DNA from: Chthonomonadaceae bacterium
GTDB taxonomy: Bacteria > Armatimonadota > Chthonomonadetes > Chthonomonadales > Chthonomonadaceae
Reading direction: 5' to 3'
Length of the DNA stretch: 59,151 nucleotides
NCBI GenBank assembly: GCA_027459665.1
Contig: DAIDHN010000022.1
Location: 1 to 59,151, forward strand
The position numbers were made by a program, and so were the translations under genes. Shown piece by piece: positions 1 through 59,151 of this stretch (position 1 is its first letter; every line of letters starts with the position of its first letter). The notes beneath the pieces are model-generated. The model was not told the DNA's origin. It searched no databases and saw only the letters and a program-made list of their open reading frames with translations.

Positions 1-1
1 T

Positions 2-940
2 GCCGTGCTGAGATCGCCTGTGGTAGGGTTGGATGCAGAGCAGTATATAAAACTGGAACAAATAGCTGAGAAGGAAGGGAACAACATATTCCTTTTTTCT
101 GCGCTGCCGGCATTTCTAAAAGAAACCAAACTGCCGGAAACTACATACACATCGCTTGATAATTTGCTGAACTGCCTTTACATGCTGCAGTCTCAAAAAG
201 ACCAGATTCCGATAGGCACATTGATGGAAAGGCTGATTGCAGCAACGCACCTGGATGCCAGACTGCTCTGTAGAAAAGACGGGCGCAGAAGAATGGCAAA
301 CATCATCAAACTTCTACAGATGGCACATGCTGACAACATAGTAGGGCCAGGTGAATTTATCAGAAGATTGAGAGATGTAGAAAGAATTTCTGAACGAGAA
401 GGCGAAGCGCCTACAGAAGAAGAGGGTGCAAATGTGGTGCGCATACTGACAATGCATGGGAGCAAAGGGCTGGAGTTTCCTGTGGTGATTCTTGGCGACC
501 TATCTTGCAATCTGAAGAAAAAATTTGCTCAAAACTTTCTTTGCGATGGCAACGACATTCAGCTAGGCATACACTTCAATGATAAGCACAATCTGCTCTA
601 CAAGGCGATACAAAAACTAAAAGAAGACAAAGAACTGGAAGAAAGCATGCGCCTGCTGTATGTTGCCATGACAAGAGCAAAAGATTATCTGGTTTGCTGC
701 GGCTCTGTTGAACATTATCAGGATACGACCTGGTACAAATTGATCTGTACAGCGCTGGGGATACAGGAGGTAGACTCAGGCCCATGCCTCAAAACGTTGT
801 CTGGTAAGTTGCAGGCTCTTATTACCCCCATGGAGTATTACACCAGGGAAGCAGGTGATGCAGCAGCAGGAAGAGGGGAGAGAAGCAGCGATGACTGTAT
901 TCTCTCCCAGTTTCAAAGCTGGCTCAATCCTGTGGGGTAA
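2..940 (+). CDS. UvrD/AddA-type DNA helicase, C-terminal part (5' end outside window)
   Basis: The frame is open from the first bases, so the start lies upstream of the window. Two superfamily 1 helicase signatures are visible: motif V, VRILTMHGSKGLEFPVV (bases about 433-484), and motif VI, LLYVAMTRAK (about 652-681). These bind ATP and DNA in UvrD/RecB/AddA enzymes, which unwind DNA in repair and recombination. Only about 85 residues follow motif VI. Classical AddA carries a further nuclease domain there with a GxxD motif, and I see none, so this is either a nuclease-less UvrD-like helicase or a shortened AddA. The last 17 bases overlap the convergent protease gene. Base composition looks more A/T-rich than the following genes. 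Helicase identity is firm; AddA versus other UvrD-like members is open. Confidence 0.85.
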   Translation, partial: AVLRSPVVGLDAEQYIKLEQIAEKEGNNIFLFSALPAFLKETKLPETTYTSLDNLLNCLYMLQSQKDQIPIGTLMERLIAATHLDARLLCRKDGRRRMANIIKLLQMAHADNIVGPGEFIRRLRDVERISEREGEAPTEEEGANVVRILTMHGSKGLEFPVVILGDLSCNLKKKFAQNFLCDGNDIQLGIHFNDKHNLLYKAIQKLKEDKELEESMRLLYVAMTRAKDYLVCCGSVEHYQDTTWYKLICTALGIQEVDSGPCLKTLSGKLQALITPMEYYTREAGDAAAGRGERSSDDCILSQFQSWLNPVG

Positions 941-2738
941 AAATACCGCTCAAAAACAGACCAGCGCCAATCAGCATGTTGGATGCAACCCAGGGCAGCA
1001 GCAGCCATTGAGAGTAGTCGAGACCGGGCGGGATAGTGCCTCGCAGCCATTCCCAGCCAAGATTCAACGAGAGAGAAAAGGCAAACCAACCCAGCAGCCG
1101 GCGCTCACGCGGCCCTTCTACGCCAAACAGCAAAAGGGCAAATGGTATCAATACACTGTGCGCAATTATATTGATATGCGCGCCAAGCCCGGCAAAACCA
1201 GCAAGCCAGTCTGGAACCAGCAGGCCGGCAGCAAGCGCCGCAGCAGTCCAAAACGGGTAGCCTTCGCTGTTCCCGGCTCTTTTGCGAAGCTGACCAATTA
1301 CCAGGCATCCTGCAAACAGGAAGGCAGCTATCCAAAAGCGGGCAACACCGTCTTGGTAGGTATTGGCCGCCAGCTTCACAGCCTTGCCGGCATCTACTAT
1401 GCCTGCGCCATATTTGCTGGCTGGAGCCTTTGCCTGCGCAGATTTCAGCAGAATGCACCGTACATCATCGGGGTCATGAATACCGCACGATTCGATCAGC
1501 GCTGCTACTGCTGCAACATGAGGAGAGGCCATGGAGGTTCCCTGAAAACCATAATAGCCATCTTCCAGTGCGCCATCTGCACCGCTGAGGGTATTTTGCA
1601 AAATAGCGCCTGCCGGCCCATCGCCTGCCTTCGTATCGCCCCCTGGTGCAGCTACGCAGATAGCCTTGCCCCAGTTGGAATAGAAACTCAGTTCGCCCTT
1701 TGGCCCCACTGCAGAAACGGCAATGCAGTCTGGGTACGCAGCAGGATAGCCCACATGATCGCTCGCATTGTTGCCTGCAGCGCACACTATGGTTACCCCT
1801 TTGCGGTGAGCATAAGCACATGCATCACGAATAAGCCGGTCGGGAAATGGTGAGCCAAGGCTCATATTGATTACGTTTGCGCCATGGTCGGCTGCATAGC
1901 GAATCGCCTCGGCAATGCCTGCAGATGTGCCGCCGCCAGCCCCAGAAAGCGCTTTGAGCGGCATGATAGCTGCGTCAAAAGCCAATCCTGCCACCCCTTC
2001 ATTGTTGTTCGTCGATTCTGCTATAGTACCAGACACATGTGTACCATGCCCGTTGTCATCACTGGGCAGAGCATCGCGGGCAATAAAATCGTACCCCTTC
2101 ACAAAATGAGTCTGCTTAAAATCTTTGCACTGTATGCCTTTGCGTGTATTGGCGTAGGCTACACCTGTGTCAATTACTGCAACCGTTACGCCTTTGCCTC
2201 TTGCAATACCCCAGGCGTCCTCAGCGTGCACCATGCTGAAATTCCACTGCTCATTGTAACGGGGATCATTGGGCTTCCACAAGCTGCCAGACGCGGCCGG
2301 GGGAAGGGTATCATGGTCTGGCCCCACTAATTCAGAGGGCAGCACACTGCTGCTGGGAATAGTAAGTATGTGCATTCGGCCGGCATCCTGCACATGCGGG
2401 TCTGCGCGAAGCAGGCGCAGCGCTTTTTGCACAGATGCAGTGGGCGGCAGCGTGGCAGTGGCAATTTCTGTTTCAGAGTGAAGCGGGCTGCGCCACTGCA
2501 ATGGAGTTCCAATCAGGCGGCTGAGAGAGGACAGTTCACCACTGTTCTCACCCGGTTTCAGCTCTACTTCAATGCGGTTAGGTACTATCCAGCGACTGAT
2601 TTGCGCCACTTCACTCTGTGAAGGAGGCGTATTGGCGTGATTTTGCGAAAACCAGTCATGCAGCAGAGGCAGGGCAGTAACAGCCAGCAGCGCCACAGCA
2701 ATACCGCGCAACCCAAACGAACTTTTCACCGAAGTCAT
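924..2738 (-). CDS. Subtilisin-family (S8) serine protease with C-terminal membrane domain
   Basis: A 604-residue protein with an N-terminal hydrophobic stretch (about 10-26; signal peptide or anchor), a propeptide-like region to about 140, then the S8 fold. The catalytic triad is visible: D180 in VAVIDTG, H221 in NGHGTHVSG and S392 in GTSMASPH, with the oxyanion asparagine N313 in AGNN. After the protease domain (about 165-450) come roughly four hydrophobic helices (about 465-600), which is unusual for a secreted subtilase and suggests the enzyme stays membrane-tethered with its catalytic domain outside the cytoplasm. The gene is convergent with the helicase, and a small conserved ORF starts upstream. 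Family assignment is secure; the substrate is unknown. Confidence 0.93.
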   Translation of the reverse strand: MTSVKSSFGLRGIAVALLAVTALPLLHDWFSQNHANTPPSQSEVAQISRWIVPNRIEVELKPGENSGELSSLSRLIGTPLQWRSPLHSETEIATATLPPTASVQKALRLLRADPHVQDAGRMHILTIPSSSVLPSELVGPDHDTLPPAASGSLWKPNDPRYNEQWNFSMVHAEDAWGIARGKGVTVAVIDTGVAYANTRKGIQCKDFKQTHFVKGYDFIARDALPSDDNGHGTHVSGTIAESTNNNEGVAGLAFDAAIMPLKALSGAGGGTSAGIAEAIRYAADHGANVINMSLGSPFPDRLIRDACAYAHRKGVTIVCAAGNNASDHVGYPAAYPDCIAVSAVGPKGELSFYSNWGKAICVAAPGGDTKAGDGPAGAILQNTLSGADGALEDGYYGFQGTSMASPHVAAVAALIESCGIHDPDDVRCILLKSAQAKAPASKYGAGIVDAGKAVKLAANTYQDGVARFWIAAFLFAGCLVIGQLRKRAGNSEGYPFWTAAALAAGLLVPDWLAGFAGLGAHINIIAHSVLIPFALLLFGVEGPRERRLLGWFAFSLSLNLGWEWLRGTIPPGLDYSQWLLLPWVASNMLIGAGLFLSGIFTPQD

Positions 2739-2769
2739 AGCGATCTCCCAGTGCGGCGAACCGCAGCCG

Positions 2770-2958
2770 TCAGTCTTTCAACCAGTCAGGATGGCGTCTG
2801 GCAATATAGACGTAACGGTCTATCGTACGGCCAGAAGTCATGTCAAACAGGGGTGTGCCACCTGCATACATTGTATCTTTGGGGTCTCCAAAAGTATTCA
2901 GCCCCTCCTGCCGAATGCGGCGGTCTATTGCGCGCTTCTGTTCTTCTGTAAGCTCCAT
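2770..2958 (-). CDS. Small conserved hypothetical protein, 62 aa
   Basis: The product contains GDPKDTMYAGGTPLFD followed by a conserved-looking SGRTIDRYVYIARRHPDW end. Short proteins with this pattern occur in several phyla from my memory of the family, but no function is established that I can name. I chose the start at 2958 because GAGGAG lies nine bases upstream of that ATG; a longer reading beginning at 2982 would place this ribosome site inside the gene. No signal peptide or membrane segment is seen. It sits between the GH4 gene and the S8 protease gene, all on the minus strand, with a TATATA-rich stretch upstream that may hold its promoter. Confidence 0.65.
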   Translation of the reverse strand: MELTEEQKRAIDRRIRQEGLNTFGDPKDTMYAGGTPLFDMTSGRTIDRYVYIARRHPDWLKD

Positions 2959-3030
2959 AGGTATCAACTCCTCATATATCATATGGGTAGACGTTTTGTA
3001 CTATATATACGTTTCATGCTGCGCATATTT

Positions 3031-4329
3031 TCAGTGCAGGGCAGGTATGTAACTGCCATGGGCAGCAAGAAGTTCATCTACCATCGCATAAATCTCATCC
3101 AGCGTCAGTTCTGCGCAGGTATGCGGGTCCATCATGGCGGCGTGGTACACGTGTTCTTTTTTTCCGGTGAGAGCCGCCTCTACTGTAAGCGACTGAACAT
3201 TGATGTTGGTTTGCATAAGAGCGGCAAGCTGAGGGGGCAGGCTGCCCACACGCACGGGTTGAAAACCGTTTTTATCTACCAGCACAGGCACCTCTACACA
3301 GCATCCCTGCGGCAAATTGTCGATCAGGTGCAAATTAGATACATTCCCGTATACCACTCTGGGCGTACCTGTTTCCATGCTGTGAATAATCAGAGAACCG
3401 TATTCGTGGCTGCGGTGAACCGTCACAGGTTTATCGCTTTCAAATTCCTGTTTCATCTTGTGCCAGCCGGCAATCTGGTTCTCACAACGCCGTATATACT
3501 CATCCAGGGGAACATTGAACCGTTCAATCAGCTCTGGCTTGTCCCTGCGAATAAAGTATGGGCAATACTCTGAAAAATGTTCAGAAGATTCTGTCACAAA
3601 GTAACCCAGGCGTGCCAGCATTTCGTAGCGTACTCTATTCCAGTCGGGCACTCTTCCTTCCTGCCGAACCTTGTGTATCAGCGGGTAAAGGTCTTCTCCA
3701 TTGCGTTCAAAGCGCAAATAAAATGCCATGTGATTGATGCCTGCACACAGGTAATTTATTTCTGCGGCAGGTACGCCAATATCGTGCGCCAGCTGCTCTG
3801 CCGTACCCTGCACACTGTGGCAAAGCCCAATCACCGGAACGCGGCTGGATACGGAAACAGCCCAGGTATTCATGGCCATAGGGTTCACATAATTGAGAAA
3901 CGCAATGTTTTGCGCAGAAACTTCCTCCATATCCCTGCACATTTGCAGCATCACCGGTATAGTGCGTAAAGCTCTCATAATCCCGCCAATGCCAAGAGTG
4001 TCTGCAATGGTTTGGCGCAGGCCATATTTTTTTGGTATCTCAAAATCTATTGCAGTCGCCGGTTGATAGCCACCTACCTGAATCATATTGATCGCATAAT
4101 CGGCGCCTTCCAGAGCTTCTTTCTGATTGGTATGCGCAGTAATAACCGGGCGAGCGCCCACTGCATCTGCCACCTTGTGCGCCACCACCTCAGAAGTGCG
4201 CAGACGTTCTTCATTGATATCCATTAACGCAATATGACTTTCGGCCAGTTCAGGAAACGAAAGTATGTCACCCATCAGGTTTTTGGCGAATACGGTACTG
4301 CCTGCACCGAGAAAAGTTATCTTAGGCAT
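3031..4329 (-). CDS. Glycoside hydrolase family 4 (alpha-galactosidase/alpha-glucosidase type)
   Basis: A GH4 enzyme of 432 residues, the normal length. GH4 enzymes hydrolyse glycosides by an unusual NAD+- and divalent-metal-dependent redox mechanism. The N-terminal FLGAGSTVFAKNL is the dinucleotide-binding loop, NYVNP (around N149) contacts the sugar, and C170 (LCHSVQ) with H200 (GINHMAF) are the expected metal ligands. The start at 4329 is preceded by GGGAG at seven bases; a reading back to 4488 adds residues unlike the family. It lies downstream of the GT21 gene on the same strand with a 64-base gap. MelA-like alpha-galactosidase or alpha-glucosidase specificity cannot be settled by eye. 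No signal peptide, so probably cytoplasmic. Confidence 0.9.
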   Translation of the reverse strand: MPKITFLGAGSTVFAKNLMGDILSFPELAESHIALMDINEERLRTSEVVAHKVADAVGARPVITAHTNQKEALEGADYAINMIQVGGYQPATAIDFEIPKKYGLRQTIADTLGIGGIMRALRTIPVMLQMCRDMEEVSAQNIAFLNYVNPMAMNTWAVSVSSRVPVIGLCHSVQGTAEQLAHDIGVPAAEINYLCAGINHMAFYLRFERNGEDLYPLIHKVRQEGRVPDWNRVRYEMLARLGYFVTESSEHFSEYCPYFIRRDKPELIERFNVPLDEYIRRCENQIAGWHKMKQEFESDKPVTVHRSHEYGSLIIHSMETGTPRVVYGNVSNLHLIDNLPQGCCVEVPVLVDKNGFQPVRVGSLPPQLAALMQTNINVQSLTVEAALTGKKEHVYHAAMMDPHTCAELTLDEIYAMVDELLAAHGSYIPALH

Positions 4330-4393
4330 GTCAGACTCCCAAAGTATTGGTAGCAAACAATTCACGCTCAACCAGGCGCATTCCTGCCTCTTT

Positions 4394-5554
4394 TTAACCA
4401 GGCCGAAGCCTGCCGCCCCGTTCCACACGATATTTTCTGCCCCGCCACTCAATCGTGTTGGAAAGAAAGGAGGCAACATACAAAACAAATGAAAGCAGAT
4501 CGCTCAGGGGAAGCAGGTAGCAGTAGCGCCGCGGATTGGAATCGCCAGTGAGCCATGATGTGCAGAAAACTGCAGCAAAGCGCATCAAAAGCAGAACAGC
4601 CACTACCCAAGCAGCATAAGGGCCATGGCAGACAGCATACAGCAGTGCAATTGGCAGGCCGTGTGTAACCGCCATGCCTGCATATCCTCCAGGGCGGCTT
4701 GCCCGCACGGTACGCGCCCAGCGCAGCCTTCGCTTCCACATAGATGCCGCGCTTTCCCTCCCCATCACATCTTCAACCATACAGGCAGATATCTCCACCT
4801 CATAGCCTGCCTTGCGCACTCCGCTGCCCAGCAAATAGTCATCGGCAAGTTCATTTTGCAGTGGCTCCAGCCCCCCCATGGCCTGCAGAGCCTCGCGGCT
4901 TACTGCAATAGTCGCCCCAAATGCAAAACCTACTCCTTCCAGCATTCTGCTCAGCAGCGCTCCTGGTATAAAGTCGGCTCCAATGCCAACGGCCTCAAAC
5001 TGTGCTGCCATGCTTTGTGTAAGAAAGCCTCTGTAAGGGCAGGTAACCAGCCCTACTTTTGCATTTGAGTCGCAAAATGGCGCAGCAAGGTAGCGCAGGT
5101 AATTGGCAGGAACTCGCATATCGCTGTCTGAAAGAACCAGCAGTGAGTGTTTCGCCCGCGGATACATTAGCAGCAGGTTGCTTACCTTGCGATTTGGGGC
5201 AGGGGAGAAGTGCGGCGGCGCGCTCAGTACCTCTATATCCAGATGCGGGTACTCGCGCTGCATGCGGCGGGCAGTAATAAGCGCCGGGTCTTCAGTATCG
5301 AGGGCACAAAACAGCAGCTGCAGTTTGTCTGCAGGGTAATCTTGCTCGCAGAAGCTGCGAAAATTGGCTTCCACCTCGGCATCTACCCCGCACACCGGTT
5401 TGAGCAGGGTAAAGCTTGGCAGTTTCTCTGCTGCCGGCTGGCGCGTACCCCGTTTCCATTGCCACACAGCCAGCAGCGAAAGCAGTGTATAGACAGTCCA
5501 GGCAAACAGGCCGGCAAGCAACAGGCGCTGCAGCAAAAAAAGCAGGTCATTCAT
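4394..5554 (-). CDS. GT21-type membrane glycosyltransferase (ceramide glucosyltransferase / HpnI-like)
   Basis: A 386-residue membrane enzyme with an N-terminal helix (about 5-30) and two or more C-terminal helices (about 293-370). The GT2/GT21 pattern is complete: D86 in ALDTED, D143 and D145 in LSDSDMRVP, the ADDY acid pair at 238-239 and RRLRW at 275-279. This family moves a sugar from a nucleotide donor onto a lipid, either ceramide or, for HpnI, bacteriohopanetetrol (GlcNAc transfer). Which lipid applies here cannot be read from the sequence, and no squalene-hopene cyclase or sphingolipid gene is in the window. The gene follows the SMR-like transporter gene by 37 bases and probably shares its operon. 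Confidence 0.85.
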   Translation of the reverse strand: MNDLLFLLQRLLLAGLFAWTVYTLLSLLAVWQWKRGTRQPAAEKLPSFTLLKPVCGVDAEVEANFRSFCEQDYPADKLQLLFCALDTEDPALITARRMQREYPHLDIEVLSAPPHFSPAPNRKVSNLLLMYPRAKHSLLVLSDSDMRVPANYLRYLAAPFCDSNAKVGLVTCPYRGFLTQSMAAQFEAVGIGADFIPGALLSRMLEGVGFAFGATIAVSREALQAMGGLEPLQNELADDYLLGSGVRKAGYEVEISACMVEDVMGRESAASMWKRRLRWARTVRASRPGGYAGMAVTHGLPIALLYAVCHGPYAAWVVAVLLLMRFAAVFCTSWLTGDSNPRRYCYLLPLSDLLSFVLYVASFLSNTIEWRGRKYRVERGGRLRPG

Positions 5555-5591
5555 CTCTGCAAATCAATTCTCTTGTATAAACCGCTTTGTG

Positions 5592-5984
5592 TCAATGCGG
5601 CGCTCTTTCCCCCAGACCTACAACTACTACGCCAGCCATAATAATGCAGTACCCCAGCCATTTCAAGGGGGTCACATTTTCATGCAGATACCATTTCGCC
5701 AGCGCACCGCCCACAACAAAAGAGAGCGCTGTAAGCGGCAGTACAAAACTGAAGGGAGCTATTTTGAGTGCTGCCATGTAACAGCCGAAATAAAGAGCCA
5801 TCAGCGCAGTGCCAGAGAGCACATAGCGATTGGTGATAATAGCTCCAATCTGCTGCAGCAGCGTGCCGTTTCCTGTTTGCTTCATTCCCTTGCTCAGCAG
5901 CGCTTCTCCCAGCGAGACGGCCAGCACTGCTGCCAGTGTAATCACGGCAGCCTTCCATTTTTCAGGGGTCAATAGTTTCCTCAC
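5592..5984 (-). CDS. Small multidrug resistance/EamA-like membrane transporter
   Basis: A 130-residue protein with four hydrophobic segments (about 12-30, 48-68, 74-95 and 105-125), the size and layout of SMR-type half-transporters that work as dimers. Similar small DMT proteins (ArnE/ArnF-like) often sit beside lipid glycosyltransferase genes and are thought to move lipid-linked sugars across the membrane. The start is GTG at 5984, giving a four-base GTGA overlap with the end of the upstream GH63 gene and therefore translational coupling. The GT21 gene follows by 37 bases. A flippase-type role with the GT21 enzyme is inference from this order; drug export is the alternative. Confidence 0.75.
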   Translation of the reverse strand: MRKLLTPEKWKAAVITLAAVLAVSLGEALLSKGMKQTGNGTLLQQIGAIITNRYVLSGTALMALYFGCYMAALKIAPFSFVLPLTALSFVVGGALAKWYLHENVTPLKWLGYCIIMAGVVVVGLGERAPH

Positions 5985-8644
5985 TCACCGCTCTGTTGAA
6001 TCAGTTTGGCAACCAGTCCTGTCCAGCCGGTTTGATGACTTGCTCCCAGTCCCTTGCCTGTTTCTCCATGAAAGTATTCATGAAACAAAACATATTCATT
6101 CCAGAGCGGGTTATTTTGCAGCACCTCTGAATCGCCCAGCACAGGCTTGTTGCCGCTGCTGTCTTTGAGGAAGATGCCAATCAGCCTGCGTGAAATTTCC
6201 TGAGATACTTCCCACAGGTTGCACATATTGCCGCTTCCTGTAGGGCATTCTACCTGAAAGGATGCGCCATAGTAATAGTCAAACCTTTGCAGCGCCTCAA
6301 TAAGCAGGTAATTGATGGGAAACCAGATTGGTCCCCGCCAGTTGGAATTTCCTCCAAACAATGCTGTGGTAGATTCTGCCGGCTCGTAATCTATAGAATG
6401 CGTCATCCCATTGGTGTACAGCACATATGGGTTTGCATGATGAAATTTGGAGACGCTCCGAATTCCATGTTCTCCGAGAAACTCCTGCGGGTCAAGCATT
6501 TTTTGAAGCAGTTTTTGCAGCTTTTCCTCGCTCACCAGCGCAAGCAGCCTGCGTTCTTCCTGGCCTTGTTTCTGCACACAGGGTATCAGGCTGGAGAGGT
6601 CGGGCCGGTGTTTCAAAAACCACTCTACACGGCTCATAAAGTTGGGCATTCGCAGCACTGTTTCATGTTCAACCGCCTCTACAGACAGCAGTGGAATTAG
6701 GCCCACCATAGAGCGCACCTTCAGGGGAATAGCAGTATTATCCGGCATTTGAAGCACATCGTAGTAGAAGCCGTCGATGTCATCCCACAAGCCAATTCCG
6801 TTGCCAAGCTTGGTGTTGAGGGCAGATGCAATGTACAAAAAATGTTCAAAAAACTTGGTGGCCAGGTCTTCATACACCGGGTTAACGGCAGAAAGCTCTG
6901 CTGCAATAGCAAACATGCTGAGGCAGAAAAACCCCATCCAGGCGGTAGAGTCCGACTGTTCCAGGGTCTCGCCAGACGGCAGGGGAGCGCTTCGATCGAA
7001 TACACCGATATTGTCCATCCCCAAAAAGCCGCCCTGAAATACGTTGTGCCCATCAGGGTCTTTGCGATTCACCCACCATGTAAAATTTATGAGGAGCTTG
7101 TGAAAAATCTTCTCCAAAAAATCGGTGTCGCCTTTTCCCGACATACGCCTCTCAATTTTGAACACTCTTAGCGCCGCCCAGGCATGCACCGGCGGATTTA
7201 CATCGCCAAAAGCCCATTCATAGGCAGGCAGCTGGCCGTTTGGATGCATGCTCCATTCACGGCAAAGCAAAAGCAGTTGACGTTTGGCAAAAGAGGGGTC
7301 TATGAGAGACAGAGTAATGCAATGAAAGGCAAGGTCCCAGGCAGCATACCACGGATACTCCCAGTTATCTGGCATTGAGAAAATATCCTGGTTATTCAAA
7401 TGCGTCCATTCATGATTTCGCCCATGCAGTCGTGACTGGGGCGGGGCGGGGTAGCCGGGGTCGCCTTCCAGCCATCTTTCCACGCCATAACTGTAAAACT
7501 GCTTAGACCAAAGCATGCCGGCAAATGCACTGCGCTGCACCTTTCTGCTTTCTTCGCTTACCTTTTCAGAAGCGGCATCGGCATAAAATTCATCTGCTTC
7601 AGCTATTCGCGTAGAAAAAATATTTTCAAATTCATCTCCAAGCAATTGCAAATCGCCCAGGTTTCGAGTGAGGCGCAGTTTGGTTACTACCGTAGCGCCA
7701 GCAGGAATGGAGAGGGAATAGTATGCTGCAGCTTTGGTGCCAAAATGATCAGGATTCACTGTTTTTCGCTGATTTTGCAGCAATGCCTCATGAATGCCGT
7801 CTTTGACATAAGGAACCGTATTTTGAGCCCCCTCGCCAAAAATTTTTGCGTAATTGGTCTCGTTTTCGGTAAAAAGCAGTTCCGGTCCCTGGTCGTTTTT
7901 TTCACATACCAGATACATTTCACCTATCTCAGCGTGATTTGCAGCTATCACACTATATTCAGAGGCGGCGCTGTTTTGTGCAACAGACAAGCGGGGTCGC
8001 TCTATGTGCTCGCCCCAGCTCCAGGCATTTCTAAACCATATGGTGGGCAGCAAGGCAAGCTGAACTTCTTCCGGGCCGCGATTAACTGCCGATATTTTTA
8101 TCAGAATATCTTCCGAATCGGCTTTGGCATATTCTACAAACAGATCGGTAAACCTGTTCTCTGCAAAAATTCCTGTGTCCAGCAGCTCATACTCCGGCTC
8201 GTAACGGCTTCGGCTGCGATTCGTGTGCACCAAGTCTGCATACGGATAGGCGGCATGCGGGTAGCGATACAGTGCTTTCATATAGGAGTGGGTAGGGGTG
8301 GAATCGAGAAAGTAATAATATTCCTTTACATCTTCGCCATGGTTACCTTCGCTGCCTGTTAAACCAAACAAGCGTTCTTTCAATATGGGGTCTTTGTAAT
8401 TCCAGACTGCCAGGGCAAAGCAAAGATACTGGTTTCTGTCACATATTCCCAGCAGGCCGTCTTCATTCCAGCGATAGGCCCTGGAGCGGGCATGATCATG
8501 AGAAAAGTATTCCCAGGCAGAACCGTCTGCACTGTAATCTTCACGAACGGTGCCCCATGCACGCTCGGAAAGATAAGGCCCCCACTTTTTCCAGTCAATG
8601 CTGTGTGCCACAGACTGGCTCAGCCTTTTTGCCTCTTCTTTCAA
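5981..8644 (-). CDS. GH63-like glucosidase
   Basis: About 887 residues, the usual size of bacterial GH63/MGH1-type glucosidases. The N-terminal WGPYLSERAWGTVREDYSADG and the later NWRGPIWFPINYLL are hallmark segments of this group, which removes glucose from oligosaccharides or glucosylglycerate-type solutes through an (alpha/alpha)6 barrel. I place the start at the TTG at 8644 because AAGGAGG stands nine bases before it and the family's conserved sequence begins just after; ATG codons at 8677 and 8740 would lengthen the protein across this ribosome site. No signal peptide is apparent. The gene leads a tightly packed set with the SMR-like transporter and the GT21 glycosyltransferase. Natural substrate not readable from sequence. 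Confidence 0.9.
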   Translation of the reverse strand: MKEEAKRLSQSVAHSIDWKKWGPYLSERAWGTVREDYSADGSAWEYFSHDHARSRAYRWNEDGLLGICDRNQYLCFALAVWNYKDPILKERLFGLTGSEGNHGEDVKEYYYFLDSTPTHSYMKALYRYPHAAYPYADLVHTNRSRSRYEPEYELLDTGIFAENRFTDLFVEYAKADSEDILIKISAVNRGPEEVQLALLPTIWFRNAWSWGEHIERPRLSVAQNSAASEYSVIAANHAEIGEMYLVCEKNDQGPELLFTENETNYAKIFGEGAQNTVPYVKDGIHEALLQNQRKTVNPDHFGTKAAAYYSLSIPAGATVVTKLRLTRNLGDLQLLGDEFENIFSTRIAEADEFYADAASEKVSEESRKVQRSAFAGMLWSKQFYSYGVERWLEGDPGYPAPPQSRLHGRNHEWTHLNNQDIFSMPDNWEYPWYAAWDLAFHCITLSLIDPSFAKRQLLLLCREWSMHPNGQLPAYEWAFGDVNPPVHAWAALRVFKIERRMSGKGDTDFLEKIFHKLLINFTWWVNRKDPDGHNVFQGGFLGMDNIGVFDRSAPLPSGETLEQSDSTAWMGFFCLSMFAIAAELSAVNPVYEDLATKFFEHFLYIASALNTKLGNGIGLWDDIDGFYYDVLQMPDNTAIPLKVRSMVGLIPLLSVEAVEHETVLRMPNFMSRVEWFLKHRPDLSSLIPCVQKQGQEERRLLALVSEEKLQKLLQKMLDPQEFLGEHGIRSVSKFHHANPYVLYTNGMTHSIDYEPAESTTALFGGNSNWRGPIWFPINYLLIEALQRFDYYYGASFQVECPTGSGNMCNLWEVSQEISRRLIGIFLKDSSGNKPVLGDSEVLQNNPLWNEYVLFHEYFHGETGKGLGASHQTGWTGLVAKLIQQSGE

Positions 8645-8683
8645 GAATATGCGCCTCCTTATCTGTACTTCTACCATTGTACC

Positions 8684-8727
8684 CGCAGAAAGAAGCCGCC
8701 TCTCCATTTTGTAAAAAGGAGAGGCGG
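8684..8727 (-). terminator. Hairpin after the small secreted protein gene
   Basis: On the minus strand CCGCCTCTCC pairs perfectly with GGAGAGGCGG (10 bp, 12-base loop), followed by CTTTCTTTCT. It lies 30 bases after the stop of the 99-residue secreted protein and before the GH63 start, so it probably ends the former transcript. The T tract is interrupted, so termination may be partial. Confidence 0.65.
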
Positions 8728-8756
8728 TAAGCAGAGGCAAACTGCAACTTGTCAGA

Positions 8757-9056
8757 CTAGTTGTGGTCAGCCTTGATAGCCAGGTTCAGCTGCTCTGTTG
8801 CTTCCTCAATCAGCTTCATTGCCTGCGCCTTGTGCCCTTGAAAATCGTGTGGCGCCTTGCCCAGATTGCGATCGATTTTGATCAGCATGTTGCGAGAGCG
8901 CAGAATCACTGGATGACGCTCACGACGCTCCATACGATGATGAGGGGCCAGAAACACGGCTTGGGCATTGGCTTCATGTACAGTGCCGACTCCTATGGCA
9001 AGCGCCAGAGCGCCAGCGGAGGTGAATGCCAGAATTTTTTTGGCAGTTGTTTTCAT
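8757..9056 (-). CDS. Small secreted helical protein, 99 aa
   Basis: The protein begins MKTTAKKILAF followed by a hydrophobic stretch and an ANAQA signal peptidase site near residue 32. The mature part of about 67 residues is charged and predicted helical, with KAPHDFQGHKAQAMKLIEEA resembling short helical modules (GHrxxAixxIxxA) found in small secreted proteins of several phyla. No enzyme motif is seen. The start at 9056 is supported by AAAGGAAG upstream. Its leader contains a strong inverted repeat (9075-9102), and it is divergent from the chemosensory operon. Function unknown; an export or periplasmic role is inferred only from the signal peptide. Confidence 0.7.
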   Translation of the reverse strand: MKTTAKKILAFTSAGALALAIGVGTVHEANAQAVFLAPHHRMERRERHPVILRSRNMLIKIDRNLGKAPHDFQGHKAQAMKLIEEATEQLNLAIKADHN

Positions 9057-9074
9057 TCTTTTGCTTCCTTTACT

Positions 9075-9102
9075 GCACAAATTATTTTATTGTAATTTGT
9101 GC
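9075..9102 (-). promoter_or_regulatory. 10-bp inverted repeat in the leader of the small secreted protein gene
   Basis: GCACAAATTA and TAATTTGTGC are perfect inverted arms separated by eight bases. The element ends about eight bases before the ribosome site of the 9056 gene, in the divergent region shared with the chemosensory operon. It could be a repressor operator or a leader hairpin that limits translation. Confidence 0.55.
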
Positions 9103-9141
9103 ATTTCAGTTATTGTTTAATGGTTTTTTTGCATATCCTTG

Positions 9142-9239
9142 CTGCTTAAAAGCAGTTTCATTCACACAGACGCAAAGGTATTTCAGAAGTTCATTTTTTT
9201 TGCACAGCAATTTTTAGGGTTTTCTCCAGATACCTTTGC
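9142..9239 (+). promoter_or_regulatory. Upstream region of the chemosensory operon with two dyads
   Basis: A small hairpin CTGCTT-AA-AAGCAG lies at 9142-9155. Further on, GCAAAGGTAT (9172-9181) is exactly inverted as ATACCTTTGC (9230-9239), 48 bases apart, around an A/T-rich stretch. The arrangement suggests paired binding sites of a regulator, possibly with DNA looping. A convincing -35/-10 pair was not identified. Confidence 0.4.
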
Positions 9240-9290
9240 CTTTGCCAATAATACTAATAAAACTAACTCATGTTTAACAGGAGTACTGGC

Positions 9291-9650
9291 ATGGCACAGG
9301 AAAAGCCTGTCACTTATCGGCGCACAGGTACGCAGGGCAAGTTGATACTAAGGGGGATAGTAGATATTTTTGAGGCGGAAGGGCTGCACAAAACTGCCTT
9401 GCGTGCATTGCACGATGGCAGCGCCACTACACTGCTGGCCGATTTAAGTGCAACCGAACGACTAGATATTTCTGCACTGCAAATACTCTGCGCACTTAAA
9501 CTGGCAACTGAAGAGGTTGGCAAAACCATGCTGCTTACAGGCGCCTCTGCAGAGCTCGAAACGTTTTTTGCCGCAGCAGGCATCACATACATCTGGCAGG
9601 CCGCTGGTAAAGAAAATCTCGGCCGGCAAAATAATCCGGGAGAAGAATAG
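9291..9650 (+). CDS. STAS-domain protein (anti-anti-sigma-like)
   Basis: A 119-residue STAS-like protein: TTLLADLSATERLDISALQILCALKLA matches the central strand, phospho-site loop and helix of SpoIIAA-type domains, which bind partner proteins and are switched by serine phosphorylation. S68-T69 or S75 in this loop is a possible phosphosite, but the canonical DSSG order is altered to LDISAL. AGGAG stands seven bases before the ATG at 9291, making a longer start at 9270 unlikely. It is the first gene of the che operon and is followed immediately by cheY. STAS genes heading chemosensory operons are known elsewhere; their role there is usually unclear. Confidence 0.8.
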   Translation: MAQEKPVTYRRTGTQGKLILRGIVDIFEAEGLHKTALRALHDGSATTLLADLSATERLDISALQILCALKLATEEVGKTMLLTGASAELETFFAAAGITYIWQAAGKENLGRQNNPGEE

Positions 9651-9651
9651 A

Positions 9652-10026
9652 GTGGGCAAAACAGCACTAATTGTAGATGATTCCAGTTCCATGCGCCAAA
9701 TGGTAGGCTTTACTCTGCGAGGAGCCGGATTCACAGTGATAGAAGGATCGAATGGACAGGAAGCTCTCGACAAGCTGACTGCAGGCGGGGGAAGGGTAGA
9801 CATCATTATTACAGACCTCAATATGCCTGTAATGGATGGGCTTACCTTCATCAAGCAGGTGCGTACACGCACTCTAATGAAATTTACCCCCATTCTCATG
9901 CTTACAACCGAAAGCCAGGAAAGCAGGAAAGCAGAAGGAAAAGCAGCAGGTGCTACTGGCTGGATTGTAAAACCATTTCACCCTGAGCAGCTGCTCAAAG
10001 TAATCGAAAAGGTACTTCCCGCATGA
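9652..10026 (+). CDS. cheY: CheY-type response regulator
   Basis: A single receiver domain of 124 residues. The acidic pair D9-D10, phospho-acceptor D55 (IIITDLNMPVMDG), T85/T86 and K107 (IVKPFHPEQL) are all in place. Phosphoryl transfer comes from CheA encoded just downstream, and the output would be a flagellar switch or another partner. The start is GTG at 9652 with GGGAGA nine bases upstream, directly after the STAS stop. The stop overlaps the cheA start in ATGA, so the two are translationally coupled. Its A/D pattern and context favour CheY over a larger-regulator fragment. Confidence 0.93.
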   Translation: MGKTALIVDDSSSMRQMVGFTLRGAGFTVIEGSNGQEALDKLTAGGGRVDIIITDLNMPVMDGLTFIKQVRTRTLMKFTPILMLTTESQESRKAEGKAAGATGWIVKPFHPEQLLKVIEKVLPA

Positions 10027-12050
10027 ATCTGGATATGACCATGTTTCACCAGGCTTTTTTTGAAGAAGCCGGCGATTTACTGGCAGAACTGGAAAACCAG
10101 CTGTTGCTGCTAGAAGAAAAACCAGATGATACAGAGCTTCTGAATACCATTTTTCGTTGCGCACACTCTATCAAAGGTGGCAGCGCCACTTTTGGCTTCA
10201 CCGAGATTGCGCACTTTACGCACTCGCTCGAAACCCTGCTCGATCGTTTGCGCAACGGAAAAATGCAGGTCACTCATCCACTCTCGCAGCTACTGCTTGA
10301 ATCGCTGGATCAACTGCGCTCGCTGCTTGCAGCAGCACGCGGCGAAACAGCTGATGCACCCAATTCAGAGCCTCTTATTGCCCGCATGGAGGCAATGCTT
10401 AACGGAGTTGCGCCTGTATCTGTTGCTGCAAAGGCGCCCCTGCCTGACGCTGCTGAGCAGGAAGAGTGTTTGCGGCACTGTGTTTTTCTTATTGCACCGG
10501 GTAGAGCAGTACTGCAGCAGGGAACAGACCCCGTTGCACTGCTCAAACATTTGGCAGCACAGGTATCCAATTTTACGCTGCGGTGCCGCCTCAGCCATCT
10601 GCCGCAGATAGAAGAGATGAACCCCGAAGAATGCTACCTGTACTGGGAAGCAGAATTTGATACCAGACTGCCAGATACAGAACTGCTTGATATTTTTGAA
10701 TTTATTGCCGATGAAAGCGAACTTGCCATTACAACTGTGGCAGGCATCTTCAACGGAATGCAGGAAACAGCAGTACCAGCGCCTGAACATGAGCATGCTG
10801 CAGAGACAGCACCCCCTTCTGCACCGACCGAAAATGCTGCCAGCGCTCTGGCAAAGCCAGAAGCACATACCCTGCGTGTTTCTACCGAAAAGGTAGACAG
10901 GCTCATCAATCTCGTTGGCGAACTGGTCATCAACCAATCTATGCTCAACGAGGCAGCACAAAATTTTCATATGGGCCGTCTGCCGCAGCTTATGGAGGCT
11001 GTTGCTGCCATGGAAAGGGCATCGCGCGAGCTGCAAGAGCGAGTAATGGCAATACGCATGCTGCCCATTAAGCACGCTTTTGGCAGATTCCCCAGACTTG
11101 TGCGCGACCTCGCTAATGCCTGCGGCAAAAAAATCGAACTCAAAACCAGCGGAGAAGAAACCGAGCTAGACAAAACCGTAATTGAGGCTATTGCAGACCC
11201 ACTCACACATCTGGTGCGAAACTCTATTGATCATGGCCTGGAAACACCACAGGAACGCCGCTTGGCGGGCAAGCCGGAAACAGGCGTGGTTGCGCTGCAT
11301 GCATTTCACGAAGGCGGCAACATTGTGGTGGAGATATCAGATGATGGCAAAGGTCTCGACCGAGAACGCATTCTGAAAAAAGCCATTGAGCGCGGCCTCA
11401 TACAAGAAAACGAAGTGCTGCCCGATGAAACCATTTACAATTTTATATTTCACCCTGGTTTCTCTACCGCCCCAACAATTACAGACCTTTCTGGGCGGGG
11501 AGTGGGGATGGACATAGTGAAGCAGGCGGTGGTGGGAATGGGCGGCAGCATTTCATTAAGCACTACACCAGGCGAAGGCTCATGTTTTCGCATTCGCCTG
11601 CCGCTTACAATGGCTATTTTAGAGGGGCTTTCTCTGCTGGTAGGAGAGGAAGTATACATACTGTCGCTCACCAGCATTGTAGAGTCGATACGCCCCAGGT
11701 CAGGCGACCTGCGTCTTATCGCCGGCACCTCAGAAGTAGTGCAGGTGCGTGGCGAGGTGCTGCCAGTGCAGAGGCTCTACCAATATTTTGGCGTAAAACC
11801 TGTAATTACAGACGCTACCAAAGGGCTGCTGGTAATTGTAGAATACGATGGATGCAAGGTAGCCCTCATGGTAGATGAATTGATTGGGCAAAGCCAGGTA
11901 GTAATCAAAAGCCTGGAAACCAATTACCGCAAGGTGGACGGCATTGCCGGAGCCACAATTCTTGGGGACGGCCGTGTGGCTCTTATCATTGATGTGCCGG
12001 GGCTTTTGCGCAATATGTCCCGCCGCTCCCAATTGCTCAGCGCAGCCTGA
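10023..12050 (+). CDS. cheA: Chemotaxis histidine kinase CheA
   Basis: A complete 675-residue CheA. The N-terminal Hpt domain carries the phospho-histidine H48 in FRCAHSIKGGSATFGF. A P2-like region follows (about 150-245), then a low-complexity linker, the P3 dimerisation helices (LRVSTEKVDRLINLVGELV, about 283-350), the P4 kinase with the N box HLVRNSIDHGLE, G1 box ISDDGKGLD and G2 box GRGVGMD, and the C-terminal CheW-like P5 domain. It autophosphorylates in receptor arrays and passes phosphate to CheY. The ATG overlaps the cheY stop. No anomalies in the catalytic boxes were seen. Confidence 0.97.
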   Translation: MNLDMTMFHQAFFEEAGDLLAELENQLLLLEEKPDDTELLNTIFRCAHSIKGGSATFGFTEIAHFTHSLETLLDRLRNGKMQVTHPLSQLLLESLDQLRSLLAAARGETADAPNSEPLIARMEAMLNGVAPVSVAAKAPLPDAAEQEECLRHCVFLIAPGRAVLQQGTDPVALLKHLAAQVSNFTLRCRLSHLPQIEEMNPEECYLYWEAEFDTRLPDTELLDIFEFIADESELAITTVAGIFNGMQETAVPAPEHEHAAETAPPSAPTENAASALAKPEAHTLRVSTEKVDRLINLVGELVINQSMLNEAAQNFHMGRLPQLMEAVAAMERASRELQERVMAIRMLPIKHAFGRFPRLVRDLANACGKKIELKTSGEETELDKTVIEAIADPLTHLVRNSIDHGLETPQERRLAGKPETGVVALHAFHEGGNIVVEISDDGKGLDRERILKKAIERGLIQENEVLPDETIYNFIFHPGFSTAPTITDLSGRGVGMDIVKQAVVGMGGSISLSTTPGEGSCFRIRLPLTMAILEGLSLLVGEEVYILSLTSIVESIRPRSGDLRLIAGTSEVVQVRGEVLPVQRLYQYFGVKPVITDATKGLLVIVEYDGCKVALMVDELIGQSQVVIKSLETNYRKVDGIAGATILGDGRVALIIDVPGLLRNMSRRSQLLSAA

Positions 12051-12089
12051 GCACATTCAGCGGCGCTGCCGCACACGGAGTGAGAATGT

Positions 12090-12584
12090 ATGACTACCAA
12101 CAACGAAACAGGCGCTTTACAAATGGGAACATCTGCTGATGCATTTCAATTTCTTACCTTCTCTTTAGGAGAAGAAGAATATGGCATCGACATTTTGAAA
12201 GTGCAAGAAATCAAGGGGTATATGCCCACCACGCGAATACCAAATTCACCACAAGAGGTATGCGGGGTGCTCAATCTGCGCGGAGCTATTGTGCCTATTG
12301 TAGATTTACGAAGAAAATTTCACCTTGAACCCGCTGAATACGATCAGTTTACCTGCATTGTTGTGGTAGTAGTGCAGGAAAAGGTAATGGGCATTATTGT
12401 AGACAGTGTTTCTGAAGTAATGAATATTGCCCCTTCCGACATTCAGCCGCCACCCAATTTCGGATACGGCACAACTACTTCTGCCTTACGCGGCATGGCT
12501 CGCGTGAATGAAAAACTGATCATTTTGCTAGACATAGACACAGTACTACTGGGAGAAAACAGCGCCACAGCTATCGCGGCCTGA
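12090..12584 (+). CDS. cheW: Chemotaxis coupling protein CheW
   Basis: A 164-residue Che[27 protein letters not shown] followed by [21 protein letters not shown] and the C-terminal [13 protein letters not shown] are the standard segments of the two-subdomain beta fold. It links receptors to CheA in the signalling array. GGAG precedes the ATG at 12090 by nine bases, and the gene lies 39 bases after cheA and 38 before the receptor gene, so it belongs to the same operon. Nothing unusual in length or motifs. Confidence 0.96.
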
Positions 12585-12622
12585 AACGAACGACACCATT
12601 CAGACACAACGAGGACACCAAC

Positions 12623-14713
12623 ATGGCATTGCCACAGAAAAAAACCATTGCCGCAGCACCTGCTGCACCTGCCGAGAAAGCACCTGTCAGAAGGACGGCA
12701 AGACCGCCGCGCCTCTCTGTAGTAGAAAGCACTATACCAGAGCAAAACATTTCGCAGTGGGCTTTTAATGCATTGCAGCAGAGCCGTGCCTGCACGTTTT
12801 TATGCGACGACCGCTTTCAGGTTCTCTTTGCCAATCAGAAAGCCTGTGATACGCTTGCACTCATGGAACCAAACCTGCACAAGTGGAGCGACCAGTGGAA
12901 AAGCTTTCATGCAGCTGACATCATTGGAATGAGCCTGGATTTTCTCTTCACCGATGAGCCTTTAGAATTTCGACGTGCATCAGACCCGCGCAATCACCCC
13001 TATCAGCACCTCCTGCGCACTGGCCCATGCACCTGCGACGTGCAAATAACAGGCATCTACGACGAAGACCAGAATTTGGTTGGGTACGCAGTAGACTGGG
13101 AGCGAATTACAGACAAACTGGCACAGCAGCAGCGCATCAACATGCTTACCTCTGTTCTGGAAAACGCCAACACCAATGTGATGATTATCGATCATGACTT
13201 CAATTTGACCTACATGAACAAAAAGTCTACAGCCACTCTCAAAAGCATCGAGCCAGAGCTGAAGAAAGTGTATGGCGCAGGCTTTATAGCAGATCAGCTA
13301 TTGGGGCACTGCATCGATGAGTTTCATAAAAACCCAAGCCATCAGCGCAGCCTTTTCAAAAACGAGGCCATTTTTCCATACGCGGCCAATATCGAACTGG
13401 GGCCAATTACTCTGTCTCTTGTTGTGCAATCTATCAAGAATGAACGCGGCGATGTAGTAGCCTACTGTGCTGAATGGGAAGATATTACCGAAAAACTGGC
13501 ACAGGAAAAAAGGCAGCAGTCAGAACTGGAAGAAAAACGCTACCTGGATGCAAAAATCTCGGAACTGCAGTCTGCCGCACTTGCGATTGCCAAAGGCGAC
13601 CTTTCACAAAACATTCCTATTGAGCGTGACGACTCGATAGGCAAACTTTCGCAGGCATTCAACGAAATGACTGCATCACTGGGAGCTATGGCAGAAGCTG
13701 CTGACAGAATTTCTGCAGGCGACCTTATGGTGCAGGTACATCCGCAAAGCGACAGAGATGTGCTGGGCAGCGCTTTTGCAAACATGATCACCAACCTTTC
13801 AAGGCTGGTTGCCCAAACACGCACAGCCGCAGACAGCATTGTACAGGCATCTGGCGAGCTTGCCTCTGGAACCGATGACCTTTCGCAGCGCACAGAAGAG
13901 CAAGCCTCCAGCCTGGAAGAGACCGCTTCCAGCATGGAAGAGATGACTTCTACTGTAAAGCAGAATGCCGACAATGCACGGCAGGCCAATCAGCTGGCGG
14001 CACAGGCAAGAGAAGTGGCGGAAAAGGGCGGCAGCGTGGTAGGCAATGCAGTGCTCTCTATGGAAGAAATCAACAAGGCAAGCAAACGCATTTCAGATAT
14101 TATCTCAGTAATAGACGAAATAGCCTTTCAAACCAATCTGCTTGCCCTCAATGCAGCCGTAGAAGCTGCGCGTGTGGGCGAACAGGGCAGGGGATTTGCC
14201 GTAGTAGCCGCCGAGGTACGCAGCCTCGCAGGCCGAAGCGCCTCTGCCGCCAAAGAAATCAAAGCCCTGGTGCAAGACAGCAGCCAGAAGGTGCAGGAAG
14301 GCACCTCACACGTTAACCAGAGCGGCCAAACACTTGAGGAAATCATGCTGGCAGTAAAAAAGGTGGCAGATATCATTGCCGAAATATCGGCAGCCTCACA
14401 AGAACAGGCTGCCGGCATAGAGCAGGTAAACAAAGCCATTATGCAAATGGATCAAATTACCCAGCAGAATGCTGCACTGGTAGAAGAAGCTTCTGCTGCA
14501 AGCCAGTCTATGAATCAGCAGGCCCGCGATTTGCAAAATCAGGTCAGCCAGTTTCAGATAGATGGCGCCTTCTTGCAAGAAGTACAGTCTGCCTCACCAG
14601 CTGCGAAACCCTCCAACCGCCCAGCGCCGCGTGCAGCAGCAGCTTCCCGCCCAGCCCCTGCTGCCAGACGTACTGCCGCACAAACAAACAACGATGGGTT
14701 TGAAGAGTTCTAA
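12623..14713 (+). CDS. Soluble methyl-accepting chemotaxis protein with two PAS domains
   Basis: A 696-residue receptor with no signal peptide or transmembrane helix. Two PAS-like domains (about 35-165 and 175-295; each ends in a WE-ITDK/WEDITEK linker) are followed by HAMP segments (about 305-410) and a long coiled-coil signalling domain. The hairpin tip [19 protein letters not shown]...[15 protein letters not shown] is intact, so it should bind CheA and CheW. Glutamate- and glutamine-rich methylation-type helices flank the tip. The tail is Pro/Ala-rich and ends in GFEEF, resembling the xWxxF tether by which CheR docks. It is the last gene of the operon, before a strong hairpin. Ligand unknown; PAS domains suggest redox, oxygen or small-molecule sensing. 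Confidence 0.95.
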
Positions 14714-14728
14714 ACAACTCTGATCCCG

Positions 14729-14762
14729 GCAGAAGAACGCCTGTTCAAAGGCGTTCTTCTGC
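14729..14762. terminator. Strong bidirectional hairpin between the receptor gene and dapF
   Basis: GCAGAAGAACGCC and its exact complement GGCGTTCTTCTGC form a 13-bp stem around an eight-base loop. It sits between the convergent stops of the chemoreceptor gene and dapF and can serve both strands, although no clean T run follows. Confidence 0.75.
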
Positions 14763-14772
14763 TGACGCCGCC

Positions 14773-15633
14773 TCAGAGTTCCAGCAGATAACAGCCTTCA
14801 AATACCACAGAGGCCGGCCCGGTCATTTCTATTTGTTTTCCCGGCTGCCATACAATGTTCAGGCTGCCTCCTCTGCTCATCACAGCCACTTTTTCTCCTG
14901 GTTCTGCTATTCCCTGCAGCACAGCTGCTACGGTGGCAGCACATGCCCCGGTGCCGCATCCCCAGGTCTCGCCCGCGCCTCTTTCCCATATGCGCAGCCG
15001 CAGCACGCCCTCTGCTTCCTTTTTACACCACATCAGGCTAACCCGTTCGGGAAACAGGGCATGGCATTCTACCTGGGGGCTAATGCGTAAAAACTCTTCA
15101 TCTCCGGGCAGTTCGTCCACAAAAGTGACCGCATGCGCCGACCCCGTAGAAAGCACGCGCACCGCAATCTTTTCTCCGTTTTGCAAAGTTAGCAGACAGG
15201 GCTGTTCAGCATTGTCAGGCAGCAGCGCCGGTACATCTTGAGGCAGCAGGCCAGGTTCCCCCATGGTAACAGTCACTTCATAACGCCCCTCATTTGGGGT
15301 CTGTTTCACTTCAGCCCTGCGCACTCCAGCCAGAGTTGCTATTTGCAGGCTGTTTTTTTCTACCATGGCATGTTCCACGGCAAAGCGTGCAACACAGCGC
15401 AATCCATTGCCGCAAACATCTTCCGTGCCATCGGGGTTATACATGCGCATAGCAAGGTCGGCTTCCTGCGAATCTTCCAGCACCAGCAGGCCATCTGCGC
15501 CCACCCCAAACCTGCGGTCGCATAACTGCTGTGCAAGCATCGGCCAATTTTTTGAGGGGCGGTGCATGCTGTTGATTACTACAAAGTCGTTGCCCACTCC
15601 CTGCATTTTTGTAAAAGCAATGTATTCCTGCAT
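14773..15633 (-). CDS. dapF: Diaminopimelate epimerase
   Basis: DapF interconverts LL- and meso-diaminopimelate for lysine and peptidoglycan synthesis, without cofactor, using two cysteines. Both are present: C74 in EDVCGNGLRC and C226 in WGCGTGACAA. The length of 286 residues is normal, and the start at 15633 has GGAG upstream. It is separated from atpG by a rho-independent terminator, so it is probably transcribed on its own or by readthrough. The aspartate kinase gene of the same pathway lies at the other end of the ATP synthase block, so lysine-pathway genes bracket that operon. Confidence 0.96.
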   Translation of the reverse strand: MQEYIAFTKMQGVGNDFVVINSMHRPSKNWPMLAQQLCDRRFGVGADGLLVLEDSQEADLAMRMYNPDGTEDVCGNGLRCVARFAVEHAMVEKNSLQIATLAGVRRAEVKQTPNEGRYEVTVTMGEPGLLPQDVPALLPDNAEQPCLLTLQNGEKIAVRVLSTGSAHAVTFVDELPGDEEFLRISPQVECHALFPERVSLMWCKKEAEGVLRLRIWERGAGETWGCGTGACAATVAAVLQGIAEPGEKVAVMSRGGSLNIVWQPGKQIEMTGPASVVFEGCYLLEL

Positions 15634-15654
15634 GGCTTATTCTCCAAGCCTGTT

Positions 15655-15687
15655 GAAAAAAGCCTCTCCTTCGCCCGAAAGAGAGGC
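15655..15687 (-). terminator. Rho-independent terminator of the ATP synthase operon
   Basis: On the minus strand GCCTCTC pairs with GAGAGGC around a 12-base loop and is followed by TTTTTT. It stands 26 bases after the atpG stop, marking the end of the transcript before dapF. Confidence 0.85.
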
Positions 15688-15712
15688 CGTAGCAATACCT
15701 GTCATACGTACA

Positions 15713-16576
15713 TCAGCCCTTCAATGCTTCTGCACCACCCACAATTTCTGAAATTTCTCTGGTAATACCAGCCTGGCGCACCCTGTTCATTTGCAATGTG
15801 AGTGTTTGTATCATTTTGCCGGCGTTTTCTGTAGCATTGCTCATGGCGGTCATACGCGAGCCATGTTCGCTTGCAACAGATTCAAGCAGTGCCTGGAATA
15901 CCTGCCCTTCGAGATAACGGGGCAGCAGCGCCTGCATAAGGCTGGCGGCATCTGGCTCAAACAGATAGTCATCCTGTTCTGTGGTATCGGGGTCACCGGC
16001 AGCAGGGGTTTGAATAGGCAGCAGCTGCATATCGGCAGGCTTCTGGGTGATAGCGGTAAAGAAACGCGTGTAGAGCAGAATGATCTGATCTACCTCGCCG
16101 CTCTCAAAATCTTCTCTCAGCACTCGTGCAATATCTCTGGCCTCGCTCACCGTAACCAGACTCCCCACAGAAAATTCCTGGCGCACGGGGTAACCGCGGC
16201 GCGAGAAAAACTGTATGCCCTTTTTTCCTACCAGGTACAGGCGCAGGTTCTCTTTGTCGTATTCTTTCAAAATCTCTGTGGCACGCCTGAAAATAGAGGA
16301 GTTGTACGAACCTGCCAAACCTCTGTCTGAGGTAATAATCAGGTAGCCGGTTCGCTTCGTTTCACGCACTTCCAGCAGCGGATGTTCCAGCCCTTCTGCA
16401 GCTTTTGCCATTCCACCCATAAGATCGCGCAGCGATTCAGAGTAGGGGCGTGCTGCCTGCACACTGTCTTGCGCACGCTTAAGGCGTGCCGCCGCCACCA
16501 TTTTCATGGCTTTGGTAATTTGCTGTATGTTTTTTGCCACCCGTATACGCTGACGCACCTGGCGAATGGTTGCCAT
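15713..16576 (-). CDS. atpG: F-type ATP synthase gamma subunit
   Basis: The central rotor shaft of F1. The N-terminal helix MATIRQVRQRIRVAKNIQQITKAMKMVAAARLKRAQ and the C-terminal ATENAGKMIQTLTLQMNRVRQAGITREISEI are the conserved coiled-coil halves. The length of 287 residues is typical. Upstream GGAAATG supports the start at 16576. Normally atpD and atpC follow; here the operon ends with a terminator instead, and an oxidoreductase gene separates atpG from atpA. No defects seen in the protein. Confidence 0.97.
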   Translation of the reverse strand: MATIRQVRQRIRVAKNIQQITKAMKMVAAARLKRAQDSVQAARPYSESLRDLMGGMAKAAEGLEHPLLEVRETKRTGYLIITSDRGLAGSYNSSIFRRATEILKEYDKENLRLYLVGKKGIQFFSRRGYPVRQEFSVGSLVTVSEARDIARVLREDFESGEVDQIILLYTRFFTAITQKPADMQLLPIQTPAAGDPDTTEQDDYLFEPDAASLMQALLPRYLEGQVFQALLESVASEHGSRMTAMSNATENAGKMIQTLTLQMNRVRQAGITREISEIVGGAEALKG

Positions 16577-16608
16577 ATATTTTCATTTCCTTCATACAGA
16601 ATATAATG

Positions 16609-16631
16609 CCAAACAGACTGTCTCTGTTTGG
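16609..16631 (-). other. Intercistronic hairpin between the oxidoreductase gene and atpG
   Basis: CCAAACAGA and TCTGTTTGG are exact inverted arms five bases apart, just after the oxidoreductase stop. There is no T run, so it more likely modulates mRNA stability or expression of atpG than ends transcription. Confidence 0.5.
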
Positions 16632-16635
16632 TAAG

Positions 16636-18516
16636 CTACTTGTTTCTCACTGCTTCCAGCAGGCTGTTTACCAGCGCATCATCTGCAGCAGCAGGTTTGC
16701 CTGGATAAGATGCGGCAATACTGCGGGCAAACTGCCGAAACTCTTCTGGGGAAACCGCTTTGCGCCCCTGTTTTTCAGACAGGTAGGCTGCACCTACAAT
16801 GGCAGAACAGTCTGCGCCAAACTGCGGCGTCATAAGCGAAGGCACGCCTGCCCGAATGCACTGCACCATATTGAGTATCTCCCCATAAAAAGAAGAGGGC
16901 CAGGGCACCCAGTTGGGGCCGCTTACTGCAATGGTGCGCGTATTGCCGGCTGCGTCGTAGATAACGGCCACCCTTTTTCCATCCTGAAGCCCCATTTCTA
17001 TGCGCCCGGTAGAACCAATGTACACAGTGTCTGGCGAATCCTGGTGGCTCCATGAGCCTTCCACATGTGCTGTACACCATGCACCATTGGCAGGGTTTTC
17101 AAACAAAATCAAAATGTGGGCATCATCATCTACCGTAACAGTCTGGTATCTGCCATCCAGAATGCGCTGCGGCATTCGTATCGACATGCCAAACGGGTTG
17201 GCAGCGCGCACCTGCACCGGCTGCCAGTCTAAACCAGCCACAAACCATGCAGCGCCTATGGCATGTATACCATTATCCAGCAGAGAACCGCCTCCACCAA
17301 AATCAGGGTTCCAAAACGGCGCCCTGTTTTCCGGCCCGCCATGCGCCTGAGTGAGAAACATAGAAACCAGGTCTCCAATTGCTCCTGCCTGCACCAGTTT
17401 GCGCACAGTGTAGTACTCTGGCTCAAACAGCCAGTTTTCGTTGTGCTGATAAAACCTGCCGCTTTTCATCTGTGCATCTATCAAGCGCTCGGTTTCCAGC
17501 CAGCTTCTCGAAACGGGTTTTTCGCACATTACATGAATGCCTGCCTGCAGCGCCTGTATAGAGAGCGAAACATGCAGATTAGGCTGTGTGCAAATATCCG
17601 CCAGGTCGGGCTGTACGGTATCAATTACCTCCTGCAGGCTGCTGCAGAGGCGCACATCTTTCAAATCTTCTCTCAGTCTGTCTGCTGTTTCGGTATCTCC
17701 CCGCTCAATGGCCTTCTGGCATTTTTCTTCTACCAGCTGCTTCATGCGTTTCATTGCGCTTTGCAGGGCATCGGGGTCGGGGTCGCACAGTGCAGCAAGC
17801 CAAGAATGTTCCATCTCCAGGTGTGCAGGCAGATGCGCTCCGCGAAAAATAGAACCTGTGCCAATAGCGGCAATGCGAATGCGAGGTTTTGCGCCATTCT
17901 GTGCAAGCGGCTGAGGGCGTGTTTCCGGCTCTGCTGCGGGTGCACTGTTTTCATGTATCAGGCTCTCCAGCACAGGTGGAGCGAGCGTTTCGGTTATCTG
18001 TACGGGCGGCGCTTCGGGGGCCATTACCGATTCGGGCGAGGTTTGCCCGGTAGGGGTTTGCACCATCTTCTGCTCCAGTTCAGCTAGCATTCGGTCGGCG
18101 TTTTTTTCCATGTCTGAAAGGTCGAGAGCAGGCGGAGCAGACTCTGCAGCGGTTTGCACCGCGCGCGCTCTCAATTGTGTAATCTGCCGTTCCATGTCTG
18201 CCCTGCGGTCGGGCAGGCTGATACGCATGCTTTCCGCCTCAGCGGCAGCTTGTTCTGCAGCCTTGCGCAATGGTTCCATTTCATTGCGCAACATTGCAAC
18301 TTCGGCACGCAGTGTGTCTGCCACAGAGTCTGCCTGCCCGGTTTGGGCAGGCAGCTTGCTCATCAGCAAATTCAGGCGTGCATCTTTCTGTTTCAGGTCT
18401 TCCTGCAAACGATTGCGTCGCATAATAGACTGCACCACCTGCTCTTGCAGCTGGTTTTGTGCAATGCGAATCGCGGCAATGGCCTGTTCGAGGGTTTGTG
18501 CTGGCTCATCCGCCAT
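16636..18516 (-). CDS. Gfo/Idh/MocA-type oxidoreductase fused to an N-terminal coiled coil
   Basis: About 626 residues. The C-terminal part (from about 225) is a Gfo/Idh/MocA enzyme: the Rossmann loop IAAIGTGSIFRGAHLPAH, then GIHVMCEKPVSRSW with the family's EKP lysine, and a C-terminal sugar-binding half including GGGSLLDNGIHAIGAAWF. These enzymes oxidise or reduce sugars with NAD(P). The first 110 residues are helical and heptad-like (LEQAIAAIRIAQNQLQEQVV...) and recall PspA/IM30 helices; a Pro/Glu-rich linker follows. A charged insertion (MKQLVEEKCQKAIERGD) interrupts the Rossmann domain. The start at 18516 has GGGGGA upstream and lies 25 bases after atpA. Its place between atpA and atpG is exceptional. 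Substrate unknown. Confidence 0.85.
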   Translation of the reverse strand: MADEPAQTLEQAIAAIRIAQNQLQEQVVQSIMRRNRLQEDLKQKDARLNLLMSKLPAQTGQADSVADTLRAEVAMLRNEMEPLRKAAEQAAAEAESMRISLPDRRADMERQITQLRARAVQTAAESAPPALDLSDMEKNADRMLAELEQKMVQTPTGQTSPESVMAPEAPPVQITETLAPPVLESLIHENSAPAAEPETRPQPLAQNGAKPRIRIAAIGTGSIFRGAHLPAHLEMEHSWLAALCDPDPDALQSAMKRMKQLVEEKCQKAIERGDTETADRLREDLKDVRLCSSLQEVIDTVQPDLADICTQPNLHVSLSIQALQAGIHVMCEKPVSRSWLETERLIDAQMKSGRFYQHNENWLFEPEYYTVRKLVQAGAIGDLVSMFLTQAHGGPENRAPFWNPDFGGGGSLLDNGIHAIGAAWFVAGLDWQPVQVRAANPFGMSIRMPQRILDGRYQTVTVDDDAHILILFENPANGAWCTAHVEGSWSHQDSPDTVYIGSTGRIEMGLQDGKRVAVIYDAAGNTRTIAVSGPNWVPWPSSFYGEILNMVQCIRAGVPSLMTPQFGADCSAIVGAAYLSEKQGRKAVSPEEFRQFARSIAASYPGKPAAADDALVNSLLEAVRNK

Positions 18517-18541
18517 GGCTGGCCTGTTCCCCCTGCCGGTA

Positions 18542-20239
18542 TCAGGAAATAAACTGGTTCCGGTATTTGTTGATGGCGCCAACCAGTTCGGCTTCCGTAT
18601 CGGCGCTCAGGTCTTTGGTACTGCGAATTTTTTCCATAACATCAGGGTACTGGTCTGCCATGAATGTATGAAAGCCCTCTTCAAAACTGCGTACTTTGTC
18701 TACAGCAATATCATCTAGAAAGCCGTTGTTTGCCGCAAAGATAATGGTAACCATTTGTTCCATTGGCATGGGTTTGTACTGCGGCTGCTTCAAAATTTCC
18801 ACCAGCCTCATGCCTCGTTCCAGCTGATCGCGGGTAGCCTTGTCGAGGTCTGAGGCAAACTGCGAAAACGCCTGCACTTCGCGAAACTGTGCAAGGTCAA
18901 GGCGCATTTTACCAGCTACTTTTGCGCTTTTCATTGCATTGGGCTGTGCCGATCTTCCCACTCTCGAAACCGAAATACCCACATTGATAGCCGGGCGCAC
19001 GCCAGAGAAGAAAAGGTCTGGCTCCAGAAATATCTGTCCGTCGGTAATTGAAATTACGTTGGTAGGAATGTAGGCAGACACGTCGGATGCGAGGGTTTCA
19101 ATGATAGGCAGCGCGGTAAGGCTGCCGCCGGTGCCGGGTTTTTTGCGCACTTCCAGTGCATCGGCGCCGGGCATCTCTGCCAGTTCCTTGCGTGCGTGGT
19201 CGCGGCCCTCGCCCCCCTTGTATATTTTGCCGTTTACTCCGTCTGCGGTGCCTGCAGCAGCATCTTTCTGCACCACAATGTAATCTTCACGCACCTTGGC
19301 GGCGCGCTCCAGCAGTCGGCTGTGAATGTAAAACACGTCGCCAGGGTATGCCTCGCGCCCTGGCGGGCGGCGCAGCAGCAGCGAGACCTGGCGGTAGGCT
19401 ACAGCCTGTTTGGAAAGATCATCGTACACTACCAGTGCATGCTTGCCGAGGTCGCGAAAGTATTCGCCTATGGTGCAGCCCGTGTAAGGCGCTATGTACT
19501 GCAGCGGCGCCGGGTCTGATGCGGTAGCAGCTACAATAATGGTGTAGTCCATTGCTCCAGCGGCTTCCAGTGCGCGCCGCACGTTTTCTACAGTCGTTGC
19601 TTTCTGGCCAATTGCAACGTAAATGCAAACTACATCGCCGCCCTTCTGGTTAATAATGGTATCTATGGCAATGGCAGTTTTGCCCACGCCACGGTCGCCG
19701 ATAATCAGTTCGCGCTGTCCTCTTCCTATGGGCACCAGTGCGTCTACAGCCTTCAGGCCGGTTTGCAGTGGTTCTTTCACCGGCTGCCTGTCTACCACGC
19801 CCGGAGCGCGGTTTTCGATAGTGCGGCTTTCGGTGGTAATAATGGGGCCTTTGCCGTCTAGCGGGTCGCCTACAGCGCTCACAATTCTACCCAGCATGGC
19901 TTCGCCCACTGGCACTTCGATAATGCGGCCTGTGCGCTTAACGGTTGTGCCTTCTTTTACTTCTTCACAAGGGCCAAGAATCATTGCGCCAACGTTGTCT
20001 TCTTCCAGGTTGAGCGCCATGGCGCGTATCACAGCATTGTTCTGGTCGGTAAGCGGGTTGCCTTTGTCATCTACAAACTCCAGCAGTTCCGAGACCATAC
20101 ATTCCCGCAAGCCGTACACGCGTGCAATACCGTCGCCTACCTGCAGCACGGTACCCACACCTACTTCGGTAACTTCACGCGTATATGACTGGAGCTCCTG
20201 CTCCAGAATGGAGGTTATCTCTTCCGGTCGAATGGCCAT
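18542..20239 (-). CDS. atpA: F-type ATP synthase alpha subunit, with insertion
   Basis: The non-catalytic nucleotide-binding F1 subunit. The Walker A motif GDRGVGKT (181-188), [13 protein letters not shown], the [19 protein letters not shown] segment and [13 protein letters not shown] are conserved. At 565 residues it is about 50 longer than usual. About 45-50 of the extra residues lie between LLERAAK (about 315) and [12 protein letters not shown] (about 371), where most alpha subunits have only a few; another short insert ([13 protein letters not shown], about 56-68) sits in the N-terminal barrel. GGAGAAGAG stands before the start at 20239. The frame is intact, so the insertions are probably real parts of the protein. 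Confidence 0.97.
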
Positions 20240-20258
20240 AAGATCAGTCTCTTCTCCG

Positions 20259-20278
20259 GCGCAGGGTTTTCTCTGCGC
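20259..20278 (-). other. Small hairpin between atpH and atpA
   Basis: GCGCAG and CTGCGC are inverted arms with an eight-base loop in the 83-base atpH-atpA gap, just upstream of the atpA ribosome site. A role in adjusting atpA expression is possible but unproven. Confidence 0.35.
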
Positions 20279-20322
20279 ACATAAATGGTATGTTGCTTAT
20301 TTCCGATTGGTTCAGAATGGGT

Positions 20323-20871
20323 TCATGCATCCTGCAGCATATGCTCACGCAGTCTCTCCAAAGTGCCTCGCACACTGCCATCCAGCACATTGTCGTTGAA
20401 GCGCACCAGCACTCCTCCCAGAATATCCGGGTCTACATGCACATGCAGGGTAACATTTTTGCCAGTGCGTTTCTGCAGGCTTTCTCGAATATCGTTTTCT
20501 TCCTGGGGGGTTGGCGCCACAGCAAACGTAGCTTCTGCGCGCAGAATGCCCTTGTCCTGGTCTGCCAGCAGGCGCAGTTCAGCAGGTATTTCTGTCAGCA
20601 CTGCCTCACGCCTCTTGTCTGCCAGCAGGCGTACAAAAGCCAGGGTAAGCGGGCAGACGCTGTTTTGCAGCAGTTTTGCAGCAATCTCCCGTTTCCTGCC
20701 CGATGGAATGAGCGGGCTGAGCCAGAACTGCTGAAAAGCAGGGGCAGCCTGTATCATTTCCTGCAGCGAGGCAAAATCTTTTTCAATGGTTTCCACCATG
20801 TTTTGCGCTTTTGCCGCCTGAAAGAGGGCAGTAGCATAGCGCCTTGCGGCTCGTGCATCACCAGAAGCCAT
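20323..20871 (-). CDS. atpH: F-type ATP synthase delta subunit
   Basis: The delta subunit (OSCP homologue) ties the peripheral stalk to the top of F1. Its 182 residues show the N-terminal helical domain (ARRYATALFQAAKAQNMVETIEKDF) and the conserved C-terminal end with HVHVDPDILGGVLVRFNDNVLDGSVRGTLERLREHM, which is diagnostic. The gene begins two bases after the end of atpF and sits in the usual order before atpA. Length and domain layout are normal. Confidence 0.94.
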   Translation of the reverse strand: MASGDARAARRYATALFQAAKAQNMVETIEKDFASLQEMIQAAPAFQQFWLSPLIPSGRKREIAAKLLQNSVCPLTLAFVRLLADKRREAVLTEIPAELRLLADQDKGILRAEATFAVAPTPQEENDIRESLQKRTGKNVTLHVHVDPDILGGVLVRFNDNVLDGSVRGTLERLREHMLQDA

Positions 20872-20873
20872 AA

Positions 20874-21401
20874 CTACGCATTCTCCCTGTTTTGTGTTTG
20901 TGCGGCCAGCGCGACAAAATTTTGAATCAGCGCTCTCTGTGCCTTGTCATTGTTTAGATCGCGAAAAGAATTTTCTGCGGCTTCCAGCGTAAGCTGCACG
21001 GTTTTCTGCCGCAAAAGAATGCGCTGTTTTGCGCGTTCGCGTGCTATTTCCTCTTCCGCCTTGCGCCTTAGTTCTTCAACAGCTTCTTTCGCTTCGTTCA
21101 TAATGCGCGTGCTCACCTCTTCGGCCTCGCGCTGTGCCACATCCAGCCTTGCCCGGTACTCGCGGTCTATGGAGGCCAGGCGGTCGGCGTACTCGTCGCG
21201 CACCTGTTTGGCCTCGTTGTATACCTGTTCCGCCTTGTCGTAACTGTCTGAAATAGTGCGTGTTCTTTCCTTAAAGAATGAACTTATCATAGGGCCGGCC
21301 AGCCGAACAATAATAAGCACCAGTAGAATGAAGCCAAGCAGAATGGAAATGGTTCTGTCTGGAAATTCAATCTCAAAAGGGTTGATAATCAAGTGCTGCA
21401 T
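20874..21401 (-). CDS. atpF: F-type ATP synthase b subunit (second of two)
   Basis: A peripheral stalk subunit of 175 residues: one N-terminal transmembrane helix (about 17-37) followed by a long charged coiled coil rich in Glu, Lys and Ala. It starts inside the stop of the preceding b-type gene (TAATG), so translation is coupled, and is followed two bases later by atpH. Two adjacent, different b-type genes imply a b/b' heterodimeric stalk as in cyanobacteria and many alphaproteobacteria. Which copy should be called b or b' is arbitrary here. Confidence 0.9.
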   Translation of the reverse strand: MQHLIINPFEIEFPDRTISILLGFILLVLIIVRLAGPMISSFFKERTRTISDSYDKAEQVYNEAKQVRDEYADRLASIDREYRARLDVAQREAEEVSTRIMNEAKEAVEELRRKAEEEIARERAKQRILLRQKTVQLTLEAAENSFRDLNNDKAQRALIQNFVALAAQTQNRENA

Positions 21402-21922
21402 TATGAGGCGGCTCCTGTACCCTGCTGTACTGCCTGCGTCAGGTTTTTCTGAATGCTTGCCCGCAGAGAGCTTTCTTCTACAGTATTTTCCAGCATGGCT
21501 CCTGTCACAGCAAAGGCATTGCCTTCAATGCGGCTCTGCAGTGCAGCAAGCACTTCGGCGCTTTCCCGTGCTGCATCTGCCACGCCATTGCGCACTGTTT
21601 CTTCCATGGCGGCACGTGTTTCTGCCAGCAGTGTTTCCCGCTGGTTCTGCGCGTTTTTCACCACTTCCTGAATGTGTGTGCGGGCATCTGCTTCTGCTGC
21701 TTCAATACGTTTCTGGTATTCAGCGCGCAGATTTTCCATTTCCAGCTGCATATTTTCGCGCCCGGTGTACTTGCCCTCTATCTCCTCGTCCCGCTGCTTG
21801 ATATGCGCAAGCACTGGTCTCCACAAAATGCGTGTCAGCACCTGCAGAAGCACCAGAAACAGAACAATTTGCAGCACAAACACCTGCACATTGAAGTGCA
21901 ATTGTTGCAGAAGTGAACTCAT
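21401..21922 (-). CDS. atpF: F-type ATP synthase b-type subunit (first of two)
   Basis: A 173-residue stalk subunit. The N-terminal helix (about 12-32, FVLQIVLFLVLLQVLTRILWRPV) enters the membrane, and the remainder is coiled coil with IKQRDEEIEGKYTGRENMQLEMENLRAEYQKRIEAAEADA. The RPVLAHIKQRDEEI region matches the typical b/b' junction at the membrane. The gene follows atpE after a 67-base gap containing two hairpins and overlaps the second b gene by one base. It is only distantly similar to the second b gene, so they look like old paralogues with separate roles rather than a recent copy. Confidence 0.9.
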   Translation of the reverse strand: MSSLLQQLHFNVQVFVLQIVLFLVLLQVLTRILWRPVLAHIKQRDEEIEGKYTGRENMQLEMENLRAEYQKRIEAAEADARTHIQEVVKNAQNQRETLLAETRAAMEETVRNGVADAARESAEVLAALQSRIEGNAFAVTGAMLENTVEESSLRASIQKNLTQAVQQGTGAAS

Positions 21923-21931
21923 GTTTTTCCC

Positions 21932-21982
21932 ATGCGATGGCGGTTTATGGCCGCCACCGCATCACAAGGCCCTCAGCAGGGC
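21932..21982 (-). other. Two hairpins in the gap between atpE and the first b gene
   Basis: ATGCG-a-TGGCGG pairs with CCGCCA-c-CGCAT (21932-21962), and GCCCT-cagc-AGGGC forms a second stem (21969-21982). Located directly after atpE, they could protect the atpE message from 3' decay, or attenuate transcription, helping to make more c subunit than b subunit. Neither has a T run. Confidence 0.5.
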
Positions 21983-21989
21983 GTAAGGT

Positions 21990-22253
21990 TTAGTGAAGGT
22001 GGCTGATGATATCAGATGTCTGCGGCAGGTGGCTAAGCAGCAGGAAGCCCAGCAGCAGCGCAAAAATTACCAGCGATTCGATAAATGCCAGACCGATGAT
22101 CATCAGAATCTGCAGTCTGCCTGCAAGCTCAGGCTGGCGTGCAGAGCTTTCCAGTGCAGCGGCCACTGCGCGTCCCTGCCCCAAACCGGCGCCAATAACA
22201 GCAATCGGCACGCCCAGGCCAAGCGCCAGAGCAACAGCCATAAAGTAGACCAT
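21990..22253 (-). CDS. atpE: F-type ATP synthase c subunit
   Basis: The rotor ring subunit, 87 residues with two transmembrane helices (about 3-27 and 47-74) joined by the polar ESSARQPEL loop that contacts gamma and epsilon. The ion-carrying carboxylate is E59 in GLAFIESLVIFALL. S60 after it and Q26 in GLGQG are seen in sodium-type rings, but the usual following Thr and the Tyr five residues on are Leu61 and Phe64, so proton use is more likely while sodium is not excluded. It lies between atpB and the two b genes. A hairpin in its leader (22275-22289) may affect translation. Confidence 0.95.
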   Translation of the reverse strand: MVYFMAVALALGLGVPIAVIGAGLGQGRAVAAALESSARQPELAGRLQILMIIGLAFIESLVIFALLLGFLLLSHLPQTSDIISHLH

Positions 22254-22274
22254 AGAAGTTTATCCTTTCCAGAT

Positions 22275-22289
22275 CGGGGCGCTGCCCCG
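22275..22289 (-). other. Hairpin in the atpE leader
   Basis: CGGGGC and GCCCCG flank a three-base loop between atpB and atpE, upstream of the atpE ribosome site (AAAGGA). Leader structures affect c-subunit translation in other bacteria; a similar role here is inference. Confidence 0.4.
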
Positions 22290-22308
22290 CTTGTGGGTGA
22301 AATGAAAT

Positions 22309-23145
22309 TTAGTGACCTTCGGCATGAGCGGCATCGTGTTCGCCGTGGTCATGTTTTTCAGTCACCAGAGCAAGGTAGATGCAGGTAAGTATCGCAAACA
22401 CCAGCGCCTGCACCACATCGGTCATCAGCATGAGCGGGTAGAAAAGCAGGTGAAAGGGTATCCATCCCCATGCTGTGCCAAACAGAGTCGCCCCCAGCCC
22501 CGCCAGTATCACCAGCACCACATCTTCGCCAAATATGTTGCCAAACAATCGTATGGCAAGAGTAAACGGCTTCACGATTTCAGAAACCAGTTCAATCACG
22601 AAGAGTAGCGGCGATATGGCCAGCACCGGCCCGGCAAAATGTTTCAGGTGTCCCAGCACCCCTTGTGCCCGTATGCCCTCATACTGCACATACACAAACA
22701 CCACCAGCCCCAGAGCAAAGGTAATGGTGACGTTTGAGGTAGGCGAGTGAAAACCGGGGATAAGGCCAACCACATTCATCAGCAGAATGTAGAGAAACAA
22801 GGTTCCCACCAGCGGTGTGTACTTGCCCCCGCTGGGGCCAATGGTAGATTTCACAAAGTTATCCAGCCCGCCCACAGCAAATTCTACCAGGTTCTGCATA
22901 CCGCGCGGAATACGCTGCAGTTTGCGCCCGGCGGCAAGTGCAAAAATTACCAGCAGAAGCGCAATCAGCACAGAGTTGGCAAACAGAAGGCCCGCCGAAG
23001 GAATGTCTCCCGGCTGCACATCGGTTTTCACGCTGGCATGAGAGGCGGATACAGCCTGATCTGTCGAGACGCCCGACGGCCCCTGCGCGATTTGCATTCG
23101 CATACTGTTTCTGTTTACTTCATTCAACCCGGTGAACTTCGGCAC
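22309..23145 (-). CDS. atpB: F-type ATP synthase a subunit
   Basis: The stator ion channel, 278 residues with about six membrane helices. The essential arginine is R199 in VKPFTLAIRLFGNIFGEDVV, and the C-terminal helix region (ALVFAILTCIYLAL) is conserved. The start is a GTG at 23145, supported by GGGAGG eight bases upstream. The N-terminal 50 residues are polar and longer than in most homologues; starts at M15 or M17 are possible but lack a better ribosome site. It follows the atpI-like gene by 15 bases. The C-terminus is His- and Asp-rich. Confidence 0.95.
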   Translation of the reverse strand: MPKFTGLNEVNRNSMRMQIAQGPSGVSTDQAVSASHASVKTDVQPGDIPSAGLLFANSVLIALLLVIFALAAGRKLQRIPRGMQNLVEFAVGGLDNFVKSTIGPSGGKYTPLVGTLFLYILLMNVVGLIPGFHSPTSNVTITFALGLVVFVYVQYEGIRAQGVLGHLKHFAGPVLAISPLLFVIELVSEIVKPFTLAIRLFGNIFGEDVVLVILAGLGATLFGTAWGWIPFHLLFYPLMLMTDVVQALVFAILTCIYLALVTEKHDHGEHDAAHAEGH

Positions 23146-23160
23146 GAACCAACCTCCCGG

Positions 23161-23589
23161 CTAGTGCGGCTTACCTTCAGTGAGAGCCGCTCCCAGCGAT
23201 TTCAGTGTTATAACCACAGGCACAAGCAGTATGCCGGCTCCCATTGCCAGTGTAACTGCAGGGCCTCTTCCTGCCCAGTGAAAAGCTATGTAAAACAGTG
23301 CAATATAAAGCGGCAGCTTGGCAGCAAGCAGAAGAACAGCCCGCCATTTGGCAGAAGACTGCTTTTTTGCCCCCAGCAGCAAAGGCACAGAAACCATCTG
23401 CCCCGCCATGCTGAGCAGAGAAGCCGCCGCTCCTGCCAGGTACCCTTCCGCCCAGTCTGTGCGGCGGCCTGCCAGCAGAAACAGAAACACCCCTCCAGCA
23501 GTTACCGCAGAAGTGCGCATGCAGCGCATAGGAAAGCTTCTGCTTTCCAGCTTCTCATTTTCGCTCATCGCAACCTGTTGAAACCGCAT
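23161..23589 (-). CDS. atpI: ATP synthase subunit I-like membrane protein
   Basis: Up to 142 residues with four hydrophobic segments, the layout of AtpI, an assembly factor for the c ring that precedes atpB in most atp operons. Sequence conservation in this family is weak, so position is the main evidence. The first ATG (23589) overlaps a likely extended -10 element at 23592-23600, so the message may begin at or inside it; the second in-frame ATG at 23568 (MSENEKLES) may be the real start. It is followed closely by atpB and preceded by atpZ. Confidence 0.75.
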   Translation of the reverse strand: MRFQQVAMSENEKLESRSFPMRCMRTSAVTAGGVFLFLLAGRRTDWAEGYLAGAAASLLSMAGQMVSVPLLLGAKKQSSAKWRAVLLLAAKLPLYIALFYIAFHWAGRGPAVTLAMGAGILLVPVVITLKSLGAALTEGKPH

Positions 23590-23591
23590 TA

Positions 23592-23617
23592 ATTATGACA
23601 CGAAATTCTTCATTTCG
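23592..23617 (-). promoter_or_regulatory. Putative internal promoter with operator-like dyad before atpI
   Basis: Minus strand TGTCATAAT resembles an extended -10 box. Directly upstream, over the expected -35 position, lies the inverted repeat CGAAAT-5-ATTTCG (23601-23617). The same GTGTCATAATT occurs in the promoter before the ACT gene (26014-26022). This could give the core atp genes their own regulated start site. Confidence 0.45.
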
Positions 23618-23643
23618 ATGCGTATTTGCAAACTTTCTCGAGT

Positions 23644-24021
23644 TCATTTTTGCAGTCTTCTTACAATAGAAACCAGTCCACCGGCAGCAGTAATAACGCC
23701 AACAACAAAACCGGCGATAGTACACCAGGGGGTGGGGTGCATAAATTTTTTATCCAGCCAGTATCCAATCAGAGAAAATACCACCATCGGCCCCACCAGG
23801 GTAGAGCCAATAGAGTAGGCCAAAGCGCTCTTGTAAACCTGCCTGTCGTCTCCCGGCTGCGCAGGCATTTTCAGGCTGCGCGGTCTCACCCTTTCCAGGC
23901 GGGGAACAGGCGGCACATGAGCAGGGTGAGTAGGCCCTGGTTCTATCGGCTTCAGCCGCGGCGCATCTGGAATGCTGGGCAGCTGCGGCAGCTGACTGTT
24001 TTCTTTCTGCTCTTCTTCCAT
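23644..24021 (-). CDS. atpZ: AtpZ-like ATP synthase accessory protein
   Basis: A 125-residue protein whose first 60 residues are Pro-rich and polar, followed by two transmembrane helices. The segment SIGSTLVGPMVVFSLIGYWLDKKF is the signature of the AtpZ/F0F1-ATPase gene 1 family, which has been linked with magnesium or calcium handling and with ATP synthase assembly. It sits in the expected place before atpI and atpB. lysC ends 15 bases upstream, so the two are probably cotranscribed. Confidence 0.8.
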   Translation of the reverse strand: MEEEQKENSQLPQLPSIPDAPRLKPIEPGPTHPAHVPPVPRLERVRPRSLKMPAQPGDDRQVYKSALAYSIGSTLVGPMVVFSLIGYWLDKKFMHPTPWCTIAGFVVGVITAAGGLVSIVRRLQK

Positions 24022-24036
24022 CTCTTCCCCCCGGCA

Positions 24037-25407
24037 TCAGCCAAACAGGTGCTTGTGCAGCAGGCAAACTGCCTTATCTACCTCGCTTTCAGGAATCAGG
24101 CAGGAAACCGACATTTCCGAGTCGGCTGTCTGGTACACAGGGATTCCTGCAAGGGTAAGGGCATCATACATTTTGGCCACTACCCCCGACTCCTGCCGGT
24201 GCCCGCGCGCTACCACAGAAACAAGGGTGCAGTTTTCTATGGCATTCACCGGCACATCTACAACATGAATGCGGTCTTCTACACAGGCAAGCAGCGGGCG
24301 CTGCACGCTGTAGGCAAGGTCCTGCCCCTTGTCGTAACGAAATATGTAAAATGTAGAGAGCTTGCCATCCTGGTCTTTCGGTTCAGAGGGGATGGGAATC
24401 ACCATGCCGTCCAGCAGGTCTCTGGCAATGGGATAGATTCTTCTCTCTACCACAAACGAAAGGCTTCTTGACCCAAAGGTGTTGAAAAAAATAGGAACTT
24501 CTGCCCGCGCCATCATGCGGTACACTTCACGCTCAATGTGTGCCTTGTGGGGCGTGTCTCCCATATCCAGCCGAATCAGCACAGTACGCCCGGTGTGCGT
24601 AATGCCGGTAAGCCGGGGGCCGGGGGCCTCAGCTGAGTCATTGGCCACAATGCGTGTGCCCGGCGCATCTGAAAACGTAGACTTCACCCAGAGAGGTATG
24701 TTGTGATCCATCGCCAGTTCTGCAGCACGCGGATGCACCACCCGGGCGCCCTGGTGCGCAATTTCGGCCACTTCCTCATAGGTGCATACCGGCAGGGTTC
24801 TGGCCTCTGGCACAATGCTTGGGTCGGCGGTTTTCACGCCGTCTACATCGGTGTAAATCTCTACCGCTTCAGCCTTCAATGCCACCCCCAGCGCCGAAGC
24901 AGAAGTATCGCTGCCGCCGCGCCCCAGGGTAGTAATCGCCCCATGCTCCATTTCACCATCTGGCAGGGTAATTCCCTGAAAACCGCATACCACAGGCACA
25001 TATCCCTGCTCCAGCAGGCTCAGCAGATACTGGGGGCGTATTTCAAGAATGCGGGCATCGCCAAACTTGTCTTCTGTTATAATTCCTGCCTGCCCGCCCG
25101 AAAGCGCAATCGCTTTGCACCCTGCTGCATTGAGGGTCTGTGCAAACACCACCGTAGAGATGATCTCGCCGCAGGCCATCATCATATCCATCTCGCGGGC
25201 TGAAGGGGTTACCTGGGGATCAACATCGCGCAGCACCTTGATCAGGGTATCTGTAGCATACGGCGCTCCGGCTCTGCCTATGGCCGAGACCACCACCACC
25301 GGCGAGAAGCCCGCCTCACGCACCTGTATGACCTTGCGTGCCGCCAGCAGCCGATGCTCCGCCCTGTCTACCGATGTGCCGCCAAACTTTTGCACCAGAA
25401 TTTTCAT
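24037..25407 (-). CDS. lysC: Aspartate kinase
   Basis: Phosphorylates aspartate, the first step to lysine, threonine, methionine and diaminopimelate. A 456-residue protein with the kinase N-terminus KFGGTSV (7-13), the GGSDTSASALGVAL catalytic segment and two C-terminal ACT domains (about 300-450) for feedback by amino acids. The last ACT repeat (CTLVSVVARGHRQESGVVAKMYDALTLAGIPV) is clear. It overlaps by four bases with a separate ACT-domain gene upstream, so the two are translationally coupled and may form a complex. atpZ follows 15 bases later. The genomic union with the ATP synthase operon is unusual. Confidence 0.95.
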   Translation of the reverse strand: MKILVQKFGGTSVDRAEHRLLAARKVIQVREAGFSPVVVVSAIGRAGAPYATDTLIKVLRDVDPQVTPSAREMDMMMACGEIISTVVFAQTLNAAGCKAIALSGGQAGIITEDKFGDARILEIRPQYLLSLLEQGYVPVVCGFQGITLPDGEMEHGAITTLGRGGSDTSASALGVALKAEAVEIYTDVDGVKTADPSIVPEARTLPVCTYEEVAEIAHQGARVVHPRAAELAMDHNIPLWVKSTFSDAPGTRIVANDSAEAPGPRLTGITHTGRTVLIRLDMGDTPHKAHIEREVYRMMARAEVPIFFNTFGSRSLSFVVERRIYPIARDLLDGMVIPIPSEPKDQDGKLSTFYIFRYDKGQDLAYSVQRPLLACVEDRIHVVDVPVNAIENCTLVSVVARGHRQESGVVAKMYDALTLAGIPVYQTADSEMSVSCLIPESEVDKAVCLLHKHLFG

Positions 25408-25964
25408 GCCTGTGCCTCCCTGTTTCCAGGCAGGGGTCGCTCATGCACCACGCTTTTCTCCAGCCCAAATTCCTGGCAAAGCCGTTCAAGGGCGCTCTCT
25501 ACGTGCACGCCATCTATGAGGCACTGCACCGAATCGTGCGAGTCACCGGTTTCATACAGCTGCGCGTCAGCATGGTACAGCGCATCGCTGATATGCACCA
25601 TAATTCCGCTTACCTCCCGCATGGTGGTTGCAATCACCACTACCAGCGCCAGGTCGGGGCGTATGCGCACGCCAAACCCTGCCTGTTTCAAAACCTCATC
25701 TGCCTGCTGCACATAGTGGTGTGCCAGTGCAAAAGTAACCGCAGTGCGATGCAGTTTCACCAAAAAAATGGGAATGCCGGCATCGGCCAGCGCTTTCAGC
25801 ACCATGCGCACCGATTCACTGCGCTCTGCACCAGGTTCAAATGTAATTAGGGCGTGCGCAAGGTGGCGGGTTACATGCACCGCCCAAACCCCGCGCTCGC
25901 GTTCAAAACGGACTTTCTGCCCATTCAGAATAGACTGCCCCGGAGAAGAAAACTGGTTCATCAT
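25404..25964 (-). CDS. Stand-alone ACT-domain protein next to aspartate kinase
   Basis: About 186 residues holding two ACT-like repeats: an N-terminal part (WAVHVTRHLAHALITFEP...VLKALADAGIPIFLVKL) and a C-terminal part (LALVVVIATTMREVSGIMVHISDALYHADAQLYE). No kinase motifs are present. It looks like a detached regulatory half of aspartate kinase and its stop overlaps the lysC start by four bases. The start at 25964 is chosen because GAGG lies before it and because the predicted transcription start (near 26007) leaves little room for the upstream ATG codons at 26003 and 25985. Allosteric control of LysC is inference. Confidence 0.7.
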   Translation of the reverse strand: MMNQFSSPGQSILNGQKVRFERERGVWAVHVTRHLAHALITFEPGAERSESVRMVLKALADAGIPIFLVKLHRTAVTFALAHHYVQQADEVLKQAGFGVRIRPDLALVVVIATTMREVSGIMVHISDALYHADAQLYETGDSHDSVQCLIDGVHVESALERLCQEFGLEKSVVHERPLPGNREAQA

Positions 25965-26013
25965 AACAAACGGCCTCGCTGCCCACATGAAGAGTCTGTG
26001 CAAAATTTCGCGA

Positions 26014-26043
26014 ATTATGACACATTCGTAAAATCACTGTCAA
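26014..26043 (-). promoter_or_regulatory. Promoter of the ACT-lysC-atp block
   Basis: Minus strand TTGACA (26038-26043), an 18-base spacer and CATAAT preceded by TGT (extended -10, 26014-26022) form a near-consensus housekeeping promoter 50 bases before the ACT gene. The downstream genes are packed so closely that one transcript could run to atpG. Confidence 0.7.
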
Positions 26044-26091
26044 CGAAAGGTTGTGCAATGCACCGAGCAATATCGCCGTACAGCATGAAAC

Positions 26092-26121
26092 GGCCCTTCT
26101 GCAGCGTGATGCAGAAGGGCC
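26092..26121 (-). terminator. Hairpin after the PEP-CTERM-like gene
   Basis: GGCCCTTCTGC and GCAGAAGGGCC form an 11-bp stem with an eight-base loop, 27 bases after the stop of the 26898 gene on the minus strand. The T tract is weak (GTTTC). Confidence 0.7.
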
Positions 26122-26148
26122 AGGGAGACCGCAGTAGAAACCTGCAGC

Positions 26149-26898
26149 TTAGCGGTTGCGGCGCTTGCGCTTCAGCATGCCCAGGGCACCAATGCCAAAC
26201 AGGGTAGACATGCCTGCCGCGCTGCTGGCTTCGGGAGCAGCGGGGGGGGGAGGAGAAAACGGCGTGTTGTTAGAGCCAAACACTATGTCCTGCGGTCTGC
26301 CGCTGCTCTTCGGGCCAGCATTTGCCAGCACAGATCCCCAGCTGCTGCCGTCATGGCTCAGCGCCGCCTGTTCAACGTTGTACACCGACTGCGCAGACAA
26401 ACTGGAGTTGAAGGTATTGCTGTAATTGTAATTGCTGCCCGACTTGCTTACGTGGCTGTTCAGCGAAAGGTCCCACACGGCTACCTGGGCAGCTGCGCTC
26501 TGCGAAGAACCAATGTAATTTGCTGCAATGTAATCGATAGCATTCAGGTTAGAACTTGTCAGCCCCACAATTTTTTCGTACCATGTGCTTGAGAGGCCGT
26601 AAGTTGGGTCATCTATAGATGCAAACGTTGCATGCCAGCTCTCATTATTATAAATATTGTTTACAAGGTCTGTGCAATATCCCTGGTAAGATTTTCCGCC
26701 AACATTGAAATGGTACACACCTGCAGCAGTGCTTTCTGAATACTTGTTGCCATTGAACGTGTAATTTACCTTTACCCCTGTAGAACCATTGTCATTAGTG
26801 AATTGAATATTATTTTGCGCATGTGCAGCGCCCGACAGCATAGGAAGAAGTGCACACACTGCAGAAGCTCCGAGCAATGAGGGTCGAATGTTTTTCAT
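26149..26898 (-). CDS. PEP-CTERM-like secreted surface protein
   Basis: A 249-residue protein with a signal peptide (MKNIRPSLLGASAVCALLPM... cut after AAHA) and a C-terminal sorting signal: APEASSAAG, a hydrophobic stretch MSTLFGIGALGML and the basic end KRKRRNR. That tripartite tail matches PEP-CTERM proteins, which exosortase processes and anchors or releases. The mature domain is Asn/Ser/Tyr-rich (YQGYCTDLVNNIYNNESW) and has no catalytic motif I recognise. AAGGAG lies 12 bases before the ATG at 26898, so a start at 26925 is less likely. No exosortase gene is in the window. Confidence 0.8.
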   Translation of the reverse strand: MKNIRPSLLGASAVCALLPMLSGAAHAQNNIQFTNDNGSTGVKVNYTFNGNKYSESTAAGVYHFNVGGKSYQGYCTDLVNNIYNNESWHATFASIDDPTYGLSSTWYEKIVGLTSSNLNAIDYIAANYIGSSQSAAAQVAVWDLSLNSHVSKSGSNYNYSNTFNSSLSAQSVYNVEQAALSHDGSSWGSVLANAGPKSSGRPQDIVFGSNNTPFSPPPPAAPEASSAAGMSTLFGIGALGMLKRKRRNR

Positions 26899-27211
26899 TT
26901 GTCTTGAGTACTCCTTGTACTGCATCTCAGGAAAATGGAATAACTGTATTCCGGTTATTGATTACGAACACAAATGTTATACGGCGCTTTTGAATGAAAC
27001 AAAATGCTAAAATTGCCAGTAATTGCAAAATATAGGAAAATTTGACAGTGCTTTCACATTGATCATACTTGCACAGCAGAGAACCCCTGCAAAACAAAGG
27101 CGACAAAAATAGGTTGACAAATATATTCACTTTGTGTAAAAATAGAATTGGGTACACAAAAAATACCAGAAAAATGTTTTCTTGTGCAGTACAAATAAGG
27201 AGAACTCTCTT
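26899..27211 (+). promoter_or_regulatory. A/T-rich divergent region with two plus-strand promoter candidates
   Basis: This 313-base gap between divergent genes holds TTGACA-16-CATACT (27042-27069) and TTGACA-17-TAAAAA (27114-27142), both pointing toward the gene at 27212, the second about 65 bases upstream of its start. AAGGAG precedes that start. On the minus strand a TATAAC box near 26977 could serve the PEP-CTERM-like gene. No RNA gene recognised. Confidence 0.55.
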
Positions 27212-27700
27212 ATGGCAATGCCAGCTTATTCACCGCAAATTGCACCAAACAAAATGCTGCCGGGGCTTACAGCGCCGCAGGCTCGGCCAAAGCGCCGAAA
27301 ACGCAAAACCGTTGTGCCCGCACTTTTTTTGCTCAGCGCTGCAGTACTGCCTGCTCTGTTTCTAAGGCCATCTCCGCCGCCCAGCCAGCCAGCCTTTCAA
27401 CCCGACCCCCTGCCTCATGCCCGACTCAAACTGATCTCCGCATCTGCCCGGTTTCATCAGCATTTCGCTGTACTTACAGGCGCAGTGAGCAGCGAAAAAA
27501 ACTTGCATGCACCGCTGGAAGCGGTGGTAGAGCTGCTCGATAAAAATGGCAATACGCTGGCTACCGGCCAGGCACTTCTTACACCAGACACTTTGCCCTG
27601 CCACAAAAGCGCTTTCTTTCGCATAGACATGCACTGCCCAAACCGCACTGCGGCATGGCGAATACACTTTCGAACGCTGTTTGGGCCATGGGTAGGCTAG
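27212..27700 (+). CDS. Membrane-anchored protein with FxLYD-like domain
   Basis: A 162-residue protein: a basic, Pro-rich N-terminus (about 1-33, ending PKRRKRK), one transmembrane segment (about 34-51), a Pro-rich linker and an extracytoplasmic beta domain. HFAVLTGAVSSEKNLHAPLEAVVELLDKNGNTLATGQALL resembles the FxLYD/DUF3426 pattern of binding domains on membrane proteins. No catalytic residues are apparent. AAGGAG is nine bases before the ATG at 27212, and promoter-like elements lie upstream. It is followed after 81 bases by the NYN-nuclease gene. Function unknown. Confidence 0.65.
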   Translation: MAMPAYSPQIAPNKMLPGLTAPQARPKRRKRKTVVPALFLLSAAVLPALFLRPSPPPSQPAFQPDPLPHARLKLISASARFHQHFAVLTGAVSSEKNLHAPLEAVVELLDKNGNTLATGQALLTPDTLPCHKSAFFRIDMHCPNRTAAWRIHFRTLFGPWVG

Positions 27701-27738
27701 AAACTGTTTGCCGCAAAGCAGGAGAGTGCACCGCCTCT

Positions 27739-27766
27739 GGTGAATAGTAACCCACTACTCTTCACC
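27739..27766 (+). other. Imperfect hairpin before the NYN gene
   Basis: GGTGAA-t-AGTA pairs with TACT-c-TTCACC around a six-base loop, ending a few bases before the AAGGAGGAG ribosome site at 27771-27779. It may moderate translation of the NYN gene or act as a weak attenuator. Confidence 0.4.
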
Positions 27767-27781
27767 CATACAAGGAGGAGC

Positions 27782-28414
27782 ATGGTGCAGCGGGTATCCC
27801 TGTTTGTAGATGGAGCAAATATGTACTATGCCCAAAAAAGACTGGGCTGGTACATAGATTTCAAAAAAGTCCTCCAGTTTTTCGGGGCGGATGCCGGCTG
27901 TGAAATCAGCGAGGCGTACTACTACACAGGTGCAGATGCACAGGGCAGAGGCAAAGACGGCTCGTTTCACGAATACCTCAACTTTTCAGGCTACACCGTA
28001 CGCACCAAAGCCATCAAGCAAATGGTTGATGATGCAACAGGCGAAATTGTGGAAAAGGCCAACCTCGATATAGAGCTGGTCATCGATATGTTCAACACCG
28101 TCGATCTCTACGACACCTGCGTGCTGCTGAGCGGAGACAGCGATTTTGAACGGGCATTGGAATTGGTGCGAAGCAAGGGAAAGCGCATTGCAGTGGCAGC
28201 ACATCCCGAAATGACAGCACGCGAACTGCGCAACGTGGCAGGCAGAAATTACTACGACCTGCGTGACATGGAACGCGCGCTCGCACGCACAGACAGACTT
28301 CCTGAAAACGGACAATACCCCCTCAGCACAGAAACCCGAATTGCAGACCCCGCAGAAGAGCATGTATGGCAAAGCAGTATTGACCTGCCTCCTCCCGAAC
28401 AAATGTACGAATAA
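27782..28414 (+). CDS. NYN-domain (LabA/DUF88) putative RNase
   Basis: A 210-residue NYN protein of the PIN-like nuclease superfamily. Acidic residues expected to bind metal are visible: D10 in LFVDGANMYY, the aspartates in ANLDIELVIDMF and those in LLSGDSDFERAL. Such proteins cut RNA or act in RNA quality control; LabA homologues affect circadian output in cyanobacteria. AAGGAGGAG immediately precedes the ATG at 27782. The C-terminal tail (about 170-210) is polar and probably disordered. It lies upstream of leuB with a 69-base gap. RNase activity is family knowledge, not shown here. Confidence 0.88.
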   Translation: MVQRVSLFVDGANMYYAQKRLGWYIDFKKVLQFFGADAGCEISEAYYYTGADAQGRGKDGSFHEYLNFSGYTVRTKAIKQMVDDATGEIVEKANLDIELVIDMFNTVDLYDTCVLLSGDSDFERALELVRSKGKRIAVAAHPEMTARELRNVAGRNYYDLRDMERALARTDRLPENGQYPLSTETRIADPAEEHVWQSSIDLPPPEQMYE

Positions 28415-28483
28415 CGCCGACTGCCTGAACAGCGGGGTAAAATAGCCCGTAAACATTTTTTGCGTGAAAGAGATACCAATACC

Positions 28484-29584
28484 ATGCATTACCACATTGT
28501 TCTGCTGCCAGGCGACGGCATTGGCCCGGAAGTAACTGCAGCAGGCGCACAGGCGCTGGAGAAAGCTGCACAAATGCACGGCTTTGCCCTGCACACAGAA
28601 ACCGCACTCATTGGAGGCTGCGCCTACGATGCGGCAGGGCATCCGCTGCCGCCCGAAACGCTTGCACTGTGCCGCACGGCAGATGCAGTGCTGCTGGGAG
28701 CCGTAGGAGGCCCGCAGTACGACACACTGCCCGCACATCTTCGGCCGGAAGCAGGGGCGCTACTGCCCCTGCGAAAAGAACTGGGCCTCTTTGCCAACCT
28801 GCGCCCGGCGCGCCTTTTTCCTGCCCTGGCTGCAGTGAGTGCGCTTCGGCCTGAAATCACCGCCCAGGGCCTCGACCTGCTGGTAGTGAGAGAACTTACC
28901 GGTGGGATCTATTTCGGACAGCCCAAAGCACGCTCGGCAAACGGCGAAAGCGCTACCGATACCTGCACGTATTCACGCACCGAAATTGAACGCATTCTGC
29001 ACACAGGTTTTCAGGCAGCACAAAAACGCGCAAAACGCCTCTGCTCGGTAGACAAGGCCAATGTACTGGAGACATCACGCCTCTGGAGGGAAACCGCGGT
29101 AAAGCTGGCCCCGCAATACCCCGGCGTAGAGCTTTCGCACATGCTGGTAGACAACTGTGCCATGCAGCTGGTGCGCGACCCGCGCCAGTTTGATGTCATC
29201 GTAACAGAAAACATGTTTGGCGACATCCTCTCTGATGAGGCATCCATGCTCACCGGCAGCCTGGGCATGCTTCCCTCAGCCAGCCTGGGCAGCCATTCAG
29301 CCGCGGCAGCAGGGGGAGTGTTTGGGCTGTATGAGCCTGTACACGGCTCTGCCCCCGACATTGCAGGCAAGAATGCCGCCAATCCGCTTGCAGCCATTCT
29401 CTCTGCTGCCATGCTGCTGCGCCATTCTCTGGCGCAGCCGGCCGCAGCAGACTGTGTAGAAAAAGCGGTGGCGCAGGCGCTGCACGATGGCTTGCGCACT
29501 GCAGACATTGCAGAAGCAGGCACGAAAGCGCTGGGAACCAGAGAGATGACCGAAGCAGTGCTGCAGCGGATGCAGGCGGCATGA
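28484..29584 (+). CDS. leuB: 3-isopropylmalate dehydrogenase
   Basis: Oxidatively decarboxylates 3-isopropylmalate in leucine synthesis using NAD+. The 366-residue protein shows [11 protein letters not shown] at the N-terminus, the substrate arginines in [11 protein letters not shown] and [12 protein letters not shown], the catalytic Lys/Asp set ([27 protein letters not shown]) and the NAD-binding [21 protein letters not shown]. The [11 protein letters not shown] loop separates it from isocitrate dehydrogenase. I chose the ATG at 28484; a TTG at 28460 is in frame. The stop overlaps the next gene (PII) in ATGA. leuA, leuC and leuD are not in the window. Confidence 0.95.
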
Positions 29585-29919
29585 AAAAAATAGAGTGCGT
29601 TATACGCCCCATGCGTCTGGAAGCAGTGAAGGAGGCCCTGGAAACCATTGGCATTGTGGGCCTCACTGTTTCTGATGTACGAGGCTACGGAAGGCAGAGA
29701 GGACGCACCGAAAAGTACCGGGGCAGCACCTACGTAGTAAACCTGCTGCCGAAAGTAAAGCTGGAAGTGGTTGTGCCCGACGAAAAGGAAGAGGAAGCGC
29801 TGCAGGCTGTGCTGGAAGCAGCGCGCACCGGGGAAGTGGGCGATGGCAAGCTGTTTGTTTCTGCGGTAGAAAAGGTAGTGCGCATTCGCACCGGCGAAAC
29901 CGGCCCCGATGCACTGTAA
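29581..29919 (+). CDS. glnB: PII nitrogen-regulatory protein
   Basis: A 112-residue PII trimer subunit that reads 2-oxoglutarate, ATP/ADP and often glutamine, and controls nitrogen enzymes and transport. The T-loop is complete ([22 protein letters not shown]) with Y51, the residue uridylylated in enterobacterial GlnB. The B-loop [11 protein letters not shown] and the C-loop RIRTGE are present. Its start overlaps the leuB stop by four bases, so the two are coupled, which is not the usual neighbourhood (amtB or glnA). GlnB versus GlnK cannot be separated by sequence alone. Confidence 0.93.
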
Positions 29920-29927
29920 ACACCGAC

Positions 29928-29992
29928 TGCGCATGGCAGGGAGGGCAGCACAAACCCTGCCTGCGCACAGAGGCGGCATTTGGTACTGCCGC
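29928..29992 (+). other. Two hairpins between the PII gene and rarA
   Basis: TGCGCA-t-GGCAGGG pairs with CCCTGCC-TGCGCA (13 bp with one bulge, 29928-29967). A second stem GCGGCA/TGCCGC lies at 29973-29992. They occupy nearly the whole gap and could end the leuB-glnB message or shield its 3' end; no T run follows. Confidence 0.5.
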
Positions 29993-30004
29993 TGGTAAAA
30001 CGCC

Positions 30005-31354
30005 ATGAACAAACGCATGCACCCCACAGAGCCAGACCTGTTTGACAACGAGCAGAACGCCGCAGCCACGCAGCAAGCTCCGCTTGCAGCCAGAATGCGC
30101 CCGCGCACACTGGAAGAGTTTGCCGGCCAGACAGCTCTGCTGGGGCCAGGCTCTATTTTGCGCACTGCCATAGAACACGACCGCCTTTCTTCCCTGCTGT
30201 TCTGGGGGCCGCCCGGATGTGGCAAATCTACGCTGGCCCGGCTCATTGCAGCATTTACCAGCGCATTCTTTGAAGAGTACAGTGCAGTAACAAGCGGCGT
30301 TGCCGATGTGAGGCGAGTGATAGATGCTGCCCGAATGCGAGGCCGGCAGAACCGCAAAACCATCTTGTTTATAGATGAAATTCACCGATGGAACCGAACA
30401 CAACAGGATGCGCTGCTGCCCTGGGTGGAAGACGGCACAGTGATTCTGATTGGCGCAACCACCGAAAACCCCGCTTTTGAAGTCAACGGCCCGCTGCTTT
30501 CCCGCCTGAGGCTGTACCGCTTTGAAAGCCTCTCACGGCAGGATATTGAACAGCTGGTGAACAATGCCCTGCGCGATGCCGAACGGGGGCTTGGCAGCCT
30601 CCGCATGGAAATTGATGCCGAAGCGCTGCAGCTGCTGACAGCCTTGGCAGAAGGCGATGCACGCCGCGCCCTCACCATACTGGAAGCGGCAGCGCTCAGC
30701 CTGATGCCCGCACAGGATGGGCGGAGGGTGCTTACAGTGCAGAAAATAGAAGAGAGCGCACAGCAGCGCGCACCCCGCTACGATAAAAAAGCAGACCAGC
30801 ATTACAATATCATCTCTGCCTTCATCAAAAGCGTACGCGGTTCAGATGCCGATGCCTCTCTTTACTGGCTGGCGGTCATGCTGGAAGCTGGCGAAGACCC
30901 GCGCTTTATTATGCGCCGCCTGCTCATACTTGCCTCAGAAGATGTAGGCAATGCCGACCCAATGGCCCTGGTACTCGCCTCTGCGGCAGCACAGGCGCTG
31001 CAGTTTGCAGGCATGCCCGAAGCACAGCTCACCCTGGCACAGTGCACCATCTATCTGGCAGCCGCGCCCAAAAGCAACGCTGCTGCCACAGCCATAGCAC
31101 GGGCGCGGGCTGCGGTGCAAAACCAGGGCGTGCTGCCTGTTCCTCTGCATTTGTGCGATAAGCGCTCTGTGGCGGCAAAAGCTTCCACCGGTCCCGGCTA
31201 CCTCTACCCGCACGACTACCCTGGCCACCATGTGGAGCAGCAGTACCTGCCAGAAAACGTGGAAGGCACACCTTTTTATGAACCCTCAGAAGAAGGCAGA
31301 GAAGCCGCTATAAAACAGAGAATGCTGCAGCGCCAGACAAAGAAGAATGCATAA
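30005..31354 (+). CDS. rarA: Replication-associated recombination ATPase RarA (MgsA)
   Basis: An AAA+ clamp-loader relative that acts at stalled replication forks. In its 449 residues the Walker A motif GPPGCGKS (68-75), Walker B ILFIDEIHRWN (DE at 124-125), sensor 1 GATTENPAFEVN and the C-terminal family segment (HYNIISAFIKSVRGSDADASLYWLA...EDVGNADPMAL) are all clear. HRWN replaces the more common HRFN. The short N-terminal DLF element resembles a clamp- or SSB-binding tail. The ATG at 30005 lacks a strong ribosome site; a second ATG is at 30017. Confidence 0.94.
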   Translation: MNKRMHPTEPDLFDNEQNAAATQQAPLAARMRPRTLEEFAGQTALLGPGSILRTAIEHDRLSSLLFWGPPGCGKSTLARLIAAFTSAFFEEYSAVTSGVADVRRVIDAARMRGRQNRKTILFIDEIHRWNRTQQDALLPWVEDGTVILIGATTENPAFEVNGPLLSRLRLYRFESLSRQDIEQLVNNALRDAERGLGSLRMEIDAEALQLLTALAEGDARRALTILEAAALSLMPAQDGRRVLTVQKIEESAQQRAPRYDKKADQHYNIISAFIKSVRGSDADASLYWLAVMLEAGEDPRFIMRRLLILASEDVGNADPMALVLASAAAQALQFAGMPEAQLTLAQCTIYLAAAPKSNAAATAIARARAAVQNQGVLPVPLHLCDKRSVAAKASTGPGYLYPHDYPGHHVEQQYLPENVEGTPFYEPSEEGREAAIKQRMLQRQTKKNA

Positions 31355-31365
31355 CCAAAATTTAA

Positions 31366-31382
31366 CAGGGAGTTAATCCCTG
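31366..31382 (+). other. Short hairpin between rarA and the pseudopilin gene
   Basis: CAGGGA and TCCCTG flank a five-base loop, 11 bases after the rarA stop. No T run follows, so its role as a terminator is uncertain. Confidence 0.3.
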
Positions 31383-31447
31383 CTTAATGCAGTTGCGTGC
31401 ATACTTTGCTGTGCTTTCATTTCTCAGTAACAGGAGCGCAGCAGAGA

Positions 31448-32275
31448 ATGGTTATTGAAAAGATCGCAAAGAAACAGGGTGCATTTACTTTAATAGAACT
31501 GCTGGTAGTTATTGCTATTATCGCAATTTTGGCAGCTATTCTTTTCCCGGTTTTTGCACAGGCACGTGAAAAAGCACGGCAAACTGTGTGTCTCTCAAAC
31601 GAAAAGCAGATTGCACTTGCAGCACTTATGTATGCACAAGACTACGATGAGACCTGGCCAATTGTCGGCTCAGCCATTGGCAGCGCAACCACCCTCAACA
31701 AGGTAAACGGCAACGGGCAGCCTTTCAACGGGTGGTCGCTCGTTATGCTTCCCTACATCAAAAACAGGCAGGTATTTCTCTGTCCCTCCATGCCCCACAC
31801 GTTTGAGGGAGGCGGTTTTTGCGCGCCGTTCAACGGGCAGCCCATTACCAACAACTATTCGTACAACTGGTTTCTTGGTTCAGACGGTTCTTACGGCACA
31901 CCGGGCGACGGCGACTACGGTTCCTCTCCCGATGGCACAATCACCTGGAATCACCCTATCTCCGATGCAGGAATAGTGCAGCCTTCCAACACTGTGGCTT
32001 TTCTTCACTCCAACTCTGTGCCGCCCTACGGGTTCACCTGGGGATGCCAGTACGTGGAAATAGAAACCCCAGACTTCATCAACAAGGTGCGCATGCGCGT
32101 TGTGCATGAAGACGGCGACAACCTTACCTTTGCCGACGGGCATGCAAAATGGTTTCATCTGAAAGACGAAGACTCGGCGGGCATGCGTCGTACCGTGTAC
32201 ATCTGGGCATCCCGCAGTATCTGGATGTTTCCGTATTATCCGGGCAGCACAGGCGGCTATCCGGTTACGCAGTAA
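31448..32275 (+). CDS. Type II secretion/type IV-like pseudopilin with DUF1559 domain
   Basis: A 275-residue prepilin-like protein. The class III signal [24 protein letters not shown] is processed by prepilin peptidase after the glycine. [35 protein letters not shown] follows, as in the abundant pseudopilin families of Armatimonadota and Planctomycetes. The C-terminal H-X9-DG motif is present ([16 protein letters not shown]). CAGGAG stands 11 bases before the ATG at 31448. No other pilus or secretion gene is near, as is usual for this family, where many orphan copies are scattered. Exact function unknown. Confidence 0.88.
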
Positions 32276-32297
32276 CTTCTGGCGATTGGCACAGCAA

Positions 32298-32329
32298 AGC
32301 GGAGGGCGAATCTGCCCTCCGCTCTTTTT
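32298..32329. terminator. Terminator between the pseudopilin gene and lepA
   Basis: AGCGGAGGGC and GCCCTCCGCT form a 10-bp stem around GAATCT, followed on the plus strand by CTTTTT. It lies between convergent genes and could serve lepA from the other side, although the T run is only on the plus strand. Confidence 0.88.
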
Positions 32330-32351
32330 GCACTGCATTCATTTGCTTCAG

Positions 32352-34151
32352 CTAGCTGCCCAGTTTGAGAACGCTCAAAAAAGCCTCCTGCGGTATCTCT
32401 ACCGCCCCCACCTGCTTCATTCGCTTTTTGCCCTCTTTCTGCTTTTCAAGCAGCTTGCGTTTTCTGGTAATATCGCCCCCATAGCATTTGGCAATCACGT
32501 TTTTTCTAAACGCTTTCAAGGTTTCGGCGGCAATTATTTTCCCGCCTATGGCTGCCTGAATGCGTATTTCATACTGCTGGCGGGGCACCACTTCTTTCAG
32601 CTTCTCTACAATCTGCCTGCCCCGGTCGTATGACTTTTCACGGTGCGTAATAAACGAAAGTGCATCTACTATATCGCCATTCATCAGAACGTCTATCTTC
32701 ACCAGTTTAGATTCCAGGTAGCCGCACATATCATAATCGAAACTGGCATAACCTCTGGTGCGCGATTTCATCTGATCAAAGAAATCCATGATAATCTCGC
32801 CAAGCGGCATTTTATAGCGCAGCATCACCCGGTCGGTAGCAGGGTACTCCATGCTGGTGAAAATTCCGCGCCGGTCGCGGCAAAGCTCCATAATAGTTCC
32901 CACATATTCAGCGGGCAGCAGCACGGTTGCATCCACGTACGGCTCCTGAATGGTATCCATCATCGTTGGCGCAGGCAGATGAGCAGGGTTATCTACCTGC
33001 ACCATTTTGCCATCTGTACAGTACACATGGTAAATTACCGAGGGAGAAGTTGCAATAAGAGAAAGATTGAATTCTCTCTCCAGCCTCTCCTGCACTACAT
33101 CCATATGCAGCAGGCCCAGAAAGCCGCATCGAAACCCAAACCCCAGCGCGGCAGAGGTTTCAGGTTCAAACGAAAGCGCCGCATCGTTCAGCTGCAGCCT
33201 CTGCAGCGCTTCACGCAGATCGGGGTATTCCGCTCCATCCAGCGGGTACAAACCGCAAAACACCATTGGCTTGGCTTCGCGGTACCCCACCAAAGGCTGC
33301 TGCGCGGCATGAGAAGCGCCAGTAATGGTATCACCTACGCTGGCATCGCCAATGGTTTTTATGCTGGCGGCAACATAGCCCACCTCCCCGGTAAGAATGG
33401 CCTTGCCAATACGCCTTTCGGGGGCAAATGTGCCTACCTCCACCACATCAAATTCCTTGCCGCCTGCCATAAAGCGAATACGGTCACCGGGGCGGATAGA
33501 GCCGTCTACCACTCGCACATAGCAAACCACGCCCAGGTAGGCATCAAACTTGCTGTCAAAAATCAGGGCGCGCAGGGGTTTATCCGGGTCACCCGAAGGA
33601 GGTGGAATGCGATGCACAATGGCTTCAAGTATTTCCGGCACTCCAATGCCTGCCTTTGCACTGGCCAAAATGGCATCAGAGGCATCCAGCGTAAGCACGT
33701 TCTCAATCTCTTCCTTCACGCGTTCGGGGTCTGCAGCGGGCAGGTCTATCTTGTTGATCACAGGGATGAGGGCCAGGTTGTGCTGGTAGGCCAGGTTCAC
33801 GTTGGCCATGGTCTGCGCCTCCACCCCCTGCGCAGCATCTACCACCAGCAGCGCGCCCTCGCAGGCGGCCAGAGAGCGCGAAACCTCATAGGTGAAATCT
33901 ACGTGCCCCGGTGTGTCGATCAGGTTAAACTGGTACTGCCGTCCATCCTGCGCGGTGTACTGCAGTCGCACTGCGGTCATTTTAATGGTAATGCCCCGCT
34001 CACGCTCCAGGTCCATGGTATCCAGCAGCTGCGCCTGCATGTTGCGCTGCTCTATGGTGTGAGTAGACTCAAGCAGACGGTCGGCCAGAGTAGACTTGCC
34101 GTGATCTACATGCGCAATAATACAGAAATTTCGTATTAATTCTTGATTCAT
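32352..34151 (-). CDS. lepA: Translation elongation factor 4 (LepA)
   Basis: A ribosome-associated GTPase of 599 residues, the normal size. The G1 motif AHVDHGKST (13-21), G3 DTPGHVDF, G4 NKID and the LepA-specific C-terminal end ([35 protein letters not shown]) are visible. EF4 acts on stalled or misassembled ribosomes, possibly by back-translocation. No strong ribosome site precedes the ATG at 34151. An extended -10 (TGATATAAT) about 55 bases upstream is a good promoter candidate. It is divergent from the esterase gene. Confidence 0.97.
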
Positions 34152-34206
34152 AGTTCTGGTTACTGTTTTTCAGCCTTTTTTGCTTCATGTACTAAAATAT
34201 GGTGTA

Positions 34207-34215
34207 ATTATATCA
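34207..34215 (-). promoter_or_regulatory. Extended -10 element upstream of lepA
   Basis: Minus strand TGATATAAT matches an extended -10 box, with TATAAT at 34207-34212. No good -35 is seen, as is allowed for extended -10 promoters. The leader would be about 50 bases. Confidence 0.5.
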
Positions 34216-34333
34216 TACAGTCTCATATACCATTGCGCCCCCCCTTTCGCCCGCTCTTTTGCAGTAAACCAAAAGCAGGAAGAGAGCATTATGAAGCGGA
34301 ACATACCAAAACTACACACACGAGGTAATCTCT

Positions 34334-35293
34334 ATGCCCCTGATTGATATGTCTCTGGAAAATCTGCACAAATACCAGGGAAGAAACCCGCGCCCGCACG
34401 ATATGGATGCCTTTTGGGATGCCGCACTGCAGGAGATGCAGGCAGTGCAGGCCGATATAAAACTGGAACCTGTGCCATTGAAGGCAGAGTGGGCAGAATG
34501 TTTTCATCTTACCTTCACCGGCACAGGGGGTTCGCGGGTACATGCAAAATACCTGCGCCCCAAAGCGCATACGAAACCGCATCCGGCCCTGCTTATGTTT
34601 CACGGTTATTCGGGCAGCAGCGGCGACTGGCACGACAAGCTTGGCTACGTAGCCAAAGGCTACAGCGTAGCTGCACTGGACTGCCGGGGACAGGGCGGGC
34701 TTTCAGACGGCATTGAGCCCATACGCGGCACCAACCTGCGCGGCCACATTATCCGCGGTCTCAGCGACAGCCCTCAAAACCTGTACTACCGAAGAATTTT
34801 TCTAGATACAGCCCAGCTTGCCGGCATAGTAATGAATATGCCGGAAGTAGACCCCGAACGGGTAGGCGCTACCGGCGGCTCGCAGGGAGGGGCGCTCACC
34901 CTGGCCTGTGCCGCCCTGGAACCGCGCATACAGCGGCTGGCGCCTGTGTACCCGTTTTTGTGCGATTACAAGCGCGTATGGGAAATGGACCTGGCAACGG
35001 GCGCTTACGAAGAGCTGAAAACCTGGTTTCGCCATTTTGACCCGCGGCACGAACGAGAACAGGAGGTTTTCAACAATCTGGGCTACATAGACATACAGCA
35101 CCTGGCGCACCGCATAAAGGGCAGTACGCTGATGTTCACCGGTTTAATGGATACCATTTGCCCGCCCTCTACGCAATTTGCCGCCTACAACAAAATCTCT
35201 GCTTCTAAAGACGTAGTGATCTACCCCGACTTTGGGCACGAGGGCTTGCCAGAATCGGGCGATATTATTTTCAACTTCATGGCAGACCTTTAA
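34334..35293 (+). CDS. Carbohydrate esterase family 7 (acetyl xylan esterase / cephalosporin-C deacetylase)
   Basis: A CE7 alpha/beta hydrolase of 319 residues that removes acetyl groups from acetylated sugars and xylo-oligosaccharides. The triad is S183 in GGSQGGALT, D273 in LMDTICPPST and H302 in FGHEGLP, and the family's RGQGGLSDG segment is present. CE7 enzymes are cytoplasmic hexamers, which fits the lack of a signal peptide. GAGG precedes the ATG at 34334. It is divergent from lepA and convergent with the GH116-like gene, so it is probably transcribed alone. Confidence 0.93.
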   Translation: MPLIDMSLENLHKYQGRNPRPHDMDAFWDAALQEMQAVQADIKLEPVPLKAEWAECFHLTFTGTGGSRVHAKYLRPKAHTKPHPALLMFHGYSGSSGDWHDKLGYVAKGYSVAALDCRGQGGLSDGIEPIRGTNLRGHIIRGLSDSPQNLYYRRIFLDTAQLAGIVMNMPEVDPERVGATGGSQGGALTLACAALEPRIQRLAPVYPFLCDYKRVWEMDLATGAYEELKTWFRHFDPRHEREQEVFNNLGYIDIQHLAHRIKGSTLMFTGLMDTICPPSTQFAAYNKISASKDVVIYPDFGHEGLPESGDIIFNFMADL

Positions 35294-35321
35294 CCGGCAT
35301 CTGGTGCAGCGGCACAGAAGT

Positions 35322-37377
35322 TTAGCGCTCCTGCACCAGCAGCATATCTCCCGTTTGCAGGGGCAGGGGAGCCGGAAACAGCAAGCGCAGCGTGCCATTG
35401 GGCAGACGTACGGCAGTAGAGGCGGTGAGCGTGTGGTTCACGCTCACATACACTCGCAGGGGGGGCAGTGCGGCGCCCGGGGGCAGCGGAGGCGGACCGG
35501 GCACGGTAAGGCCTGTAAGCAGCAGCGCTGCCCCCGGATGCATCAGGCTGTTGAGCGAAAACGCCGCCCGCCGCGAAAACTGCCTGTCTATTCGCAGCAG
35601 AATGCTGCCTCCATGCACCTGCGGAGAGTAGGTGATGGAAGCAAGAAACCCGGGAGTTTGCAGCGGGCAGTGCAGCGACCGCCATATGCCCGGCAAATTA
35701 GGCAGCAGAGTAAGCCTGCCTTGCAGCAGGTTTAGCCTTGCGCCGGCCAGAATAAGTGCAGCGGGCCATACAGCACTGCGTGCAAGCCCGGTAAGCGAAA
35801 GGTTTTGCAAACGTTCCAACCCCTTGTCCGGCCTGTTTCCCATCAATTCCAGCAGGGCTGCATCAACCCTTGCCAGGCTGTTTTGCACCGGGGCATGCAC
35901 TGCATACTGCACAGCAGCCCTCATGTGCGGGGCAGGCAGCGGCAGTTTTGCATAGATCGCCTCTCGCAAAAACCCCGGCGGCAGCGCTGTGCCCTGGCTG
36001 GCCCAGGTTTTGCCATTCCAGTATGCGCGGTTGAAGCGGCTGGCGGCCCTTTGCGCCTCTTTTTGCAGGCTGGCGGCCTCGGCAGCATGGTGAAGCAGGC
36101 GAGCCATTTGCTGCAGCGCGCCTATCAGCAGGGCATGTGCAAAAGCATGCTTCATGCCTGCCTGGGCAGGCTGCTGCGCCAGAGGCAGCAGTGCTGCAAA
36201 GCGTTTGGCCAGCCACTGGCTGTTGCCGGTGCTGCGCGCAAAATGGAGAGCGGCAAGCGCTGCGCCCCAGCCAGGTTTTTGCTGCTCTGCCATCTTTTTC
36301 GCCAGGGGAGGGTAGAGCGCCTGCAGGCAGGGAAAAACCTCCTGCTGCATCAGCACAGAAGGGCTGCCCCTCCATATCAGCCTGCCGTCTGCGGCAAGCA
36401 GGGTATTCTGCACAAGCGGCTGCACTGCCTCCATCAGCTTCTGCTGCAGTGCATCTGGCAAATTTGAGAAAAGCCACTGGTACTGCCACTCGCGCATTAG
36501 AATGTACAAGGTTAGCCAGAGGTGTACAAGATGTTGCGACGCCTGTGCAGCGCTGCTGCAAAGCCGGGTGTAGTACGGCGCATTCGGCCCTGGTGCATGC
36601 TGAAACCATGCAACGCCAAACGGCACTACGGCATCCTGGCCCGGCGGCAGGGTAAACCGTACGCATACTGCTGCCGCGTTATCGCCTCTCTGCCTTGAGG
36701 CAGCAGCTGGCAGGGTGCCTTTTTCTGCGAAACGCTTCCACCAGCGCGGTGCATGAAAAGCATTCCAAAACATGGTAAACACCCTCGCCTCAGTGCGGTC
36801 GGGCCGAGCTGTCAGAGCGGTTTCGCACCCATCGCCCCCCCTCATGTCCACCCCAAAAATACCCTCTGTACCGGGCAGCAGGCGGCCTGGCATCTCTCTG
36901 CCCGTTCCCAGCGACTGCCATGAAACCAGCAGCGAAACCTTAACTGCCTCAGAGAGCGGGTTGTGCAGCCGGCCAACCAAAACAAAGCCTGGCCAGGCAG
37001 AATCGGGAAGCTGGTGCGGAATAATTACAGAAAAAGCCTGAATGCGCGCCAGCAAAGGGATGGCAGGCTCGTTGCTGCGGAGGGTTGCGCAGGGGTACTG
37101 CGAACTATACTGAAAGCGTGCTGCCGGAAGCCCCCATGCAGGTGCGCCCTGCAGCACAAAAGCCGCCTTCTGATTGCAGCGCCACAAATGAGCCGTTCAG
37201 CCGTTTTTGCACCCCGTTGAAGCCGCTGAATGCTCCGCTGCCAGAAAGCCTCACAAACCCCGCGCCTATGCCTCCCAGACTGACAGCGCGATTTTGTGCA
37301 GCGGCAAAGCTGCACAATAAGCACACAGCACACATGGCGTACGCGCAAACACGCCTTGCTGCCTGAAGCCGAAACAA
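35322..37377 (-). pseudogene. GH116-like protein gene with a frameshift near its 5' end
   Basis: Two frames join into one protein of about 680 residues. The first (TTG start at 37377, GGGAGG upstream) gives a signal peptide and SLGGIGAGFVRLSGSGAFSGF, like the start of GH116 (GBA2-type) glucosidases. Near 37180 the match moves by one base to a frame reading AAFVLQGAPAWGLPAARF on to 35322; three T's instead of TTTT would restore EGGFVLQGAPAWG. The N-terminal fold (IQAFSVIIPHQLPDSAWPGFVLVGRLHNP; GVAWFQHAPG) fits GH116, and YQWLFSNLPDALQQKL opens the helical domain, but the catalytic Glu after DGR is replaced (DGRLIWRGSPS) and the CPETD-like acid is not found. Probably inactive as a glucosidase even if the frame is restored. 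Confidence 0.65.
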
Positions 37378-37409
37378 AGGCGCCTCCCTTTCTACAGCAC
37401 CATTCTCCC

Positions 37410-37471
37410 CGTAAATTTACGTGCAGAACCAGTTTGCAGATACCGACAATGGAAGAGGAACCACTGGTTCC
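37410..37471 (+). promoter_or_regulatory. Palindromes in the leader of the flagellar operon
   Basis: CGTAAATTTACG (37410-37421) is a perfect 12-base palindrome, and GGAACCA-c-TGGTTCC (37457-37471) is an inverted repeat just before the GAGGAG ribosome site of fliK. They lie in the divergent gap with the GH116-like gene and are operator candidates. No sigma-28 or sigma-54 promoter was recognised. Confidence 0.4.
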
Positions 37472-37491
37472 TGAGAGGAGATGAGTTCTCT

Positions 37492-39327
37492 ATGGTATCG
37501 GTACTACCCTCCCTCCCTCCAGCCATGGGCGGAGGAAGCACGCCTCCCTCTTCGGCGGCGAATACACCAGAAGAAGGCAGCTATGCCAGCCATTTGCAGC
37601 AGGCGGCAGGCGCAGCGCCCTCAGCGCCAGCAGATACATCTGCGGCTCAGGCTTCTTCTGCCTCGTCACAAAACAGGCAGGAAAACGCACCAGGCAGCAG
37701 CCAGGCCAGCGCCGGCTCAAATGCCCCTGCCGAACAGCCCGACGGCCAGCACACCCCTGCTGCAGATGCAGAGGCCAAGAGCCAGCAACAAAACGACCAG
37801 CACAAGTCAGACAAGCAAACTGCATCTGAAAAACAGAGCACATCTGCTGTCAGCATGCTGCAGGCTGCTCTTATTATGACCGCAAATTCGCCTCTGCCAT
37901 CTTCCCTGCCGATGCTGCATGCAAAACCGGCGAGTATTTCTGCCGGCGACACTATTGTGCAGCCATCACACACAAAGGCAGACGCTCTTTCTGCAGCGCA
38001 AACCACTAAAAAGTTCGATGTAAACACGGCAGCCCTCGTTTCTTCGGCGCCTGCTTCTAAACCCGAAGAACCCGCAACAGCCAAAACAGCCTCGAATGCG
38101 CAGGTTCTGGCCCAGACTGTTTCTGCATCTGCTGCAGAGGCAAAATCTGCAACTAACCTCAACACCCAGCTGCCTCTTATGCAGGCAGCCGCGCAGAATG
38201 CTCCTTCGGGGGCTGGTTCTGCCGCGAAATCTGGAAGTTCCGTGGACCCGTCAGCAACCTCTTCCAACAGAGCGCTGCCGGGAGCGGTGTCTTCCCCGTC
38301 TGTGGAATCAGCGTCCGCTGCTGAATCCGCTGCAGCGGCCCAAGAGTCGGCACACGTGCAGATTGTTCCGGCGTCCGACACTTCTGGGTCCTCCATCTCT
38401 CCGGCAGACAGCCAGATCAACAGCGTGCAGCGCATGCTCACGCTAGAGACTTCATCCTCACGTTCTGCAGTTTCTGTAAAACCCGCCTCCTCTCAATCTG
38501 TGCCAGTGCAAGGCGCTTTTTCAGATTCTACAAGCATAGCCGGCAAAGGAAAAATCATCGTTACTGAAACCGCAGCAGCAGTTGTTACGGCCGAGTCGAG
38601 CAACACTGCAGCGAGTCAGAAACCAGATGCATCCGTTCCTATCGCACGCAGTGCTTCTGCAGAAACGGGCATGCCGGTACAGGCAGCTTCTTTCTCAGGA
38701 AGATCAGACGGAGGAGACGCCTCTCAAAATGATGGGCACTCTTCTTCGCAAAACAATGCTGCTCCTCAAGAAAGCACGCATGCCACCCAGCCCTCTGCAG
38801 CGGTGCCCTATCAAACATTTCGCACGGCTTCATCGGGCAGTGCGTCGGGCACTGCAGCAGCACAGCCAGCAGAGGCCGACAGGTCGCAGATAGCAGGGCA
38901 GGTAGCCCAGCAAATGGAGCAAATGCGGCTGCAAAGCGGCCGCGGGCAGATAACCATGCAGCTTCACCCCGACTCGCTGGGGCAGGTGCATATAACCCTT
39001 ACCCAAACCAGCGAAGGCGTAACTGCCCACCTGGTCGCAGAAACAGGCGGGGCGCAGCAGGCGCTGCAAAGCTCGCATCATCTGCTTCGTTCTGCGCTAG
39101 AAAACCGCGGGGTGCGGCTCAATTCCCTCACCGTCAGCCTCTCACATGGGCAGGGACAGGGAGCATCGCAGCAGCAAACCCGCCAGAATACGCCGGGGCT
39201 AACGGCAGGGCAGCAGCAAGGCCGAAGCGCCTCCCGCACGCCGGCAGCTCACAGCAGCGTACCCGAAGTTCTTACACTGCCCGTTTTGCCGCGCAACCCA
39301 AATGCGCTGGTAGATTACGCAGCATAA
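37492..39327 (+). CDS. fliK: Flagellar hook-length control protein FliK
   Basis: A 611-residue protein whose first 450 residues are low complexity (Ala, Ser, Gln, Pro), as expected for the molecular-ruler part of FliK. The C-terminal domain (about 465-560) matches the Flg_hook family: GQITMQLHPDSLGQVHITLT...VTAHLVAETGGAQQALQSSHHLLRSALENRGVRLNSLTVSL. FliK measures hook length and switches export from hook to filament proteins. The ATG at 37492 lies 11 bases after GAGGAG; an ATG at 37481 opens a different frame. First gene of the flagellar operon, 19 bases before flgD. Confidence 0.92.
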   Translation: MVSVLPSLPPAMGGGSTPPSSAANTPEEGSYASHLQQAAGAAPSAPADTSAAQASSASSQNRQENAPGSSQASAGSNAPAEQPDGQHTPAADAEAKSQQQNDQHKSDKQTASEKQSTSAVSMLQAALIMTANSPLPSSLPMLHAKPASISAGDTIVQPSHTKADALSAAQTTKKFDVNTAALVSSAPASKPEEPATAKTASNAQVLAQTVSASAAEAKSATNLNTQLPLMQAAAQNAPSGAGSAAKSGSSVDPSATSSNRALPGAVSSPSVESASAAESAAAAQESAHVQIVPASDTSGSSISPADSQINSVQRMLTLETSSSRSAVSVKPASSQSVPVQGAFSDSTSIAGKGKIIVTETAAAVVTAESSNTAASQKPDASVPIARSASAETGMPVQAASFSGRSDGGDASQNDGHSSSQNNAAPQESTHATQPSAAVPYQTFRTASSGSASGTAAAQPAEADRSQIAGQVAQQMEQMRLQSGRGQITMQLHPDSLGQVHITLTQTSEGVTAHLVAETGGAQQALQSSHHLLRSALENRGVRLNSLTVSLSHGQGQGASQQQTRQNTPGLTAGQQQGRSASRTPAAHSSVPEVLTLPVLPRNPNALVDYAA

Positions 39328-39346
39328 CTATTGGAAAGGCAAGACC

Positions 39347-39754
39347 ATGAGTTCACTTACAGTAAACAGCAGTCAAAACAACTCTGCTCTGGGCGCTGCA
39401 GTACAGCAGGTAAACAGCAACCAGCAGGTAAACCAGCAGGATTTTTTGCAGCTGCTTTCTACAGAATTGGCTAACCAAGACCCTACCCAGCCACAAGACC
39501 AGACCCAGCTTCTGGCAGAGCTGGCTCAGTTCTCTACTGTGCAGGGCGTAACCCAGGTTGCCACCGGCCAGTCGCAAATGCAGGCAGCCAACCTGCTTGG
39601 CCACTCTGTTACCGCCCTGATCAACCAAAACAACAGCCCGCAGCAGATTACCGGAAAAGTAACCAGCATCAACTGGAGCGGTTCGCAGGTAAATCTCACG
39701 CTCGACAATGGCAATTCGGTACCGCTTACCAACGTTACGCAGGTATCGCAATAA
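39347..39754 (+). CDS. flgD: Flagellar hook assembly protein FlgD (short form)
   Basis: A 135-residue FlgD. QQDFLQLLSTELANQDPTQPQDQTQLLAELAQFSTVQGV is the conserved N-terminal half, which caps the growing hook. The C-terminal Ig-like and tudor-like domains of enteric FlgD (about 230 residues) are reduced to a short beta segment (QITGKVTSINWSGSQVNLTLDNGNSVPL), as in many Firmicutes and deep-branching phyla. It lies between fliK and the flagellar operon protein gene with short gaps. Assignment is secure. Confidence 0.93.
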   Translation: MSSLTVNSSQNNSALGAAVQQVNSNQQVNQQDFLQLLSTELANQDPTQPQDQTQLLAELAQFSTVQGVTQVATGQSQMQAANLLGHSVTALINQNNSPQQITGKVTSINWSGSQVNLTLDNGNSVPLTNVTQVSQ

Positions 39755-39774
39755 GCGCTGCCCCGGAGTGACCG

Positions 39775-40215
39775 ATGTCTCACATCATACAAACCAGCAC
39801 CTCTGTACACCCGGTAGAACCGGAAGCCCAGCGCGCAACCAGCGCGGCTAATGCAGCTGCAGCACAGGCACCTGCCTCGTTTGCAGAACTGCTGCGCGTA
39901 CAGCAGGGTCTGGCAGGCACACCAGTCACCGCACCGGCATCTCCACTAGACCTCAGCGTCTCCGGCCTGCGCTTCTCTGCACATGCCCAAACGCGCCTGC
40001 AGTCACGCCAGATTGCTTTGCAGCCTGCACACCTTGAGAGGCTGCAGGGGGCAGTGCAGCGTGCAGCTGGCAAAGGCTCGCGAGATGCACTGGTGCTGAT
40101 GGATGACATTGCCATGGTAGTCAGCATCAAAAACAGAACAGTTGTCACCGTAGTGGACAGGGACAACCTGAAACAGAACGTGTTCACCAACATAGACAGT
40201 GCAGTGATCGCCTAG
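39775..40215 (+). CDS. Flagellar operon protein (TIGR02530-like)
   Basis: A 146-residue protein. The C-terminal half, RFSAHAQTRLQSRQIALQPAHLERLQGAVQRAAGKGSRDALVLMDDIAMVVSIKNRTVVTVVD, has the pattern of the flagellar operon protein family found between flgD and flgE in Bacillus, Thermotoga and relatives. Its role is not well defined; it is thought to help hook assembly or export. The first 50 residues are Ala-rich and variable. The position between flgD and flgE supports the call strongly. Confidence 0.85.
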   Translation: MSHIIQTSTSVHPVEPEAQRATSAANAAAAQAPASFAELLRVQQGLAGTPVTAPASPLDLSVSGLRFSAHAQTRLQSRQIALQPAHLERLQGAVQRAAGKGSRDALVLMDDIAMVVSIKNRTVVTVVDRDNLKQNVFTNIDSAVIA

Positions 40216-40320
40216 ACACGCTGCCATGCAGGCCGGACCGCGCGCAATGCGCCGGGAGCCTGCCGAATGCTCCGGCAGAAAGCCGGGGCGCACCATCACA
40301 ATCACGGAGGTTCCCTGAAT

Positions 40321-42039
40321 ATGCTTCAGGCTATGTTTTCAGGCGTCAGCGGGCTGCAGGCCGAGCAGACCGGGCTGGATGTAATTGGCAACAACATTGC
40401 AAACGTAAACACCACTGGCTTCAAATCTGGTGTAGCCACCTTTGAGACACAACTTTCGCAAACGCTGAAAAGCGCTGCTGCCCCCAATGGCAATCAGGGT
40501 GGCACAGACCCCTCGCAGGTTGGCCTGGGAGTGGTAGTAGGCGCCATTTCTGTGCTGCAAACCCAGGGGAACCTGCAGGCCACAGGAAGCAACACCGACC
40601 TCGCGCTGCAGGGCAGCGGATTTTTTATGGTGGGTTCAGGCAGCACCGTTTCATATACCAGAGACGGCTCATTCACGCTGGATGGCAGCGGCAACCTGGT
40701 AAACTCTGCTACCGGGCAGGAACTGCTGGGCTACCCTGCAGACAGCACCGGAAAAATAGATACCACCCAGCAGGTTACCACCTCAAGCAATCTGAAGATA
40801 CCGCTTGGCATTCTTACCTCGGTGAAGCAGACCACCCAGGCCTCGTTTCAGGGCAACCTAGATGCAGGCTCTTCCATTCAGTCTACCTACACCACGCTGG
40901 ATGGCAACCTGGCCAACAACCCCACCACCATCAACACCACTGCCTACGATGCGCAGGGGAATGCCCACCAGGTGAGCTACACATTCACCCAGGGCTCTCC
41001 AACCGCCACCGACAATATCTGGAATGTAGGCATCACCGTAGACAGCATACCGGTCACTGGCACGCACACCATGGCATTCAACCTTACCAGCGGCGCCTAC
41101 GATGCAGCAAACTCTTCGGGCCTGCCCTCTACCCTGAGCATTACAGGCCAGAACGGCGCGCCCAACTTCAGCCTCAACGTAAACTATGCGTCCACGCTCT
41201 CTGATATCTCCACCAATGCCGCCACCGCCCATGCCACCACAGATGGCCAGAGCGGTTCACTGCCCACCTGGTCTACCTCTATCAACGTATACGACAGCCT
41301 GGGCGTAAAGCACAATCTGGTGGTAAATTTCCAGCGCACGCTGGTAGGCGCAGACACCGGCAAGGGCAATCCTCCGCTGGCAGCCCCGCCCGCCTCTGCC
41401 ACAGCCCAGTGGGACTGGACAGTGAGCGAAAACGGAGTAGTGCTCTCAAGCAGCACCCCCGGCGTAGTCAACCCTCCCGGCACCTCCCTTTCCACCGGCA
41501 GCAACAGCCCGCTCTACTTCAACACCAACGGCCAGCTGATAGATACCAGCAAGCAGACCGCAGTAGTAACGCCTACCTCGGGGGCAGGCGACCCGTTTAG
41601 CGTGGCCATTGATTTCAGCGGCATCAGTCAGCTTGCCGGCACGCCCAGTGTAGCGGCAAACGGACAGGACGGCTACCCGCTGGGAACCCTGCAAAGCTTC
41701 AGTATCGACCCGACCGGCCTCATCACCGGCGTTTTTTCCAACGGACAGTCGCAGTCGCTGGGGCAGATTGCCACGGCAACCTTCTCGCAGCCCAGCGGCC
41801 TTTCTGCATCGGGCAACAACGACTACACCCCCACTGCCAACTCGGGCCAGCCACAAATAGGCTTGCCCGGTCAGAGCGGCAGGGGCACCATCAGCACAGG
41901 GTTTCTGGAGATGTCTAACGTAGACCTATCCACACAATTCACCAACATGATTGTAACCCAGCGCGGTTTTGAGGCCAACACGCGCATTGTCACCACCGTG
42001 AATACCATGCTTCAGGATGTACTCAACCTGATTCCGTAA
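40321..42039 (+). CDS. flgE: Flagellar hook protein FlgE
   Basis: A 572-residue axial protein that polymerises into the hook. The N-terminal GVSGLQAEQTGLDVIGNNIANVNTTGFKSG and C-terminal MIVTQRGFEANTRIVTTVNTMLQDVLNL are the paired helices of rod-hook-filament proteins, with Thr/Ser/Asn-rich beta domains between. It is longer than E. coli FlgE (about 400), giving a larger outer domain. GGAGG lies ten bases before the ATG at 40321; an upstream ATG at 40267 would add a His-rich stretch and is unlikely. A long hairpin follows at 42053. Confidence 0.95.
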   Translation: MLQAMFSGVSGLQAEQTGLDVIGNNIANVNTTGFKSGVATFETQLSQTLKSAAAPNGNQGGTDPSQVGLGVVVGAISVLQTQGNLQATGSNTDLALQGSGFFMVGSGSTVSYTRDGSFTLDGSGNLVNSATGQELLGYPADSTGKIDTTQQVTTSSNLKIPLGILTSVKQTTQASFQGNLDAGSSIQSTYTTLDGNLANNPTTINTTAYDAQGNAHQVSYTFTQGSPTATDNIWNVGITVDSIPVTGTHTMAFNLTSGAYDAANSSGLPSTLSITGQNGAPNFSLNVNYASTLSDISTNAATAHATTDGQSGSLPTWSTSINVYDSLGVKHNLVVNFQRTLVGADTGKGNPPLAAPPASATAQWDWTVSENGVVLSSSTPGVVNPPGTSLSTGSNSPLYFNTNGQLIDTSKQTAVVTPTSGAGDPFSVAIDFSGISQLAGTPSVAANGQDGYPLGTLQSFSIDPTGLITGVFSNGQSQSLGQIATATFSQPSGLSASGNNDYTPTANSGQPQIGLPGQSGRGTISTGFLEMSNVDLSTQFTNMIVTQRGFEANTRIVTTVNTMLQDVLNLIP

Positions 42040-42052
42040 TTCACCCTATCTG

Positions 42053-42079
42053 GCAGACCGCCTGCAACAGGCGGTCTGC
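42053..42079 (+). promoter_or_regulatory. Perfect hairpin overlapping the flbD ribosome site
   Basis: GCAGACCGCCTG and CAGGCGGTCTGC form a 12-bp stem with a three-base loop. The 3' arm contains AGGCGG, the only ribosome-site-like sequence before the ATG at 42080. The structure could lower translation of flbD relative to flgE or protect the upstream message. Confidence 0.6.
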
Positions 42080-42340
42080 ATGGACTACTGCATGATCTCT
42101 GTAACGCGATTCAACCATACCGAACTATACATCAATGCCGACCTGGTAGAGTTTGTAGAGTGTACACCAGACACAGTGATCACCATGGTAACCGGCCGCA
42201 AGGTACTGGTGCTGGAAAAACCGGAAGAGATACGTCAGCGCATTGCTGCATACCGGCGCGAAACAGGCCCCATAGCTCTCAAGCAGAACAGCCTTGTACC
42301 TGGAGAAGGTCATGAAGCTGCCTGGCAGCACACTGAGTAA
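42080..42340 (+). CDS. flbD: FlbD family flagellar protein
   Basis: An 82-86 residue protein of the small FlbD family (not the Caulobacter regulator of the same name), found between flgE and motA in many flagellar operons. The core MISVTRFNHTELYINADLVEFVECTPDTVITMVTGRKVLVLEKPEEI is typical. Two starts are possible: ATG 42080 with a ribosome-site-like sequence inside a hairpin, or ATG 42092, which matches the family's usual N-terminus. Function is unclear. It may link hook completion to motor gene expression (inference). motA follows 17 bases later. Confidence 0.85.
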   Translation: MDYCMISVTRFNHTELYINADLVEFVECTPDTVITMVTGRKVLVLEKPEEIRQRIAAYRRETGPIALKQNSLVPGEGHEAAWQHTE

Positions 42341-42357
42341 AAGGAAACAGGAACGGA

Positions 42358-43143
42358 ATGGACATTGCAACCATTATAGGATTACTGCTTGCCTGGGGCG
42401 CCCTGATTGGCTCTCTGCTTATGGAGGGCGGTCAGCTGCGTGCTCTGGTAAACATACCCGCTGCCCTGCTTGTTTTTGGAGGTACGCTGGGGGCGGCTAC
42501 CATCAGTTTTCGCATGAACCAGATTATGGAGATACCCGGCGTACTCTCGCAGGCATTCACCGATCAAACCCAGGATGTAGGTTCTGTGATTCGCATGCTG
42601 GTGCGGCTGGCAGAGCGTGCGCGCCGCGAGGGTTTGCTGGTGCTTGAAGAAGAATGCCGCCGCATACCAGACCCATTTTTGCAGAAAGGGGTGCGGCTGG
42701 CCATAGATGGCACCGATCCCGATTTGATTCGTGAAATACTCAGCACAGAAATTCATTTTCTGCAGACCAGGCATCGTTCCGGCGAGGCCATTTTCACCAC
42801 CCTGGGGGGGTTTGCGCCCACGCTTGGCATTATCGGCACCGTAATGGGTCTAATTCACATGCTGGCAAATTTAAGCGACCCCGGTAAAATGGGGCCACTC
42901 ATTGCAGGGGCGTTCATCGCCACGCTCTACGGGGTATCGAGCGCCAACCTGGTGTTTCTGCCCATCGCCAACAAACTCAAGTCTCGTTCTGCCGATGAGG
43001 TGCTGCTGCGCGAAGTGATTGTTGAAGGCGTGCTGGCCATACAGTCGGGAGACAACCCGCGCATTGTAGATGAAAAGCTCAAGGCATATCTTTCCCCGCG
43101 CTTGCGCAAGGCCGCTCCCGGTCGTGCTGCCATGGCGCGCTAA
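42358..43143 (+). CDS. motA: Flagellar motor stator protein MotA
   Basis: The stator subunit that surrounds MotB and drives rotation. The 261-residue protein has four transmembrane segments (about 3-23, 33-52, 148-170 and 180-200), a large cytoplasmic loop with the charged stretch that contacts FliG (about 85-130), and the conserved FTTLGGFAPTLGIIGTVMGLIHML helix with the key proline. GGAAC lies before the ATG at 42358, and motB starts 15 bases after it. Proton versus sodium use cannot be read with certainty. Confidence 0.95.
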   Translation: MDIATIIGLLLAWGALIGSLLMEGGQLRALVNIPAALLVFGGTLGAATISFRMNQIMEIPGVLSQAFTDQTQDVGSVIRMLVRLAERARREGLLVLEEECRRIPDPFLQKGVRLAIDGTDPDLIREILSTEIHFLQTRHRSGEAIFTTLGGFAPTLGIIGTVMGLIHMLANLSDPGKMGPLIAGAFIATLYGVSSANLVFLPIANKLKSRSADEVLLREVIVEGVLAIQSGDNPRIVDEKLKAYLSPRLRKAAPGRAAMAR

Positions 43144-43158
43144 GGCAGGAGATTTCGC

Positions 43159-43947
43159 ATGATTCGCATGGTTCGCCGAATGCCTCATCAGCCCGAAGGC
43201 CATCACAATCACGAGCGGTGGCTGCTTACCTATGCCGACATGATTACGCTGCTTGCGGCATTTTTTCTTATGCTCTACAGCATGTCGGTAATGAGCAAGG
43301 GAAAATTTCAGCAGGTTGCTGCCTCCATGCGCAGCGAGTTTGGCGAAAACAAGAAGCATTCCGGTTCAGGCAGCGGTTCCAACGGAGTTCTTTCCGACCC
43401 TGCCTATCTTCAGTATCAAAATGCCCTTCAGGATTTGGCCAAATATGTGGAACAACATCATTTGGGAGGCGATGTTAAAGTAAGCAGCGATGAGCGCGGG
43501 GTAGTAATCACACTGCTCTCGGATGGAGTGCTTTTCAAGAGCGGCCATGCTCATTTGCGTACTGCCAGCCTTCCGCTGCTGCGGCGCATAGCAAAAGTGC
43601 TGCAGCCTCTGCCCAACAACGTGCTAATAGAAGGGCACACAGACAACCAGCCTATTCATACAGCACGCTTCCCTTCCAACTGGGACCTTTCTACGGCACG
43701 CGCAGTCTCGGTACTGCGCTATTTCACTGGAAATGAGGGATTGCCCGACCATCGTTTTTCTGCTGCGGGGTATGCAGACACGAGGCCGCTTGTGCCCAAC
43801 GACACCCTTCAGCACCGCGCAGAAAACCGCCGGGTAGCCGTAGTGATACTAAAAACGAGGCTTCAGCGTCAGGCAGACCTGGAGCGTCAGAATGAAATAC
43901 AACGTGTAGAGACCGGGAACGCTGCAGCTGGCGCACCTGGTCCATGA
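43159..43947 (+). CDS. motB: Flagellar motor stator protein MotB
   Basis: A 262-residue stator protein: a short cytoplasmic N-terminus, one transmembrane helix with the ion-carrying aspartate D27 (WLLTYADMITLLAAFFLML), a plug/linker region, and a C-terminal OmpA-like peptidoglycan-binding domain (NVLIEGHTDNQPIHTARFPSNWDLSTARAVSVLRYF). Ends in a charged, probably disordered tail. Partner of MotA. It follows motA by 15 bases and is followed by fliL after 71 bases. All key residues are present. Confidence 0.95.
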   Translation: MIRMVRRMPHQPEGHHNHERWLLTYADMITLLAAFFLMLYSMSVMSKGKFQQVAASMRSEFGENKKHSGSGSGSNGVLSDPAYLQYQNALQDLAKYVEQHHLGGDVKVSSDERGVVITLLSDGVLFKSGHAHLRTASLPLLRRIAKVLQPLPNNVLIEGHTDNQPIHTARFPSNWDLSTARAVSVLRYFTGNEGLPDHRFSAAGYADTRPLVPNDTLQHRAENRRVAVVILKTRLQRQADLERQNEIQRVETGNAAAGAPGP

Positions 43948-44018
43948 GGGGCTGATTCGGCAGGTCGTTTTTCGCGCCTGAACCGGGCAGCCGAGCAATT
44001 TCGGGAGAAGAAAAACGC

Positions 44019-44492
44019 ATGAGCAAAGCAAAAGCAAAACCTGCCGCAGCCGCAGAGGGCGATGCGCCCAAACCAAAATCAAAACTGATTCCTGTTGTTC
44101 TTACAATAGTCGTACTTGTTGCAGCCATTTTGGGCGGCAAGGCGGTTATGGGAAGCAAGAAGCCGGCCAAGCATGGCAAAACCGCCCCTGCAGAAGGGTC
44201 GGAATTAGCCCTGGATGACTTTCTGGTCAACCTGGCAGGAAACGGCGACCACTATTTGCGGGCAACCATATCGCTTGGCGTGCGAAAGGGTGTGCAGGAA
44301 AGTGACTTAAAAACAAAAATGGCACCCATTCGCGATGCCATTCTTACCGTGCTGAGCAGCCAGCACAGAAGCACATTGAACACAGACCAGGGCAAAACTG
44401 CCCTGAAAACACAGATTGAGCAACAAGTAAACAAAGAGTTGGGAAAAGACGACGTGGTGAACGTTTACTTCACCGCTTTTGCCACACAATAG
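44019..44492 (+). CDS. fliL: Flagellar basal body-associated protein FliL
   Basis: A 157-residue single-pass protein: a Lys/Ala-rich cytoplasmic N-terminus, a transmembrane helix (about 25-44, IPVVLTIVVLVAAILGGKAV) and a periplasmic stomatin-like domain (LALDDFLVNLAGNGDHYLRATISLGVRKG...LSSQHRSTLNTDQGKTALKTQIEQQVNKEL) that is typical of FliL. FliL rings support the stator units. It follows motB in the normal order and is the last recognised flagellar gene. Confidence 0.93.
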   Translation: MSKAKAKPAAAAEGDAPKPKSKLIPVVLTIVVLVAAILGGKAVMGSKKPAKHGKTAPAEGSELALDDFLVNLAGNGDHYLRATISLGVRKGVQESDLKTKMAPIRDAILTVLSSQHRSTLNTDQGKTALKTQIEQQVNKELGKDDVVNVYFTAFATQ

Positions 44493-44592
44493 CATTATGT
44501 GATTTTGCTGGCAAAGACTGCTTTTTCTGAAACATTTTGCTCATTTGAATCGTTTACAGAAATGTGCTTGCACAGAGAGGCATTATTTTCTA

Positions 44593-44916
44593 ATGAAAAC
44601 GATACAAAACCAGACAGACAGCGCACCGCGCCCCATTTTGCAGCAAGCGCTGCAAACATGGCGTATTGAACCGGGCATGCTGATCGCCCTTGCACAGGAT
44701 ATGGAAGGACAGCTCTGGGTAGTAGAAAACTGCCCGGCAGGATCATGGTGCTGGACAATCGAGCAGGCAAAACAGCTTTCTGGAAACAGTAAAACAGGCA
44801 TGGCCTTTCGCGAGGCTGTGCGCGCAGGCAGACGGCTGCAGCGTCTGGCCTTGCAAAAGGCGCACCGCCAGGAGCTGCAGGAAACTTTTGGCCGCCTGGC
44901 CTGCGTATTAAAATAG
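44593..44916 (+). CDS. Hypothetical protein at the end of the flagellar operon, 107 aa
   Basis: A soluble 107-residue protein with no signal peptide or membrane helix. A central part (PGMLIALAQDMEGQLWVVENCPAGSWCWTIEQA) looks like a compact beta domain, and the last 45 residues are a basic helix (EAVRAGRRLQRLALQKAHRQELQETF). I do not recognise a family. GAGG lies about 12 bases before the ATG at 44593. It is 100 bases after fliL and before a strong terminator, so it may be cotranscribed with the flagellar genes; a link to motility is only positional. Confidence 0.55.
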   Translation: MKTIQNQTDSAPRPILQQALQTWRIEPGMLIALAQDMEGQLWVVENCPAGSWCWTIEQAKQLSGNSKTGMAFREAVRAGRRLQRLALQKAHRQELQETFGRLACVLK

Positions 44917-44932
44917 TTCATTCCTTTCCAAC

Positions 44933-44976
44933 AAAAAAGCAGACGACCGTGGATTTCCCCGGTCGTCTGCTTTTTT
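44933..44976. terminator. Bidirectional rho-independent terminator
   Basis: GCAGACGACCG and CGGTCGTCTGC form an 11-bp stem, with TTTTTT after it on the plus strand and an equal run on the minus strand. It closes the flagellar operon from one side and greA from the other. Confidence 0.93.
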
Positions 44977-44990
44977 AGTATGCCTTGCTT

Positions 44991-45470
44991 TCAGATACCC
45001 AGTTCAACAATCAGAAACTGCGCCTCGCCGTGGGGCAGATGCACCGTGATGGTTTCCCCTTTGCCTTTTCCCAGCAGAGCCTTGCCCATGGGCGAGAGGC
45101 CGGAAATCATATCGTCTCCATTGGCGGAGGCGGCATCTGTGATGGTAACGCTGAACTCATCTTCGGGATCACCCACATCCTGCAGCATCACCTTGGAGCC
45201 AATGGTAACCACTTCGCTTTTTGCAGCGGCATCGTCTTCTATCACAACGGCGCGTTCTAGCAGGGCTTCCAGTTCGGCAATGCGTCCGTTGAGTATTGCC
45301 TGCGCCTGGCGGGCGGCCTGGTATTCAAAGTTTTCAGAAAGGTCGCCATACTCCCTCGCCTGCTGAACGGCTTTACGCACTGCCGGCACCTCTACCGTAC
45401 GCAGGTGCTTCAACTCTTCTTCCTTCTTCTTTTTGCTGCTTTTAGTCAGTACAATTTCGTCTTGGGCCAT
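44991..45470 (-). CDS. greA: Transcription elongation factor GreA
   Basis: Rescues backtracked RNA polymerase by stimulating transcript cleavage. The 159-residue protein has the N-terminal coiled coil with the acidic tip GDLSENFEYQAAR (the family's GDLSENAEY with Phe for Ala) and the C-terminal FKBP-like domain (ISGLSPMGKALLGKGKGETITVHLPHGEAQFLIVEL). Start at 45470. It ends close to the bidirectional terminator shared with the flagellar operon. Nothing abnormal in length. Confidence 0.95.
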   Translation of the reverse strand: MAQDEIVLTKSSKKKKEEELKHLRTVEVPAVRKAVQQAREYGDLSENFEYQAARQAQAILNGRIAELEALLERAVVIEDDAAAKSEVVTIGSKVMLQDVGDPEDEFSVTITDAASANGDDMISGLSPMGKALLGKGKGETITVHLPHGEAQFLIVELGI

Positions 45471-45573
45471 GGTTTTGCTCCAGAATGTAGAGGGCGCCCC
45501 TCAATACAGAGGCTAAAAAAAAGAGATGCAGGCCATTAAAAAATGTCCGCATACTTATCTAGATATACCACAA

Positions 45574-45608
45574 GCGGGCCTGCCTGTCAAATACAGGGCA
45601 CGGCCCGC
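45574..45608 (-). terminator. Hairpin after the secreted glycoside hydrolase gene
   Basis: GCGGGCC pairs with GGCCCGC, and an inner CTGT/ACAG continues the stem. It lies 14 bases after the stop on the minus strand. There is no T run, so termination is uncertain. Confidence 0.5.
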
Positions 45609-45621
45609 CTGTTCTGTAACT

Positions 45622-47412
45622 CTATTTGTACTCTATGTTGTTGATATAGAAGGTAACTGCGCCCCCGTTGGAAGCCAGCGACCAGCCGAAGCCGGTGAGT
45701 ATCCGCTTCATATCCAGCCCGTCTACAGGTATGGAATAGGTGTGCCATTTTTTGGTTAGTGTAACCGTAAGCGAACCTTTTGCCGTGTCGTAGTGCGGCT
45801 GGCCGCGGCCAATTACGCCAAACATAAAGTTCACCTTCTCTCCGCCGCTGCTGCCGCGCGCCCGAAAGGTAAGCTCTTTGGCCCCCGAAAGGTTCATGCC
45901 GCCAGGCAGTTTTCCCCAGTTGTTGGCAGGGTTCTGCCAGACCACCCCTCCCCAGCCAGAAGCAGCGTTGAACACCACCCTGATGCACTTTTTGTGCGTT
46001 TGCGGGTCGGTATAGGCAGGGTTCATTTGAATAGCGCCGGTGTTTCCCATATAACCGGAGGGGACGTAAGGGGAGGGTGCCAGGCCATTGCGGTAAATAA
46101 CTACAGGCAGTGGTACCGTTTGGCCGCCTGGCGCTGTGCCGGTGAGGTTGAGCGGAATGTTTGCCACGGCAGCCCCCTTGTGCATGTTGTACACATAGGC
46201 AAACAGCCGGCAGTTACCAGGCACCTCAGGCAGTTTTACCGTAGCGCTGGTATTACTGCCTTGCACAATGGCATGCTGATATACATGCGGAACGCTCTGC
46301 ACTGCTCCGTTTACGCTTGTATCAAGCGGATCGGCCTGCAATACCCATTTCACCGTAACCGGGCCGCCCGAAGGGTCGGCAGCTGCCAGATGCGCATGCA
46401 CAATGCTGCCGATGGGCAGCTGTGCCGGGCCAGTAAGCAGCAGGCTTTTGATAACCGGGCAGGGATGCAGCGGGCTTTTGCCCGTCCATATTTTCTGCAT
46501 GGCGTCTACTGCGCCCAGGCGGTCGCCGTTTGGCAGAAACATGCCGTACCATGTGGCAGTGGCTTCCTGCTTGTGCCCCCAAACAAAGGCGTATCCTCCC
46601 AGGCAGAGGCGCTGGTGTGCAATAGAGTGTCTCCATGTTCTGGCATACCAAACTGCTTTTTCTGTGCTGGCCAGTTCTATGGGCGCTCCCCACGAGGTTT
46701 TTTGCGACTCCCAGGTGCCCGGTGGCCCGAATTCGGTGACAACAAAGGGTTTTACACCGCCCGCTTTCACATAGCGCTCTGCCAGGCTTGGCCCGCCTGC
46801 GTAGCTGTTTATGCCCATAATATCTATATCGGGGCAGTATTTGTTCAGCGAGGCCACTCTCTCGCCGCCAATTTCCGCGGTTACGGTCATGGTGGGGTGG
46901 TTGGGGTCGAGGCGGCGGGTGAGGGCGGCTGCCTTCTCTACGGCGCGCCATATTTTCGGGTTTCCGCCTTTGCCGTAGCCTTCCATTTCGTTGCCCAGTG
47001 CCCACATAAGCAGAGCGGGGCTGCTGCGGTATTTCAGCACTACTCGGCGCACCATTTCATACTGCTGCTGCACTGCTGCCGCATCGCTGTAATGAAACCC
47101 CTGTTCACGGTGCCCCAGCCATATGCCTACCGTTACCATAATGTGCAGTTTTGCACAGCGCGCCAGCAGCGGGCCGAGGTGATCTGCGCCCCAGGTGCGT
47201 ATAGAGTTGCCGCCGTCTGCTTTCAGTTCTGCCAGCGAAGAGCTGCCTCCTGCGCCTCGAATAAAAAACGGTCTGCCATCTACTGTGAGGTGAAAACTGC
47301 CTCCCTGTTTCACCAGGCGCACCACAGAAGGAGCGGCCAGCGCTTTGCTGCACAAAAGAATGGATGCAGCAAGCAGCAAACAGAAACCTATTGAGACAAA
47401 AGTACGTTTCAT
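45622..47412 (-). CDS. Secreted (beta/alpha)8 glycoside hydrolase (GH2/GH5-like) with C-terminal binding domain
   Basis: About 596 residues with a signal peptide (MKRTFVSIGFCLLLAASILL, cleavage near ALAA). The catalytic barrel (about 40-330) starts with FHLTVDGRPFFIRGAGG, as in GH2 and GH5 barrels. Likely acid/base is E142 in MWALGNEMEGYG and nucleophile E227 in FVVTEFGPPGT, the normal clan A spacing. After a linker, the last 170 residues form a beta-sandwich (FNAASGWGGVVWQNPANNW...GGAVTFYINNIEYK) resembling CBM11/CIA30-type binding domains. AAGGA precedes the ATG at 47412. Acts outside the cytoplasm on beta-linked glycans; substrate unknown. Confidence 0.85.
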   Translation of the reverse strand: MKRTFVSIGFCLLLAASILLCSKALAAPSVVRLVKQGGSFHLTVDGRPFFIRGAGGSSSLAELKADGGNSIRTWGADHLGPLLARCAKLHIMVTVGIWLGHREQGFHYSDAAAVQQQYEMVRRVVLKYRSSPALLMWALGNEMEGYGKGGNPKIWRAVEKAAALTRRLDPNHPTMTVTAEIGGERVASLNKYCPDIDIMGINSYAGGPSLAERYVKAGGVKPFVVTEFGPPGTWESQKTSWGAPIELASTEKAVWYARTWRHSIAHQRLCLGGYAFVWGHKQEATATWYGMFLPNGDRLGAVDAMQKIWTGKSPLHPCPVIKSLLLTGPAQLPIGSIVHAHLAAADPSGGPVTVKWVLQADPLDTSVNGAVQSVPHVYQHAIVQGSNTSATVKLPEVPGNCRLFAYVYNMHKGAAVANIPLNLTGTAPGGQTVPLPVVIYRNGLAPSPYVPSGYMGNTGAIQMNPAYTDPQTHKKCIRVVFNAASGWGGVVWQNPANNWGKLPGGMNLSGAKELTFRARGSSGGEKVNFMFGVIGRGQPHYDTAKGSLTVTLTKKWHTYSIPVDGLDMKRILTGFGWSLASNGGAVTFYINNIEYK

Positions 47413-47829
47413 GCTTTTCCTTTCGCAGGCGCGGCCCACTATTGGCCCCCTGATTTACGCATATATCACCCATAATACACCACGTACACCAGAAAAATCA
47501 ATCTCTGGTGCAATGCAGCCTGCTCAATAAAATCTAATGAGCCGGGCAATGCGGAGAACTGGCGCAATTGCTCGGCTTACACATCGGCAAACCCTATTAT
47601 TTCAATTTGGCATGGTATTATGAAATAAAAGCCACACTATAGAACCAGGCAGGCAGGGCGCTCTGTGCATAAATCAGCATGCCTGCTGCAAACACTGGGA
47701 GAATATAGCAAGCCCGCTTTTCAAACTGCTGCCTGGCAGAAAATGTTGTTTTGTATTCACAAACGCCGGGCTGCATGTAAGCACTGCAACAAAAAGCAGC
47801 TGCCCGCACAGCCTGCAAGGAAAAACGGC
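47413..47829. other. 417-base divergent gap with hairpins and a promoter candidate
   Basis: No gene is recognised. CACCAGA/TCTGGTG (47487-47510) and AGCCG-g-GCAAT/ATTGC-t-CGGCT (47540-47577) form hairpins. TTATTTCA/TGAAATAA (47597-47628) brackets an extended -10-like TGGTATTAT (47613-47621) pointing toward the kinase gene. The open frame before the kinase ATG (from 47665) does not look like kinase sequence. Confidence 0.45.
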
Positions 47830-48471
47830 ATGACTTCTTCATTTGTACCGCATGCACTGCAATGGGCCGCTGCCCAGCTGCAAGGCGGCATTCAGCAGGT
47901 GCAGACGGTTGAAAGCAGTGAGGCAAATCAGGTATTTCGCCTGCAAACCAGCGCCGGCAGCTACATACTCAAGCTTGGCGCGGGGCTTATGCCAGAGCAT
48001 CAGCGACTGCTCTGGCTGGAGGGGCGACTGCCTGCCCCGCACTGCAGGGGGTTTCTGCCCGGCAGCGATCGCGATGCACTGCTCGTTACTGCAATAGAAG
48101 GCAAAGACCTTGCGTGCCTGTGCAGCGAATGGCCTGCACACATGGTAGTAGAAAAGCTGGCCGAAGCGCTGCGGCAGCTGCATGCTGCGCCTCTTGCCAA
48201 CTGGCCTTTTGCCCGGCAGGGCGACACGCTGGTGCACGGGGATGCCTGCCTGCCCAATTTCATGTTTCACAATGGTGCGCTCAGCGGCTACATAGATGTT
48301 GGCGGGCTGGCTGCGGGGCATTTAGAACAAGACCTGGCCGCTGCGGTATGGAGCCTGCAGTACAACATGGGGCCGGGTCATGGCAAAGCTTTTCTCAGCG
48401 CATACGGCTCAGACTGCACATCGGATGCAGAAGTGGAACGCCTGCGCCTGCTTTATGAAGAAGACTGGTAA
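47830..48471 (+). CDS. APH(3')-like phosphotransferase
   Basis: A 213-residue protein of the aminoglycoside phosphotransferase fold. The catalytic loop LVHGDACLPNFMF has the Brenner motif (HGDxxxxN), and YIDVGGLAAGHLEQDLAAAVWSL supplies the metal-binding Asp (DxG) in APH(3') style. The N-lobe is short (ANQVFRLQTSAGSYILKLG, with the ATP lysine), making the protein about 50 residues smaller than classical APH(3') enzymes. It could confer aminoglycoside resistance or phosphorylate another small molecule. The ATG at 47830 follows AAGGAAAA. It stands just before the repeat that borders the accessory region. Confidence 0.82.
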   Translation: MTSSFVPHALQWAAAQLQGGIQQVQTVESSEANQVFRLQTSAGSYILKLGAGLMPEHQRLLWLEGRLPAPHCRGFLPGSDRDALLVTAIEGKDLACLCSEWPAHMVVEKLAEALRQLHAAPLANWPFARQGDTLVHGDACLPNFMFHNGALSGYIDVGGLAAGHLEQDLAAAVWSLQYNMGPGHGKAFLSAYGSDCTSDAEVERLRLLYEEDW

Positions 48472-48774
48472 AACAGCCCCCCGCAGACATTCTTTCTGCA
48501 CCAGCCTTCTGCTCACAGTTTCACCTCATCCCCCTTGGCCTTTGGTCGTTTCCCCTCTTTCAGCGCCGAAAGGCGCGCCCGGGAGAGGGGCTGGCCATAG
48601 GCCAGGGTGGGGTGGCCTCACGCGATGGCAGGTTTCAACCCCGTGGCATAGGCCGGGGTGAGCTTCTGCTGAGTTCATTCTGTTGCGCAGGCAGGAATTA
48701 TACGGCAAACCAGCGAACAAAAAAGCGCTATATAGTTCTTTCTTCATACATACCGCACCAGCAGGAGGTTTTTA
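48472..48774. repeat. Left palindromic repeat module of the accessory region
   Basis: This 303-base gap holds nested palindromes: CCCCTCT...GCGCC-gaaa-GGCGC...AGAGGGG (48552-48592), TGGCC-ata-GGCCA (about 48592-48604), and the block GGTTTCAACCCCGTGGCATA followed by GGCCGGGGTGAG (48631-48662). Two blocks recur in the same orientation near the window's right end: CCCCTCTTTCAGCGCCGA at 58998-59015, and the second at 59101-59133. AGGAGG at 48763-48768 is the ribosome site of the helicase gene. Confidence 0.7.
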
Positions 48775-51700
48775 GTGCCCCGTATTTTCGACAATATTGA
48801 GCAGAAGCTGCTTGATGCCCTGCAGCAGACACTTTCTCTCTCTACGCATGCTGACTTTTGCGTGGGCTATTTCAATCTGCGCGGATGGCGTCATTTGGGC
48901 GGTCGGATGCAGGAATGGGAAGGCGGAAAAGGAAAATGCTGCCGGCTGCTGATAGGCATGCAGAAAACGCCTGCCGAAGAGCTGCGCGAACTGATGAGCA
49001 TGACCGCAGAAGAACAAACTATAGACAATGCCAGGGCAAAAGCATTGTGCGATCAGCTTGCAGTAGAGTTTCGTGATCAGATTACCCTGGGGTTCCCCTC
49101 AAATGAAGACGAAAAGGGGCTGCAGCAACTGCTGCTGCAGCTGAAAACAGGCAGGCTCTGCGTAAAACTGCACTTGCGACACCTGCTGCATGCCAAACTC
49201 TATCTGCTCTACCGCGATGACCCCAACAACCCCATCACAGGATTTCTAGGCAGCAGCAACCTCACCTTCTCCGGGCTGAGCAAGCAGGGAGAACTGAATG
49301 TAGACGTACTTGACCAGGACGCTGCGGGCAAGCTTGCACACTGGTTTGAAGACCGCTGGAACGACAAGTGGAGCATAGACATTAGCCAGAGCCTTGTAAA
49401 ACTGCTGGAAGAAAGCTGGGCGCGCACCGACACGCTGAATCCCTACCACGTCTACCTCAAAATGGCGTGGCATCTCTCAAGAGAAGCGCGCGATGGCATG
49501 GCAGACTTTCAGCTACCCCCTGACATTGCAAAAAAACTGCTTGACTACCAGGAGGCGGCAGTAAAAATTGCAGCAAGGCATCTTGACAGGCGCGGAGGCG
49601 TGATTATAGGCGATGTGGTGGGGTTGGGCAAAACGCATATGGCCGCCGCACTTGCCGCCCTGTTTGAAGAAGACATGGGCGGCCAAACCCTTGTGCTTTG
49701 CCCAAAAAACCTTGTACCCATGTGGCAGGATTATATTCACCAGTACCGCCTGCGCGCCAGGGCCCTGCCCTACACCATGGCAGACAAAGAGCTGCAGAAT
49801 ATGCAGCGGTACCAAATTGTACTGATGGATGAAAGCCACAATCTGCGCAACAGGGAAAGCAAAACATGGCGTGCCATACATGAGTATGTGCAGAAAAATA
49901 CCAGCAAATGCATTCTGCTTACGGCAACCCCCTACAATAAATCGTACCTCGACCTTTCCAGCCAGCTGAGGCTTTTTCTGGATGAAAAAACCGATTTGGG
50001 CGTAAGGCCAGAACGGATGCTGAAAGAACAGGGCGACAGCACGCTTGCAGAACGGGAAATATCTCCTCACAGTCTGGCAGCATTTGAACTCTCCGAACAT
50101 CCAGACGACTGGCAAGAACTGCTGCGCCTCTTCATGGTAAGGCGAACCAGAACCTTTATACAGCAAAACTATGCCCTGGCCATCTGCCCTGCATGCCAGC
50201 AGGAGGCGCACTTTTTGCAAGGGTTTTGCAGCAAATGCCGCCAGCCCGCAGAACCTGAAAGAAAGTACCTGCTGCTGCCCGGCGGAAAGCGTTCCTGGTT
50301 TCCTGTCCGAACTCCATGCAACATCCCGTTTCCTTCTGGCAAACAGTACAGCATGCTCTACTCAAAGGCAGTAGTCGACTGCATCAACGACCTGCATCTG
50401 CCCAGGTACGGTCTGGATGACTACAAAACGTCTGCTGAAACGGCAAATATACCCGATGAGCAGCGAAGGATACTGGACGACCTTTCACGGGGAGGGACAA
50501 GGCTGATGGGCTTTTGCCGCACCAGCCTGTTCAAGCGTCTGGAATCTTCGGGAGAGGCATTTCTGCAAAGCGTGCAAAGGCACATTCTGCGCAACTCTGT
50601 TTACCTTTACGCCCTGCAGCAAAACCTGCCCCTGCCCCTTGGCACGCAGGATGCCGAAATGCTGGCCGCCGATTTCAACGACAATGACATCGACAGGAAA
50701 CTGCCCGAGGAAGATATAGAGGAAGATGCAGAACCAGCGGATGATGGGCTGAACCTGCGGGCGGAAGACCTCTACAAACTGTACCGCGAACACTACGAAA
50801 AACGCTTTCGCTGGCTGCAGCCCCAATGGCTGCAGCCGCTGCTGAAAAAACATCTGGAAGAAGACAACCAGAAACTGCAGAGCATTCTGCGCTTGTGCCC
50901 CGAATGGAAAGTAGAGGAAGATACCAAACTGCAGGCGCTGCAGCATCTTGTTATGCAAAAGCACGCCAATGAAAAGATACTGGTTTTTACGCAGTACGCA
51001 GACACTGCCGCCTACCTCGAACGTGCGCTGACGCAGGCAGGGGCAACAGCCCTCAAAAGCGTTACCGGCAATTCTGAAAACCCCGCCGAGGCCGCCTGGA
51101 AGTTCTCGCCCCAAAGCAACGGCAAAAAGGAGCAGTATCCGCTGCATGAGCAGCTGCGCGTGCTGATTGCCACCGATGTGCTTTCAGAGGGACAGAACCT
51201 GCAGGATGCGGCCATTGTAGTAAATTACGACCTGCCCTGGGCAATCATCCGCCTCATACAGCGCGCCGGAAGAGTAGACCGCATAGGCCAGCAGGCCGAC
51301 CGCATACTCTGCTATTCTTTTTTGCCCGACGAAGGAGTGGAACAGATCATACAGCTGCGCAGCAGGCTGATGACCCGCCTGCAGCAAAACGCCGAAGTAG
51401 TAGGCGCCGACGAGCAGTTTTTTGAGGAAGAGCAGCAGATAGCGCTGCACAACCTCTACAGCGAACAGGCAGGCATACTGAATGATGCGCCCGATACCGA
51501 CGTAGACATTTCTTCGTATGCCTGGCAGATATGGGTCAACGCCATTGCTGCAGACCCGAAACTGGAGGGTATTGTGCCGAACCTGCCGCATGTAGTGTAT
51601 GCAACGCGGCCGCACAGGGTATCTCCTGCACAGCCCGAAGGCGCACTGGTATACCTGGAAACCGCAGCAGGAAACGATGCGCTTGCCTGGGTAGACAGGC

Positions 51701-52194
51701 ACGGCAAAAGCGTTACCGAAAGCCAGTACGCCATACTGCGAGCGGCCGAATGCACCAGAGACACCCCCTCGCTGCCCCGCCTGCCCGAACACCATACACT
51801 GGTGAGGCAGGCAGTGACGGGCATGCTGCAGGAAGAAACAGTGGCTGCCGGTGCGCTTGGCAAACCATCGGGCGCACGCTGGCGCACATACATGCTGCTG
51901 CAGAAATATCTGGAAGAAGAAGAGAGGCAGCGCACCCTCTGGTCTGGTTCAGACGATGCAAGGCTGCTGAAGCACGCACTCGAACTGATCTACCGCAGCA
52001 GCCTGATGCAGCAGGCGGCCGACCGGTTGAACCGCCTGCTAAAGCGCGAGGTTCAGGCGCACGATATAGCAGAGGCAGTACTGGAACTCTACAACCACAG
52101 TCAGCTCTGCATACCTGAACAGGAAGCCCGGCGGCAGGAGCCGCGCATACTCTGCTCTCTGGGGCTGGCCGCGGATGAAGGAGTACAACAGTGA
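48775..52194 (+). CDS. PLD-nuclease / SNF2-type helicase protein, restriction-like
   Basis: A 1139-residue protein. The N-terminal part (about 20-200) has a phospholipase D nuclease motif, H139-x-K141 (LLHAKLYLLYR) with GSSN at 159-162. A DEAD-like SNF2 helicase follows: Walker A GDVVGLGKT (279-287), DESH (352-355), LTATP (382-386), then VLIATDVLSEGQNLQDA and LIQRAGRVDRIGQQ in the second lobe. A zinc-ribbon insert has cysteines 471, 474, 485 and 488. The last 300 residues are helical. GTG start at 48775 with AGGAGG six bases upstream; the stop overlaps the methylase start (GTGA). ATP-driven DNA translocation and cleavage of unmodified DNA is the inferred job, akin to DISARM or type I/III logic. 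Confidence 0.88.
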   Translation: MPRIFDNIEQKLLDALQQTLSLSTHADFCVGYFNLRGWRHLGGRMQEWEGGKGKCCRLLIGMQKTPAEELRELMSMTAEEQTIDNARAKALCDQLAVEFRDQITLGFPSNEDEKGLQQLLLQLKTGRLCVKLHLRHLLHAKLYLLYRDDPNNPITGFLGSSNLTFSGLSKQGELNVDVLDQDAAGKLAHWFEDRWNDKWSIDISQSLVKLLEESWARTDTLNPYHVYLKMAWHLSREARDGMADFQLPPDIAKKLLDYQEAAVKIAARHLDRRGGVIIGDVVGLGKTHMAAALAALFEEDMGGQTLVLCPKNLVPMWQDYIHQYRLRARALPYTMADKELQNMQRYQIVLMDESHNLRNRESKTWRAIHEYVQKNTSKCILLTATPYNKSYLDLSSQLRLFLDEKTDLGVRPERMLKEQGDSTLAEREISPHSLAAFELSEHPDDWQELLRLFMVRRTRTFIQQNYALAICPACQQEAHFLQGFCSKCRQPAEPERKYLLLPGGKRSWFPVRTPCNIPFPSGKQYSMLYSKAVVDCINDLHLPRYGLDDYKTSAETANIPDEQRRILDDLSRGGTRLMGFCRTSLFKRLESSGEAFLQSVQRHILRNSVYLYALQQNLPLPLGTQDAEMLAADFNDNDIDRKLPEEDIEEDAEPADDGLNLRAEDLYKLYREHYEKRFRWLQPQWLQPLLKKHLEEDNQKLQSILRLCPEWKVEEDTKLQALQHLVMQKHANEKILVFTQYADTAAYLERALTQAGATALKSVTGNSENPAEAAWKFSPQSNGKKEQYPLHEQLRVLIATDVLSEGQNLQDAAIVVNYDLPWAIIRLIQRAGRVDRIGQQADRILCYSFLPDEGVEQIIQLRSRLMTRLQQNAEVVGADEQFFEEEQQIALHNLYSEQAGILNDAPDTDVDISSYAWQIWVNAIAADPKLEGIVPNLPHVVYATRPHRVSPAQPEGALVYLETAAGNDALAWVDRHGKSVTESQYAILRAAECTRDTPSLPRLPEHHTLVRQAVTGMLQEETVAAGALGKPSGARWRTYMLLQKYLEEEERQRTLWSGSDDARLLKHALELIYRSSLMQQAADRLNRLLKREVQAHDIAEAVLELYNHSQLCIPEQEARRQEPRILCSLGLAADEGVQQ

Positions 52195-55100
52195 ACATCA
52201 ACCGCCAGAATGCGCGGCGATATCTGCAGGAGTTTGATTTTGCAGGGCTGTTTACCCAGGTACTGGGCTGGAACCACAGCAACAGAACAGTGCGGGTGCA
52301 CATCGACGGCAGGGGGTATGTGCTGCGCGCTTTTGCAGAAAAAAAAGGCGTGCTTGCGCTGACGTGCGAATGCAGCGCCGAAGAAGACATGCCGCAACAT
52401 TCGCAGCGCCGAAAAATTGAGCGCGCGGTCTCAAAACAGGTGCACGAGCATTTTATCGTGTTTGCCTGCAGCGCAGCCGGAGAACAGGTGTGGCAGTGGA
52501 TACGGCGCAGGCAGGGAGAGCCGGAACAGTGCCATGAGCGCAGAATGAATACGGGCATGCAGAGCGGTGAACTGCTGCTGCAGAGCCTGGACGAACTGTG
52601 CATCTCGCTGGAAGAAGAAGAAAGCCTCTCGCTTTATGCGGTAACTGGCCGCCTTACACGCGCCTTTGATGCAGACAAGGTAACCAAAAAGTTTTATGAC
52701 CAGTTTTCTGCAGAGCACAAAGGGTTTCTTGATACCATAGAGGGCATTGCCGGCGGGGAAGACCGATCATGGTACGCCTCGGTTATGCTCAACCGCCTTA
52801 TGTTTCTCTACTTCATTCAGAAAAAGGGGGTTCTCAACGGTGAAACCGACTACCTGGCAGACCGTCTGCGGCAAATGCAGCAAACACACCCAGGCCGCTA
52901 CTACGACTTCTACCGATTTTTTCTGCTGCGTCTGTTTCATGAAGGGCTGGGACAAAACCCCGAAGAGCGCGAAACAGATCTGAACCGCGAACTGGAGATG
53001 CTGCTGGGCAGGGTGCCTTACCTGAATGGGGGCATTTTTGCACAGCATGCGCTGGAACTGCGCTACCCAGGCATACAGGTACCAGATGCTGCATTTGAAA
53101 AACTGTTTGCTTTTTTCGACCGCTATACCTGGCACCTGGATGACCGGCCCCTGAAAAACGACAGCGAAATAAACCCCGATGTGCTGGGGCACATTTTTGA
53201 AAAGTACATCAACCAGAAACAGATGGGAGCCTACTACACCGGTGAAGACATTACAGGCTATATCTGCAGCAACACCATTTTGCCCTGCCTGCTGCAAAAA
53301 GTAGAGAAACAATGCGCCATTGCCTTTCGCGAAAACGGACCGCTGTGGCAAATGCTGCAGCAAGACCCCGACCGCTATATATACGATGCCCTGAAAAAAG
53401 GCGCCGAACTGCCGCTGCCCCCGCAAGTAGAAGCCGGCCTGCAGCGCATTGAGGCGAGGGGAGAATGGAACCGCGCTGCGCCCGAAACGCATGCCCTGCC
53501 CACCGAGATATGGCGTGAAACCATTGCGCGCCGAAACAGGCTGCAGCAGCTGCAGGCAGCGCTGCGCAGCGGCGAGGCATGCAGCCCGGATGATCTGGTT
53601 ACCCGCAACCTCAATATACGCCAGTTTGTGCAAGACGCCATAGAGCAGTGCGAAGGCGCAGAAACATTGCTGGCATTCTGGAATGCGCTGCAGAATATGC
53701 GCATTCTCGACCCTACCTGCGGGTCGGGGGCGTTTTTGTTTGCGGCCCTGCGCATACTGGAGCCACTGTATGAAGCCTGCCTGCAGCGGATGGAAGATTT
53801 TACCAAAGATTTGGCCACCCCGGAAAAAGAGCGCCCAGGCGCGAGCAGAACGGAATTTCGGCTCGTACTGCAAAACCTGCTCAGTCACCCCAGCCGCCGC
53901 TACTACATACTCAAAACAATTATTGTACGCAACCTCTACGGCGCAGACATTATGGAAGAGGCAGTGGAAATTTGCAGGCTGCGCCTCTTTCTCAAACTTG
54001 CCTCTCAGGCAGCGCCCAGCCCCGAAAAGGCGAACATGGGGGTGGAACCGCTGCCTGACGTAGACTTCAACATACGGGCAGGCAACACGCTGGTGGGCTA
54101 CGCGACATTGGAAGATATAGACCGCCTCTGGGCGGTGCATGGAAGGCTGGGGTTTGAAAGAGACAGGGAGAAGCTGAAAATGCTGGCCGATGAGTATGCC
54201 CTGCTGCTGGAGGATTTTCGCAACACCCAGCTGGGGCTGCCTGCGCGCCGGAAAACAGCTAAAGCCGATGTGGTACGCGCGGCAGACAGGGAACTTCGCC
54301 CTGAACTTAACAAGGAACTGTGGAGGCTTTATCGAGAGGCAAATCTCCTGCCCGAAAAAACATCGCTGGAGGAATTTCAAAAGACGCATCTGCCATTCCA
54401 TTGGTTTGCAGAATTTCCGGAAGCCATGGCGCACGGAGGCTTTGATGTCGTGGTGGGAAACCCGCCCTATGTGAAGCAAAAAGATATAAAAGAGTATAAA
54501 GTATCAAAATACGAAACTGGAAAATGCCCCGATATCTATGCCCTCACCCTGGAGCGCAGCGTAAAACTCTGCCGGCAAAACGGAAGAATAGGCATGATTG
54601 TGCCCATCTCGCTTACTTTCAGCAGGGAATATTCCACTCTGCGCAAAATGCTCCTCCCATATGCTCCAACGTGGATTTCCTCGTATGACATTATTCCTGC
54701 GTCGATATTTAATAACGCAAATCAGCGCTGCACAATCTGGCTTGCGTGCAAAAGCAGCACAGGCAGCATGCACACCGCACCTATGCGCCGGTGGAAAAGC
54801 GTGTATCGTTCCTGCCTTATGCAGACTACTGCGTATACGCCCTGTGCAGAAGGCAGCTGCCAAGAGGCAGGCTATGCCAAGCTTGCCGATTCAGCACAAT
54901 CCCGTATTTATGCGCTTTTGCAGAGGCACGCAGGTGATTGGCCAAAGCTAGGCGCAGCACAACTGGGCTTCTCCACTTCTGCCCGCAACTATCTGACCGC
55001 TTTTTTAGAAGCCCCCCCCTGCCTGCATGCCGACACCCTGGCGCCATTGCCAAGCAGCAAGATTGGTCAGATTGCAATGCCAAATATGCACAAGGCTTTT

Positions 55101-55646
55101 TGCTCTCTTGTGTTAGCCTCCGGCGATTTGTGCCTCTGGTACTGGCTGGCAGCAGGCGATGGTTTTGATGTCACCAAAGACGTGCTCGTTTCCTTCCTTG
55201 CTGCGTTTCAAGGCATCGCTCCCGAGGCAGAAATGCTCGCCGAACTGGGCAGCGGCATGCACACCAGAAGGTTCGAGTGTATCCATCTTAAAAAGAATGC
55301 AGGGCTTTATGTAAGCAGTTTCAATTTTCGCCGGCTGCCTGCCTATATACGCCGCGCCGACCTGCTGGCCTGCTCATGGCTGGGGGCAGGGCGAGAAGAT
55401 ACGCTGATGCTGCTGGATTATATGGTGCGTGTGCTTTCTATTAATAACAAAACAGGGGATAAAGCAATTCCACATTCTGCGAAAGCGCTGTTTCCTCCAC
55501 TGCCGGTAGATACTGCAGCAGAAAGCGCCCTGTTTGCCCGCATAGACGCACACCTGTGCCGGCAGTTTGGTTTCACCCCGGCTGAACTGGAATTTCTGAT
55601 TAGCCATGATACGCGCTACCCGGACTGGGAAATGGGCGGTGAATAA
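52191..55646 (+). CDS. Large Eco57I-type N6-adenine DNA methyltransferase
   Basis: A 1151-residue protein. SAM-binding motif I is DPTCGSGAFLFAALRIL (from about 507) and the catalytic motif IV is NPPY (757-760, VVGNPPYVKQKD). The N-terminal 150 residues (FAGLFTQVLGW... VLRAFAEKKGVLALTCECS... EHFIVFA) form a small domain of restriction-enzyme look; WYASVMLNRLMFLYFIQKKG and GAYYTGEDI are conserved in PglX/Eco57I-like enzymes. The C-terminal 350 residues probably recognise the DNA target. The GTG start overlaps the helicase stop by four bases. It is expected to mark self DNA for the partner; a cleavage activity of its own is not excluded. Confidence 0.9.
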   Translation: MNINRQNARRYLQEFDFAGLFTQVLGWNHSNRTVRVHIDGRGYVLRAFAEKKGVLALTCECSAEEDMPQHSQRRKIERAVSKQVHEHFIVFACSAAGEQVWQWIRRRQGEPEQCHERRMNTGMQSGELLLQSLDELCISLEEEESLSLYAVTGRLTRAFDADKVTKKFYDQFSAEHKGFLDTIEGIAGGEDRSWYASVMLNRLMFLYFIQKKGVLNGETDYLADRLRQMQQTHPGRYYDFYRFFLLRLFHEGLGQNPEERETDLNRELEMLLGRVPYLNGGIFAQHALELRYPGIQVPDAAFEKLFAFFDRYTWHLDDRPLKNDSEINPDVLGHIFEKYINQKQMGAYYTGEDITGYICSNTILPCLLQKVEKQCAIAFRENGPLWQMLQQDPDRYIYDALKKGAELPLPPQVEAGLQRIEARGEWNRAAPETHALPTEIWRETIARRNRLQQLQAALRSGEACSPDDLVTRNLNIRQFVQDAIEQCEGAETLLAFWNALQNMRILDPTCGSGAFLFAALRILEPLYEACLQRMEDFTKDLATPEKERPGASRTEFRLVLQNLLSHPSRRYYILKTIIVRNLYGADIMEEAVEICRLRLFLKLASQAAPSPEKANMGVEPLPDVDFNIRAGNTLVGYATLEDIDRLWAVHGRLGFERDREKLKMLADEYALLLEDFRNTQLGLPARRKTAKADVVRAADRELRPELNKELWRLYREANLLPEKTSLEEFQKTHLPFHWFAEFPEAMAHGGFDVVVGNPPYVKQKDIKEYKVSKYETGKCPDIYALTLERSVKLCRQNGRIGMIVPISLTFSREYSTLRKMLLPYAPTWISSYDIIPASIFNNANQRCTIWLACKSSTGSMHTAPMRRWKSVYRSCLMQTTAYTPCAEGSCQEAGYAKLADSAQSRIYALLQRHAGDWPKLGAAQLGFSTSARNYLTAFLEAPPCLHADTLAPLPSSKIGQIAMPNMHKAFCSLVLASGDLCLWYWLAAGDGFDVTKDVLVSFLAAFQGIAPEAEMLAELGSGMHTRRFECIHLKKNAGLYVSSFNFRRLPAYIRRADLLACSWLGAGREDTLMLLDYMVRVLSINNKTGDKAIPHSAKALFPPLPVDTAAESALFARIDAHLCRQFGFTPAELEFLISHDTRYPDWEMGGE

Positions 55647-56058
55647 GTATTCTATTCAAAATTTCTAATGTGTATGTCGCTTGCAGTAATCACGGAACCA
55701 TGCTGGCAATAGCGTAGACAGTACGCGACGGTAGTGCAATGCTTTTTGATCAAGTAAAGCAGGGGTTGGAAAACGTTGCATCCCGAATAATCACTGGTTG
55801 TGTCGAGAAACCAAAATGGCTGGATGTTTCTGTACTATCTAATGCAGACGAGACAGAACGTAGCACTTCCATAGGTTGTGGTACGCAACAATTACCGAAA
55901 TATGCGGATCGACCGTGAGCAATTTGCCCAGCCGCCGGTCATGGTATGCCTTCCCAATCAACGGTATAGATCTGGATGCATACCATACAGTATGTTATAC
56001 AAGGTCAAGATTGCCTGCAGTGTTTTCCTGTTGGAAGCAGGTGCTTATCCCAAGTAGT
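55647..56058. other. 412-base gap without a convincing gene
   Basis: Only a 59-codon frame (55740-55919) and antisense shadows are present. The stretch looks more A/T-rich than the methylase gene. It separates the restriction-like pair from the convergent gene at 56059-56637 and may hold remnants of lost sequence. No terminator hairpin with a T run was found. Confidence 0.5.
55740..55919 (+). CDS. Short open frame, possible gene remnant
   Basis: Fifty-nine codons starting MLFDQVKQGLENVASRIITG and ending KYADRP. No ribosome site of note and no family recognised. The N-terminal amphipathic part looks protein-like, the rest less so. It may be the remains of a gene that once followed the methylase, or chance. 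Confidence 0.2.
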
Positions 56059-56637
56059 CTAAATATCTTGGGGATAAGTGATCCGGAGTTTACGCCCTGG
56101 ATATGCAGCCTTCGGTTCGTTTTTCCACTCGACTTCTACAACAACGGATTGATTGATGGCCTCTGCCAGCTGAACACAATTTCTCCAGCTCACAATTGCA
56201 TCGACGCCTTGAATGGAGATATTTGCGCTTTTAATGTAAATGTAGCCTTTCTCTTGGTAACGCCCTTTCTTTATGTTGGCGTTTGTCGACTCTTGTAATT
56301 TCTCAAAGTTACCAAGACGTTTCAAAACCTCCTTATGTGCAAGCCGATGCAATTCATTCCAATTAGGTGGTAATAATTTGATGCCAGCAAATTCGGCATT
56401 TATTATACGGGTAAACTTCAGGTCAATCTGTCTAATCGTATCTATGTCGGTAGGCTCGTTATCCTGGGCTAACAATGGCTCACAAACTTTTGTAGAGGTG
56501 TTGCGCTTTGGGTAAGGCACACCCCGCTGCGCCGCATCTACAAGCCGATCCAACAGCGTGTCGAAAGTGTCTTCTAAAGGAATTGCCAATTCTTGCAGCT
56601 TCTGCATGGTGGAGTCGGATATTTGAATCTGTGGCAT
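56059..56637 (-). CDS. Unknown 192-aa protein with possible ribbon-helix-helix N-terminus
   Basis: The first 35 residues, MPQIQISDSTMQKLQELAIP... DTLLDRLVDAA, look like a ribbon-helix-helix strand and helix pair as in SeqA-N or antitoxin-type DNA-binding proteins. A polar linker follows. The C-terminal domain (about 85-190) has LLPPNWNELHRLAHKEVLKRL, KGYIYIKSANISIQGVDAIVSWRNC and VVVEVEWKN, a pattern I recall loosely from small proteins near restriction genes but cannot name. No membrane segment. It is convergent with the methylase gene, and TATAAT with a distant TTGACG lies upstream. A regulatory or DNA-binding role is inference. Confidence 0.6.
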   Translation of the reverse strand: MPQIQISDSTMQKLQELAIPLEDTFDTLLDRLVDAAQRGVPYPKRNTSTKVCEPLLAQDNEPTDIDTIRQIDLKFTRIINAEFAGIKLLPPNWNELHRLAHKEVLKRLGNFEKLQESTNANIKKGRYQEKGYIYIKSANISIQGVDAIVSWRNCVQLAEAINQSVVVEVEWKNEPKAAYPGRKLRITYPQDI

Positions 56638-56663
56638 TAATAGACTTCGATTTTCTTCACTCT

Positions 56664-56695
56664 ATTATATCTATATTGCAGAGCATGTACGTCAA
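56664..56695 (-). promoter_or_regulatory. Promoter candidate for the 192-aa protein gene
   Basis: Minus strand TATAAT at 56664-56669 with TTGACG at 56690-56695; the 20-base spacer is longer than ideal. The leader would be about 20 bases. Confidence 0.4.
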
Positions 56696-56926
56696 CATAG
56701 CGCCATAATTTACGTTATCACAGCGCAGAATAACTTCGCAGGTTTGAAGAAATCGCATCCAGTATGCAGGCTGGTATCTTAACCCCCTGGGACGCGCATA
56801 GTGGTTTTACCCCCATCTATCTGCTCAGCAGTGTGGTGGTTTTAGCGGTGAAAGAAGACTGCTGCGCATGGCCTGCAAACAGTTTGCAGTCAACTGTGCA
56901 AGCGTATTGCTGTATTCGGTATGATT

Positions 56927-57444
56927 TCAGAAAGCAACAGAACAGGCGTTTTTATTTGCCAGATCGGCGAGTTGGCTGCGAAGGCTTTTGCGCAGGTTTC
57001 TAGCATACATCTTTTCTGAAGGGTAATTATCCGGCAGTTCTTCCAGGTCCAGCCCGCTGATGCCGCAGTGCCCTGCTGCACCGGGCCTGGCATCTGGTAA
57101 TTCTGTGCCTGGCATAAAAAGCCAATCCCAGATCACGTTCAGAACAGGGGATATTTCTGGCACATCGGGGTCTGGCCTGATGCTGCGAAGGGCATCTACC
57201 TTAAAAATGCATATTTCTGATAGCTGCCGGCATTTGCCTGCACAAACCCAAGCGCTTCTTCTACAGTAGTGCGCGTGCGTTCCCACACCGAGAGGAGTTT
57301 GCGCCGAGTCGCCTTGTCGGCAGATGAGAGCTGGAAAAACTCTTCAGATATCTGCTTATCCTTCGAGAGCTTGAACAGCCGAAATACCTCTGCATCCGAA
57401 GGAAGAGGCTGCCCATCCACGCTGCTGTGCATCCGGCTCTCCAT
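56927..57444 (-). pseudogene. Third gene of the TIGR04255-type operon, frameshifted
   Basis: Two frames join into a protein of about 172 residues. The first gives MESRMHSSVDGQPLPSDAEV... VWERTRTTVEEALGFVQANAGSYQKYAF and then stops; the second continues KVDALRSIRPDPDVPEISPVLNVIWDWLF... to SVAF. The switch is at a TTTTT run near 57200; one more T would give AFFKVDALRS in a single frame. It may be a true mutation, a reading error, or a -1 slip (the heptamer is not a canonical one). No family recognised; the first half is helical, the second Pro/Asp-rich with DWLFMPGTELPD. It starts three bases after the previous stop, so it belongs to the operon. Confidence 0.6.
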
Positions 57445-57447
57445 GTT

Positions 57448-58002
57448 CTAGAACAGAGCGCTCCATTTTTCAATCGCTTCTTCGGGCAGGTCTTCCCCTT
57501 GCGAATACTCTATCCCCCAGAACTTGCCGGTATTTCTGTTGCGATAGAAAAACTCCATCGGCGCGCCCGCAATGAATTCCAGTTCGAAATGGTGCTCCTC
57601 CTTGTTCCAGGTGTACAGAAGCTCTCCATTCGGGCCAGGGGCAGCATCGGGTACAGGCAGGGTTTTACCGGTTTTTTCGAGGAGTTTGCATTTGCAATCC
57701 TTCCACATCTTCCAGGCGGCCTCGGCTGTTTCAGGGGCAATTTCGCCTTGAACGCGTATGGCCGTCAGGTAATGGTAAAGATGCTGCTCACGAGCAAGCT
57801 CATGTTCTGCAGGAAGGTCACCGTTCCCAGTGACTTTCAGGCCGGTGGCGCCCTGCTGGTTTCGCTCTGGCTCGTACTGCACCGTGCCACCAGCGATGTC
57901 CTTACTGAGCGGCAGGCTATACGGAGGGTGCGGAAGGGTAATTTCCAGGCTGCTCCCGCTGGGGGGCGGCTGGCTGCGTGCGCTGTATGCGGGAGGTATC
58001 AC
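57448..58002 (-). CDS. Unknown protein encoded with the TIGR04255-type gene, 184 aa
   Basis: No family is named with confidence. The N-terminal 30 residues are Pro/Ser-rich (PPAYSARSQPPPSGSSLEITLPHPPY). The middle is helical with LAREQHLYHYL and AAWKMWKDCKCKLLE. The C-terminal part, PNGELLYTWNKEEHHFELEFIAGAPMEFFYRNRNTGKFWGIEY, is a beta-rich unit of a type I recall from genes next to TIGR04255 proteins. The ATG overlaps the upstream stop by four bases, so it is coupled to the TIGR04255-like gene. No membrane segment or catalytic motif is seen. Confidence 0.65.
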   Translation of the reverse strand: MIPPAYSARSQPPPSGSSLEITLPHPPYSLPLSKDIAGGTVQYEPERNQQGATGLKVTGNGDLPAEHELAREQHLYHYLTAIRVQGEIAPETAEAAWKMWKDCKCKLLEKTGKTLPVPDAAPGPNGELLYTWNKEEHHFELEFIAGAPMEFFYRNRNTGKFWGIEYSQGEDLPEEAIEKWSALF

Positions 58003-58748
58003 AGCAATTCACCCTTCAGCAGCTTTTTCAGTCTGCCGCCTGTGGCGGCATCAAATACCTTCCAAATGTGTTCATGCATGCTGTCGGCTTCCTGCATAAC
58101 CGCCTCTGTTTCCACCGGGGTTTTTCCCTCCACGCCTCTATCAATGTCCAGTATAAACGGTGGCCCCGCGTCTGCATTGGGCGAATAAAGTTCTCCAGTG
58201 GTTACGCCAATGCGGTTTCTTTCATCCAGACGCACCTGCACAACAGAAGTAAACCCGGTTTTTGAGTTGAGTATGCTCCGGGGAATATAATCGGTAGGAA
58301 CAAGCCATTCTCCAAGAGTTTCCTGCTGCTGCGTGCGTTCAATGCGATTTATGTACCGCAGGCCCATATACATGACTTGTGATGGATTTATCACAGAGAC
58401 AACATTTTCCCAAACACCTTGAATTACTTCCCGTACAGCCTTCCATCCGGGGTAGGGCGCAAGCACATTCAGCAACAGTTTGTTTTGTGTGAGATGCAGA
58501 TAGCGCCTGGAATCGCTGCTGCTGTAGCGAATGATCGAGAGGGGTATTGCTGCTGCCTGAACAGGGCTGCCAACCTGTGCTTCCACGTTGATTGTTACCG
58601 GTTCAAAACCAGGATAGCGGTCTGATACCAAGTTGTAAAATTCGCCGAACCACTTGGGGCTCCATACAGTACCCGCCTGCAATTCAAAGGTAATGTCGCA
58701 CAGAACTTCCTGTACAATCGGGTTGGGGTACTCAGGATGTTCATCCAT
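57999..58748 (-). CDS. TIGR04255-like family protein
   Basis: A 249-residue protein of the sporadically distributed TIGR04255 type. The opening YPNPIVQEVLCDITFELQAGTVWSPKWFGEFYNLVSDRYPGFEP and the middle YMGLRYINRIE with a C-terminal FILDIDRG and MHEHIWKVFDAATGGRLKKLL are the pattern I associate with this family. Members are about 250 residues, soluble and without known activity. AGGAG lies about 12 bases before the ATG at 58748. It is the first of three minus-strand genes and has a complex upstream region (tandem repeat and dyad). A defence or toxin-antitoxin type function is a guess from its patchy spread and location. Confidence 0.75.
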   Translation of the reverse strand: MDEHPEYPNPIVQEVLCDITFELQAGTVWSPKWFGEFYNLVSDRYPGFEPVTINVEAQVGSPVQAAAIPLSIIRYSSSDSRRYLHLTQNKLLLNVLAPYPGWKAVREVIQGVWENVVSVINPSQVMYMGLRYINRIERTQQQETLGEWLVPTDYIPRSILNSKTGFTSVVQVRLDERNRIGVTTGELYSPNADAGPPFILDIDRGVEGKTPVETEAVMQEADSMHEHIWKVFDAATGGRLKKLLKGELL

Positions 58749-58830
58749 TGGCTTTTCTGTCTCCTGGCAGCCTTTGCAAAAAACAGGTGCAGTATTTTGT
58801 ATACTTGCATCATCTTATGTTAGCATACAA

Positions 58831-58892
58831 TTGCACTGCAGGTGCAATAAACCGCAGTTTTTTGATCGTTATAAGTTTTTTGATCGTTATAA
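58831..58892 (-). promoter_or_regulatory. Dyad and 18-base tandem repeat upstream of the TIGR04255-type operon
   Basis: TTGCAC-5-GTGCAA (58831-58847) is an inverted repeat. Next to it GTTTTTTGATCGTTATAA occurs twice in perfect tandem (58857-58874, 58875-58892). Both lie 80-145 bases before the operon start and look like regulator-binding sites. Confidence 0.5.
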
Positions 58893-59151
58893 TTTGATAG
58901 CAGCCGGTTGCTCCACGGGGTTGAAACCCCGTGCTGATACGCCAAGCCCTCTTCGAGGGCTGCAGAATTTGCTGCCGGGCTGTACCAGCCTTCTGCGCCC
59001 CTCTTTCAGCGCCGACACGCGCTGGCGGCAGTGGGCATGCAGAGCGGTATGGTGCATTGTGCATTTAGTCCACACCGTGGACTTTTGCCTGTCAGAACGG
59101 GGTTTCAACCCCGTGGCATAAGGCCGGGGTGAGGCTGCATTGAGTGGTAGG
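58893..59151. repeat. Right palindromic repeat module of the accessory region
   Basis: CACGGGGTT-ga-AACCCCGTG (58914-58933) is a 9-bp hairpin that matches the block at 59101 in reverse orientation. AGCCCTC-ttc-GAGGGCT (near 58944) and GTCCAC-acc-GTGGAC (near 59069) are further hairpins. CCCCTCTTTCAGCGCCGA (58998-59015) and GGTTTCAACCCCGTGGCATA (from 59101) repeat the left module in direct orientation. No gene is seen to the window end. Confidence 0.7.

Follow-up and report, generated by a model that had tools for sequence, protein, structure and literature searches.

TIGR04255 proteins appear to organise a widespread family of putative three-component toxin-antitoxin modules, one member of which carries a broken toxin gene in Armatimonadota

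The closest working analogues of the operon described here are the TAC (toxin-antitoxin-chaperone) systems, among them HigBA1-SecB(TA) of M. tuberculosis and the anti-phage CmdTAC. TAC systems have three genes, in which one accessory protein is found with toxins of the HigB, MqsR, HicA and ADP-ribosyltransferase families, and their antitoxins carry an extra segment that is without sequence similarity between systems (PMC5105189, PMC11618068). In CmdTAC, a capsid protein of the phage dislodges CmdA, the antitoxin, from its chaperone CmdC (PMC11618068). Panacea (DUF4065) is one constant family of hyperpromiscuous antitoxins joined to many unrelated toxin domains (PMC8832971). The NetFlax survey, by its own statement, covers two-gene systems only (PMC10440598), and an arrangement such as that of TIGR04255 could therefore have been missed.

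The operon lies near the right end, on the minus strand, of a window of 59,151 bases (the whole stretch of DNA that was analysed, which is also the contig itself). Like the TAC systems, it has three genes, with a constant accessory protein, varied putative toxins and a system-specific extension of the proposed antitoxin. However, the accessory protein here is a TIGR04255 family protein that has no SecB sequence match and is encoded first, and the extra antitoxin segment, for which we infer the binding, is N-terminal rather than C-terminal. Since there is no SecB match and the extension is N-terminal, we do not claim TAC membership. One constant family with many unrelated toxins is also the likeness to Panacea and NetFlax, although the constant protein here comes as a third component, with an antitoxin that appears to change along with the toxin. 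In relation to the NCBIfam subfamily TIGR04255, which carries no activity assignment, gene 1 is a member, and the operon rule is what the present analysis adds.

Gene 1 (57999-58748, minus strand, ATG start) encodes a protein of 249 aa and overlaps by 4 bases with gene 2 (57448-58002, minus strand, GTG start), which encodes the proposed antitoxin of 184 aa. A gap of 3 bases leads to gene 3, the proposed toxin. The original prediction had described this layout of three minus-strand genes, and it stands, except that gene 3 is not one frame down to 56927. A small co-directional gene 2 directly before gene 3 is the order of type II toxin-antitoxin systems, and the relatives are arranged likewise. 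The resemblance of gene 1 to TIGR04255 was confirmed with an NCBIfam match of 117.8 bits (E 6.6e-34; model positions 2-251 of 252), against a curated model cut-off of 30 bits. Genes 2 and 3, which had been called unrecognised, indeed have no family match that holds in Pfam, NCBIfam, PADLOC or PHROGs, and for gene 3 this includes the absence of any recognised toxin family in these four collections. Pfam gave no match to gene 1 even when E values up to 1 were admitted, hence there is no recognisable SecB, and the DUF4065 domain of Panacea is also absent, genes 1-3 being without any Pfam match. Not one component model of PADLOC-DB 2.0.0 was matched by the three genes at E up to 1, and sequence comparison with solved structures gave chance-level matches only. 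TIGR04255 had zero mentions in the 5.39 million open-access papers that were searched. Next to the operon, at the contig end, about 200 bases (58915-59114) are flanked by the palindromic 18-mer ACGGGGTTGAAACCCCGT in inverted orientation. Across the genome there are 27 perfect matches to this 18-mer, many of them near contig ends, compared to 0 for the reversed control, and it resembles a small dispersed repeat element.

The predicted structure of gene 1 was a confident model (pLDDT 87.6, pTM 0.85) of long antiparallel strands and two long helices. The best matches of this model were AdoMetDC/prozyme, TBP and the guanidino kinases. As all of these are weak (TM 0.41 or less), no function can be read from the fold. 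SecB was not among the Foldseek or VIA matches listed for the model, an absence that is compatible with a SecB fold.

We observed that the second and third genes recur together. Gene 2 was found by search in 11 of 291 Armatimonadota genomes (10 besides that of the window), with gene 3 directly after it in 11/11, which exceeds what chance would give, and TIGR04255 directly before it in eight; in a ninth, G052, both contigs end where TIGR04255 would precede gene 2. In Planctomycetota, genes 2 and 3 are also found together in Singulisphaera and a Gemmataceae bacterium, and in Cyanobacteriota they are found in three Microcoleus/Oscillatoriales genomes; gene 2 further has homologs on two phage contigs. 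In the cyanobacterial copies, gene 2 is preceded by TIGR04255 (62.7 bits in L057). In Singulisphaera acidiphila (L056), an unrecognised gene of 257 aa (4970-5743, plus strand) overlaps gene 2 in the TIGR04255 position, and this gene may be a very divergent TIGR04255 relative, though it has no family match. Single-sequence searches of plasmids and viral contigs with gene 2 gave no matches, whereas a profile built from five relatives detected homologs where single-sequence searches had not. Since the trio recurs in other phyla, the three genes form a transferable unit; TIGR04255 is not obligatory in it, since L017, L020 and L060 have genes 2 and 3 without TIGR04255.

A restriction-like pair had been noted in the same segment, and family matches were obtained for each of its two members. 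These are a PLD-SNF2 helicase of 1139 aa (48775-52194, plus strand; Helicase_C, SNF2, PLDc_2) and a type IIG-like restriction/methyltransferase of 1151 aa (52191-55646, plus strand; PADLOC REase_MTase_IIG 826.9 bits, Eco57I 4e-30). The two genes, which together span 48775-55646, overlap by 4 bases, and the pair is a recurring candidate for a separate restriction system. The helicase was present in 31 of the 291 Armatimonadota genomes and the gene-2/3 pair in 11. The earlier expectation that the partner genes would recur across phyla and near defence genes was borne out, as they are found in three phyla and, in three genomes (G000, G032 and G033, two of which belong to one genus), lie within a few kilobases of the same helicase-methylase pair in three different arrangements. 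On plasmids, the surroundings of TIGR04255 loci included an abortive infection gene, VapBC, methylases and a multiubiquitin-ThiF-DUF6527 cluster. The window has a further gene (56059-56637, minus strand), placed between its methyltransferase and the triad, for a protein of 192 aa that matches the 'T4SS effector SepA family' of NCBIfam (156.5 bits against a cut-off of 110). The N-terminus of this protein is DUF7557-like, and its C-terminus resembles PADLOC HEC-06/Orf5 (1.4e-6).

TIGR04255 was present in 41/291 Armatimonadota, 21/194 Cyanobacteriota and 31/199 Planctomycetota genomes (about 11-16%), and loci were gathered from these three phyla as well as from plasmids and viral contigs. Among the 107 non-redundant loci having enough downstream sequence, a co-directional middle ORF was at the expected place in 105 and a third ORF in 102, while the same criterion gave 40/107 upstream and 36/107 antisense in the controls. 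Annotated trios were seen on plasmids of Klebsiella, Vibrio, Acinetobacter, Rhizobium, Mesorhizobium, Robbsia, Pseudomonas, Gloeocapsopsis and Chroococcidiopsis. Thus the neighbours of TIGR04255 genes are non-random, as the original prediction had supposed, but the partners are generally swapped, putative antitoxin-toxin pairs and not the same genes throughout. At one locus, L047, the TIGR04255 gene looks split across two ORFs.

The third genes fell into several clusters: QxCDL (36 loci), the superfamily of the window gene 3 (25), HEPN-like (7), another unnamed family (7), PIN (5 plus L036) and metallo-beta-lactamase (3), the rest being single cases. Pfam matches in this position included PemK/MazF (2e-13, L121), zeta (3e-12, L068), metallo-beta-lactamase (3e-10, L073) and PIN in L105 and L036 (E 7e-11 and 3.7e-5). 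Those to PemK, zeta and PIN are above the Pfam cut-offs, and the HEPN-like (2.4e-3, L024) and HicA-like (0.03, L130) ones are under the cut-off. The QxCDL family, the commonest third gene (e.g. L069, L078-L088, L091-L095), is undescribed and carries the motif QG(D/E)...(T/S)Q(S/T/D)CD(L/I); its middle partner is often an HTH-containing protein. In L041, inspection by eye found a retropepsin-like LVDTGSPWC segment, without a Pfam match, in the third gene (2876-3358, plus strand), which is possibly a protease effector in a TIGR04255 operon.

The family of the middle gene tracks that of the third gene; for example, 7/7 HEPN-like genes have the same middle family. The window genes 2 and 3 were remotely homologous, as a pair, to another middle-third pair, exemplified by L032, L090 and L101 (hhalign 1.3e-7 and 6.2e-6, compared to 0.28-0.95 for unrelated-family controls). 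Homology of the window gene 3 to QxCDL was unsupported when the two were compared. Mapped onto a maximum-likelihood tree built from 88 TIGR04255 proteins, the type of the third gene switches 24 times against a minimum of 9, and it is nevertheless clustered, no shuffle being equally low. Counting well-supported branches alone, the PIN label changes at least 4 times. The nearest relatives of the window TIGR04255 protein include L036, with its PIN pair (SH-aLRT 91 and 99), and in another supported clade MazF (L121), QxCDL, PIN and HEPN-like partners are intermixed. The third gene is swapped repeatedly among TIGR04255 operons.

L036 links these operons to an ordinary VapBC-like antitoxin-PIN pair. 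The third gene of L036 is 56% identical to the PIN of a two-gene pair on a plasmid of Nostoc sp. UHCC 0870 (L148), whose upstream neighbour encodes a protein of 94 aa. The L036 middle gene shows 51% identity to this 94-aa protein over its own last 40 aa. The N-terminal parts differ, and the Nostoc pair is without TIGR04255. The operon therefore seems to draw on an ordinary antitoxin-PIN pair, with a different N-terminal part on the antitoxin, and in at least this one case the middle gene is, judged by homology, an antitoxin. A part of the L105 middle gene also matches a Nostoc plasmid protein; as no PIN gene is annotated after the Nostoc plasmid copy, we left L105 out of the evidence.

Gene 2 of the window has a low-complexity N-terminal tail of about 67 residues, followed by a conserved domain (LPVPDAAPGP..LLYTW..EHH.ELE..EFFYRNR). 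The median tail length among gene-2 relatives was 67 where TIGR04255 is present (n=13) and 5 where it is not (n=5; p 0.009). The tails range from 38 to 145 residues with TIGR04255, one degraded copy excepted, and from 5 to 42 without it. In a TIGR04255 subgroup of 10 loci, which excludes the window locus, a Gibbs sampler found that the middle-gene tails have a short motif in common, approximately S-x-x-G-V-x-P, despite their different partners (log-likelihood 171.6 vs 143.4 +/- 3.6 in shuffles). The signal was weak in the other 94 loci (598.0 vs 564.5 +/- 11.1), and a tail motif general to all middle genes was dropped for this reason. Together, the tail lengths and the subgroup motif suggest that the N-terminal tail is a docking site for TIGR04255.

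When we examined gene 3, we observed that its first ORF (57196-57444, minus strand, 82 aa) corresponds to positions 1-75 of the gene-3 profile and ends at 57196, and that the conserved C-terminal half is in a different frame (56927-57253, minus strand, within the ORF 56927-57286; profile positions 65-160 match 56936-57253). The second half holds the conserved RPGA.GH.GI.GL and K.LR..LADLA segments. Intact relatives have a single ORF of about 147-180 aa that spans both halves, and for this reason we regard the window copy as frameshifted. The break is near a run of five T on the coding strand (about 57203-57207, minus strand). Programmed frameshifting at this run was considered and set aside. 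Mutation is simpler, since several relatives are unbroken and the other broken copies differ in the site and type of the break. Of the 11 Armatimonadota copies, five have a broken gene 3, with frameshifts in the window and L014 and stop codons in L015, L017 and L020, at differing places. In the 11 copies, gene 2 is unbroken, except that its start is unclear in L019; L019 is also the only copy in which gene 1 is broken, apparently by a frameshift. As gene 3 accounts for about 27% of the trio coding length, the chance that 5 of 6 or 7 breaks would fall there is roughly 0.01-0.02, computed post hoc. This excess fits a gene that is costly, and in some metagenome-derived copies assembly error is possible. 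The predicted structure of gene 3 (pLDDT 41.7, from 7 sequences) was too poor a model for reading a fold.

Taken together, these observations lead us to propose, with a probability of roughly 0.6, that the operon is a three-component toxin-antitoxin module in which gene 3 would be the toxin, gene 2 its cognate antitoxin and gene 1 a constant partner of many such pairs. The toxin-antitoxin assignment taken by itself is one that we hold with good confidence, because of the constant order of the genes, the swapping of the third gene between unrelated and in part well-known toxin families, the matched sets of middle and third genes and the L036 match. As to mechanism, TIGR04255 would bind the low-complexity N-terminal tail of the antitoxin and keep the antitoxin folded or stable, and losing this binding, for example through a competing phage protein, would release the toxin. 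The antitoxin-stabilising role is a more tentative proposal, falling slightly short of even odds. By analogy, we conclude that the TIGR04255 family would work like the SecB-dependent TAC systems, without a recognisable SecB. The module had originally been described as antiviral or toxin-antitoxin-like, and it is the second part that gains from known toxin families swapping into the third slot; the antiviral part is circumstantial. It had also been put forward as an undescribed, self-contained system. Undescribed and toxin-antitoxin-like it appears to be; however, as gene 3 is frameshifted, the module in the window is probably non-functional as sequenced and the toxin of the window strain probably inactive.

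We also considered whether the operon could be a defence system without constitutive neutralisation. TIGR04255 would then sense infection, gene 2 would act as an adaptor and gene 3 would encode an effector that does no harm before its activation. Such a combination of a constant sensor with swappable effectors is typical of abortive-infection systems, and it would suit both the plasmid copies that lie beside the multiubiquitin-ThiF-DUF6527 cluster, the abortive infection gene and methylases, and the triads that adjoin the helicase-methylase pair in three genomes. We think it unlikely, since several of the third genes are canonical type II toxins and one middle gene has its C-terminal end in common with the small partner in an ordinary PIN pair, both of which fit neutralisation and not activation.

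An enzymatic role for TIGR04255, in which it modifies the toxin or the antitoxin in a type VII-like manner, would make the structural matches of gene 1 meaningful: guanidino kinases, its best structural matches, align with Z up to 9.3 across about 190 residues, and AdoMetDC/prozyme with E 4e-5. But no TM-score exceeds 0.41, the fold pattern also matches TBP, a non-enzyme, and the invariant columns of the family (E14, C17, F21, Y132, I136, W148 and F232) are without an evident catalytic set and do not suggest a catalytic site, so that we consider this improbable. We assign similarly little weight to the cassette being a decaying or domesticated remnant that is functionless in the window strain, with TIGR04255 an unrelated regulator that is co-transcribed accidentally. 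Gene 3 is indeed frameshifted in the window and broken in four other Armatimonadota genomes. However, the window has unbroken copies of genes 1 and 2, an accident is hard to square with a family-wide fixed order and the exchange of partners, and a loss of function in a single copy is compatible with the three-component toxin-antitoxin explanation.

Two related viral contigs carry a gene 2 that is without the tail (L062, 5986-7149; L063, 4118-4552). L062 is a 146-kb IMG/VR contig with three tandem, divergent gene-2 paralogs, and one of the two contigs encodes a terminase large subunit (phrog_38, 6e-69). Gene 2 is 68% identical between the contigs and 40-44% identical to the cyanobacterial gene 2. 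Gene 3 and TIGR04255 were not found on these two contigs, the records of which may be fragments. A tail-less gene 2 standing alone on phage contigs is how phage-carried antitoxins would be expected to look, and these genes are possibly such antitoxins, yet this is not proof of an antiviral role. We give an antiviral role of the three-component module about an even chance on this circumstantial evidence. A broader and more speculative view, which we consider somewhat less likely than not, is that TIGR04255 proteins are widespread antitoxin-stabilising infection sensors, unrelated to SecB, which would act with a large set of interchangeable toxin-antitoxin pairs in anti-phage abortive infection from Armatimonadota to Enterobacterales plasmids, with phages answering by a stand-alone antitoxin.

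The window thus appears to hold one member, its toxin gene broken, of a widespread three-component toxin-antitoxin family that is organised around TIGR04255, a protein that is also encoded by plasmids from Klebsiella, Acinetobacter, Vibrio, Rhizobium and other bacteria. If the operon rule holds, many trios of 'hypothetical protein' genes would become candidate toxin-antitoxin modules, and new toxin families, including QxCDL and the superfamily of the window gene 3, would be directly testable. If true, this would be a second example, independent of SecB, of a shared accessory protein that controls many toxins, and it would offer a route to asking how the release of a toxin is coupled to infection.
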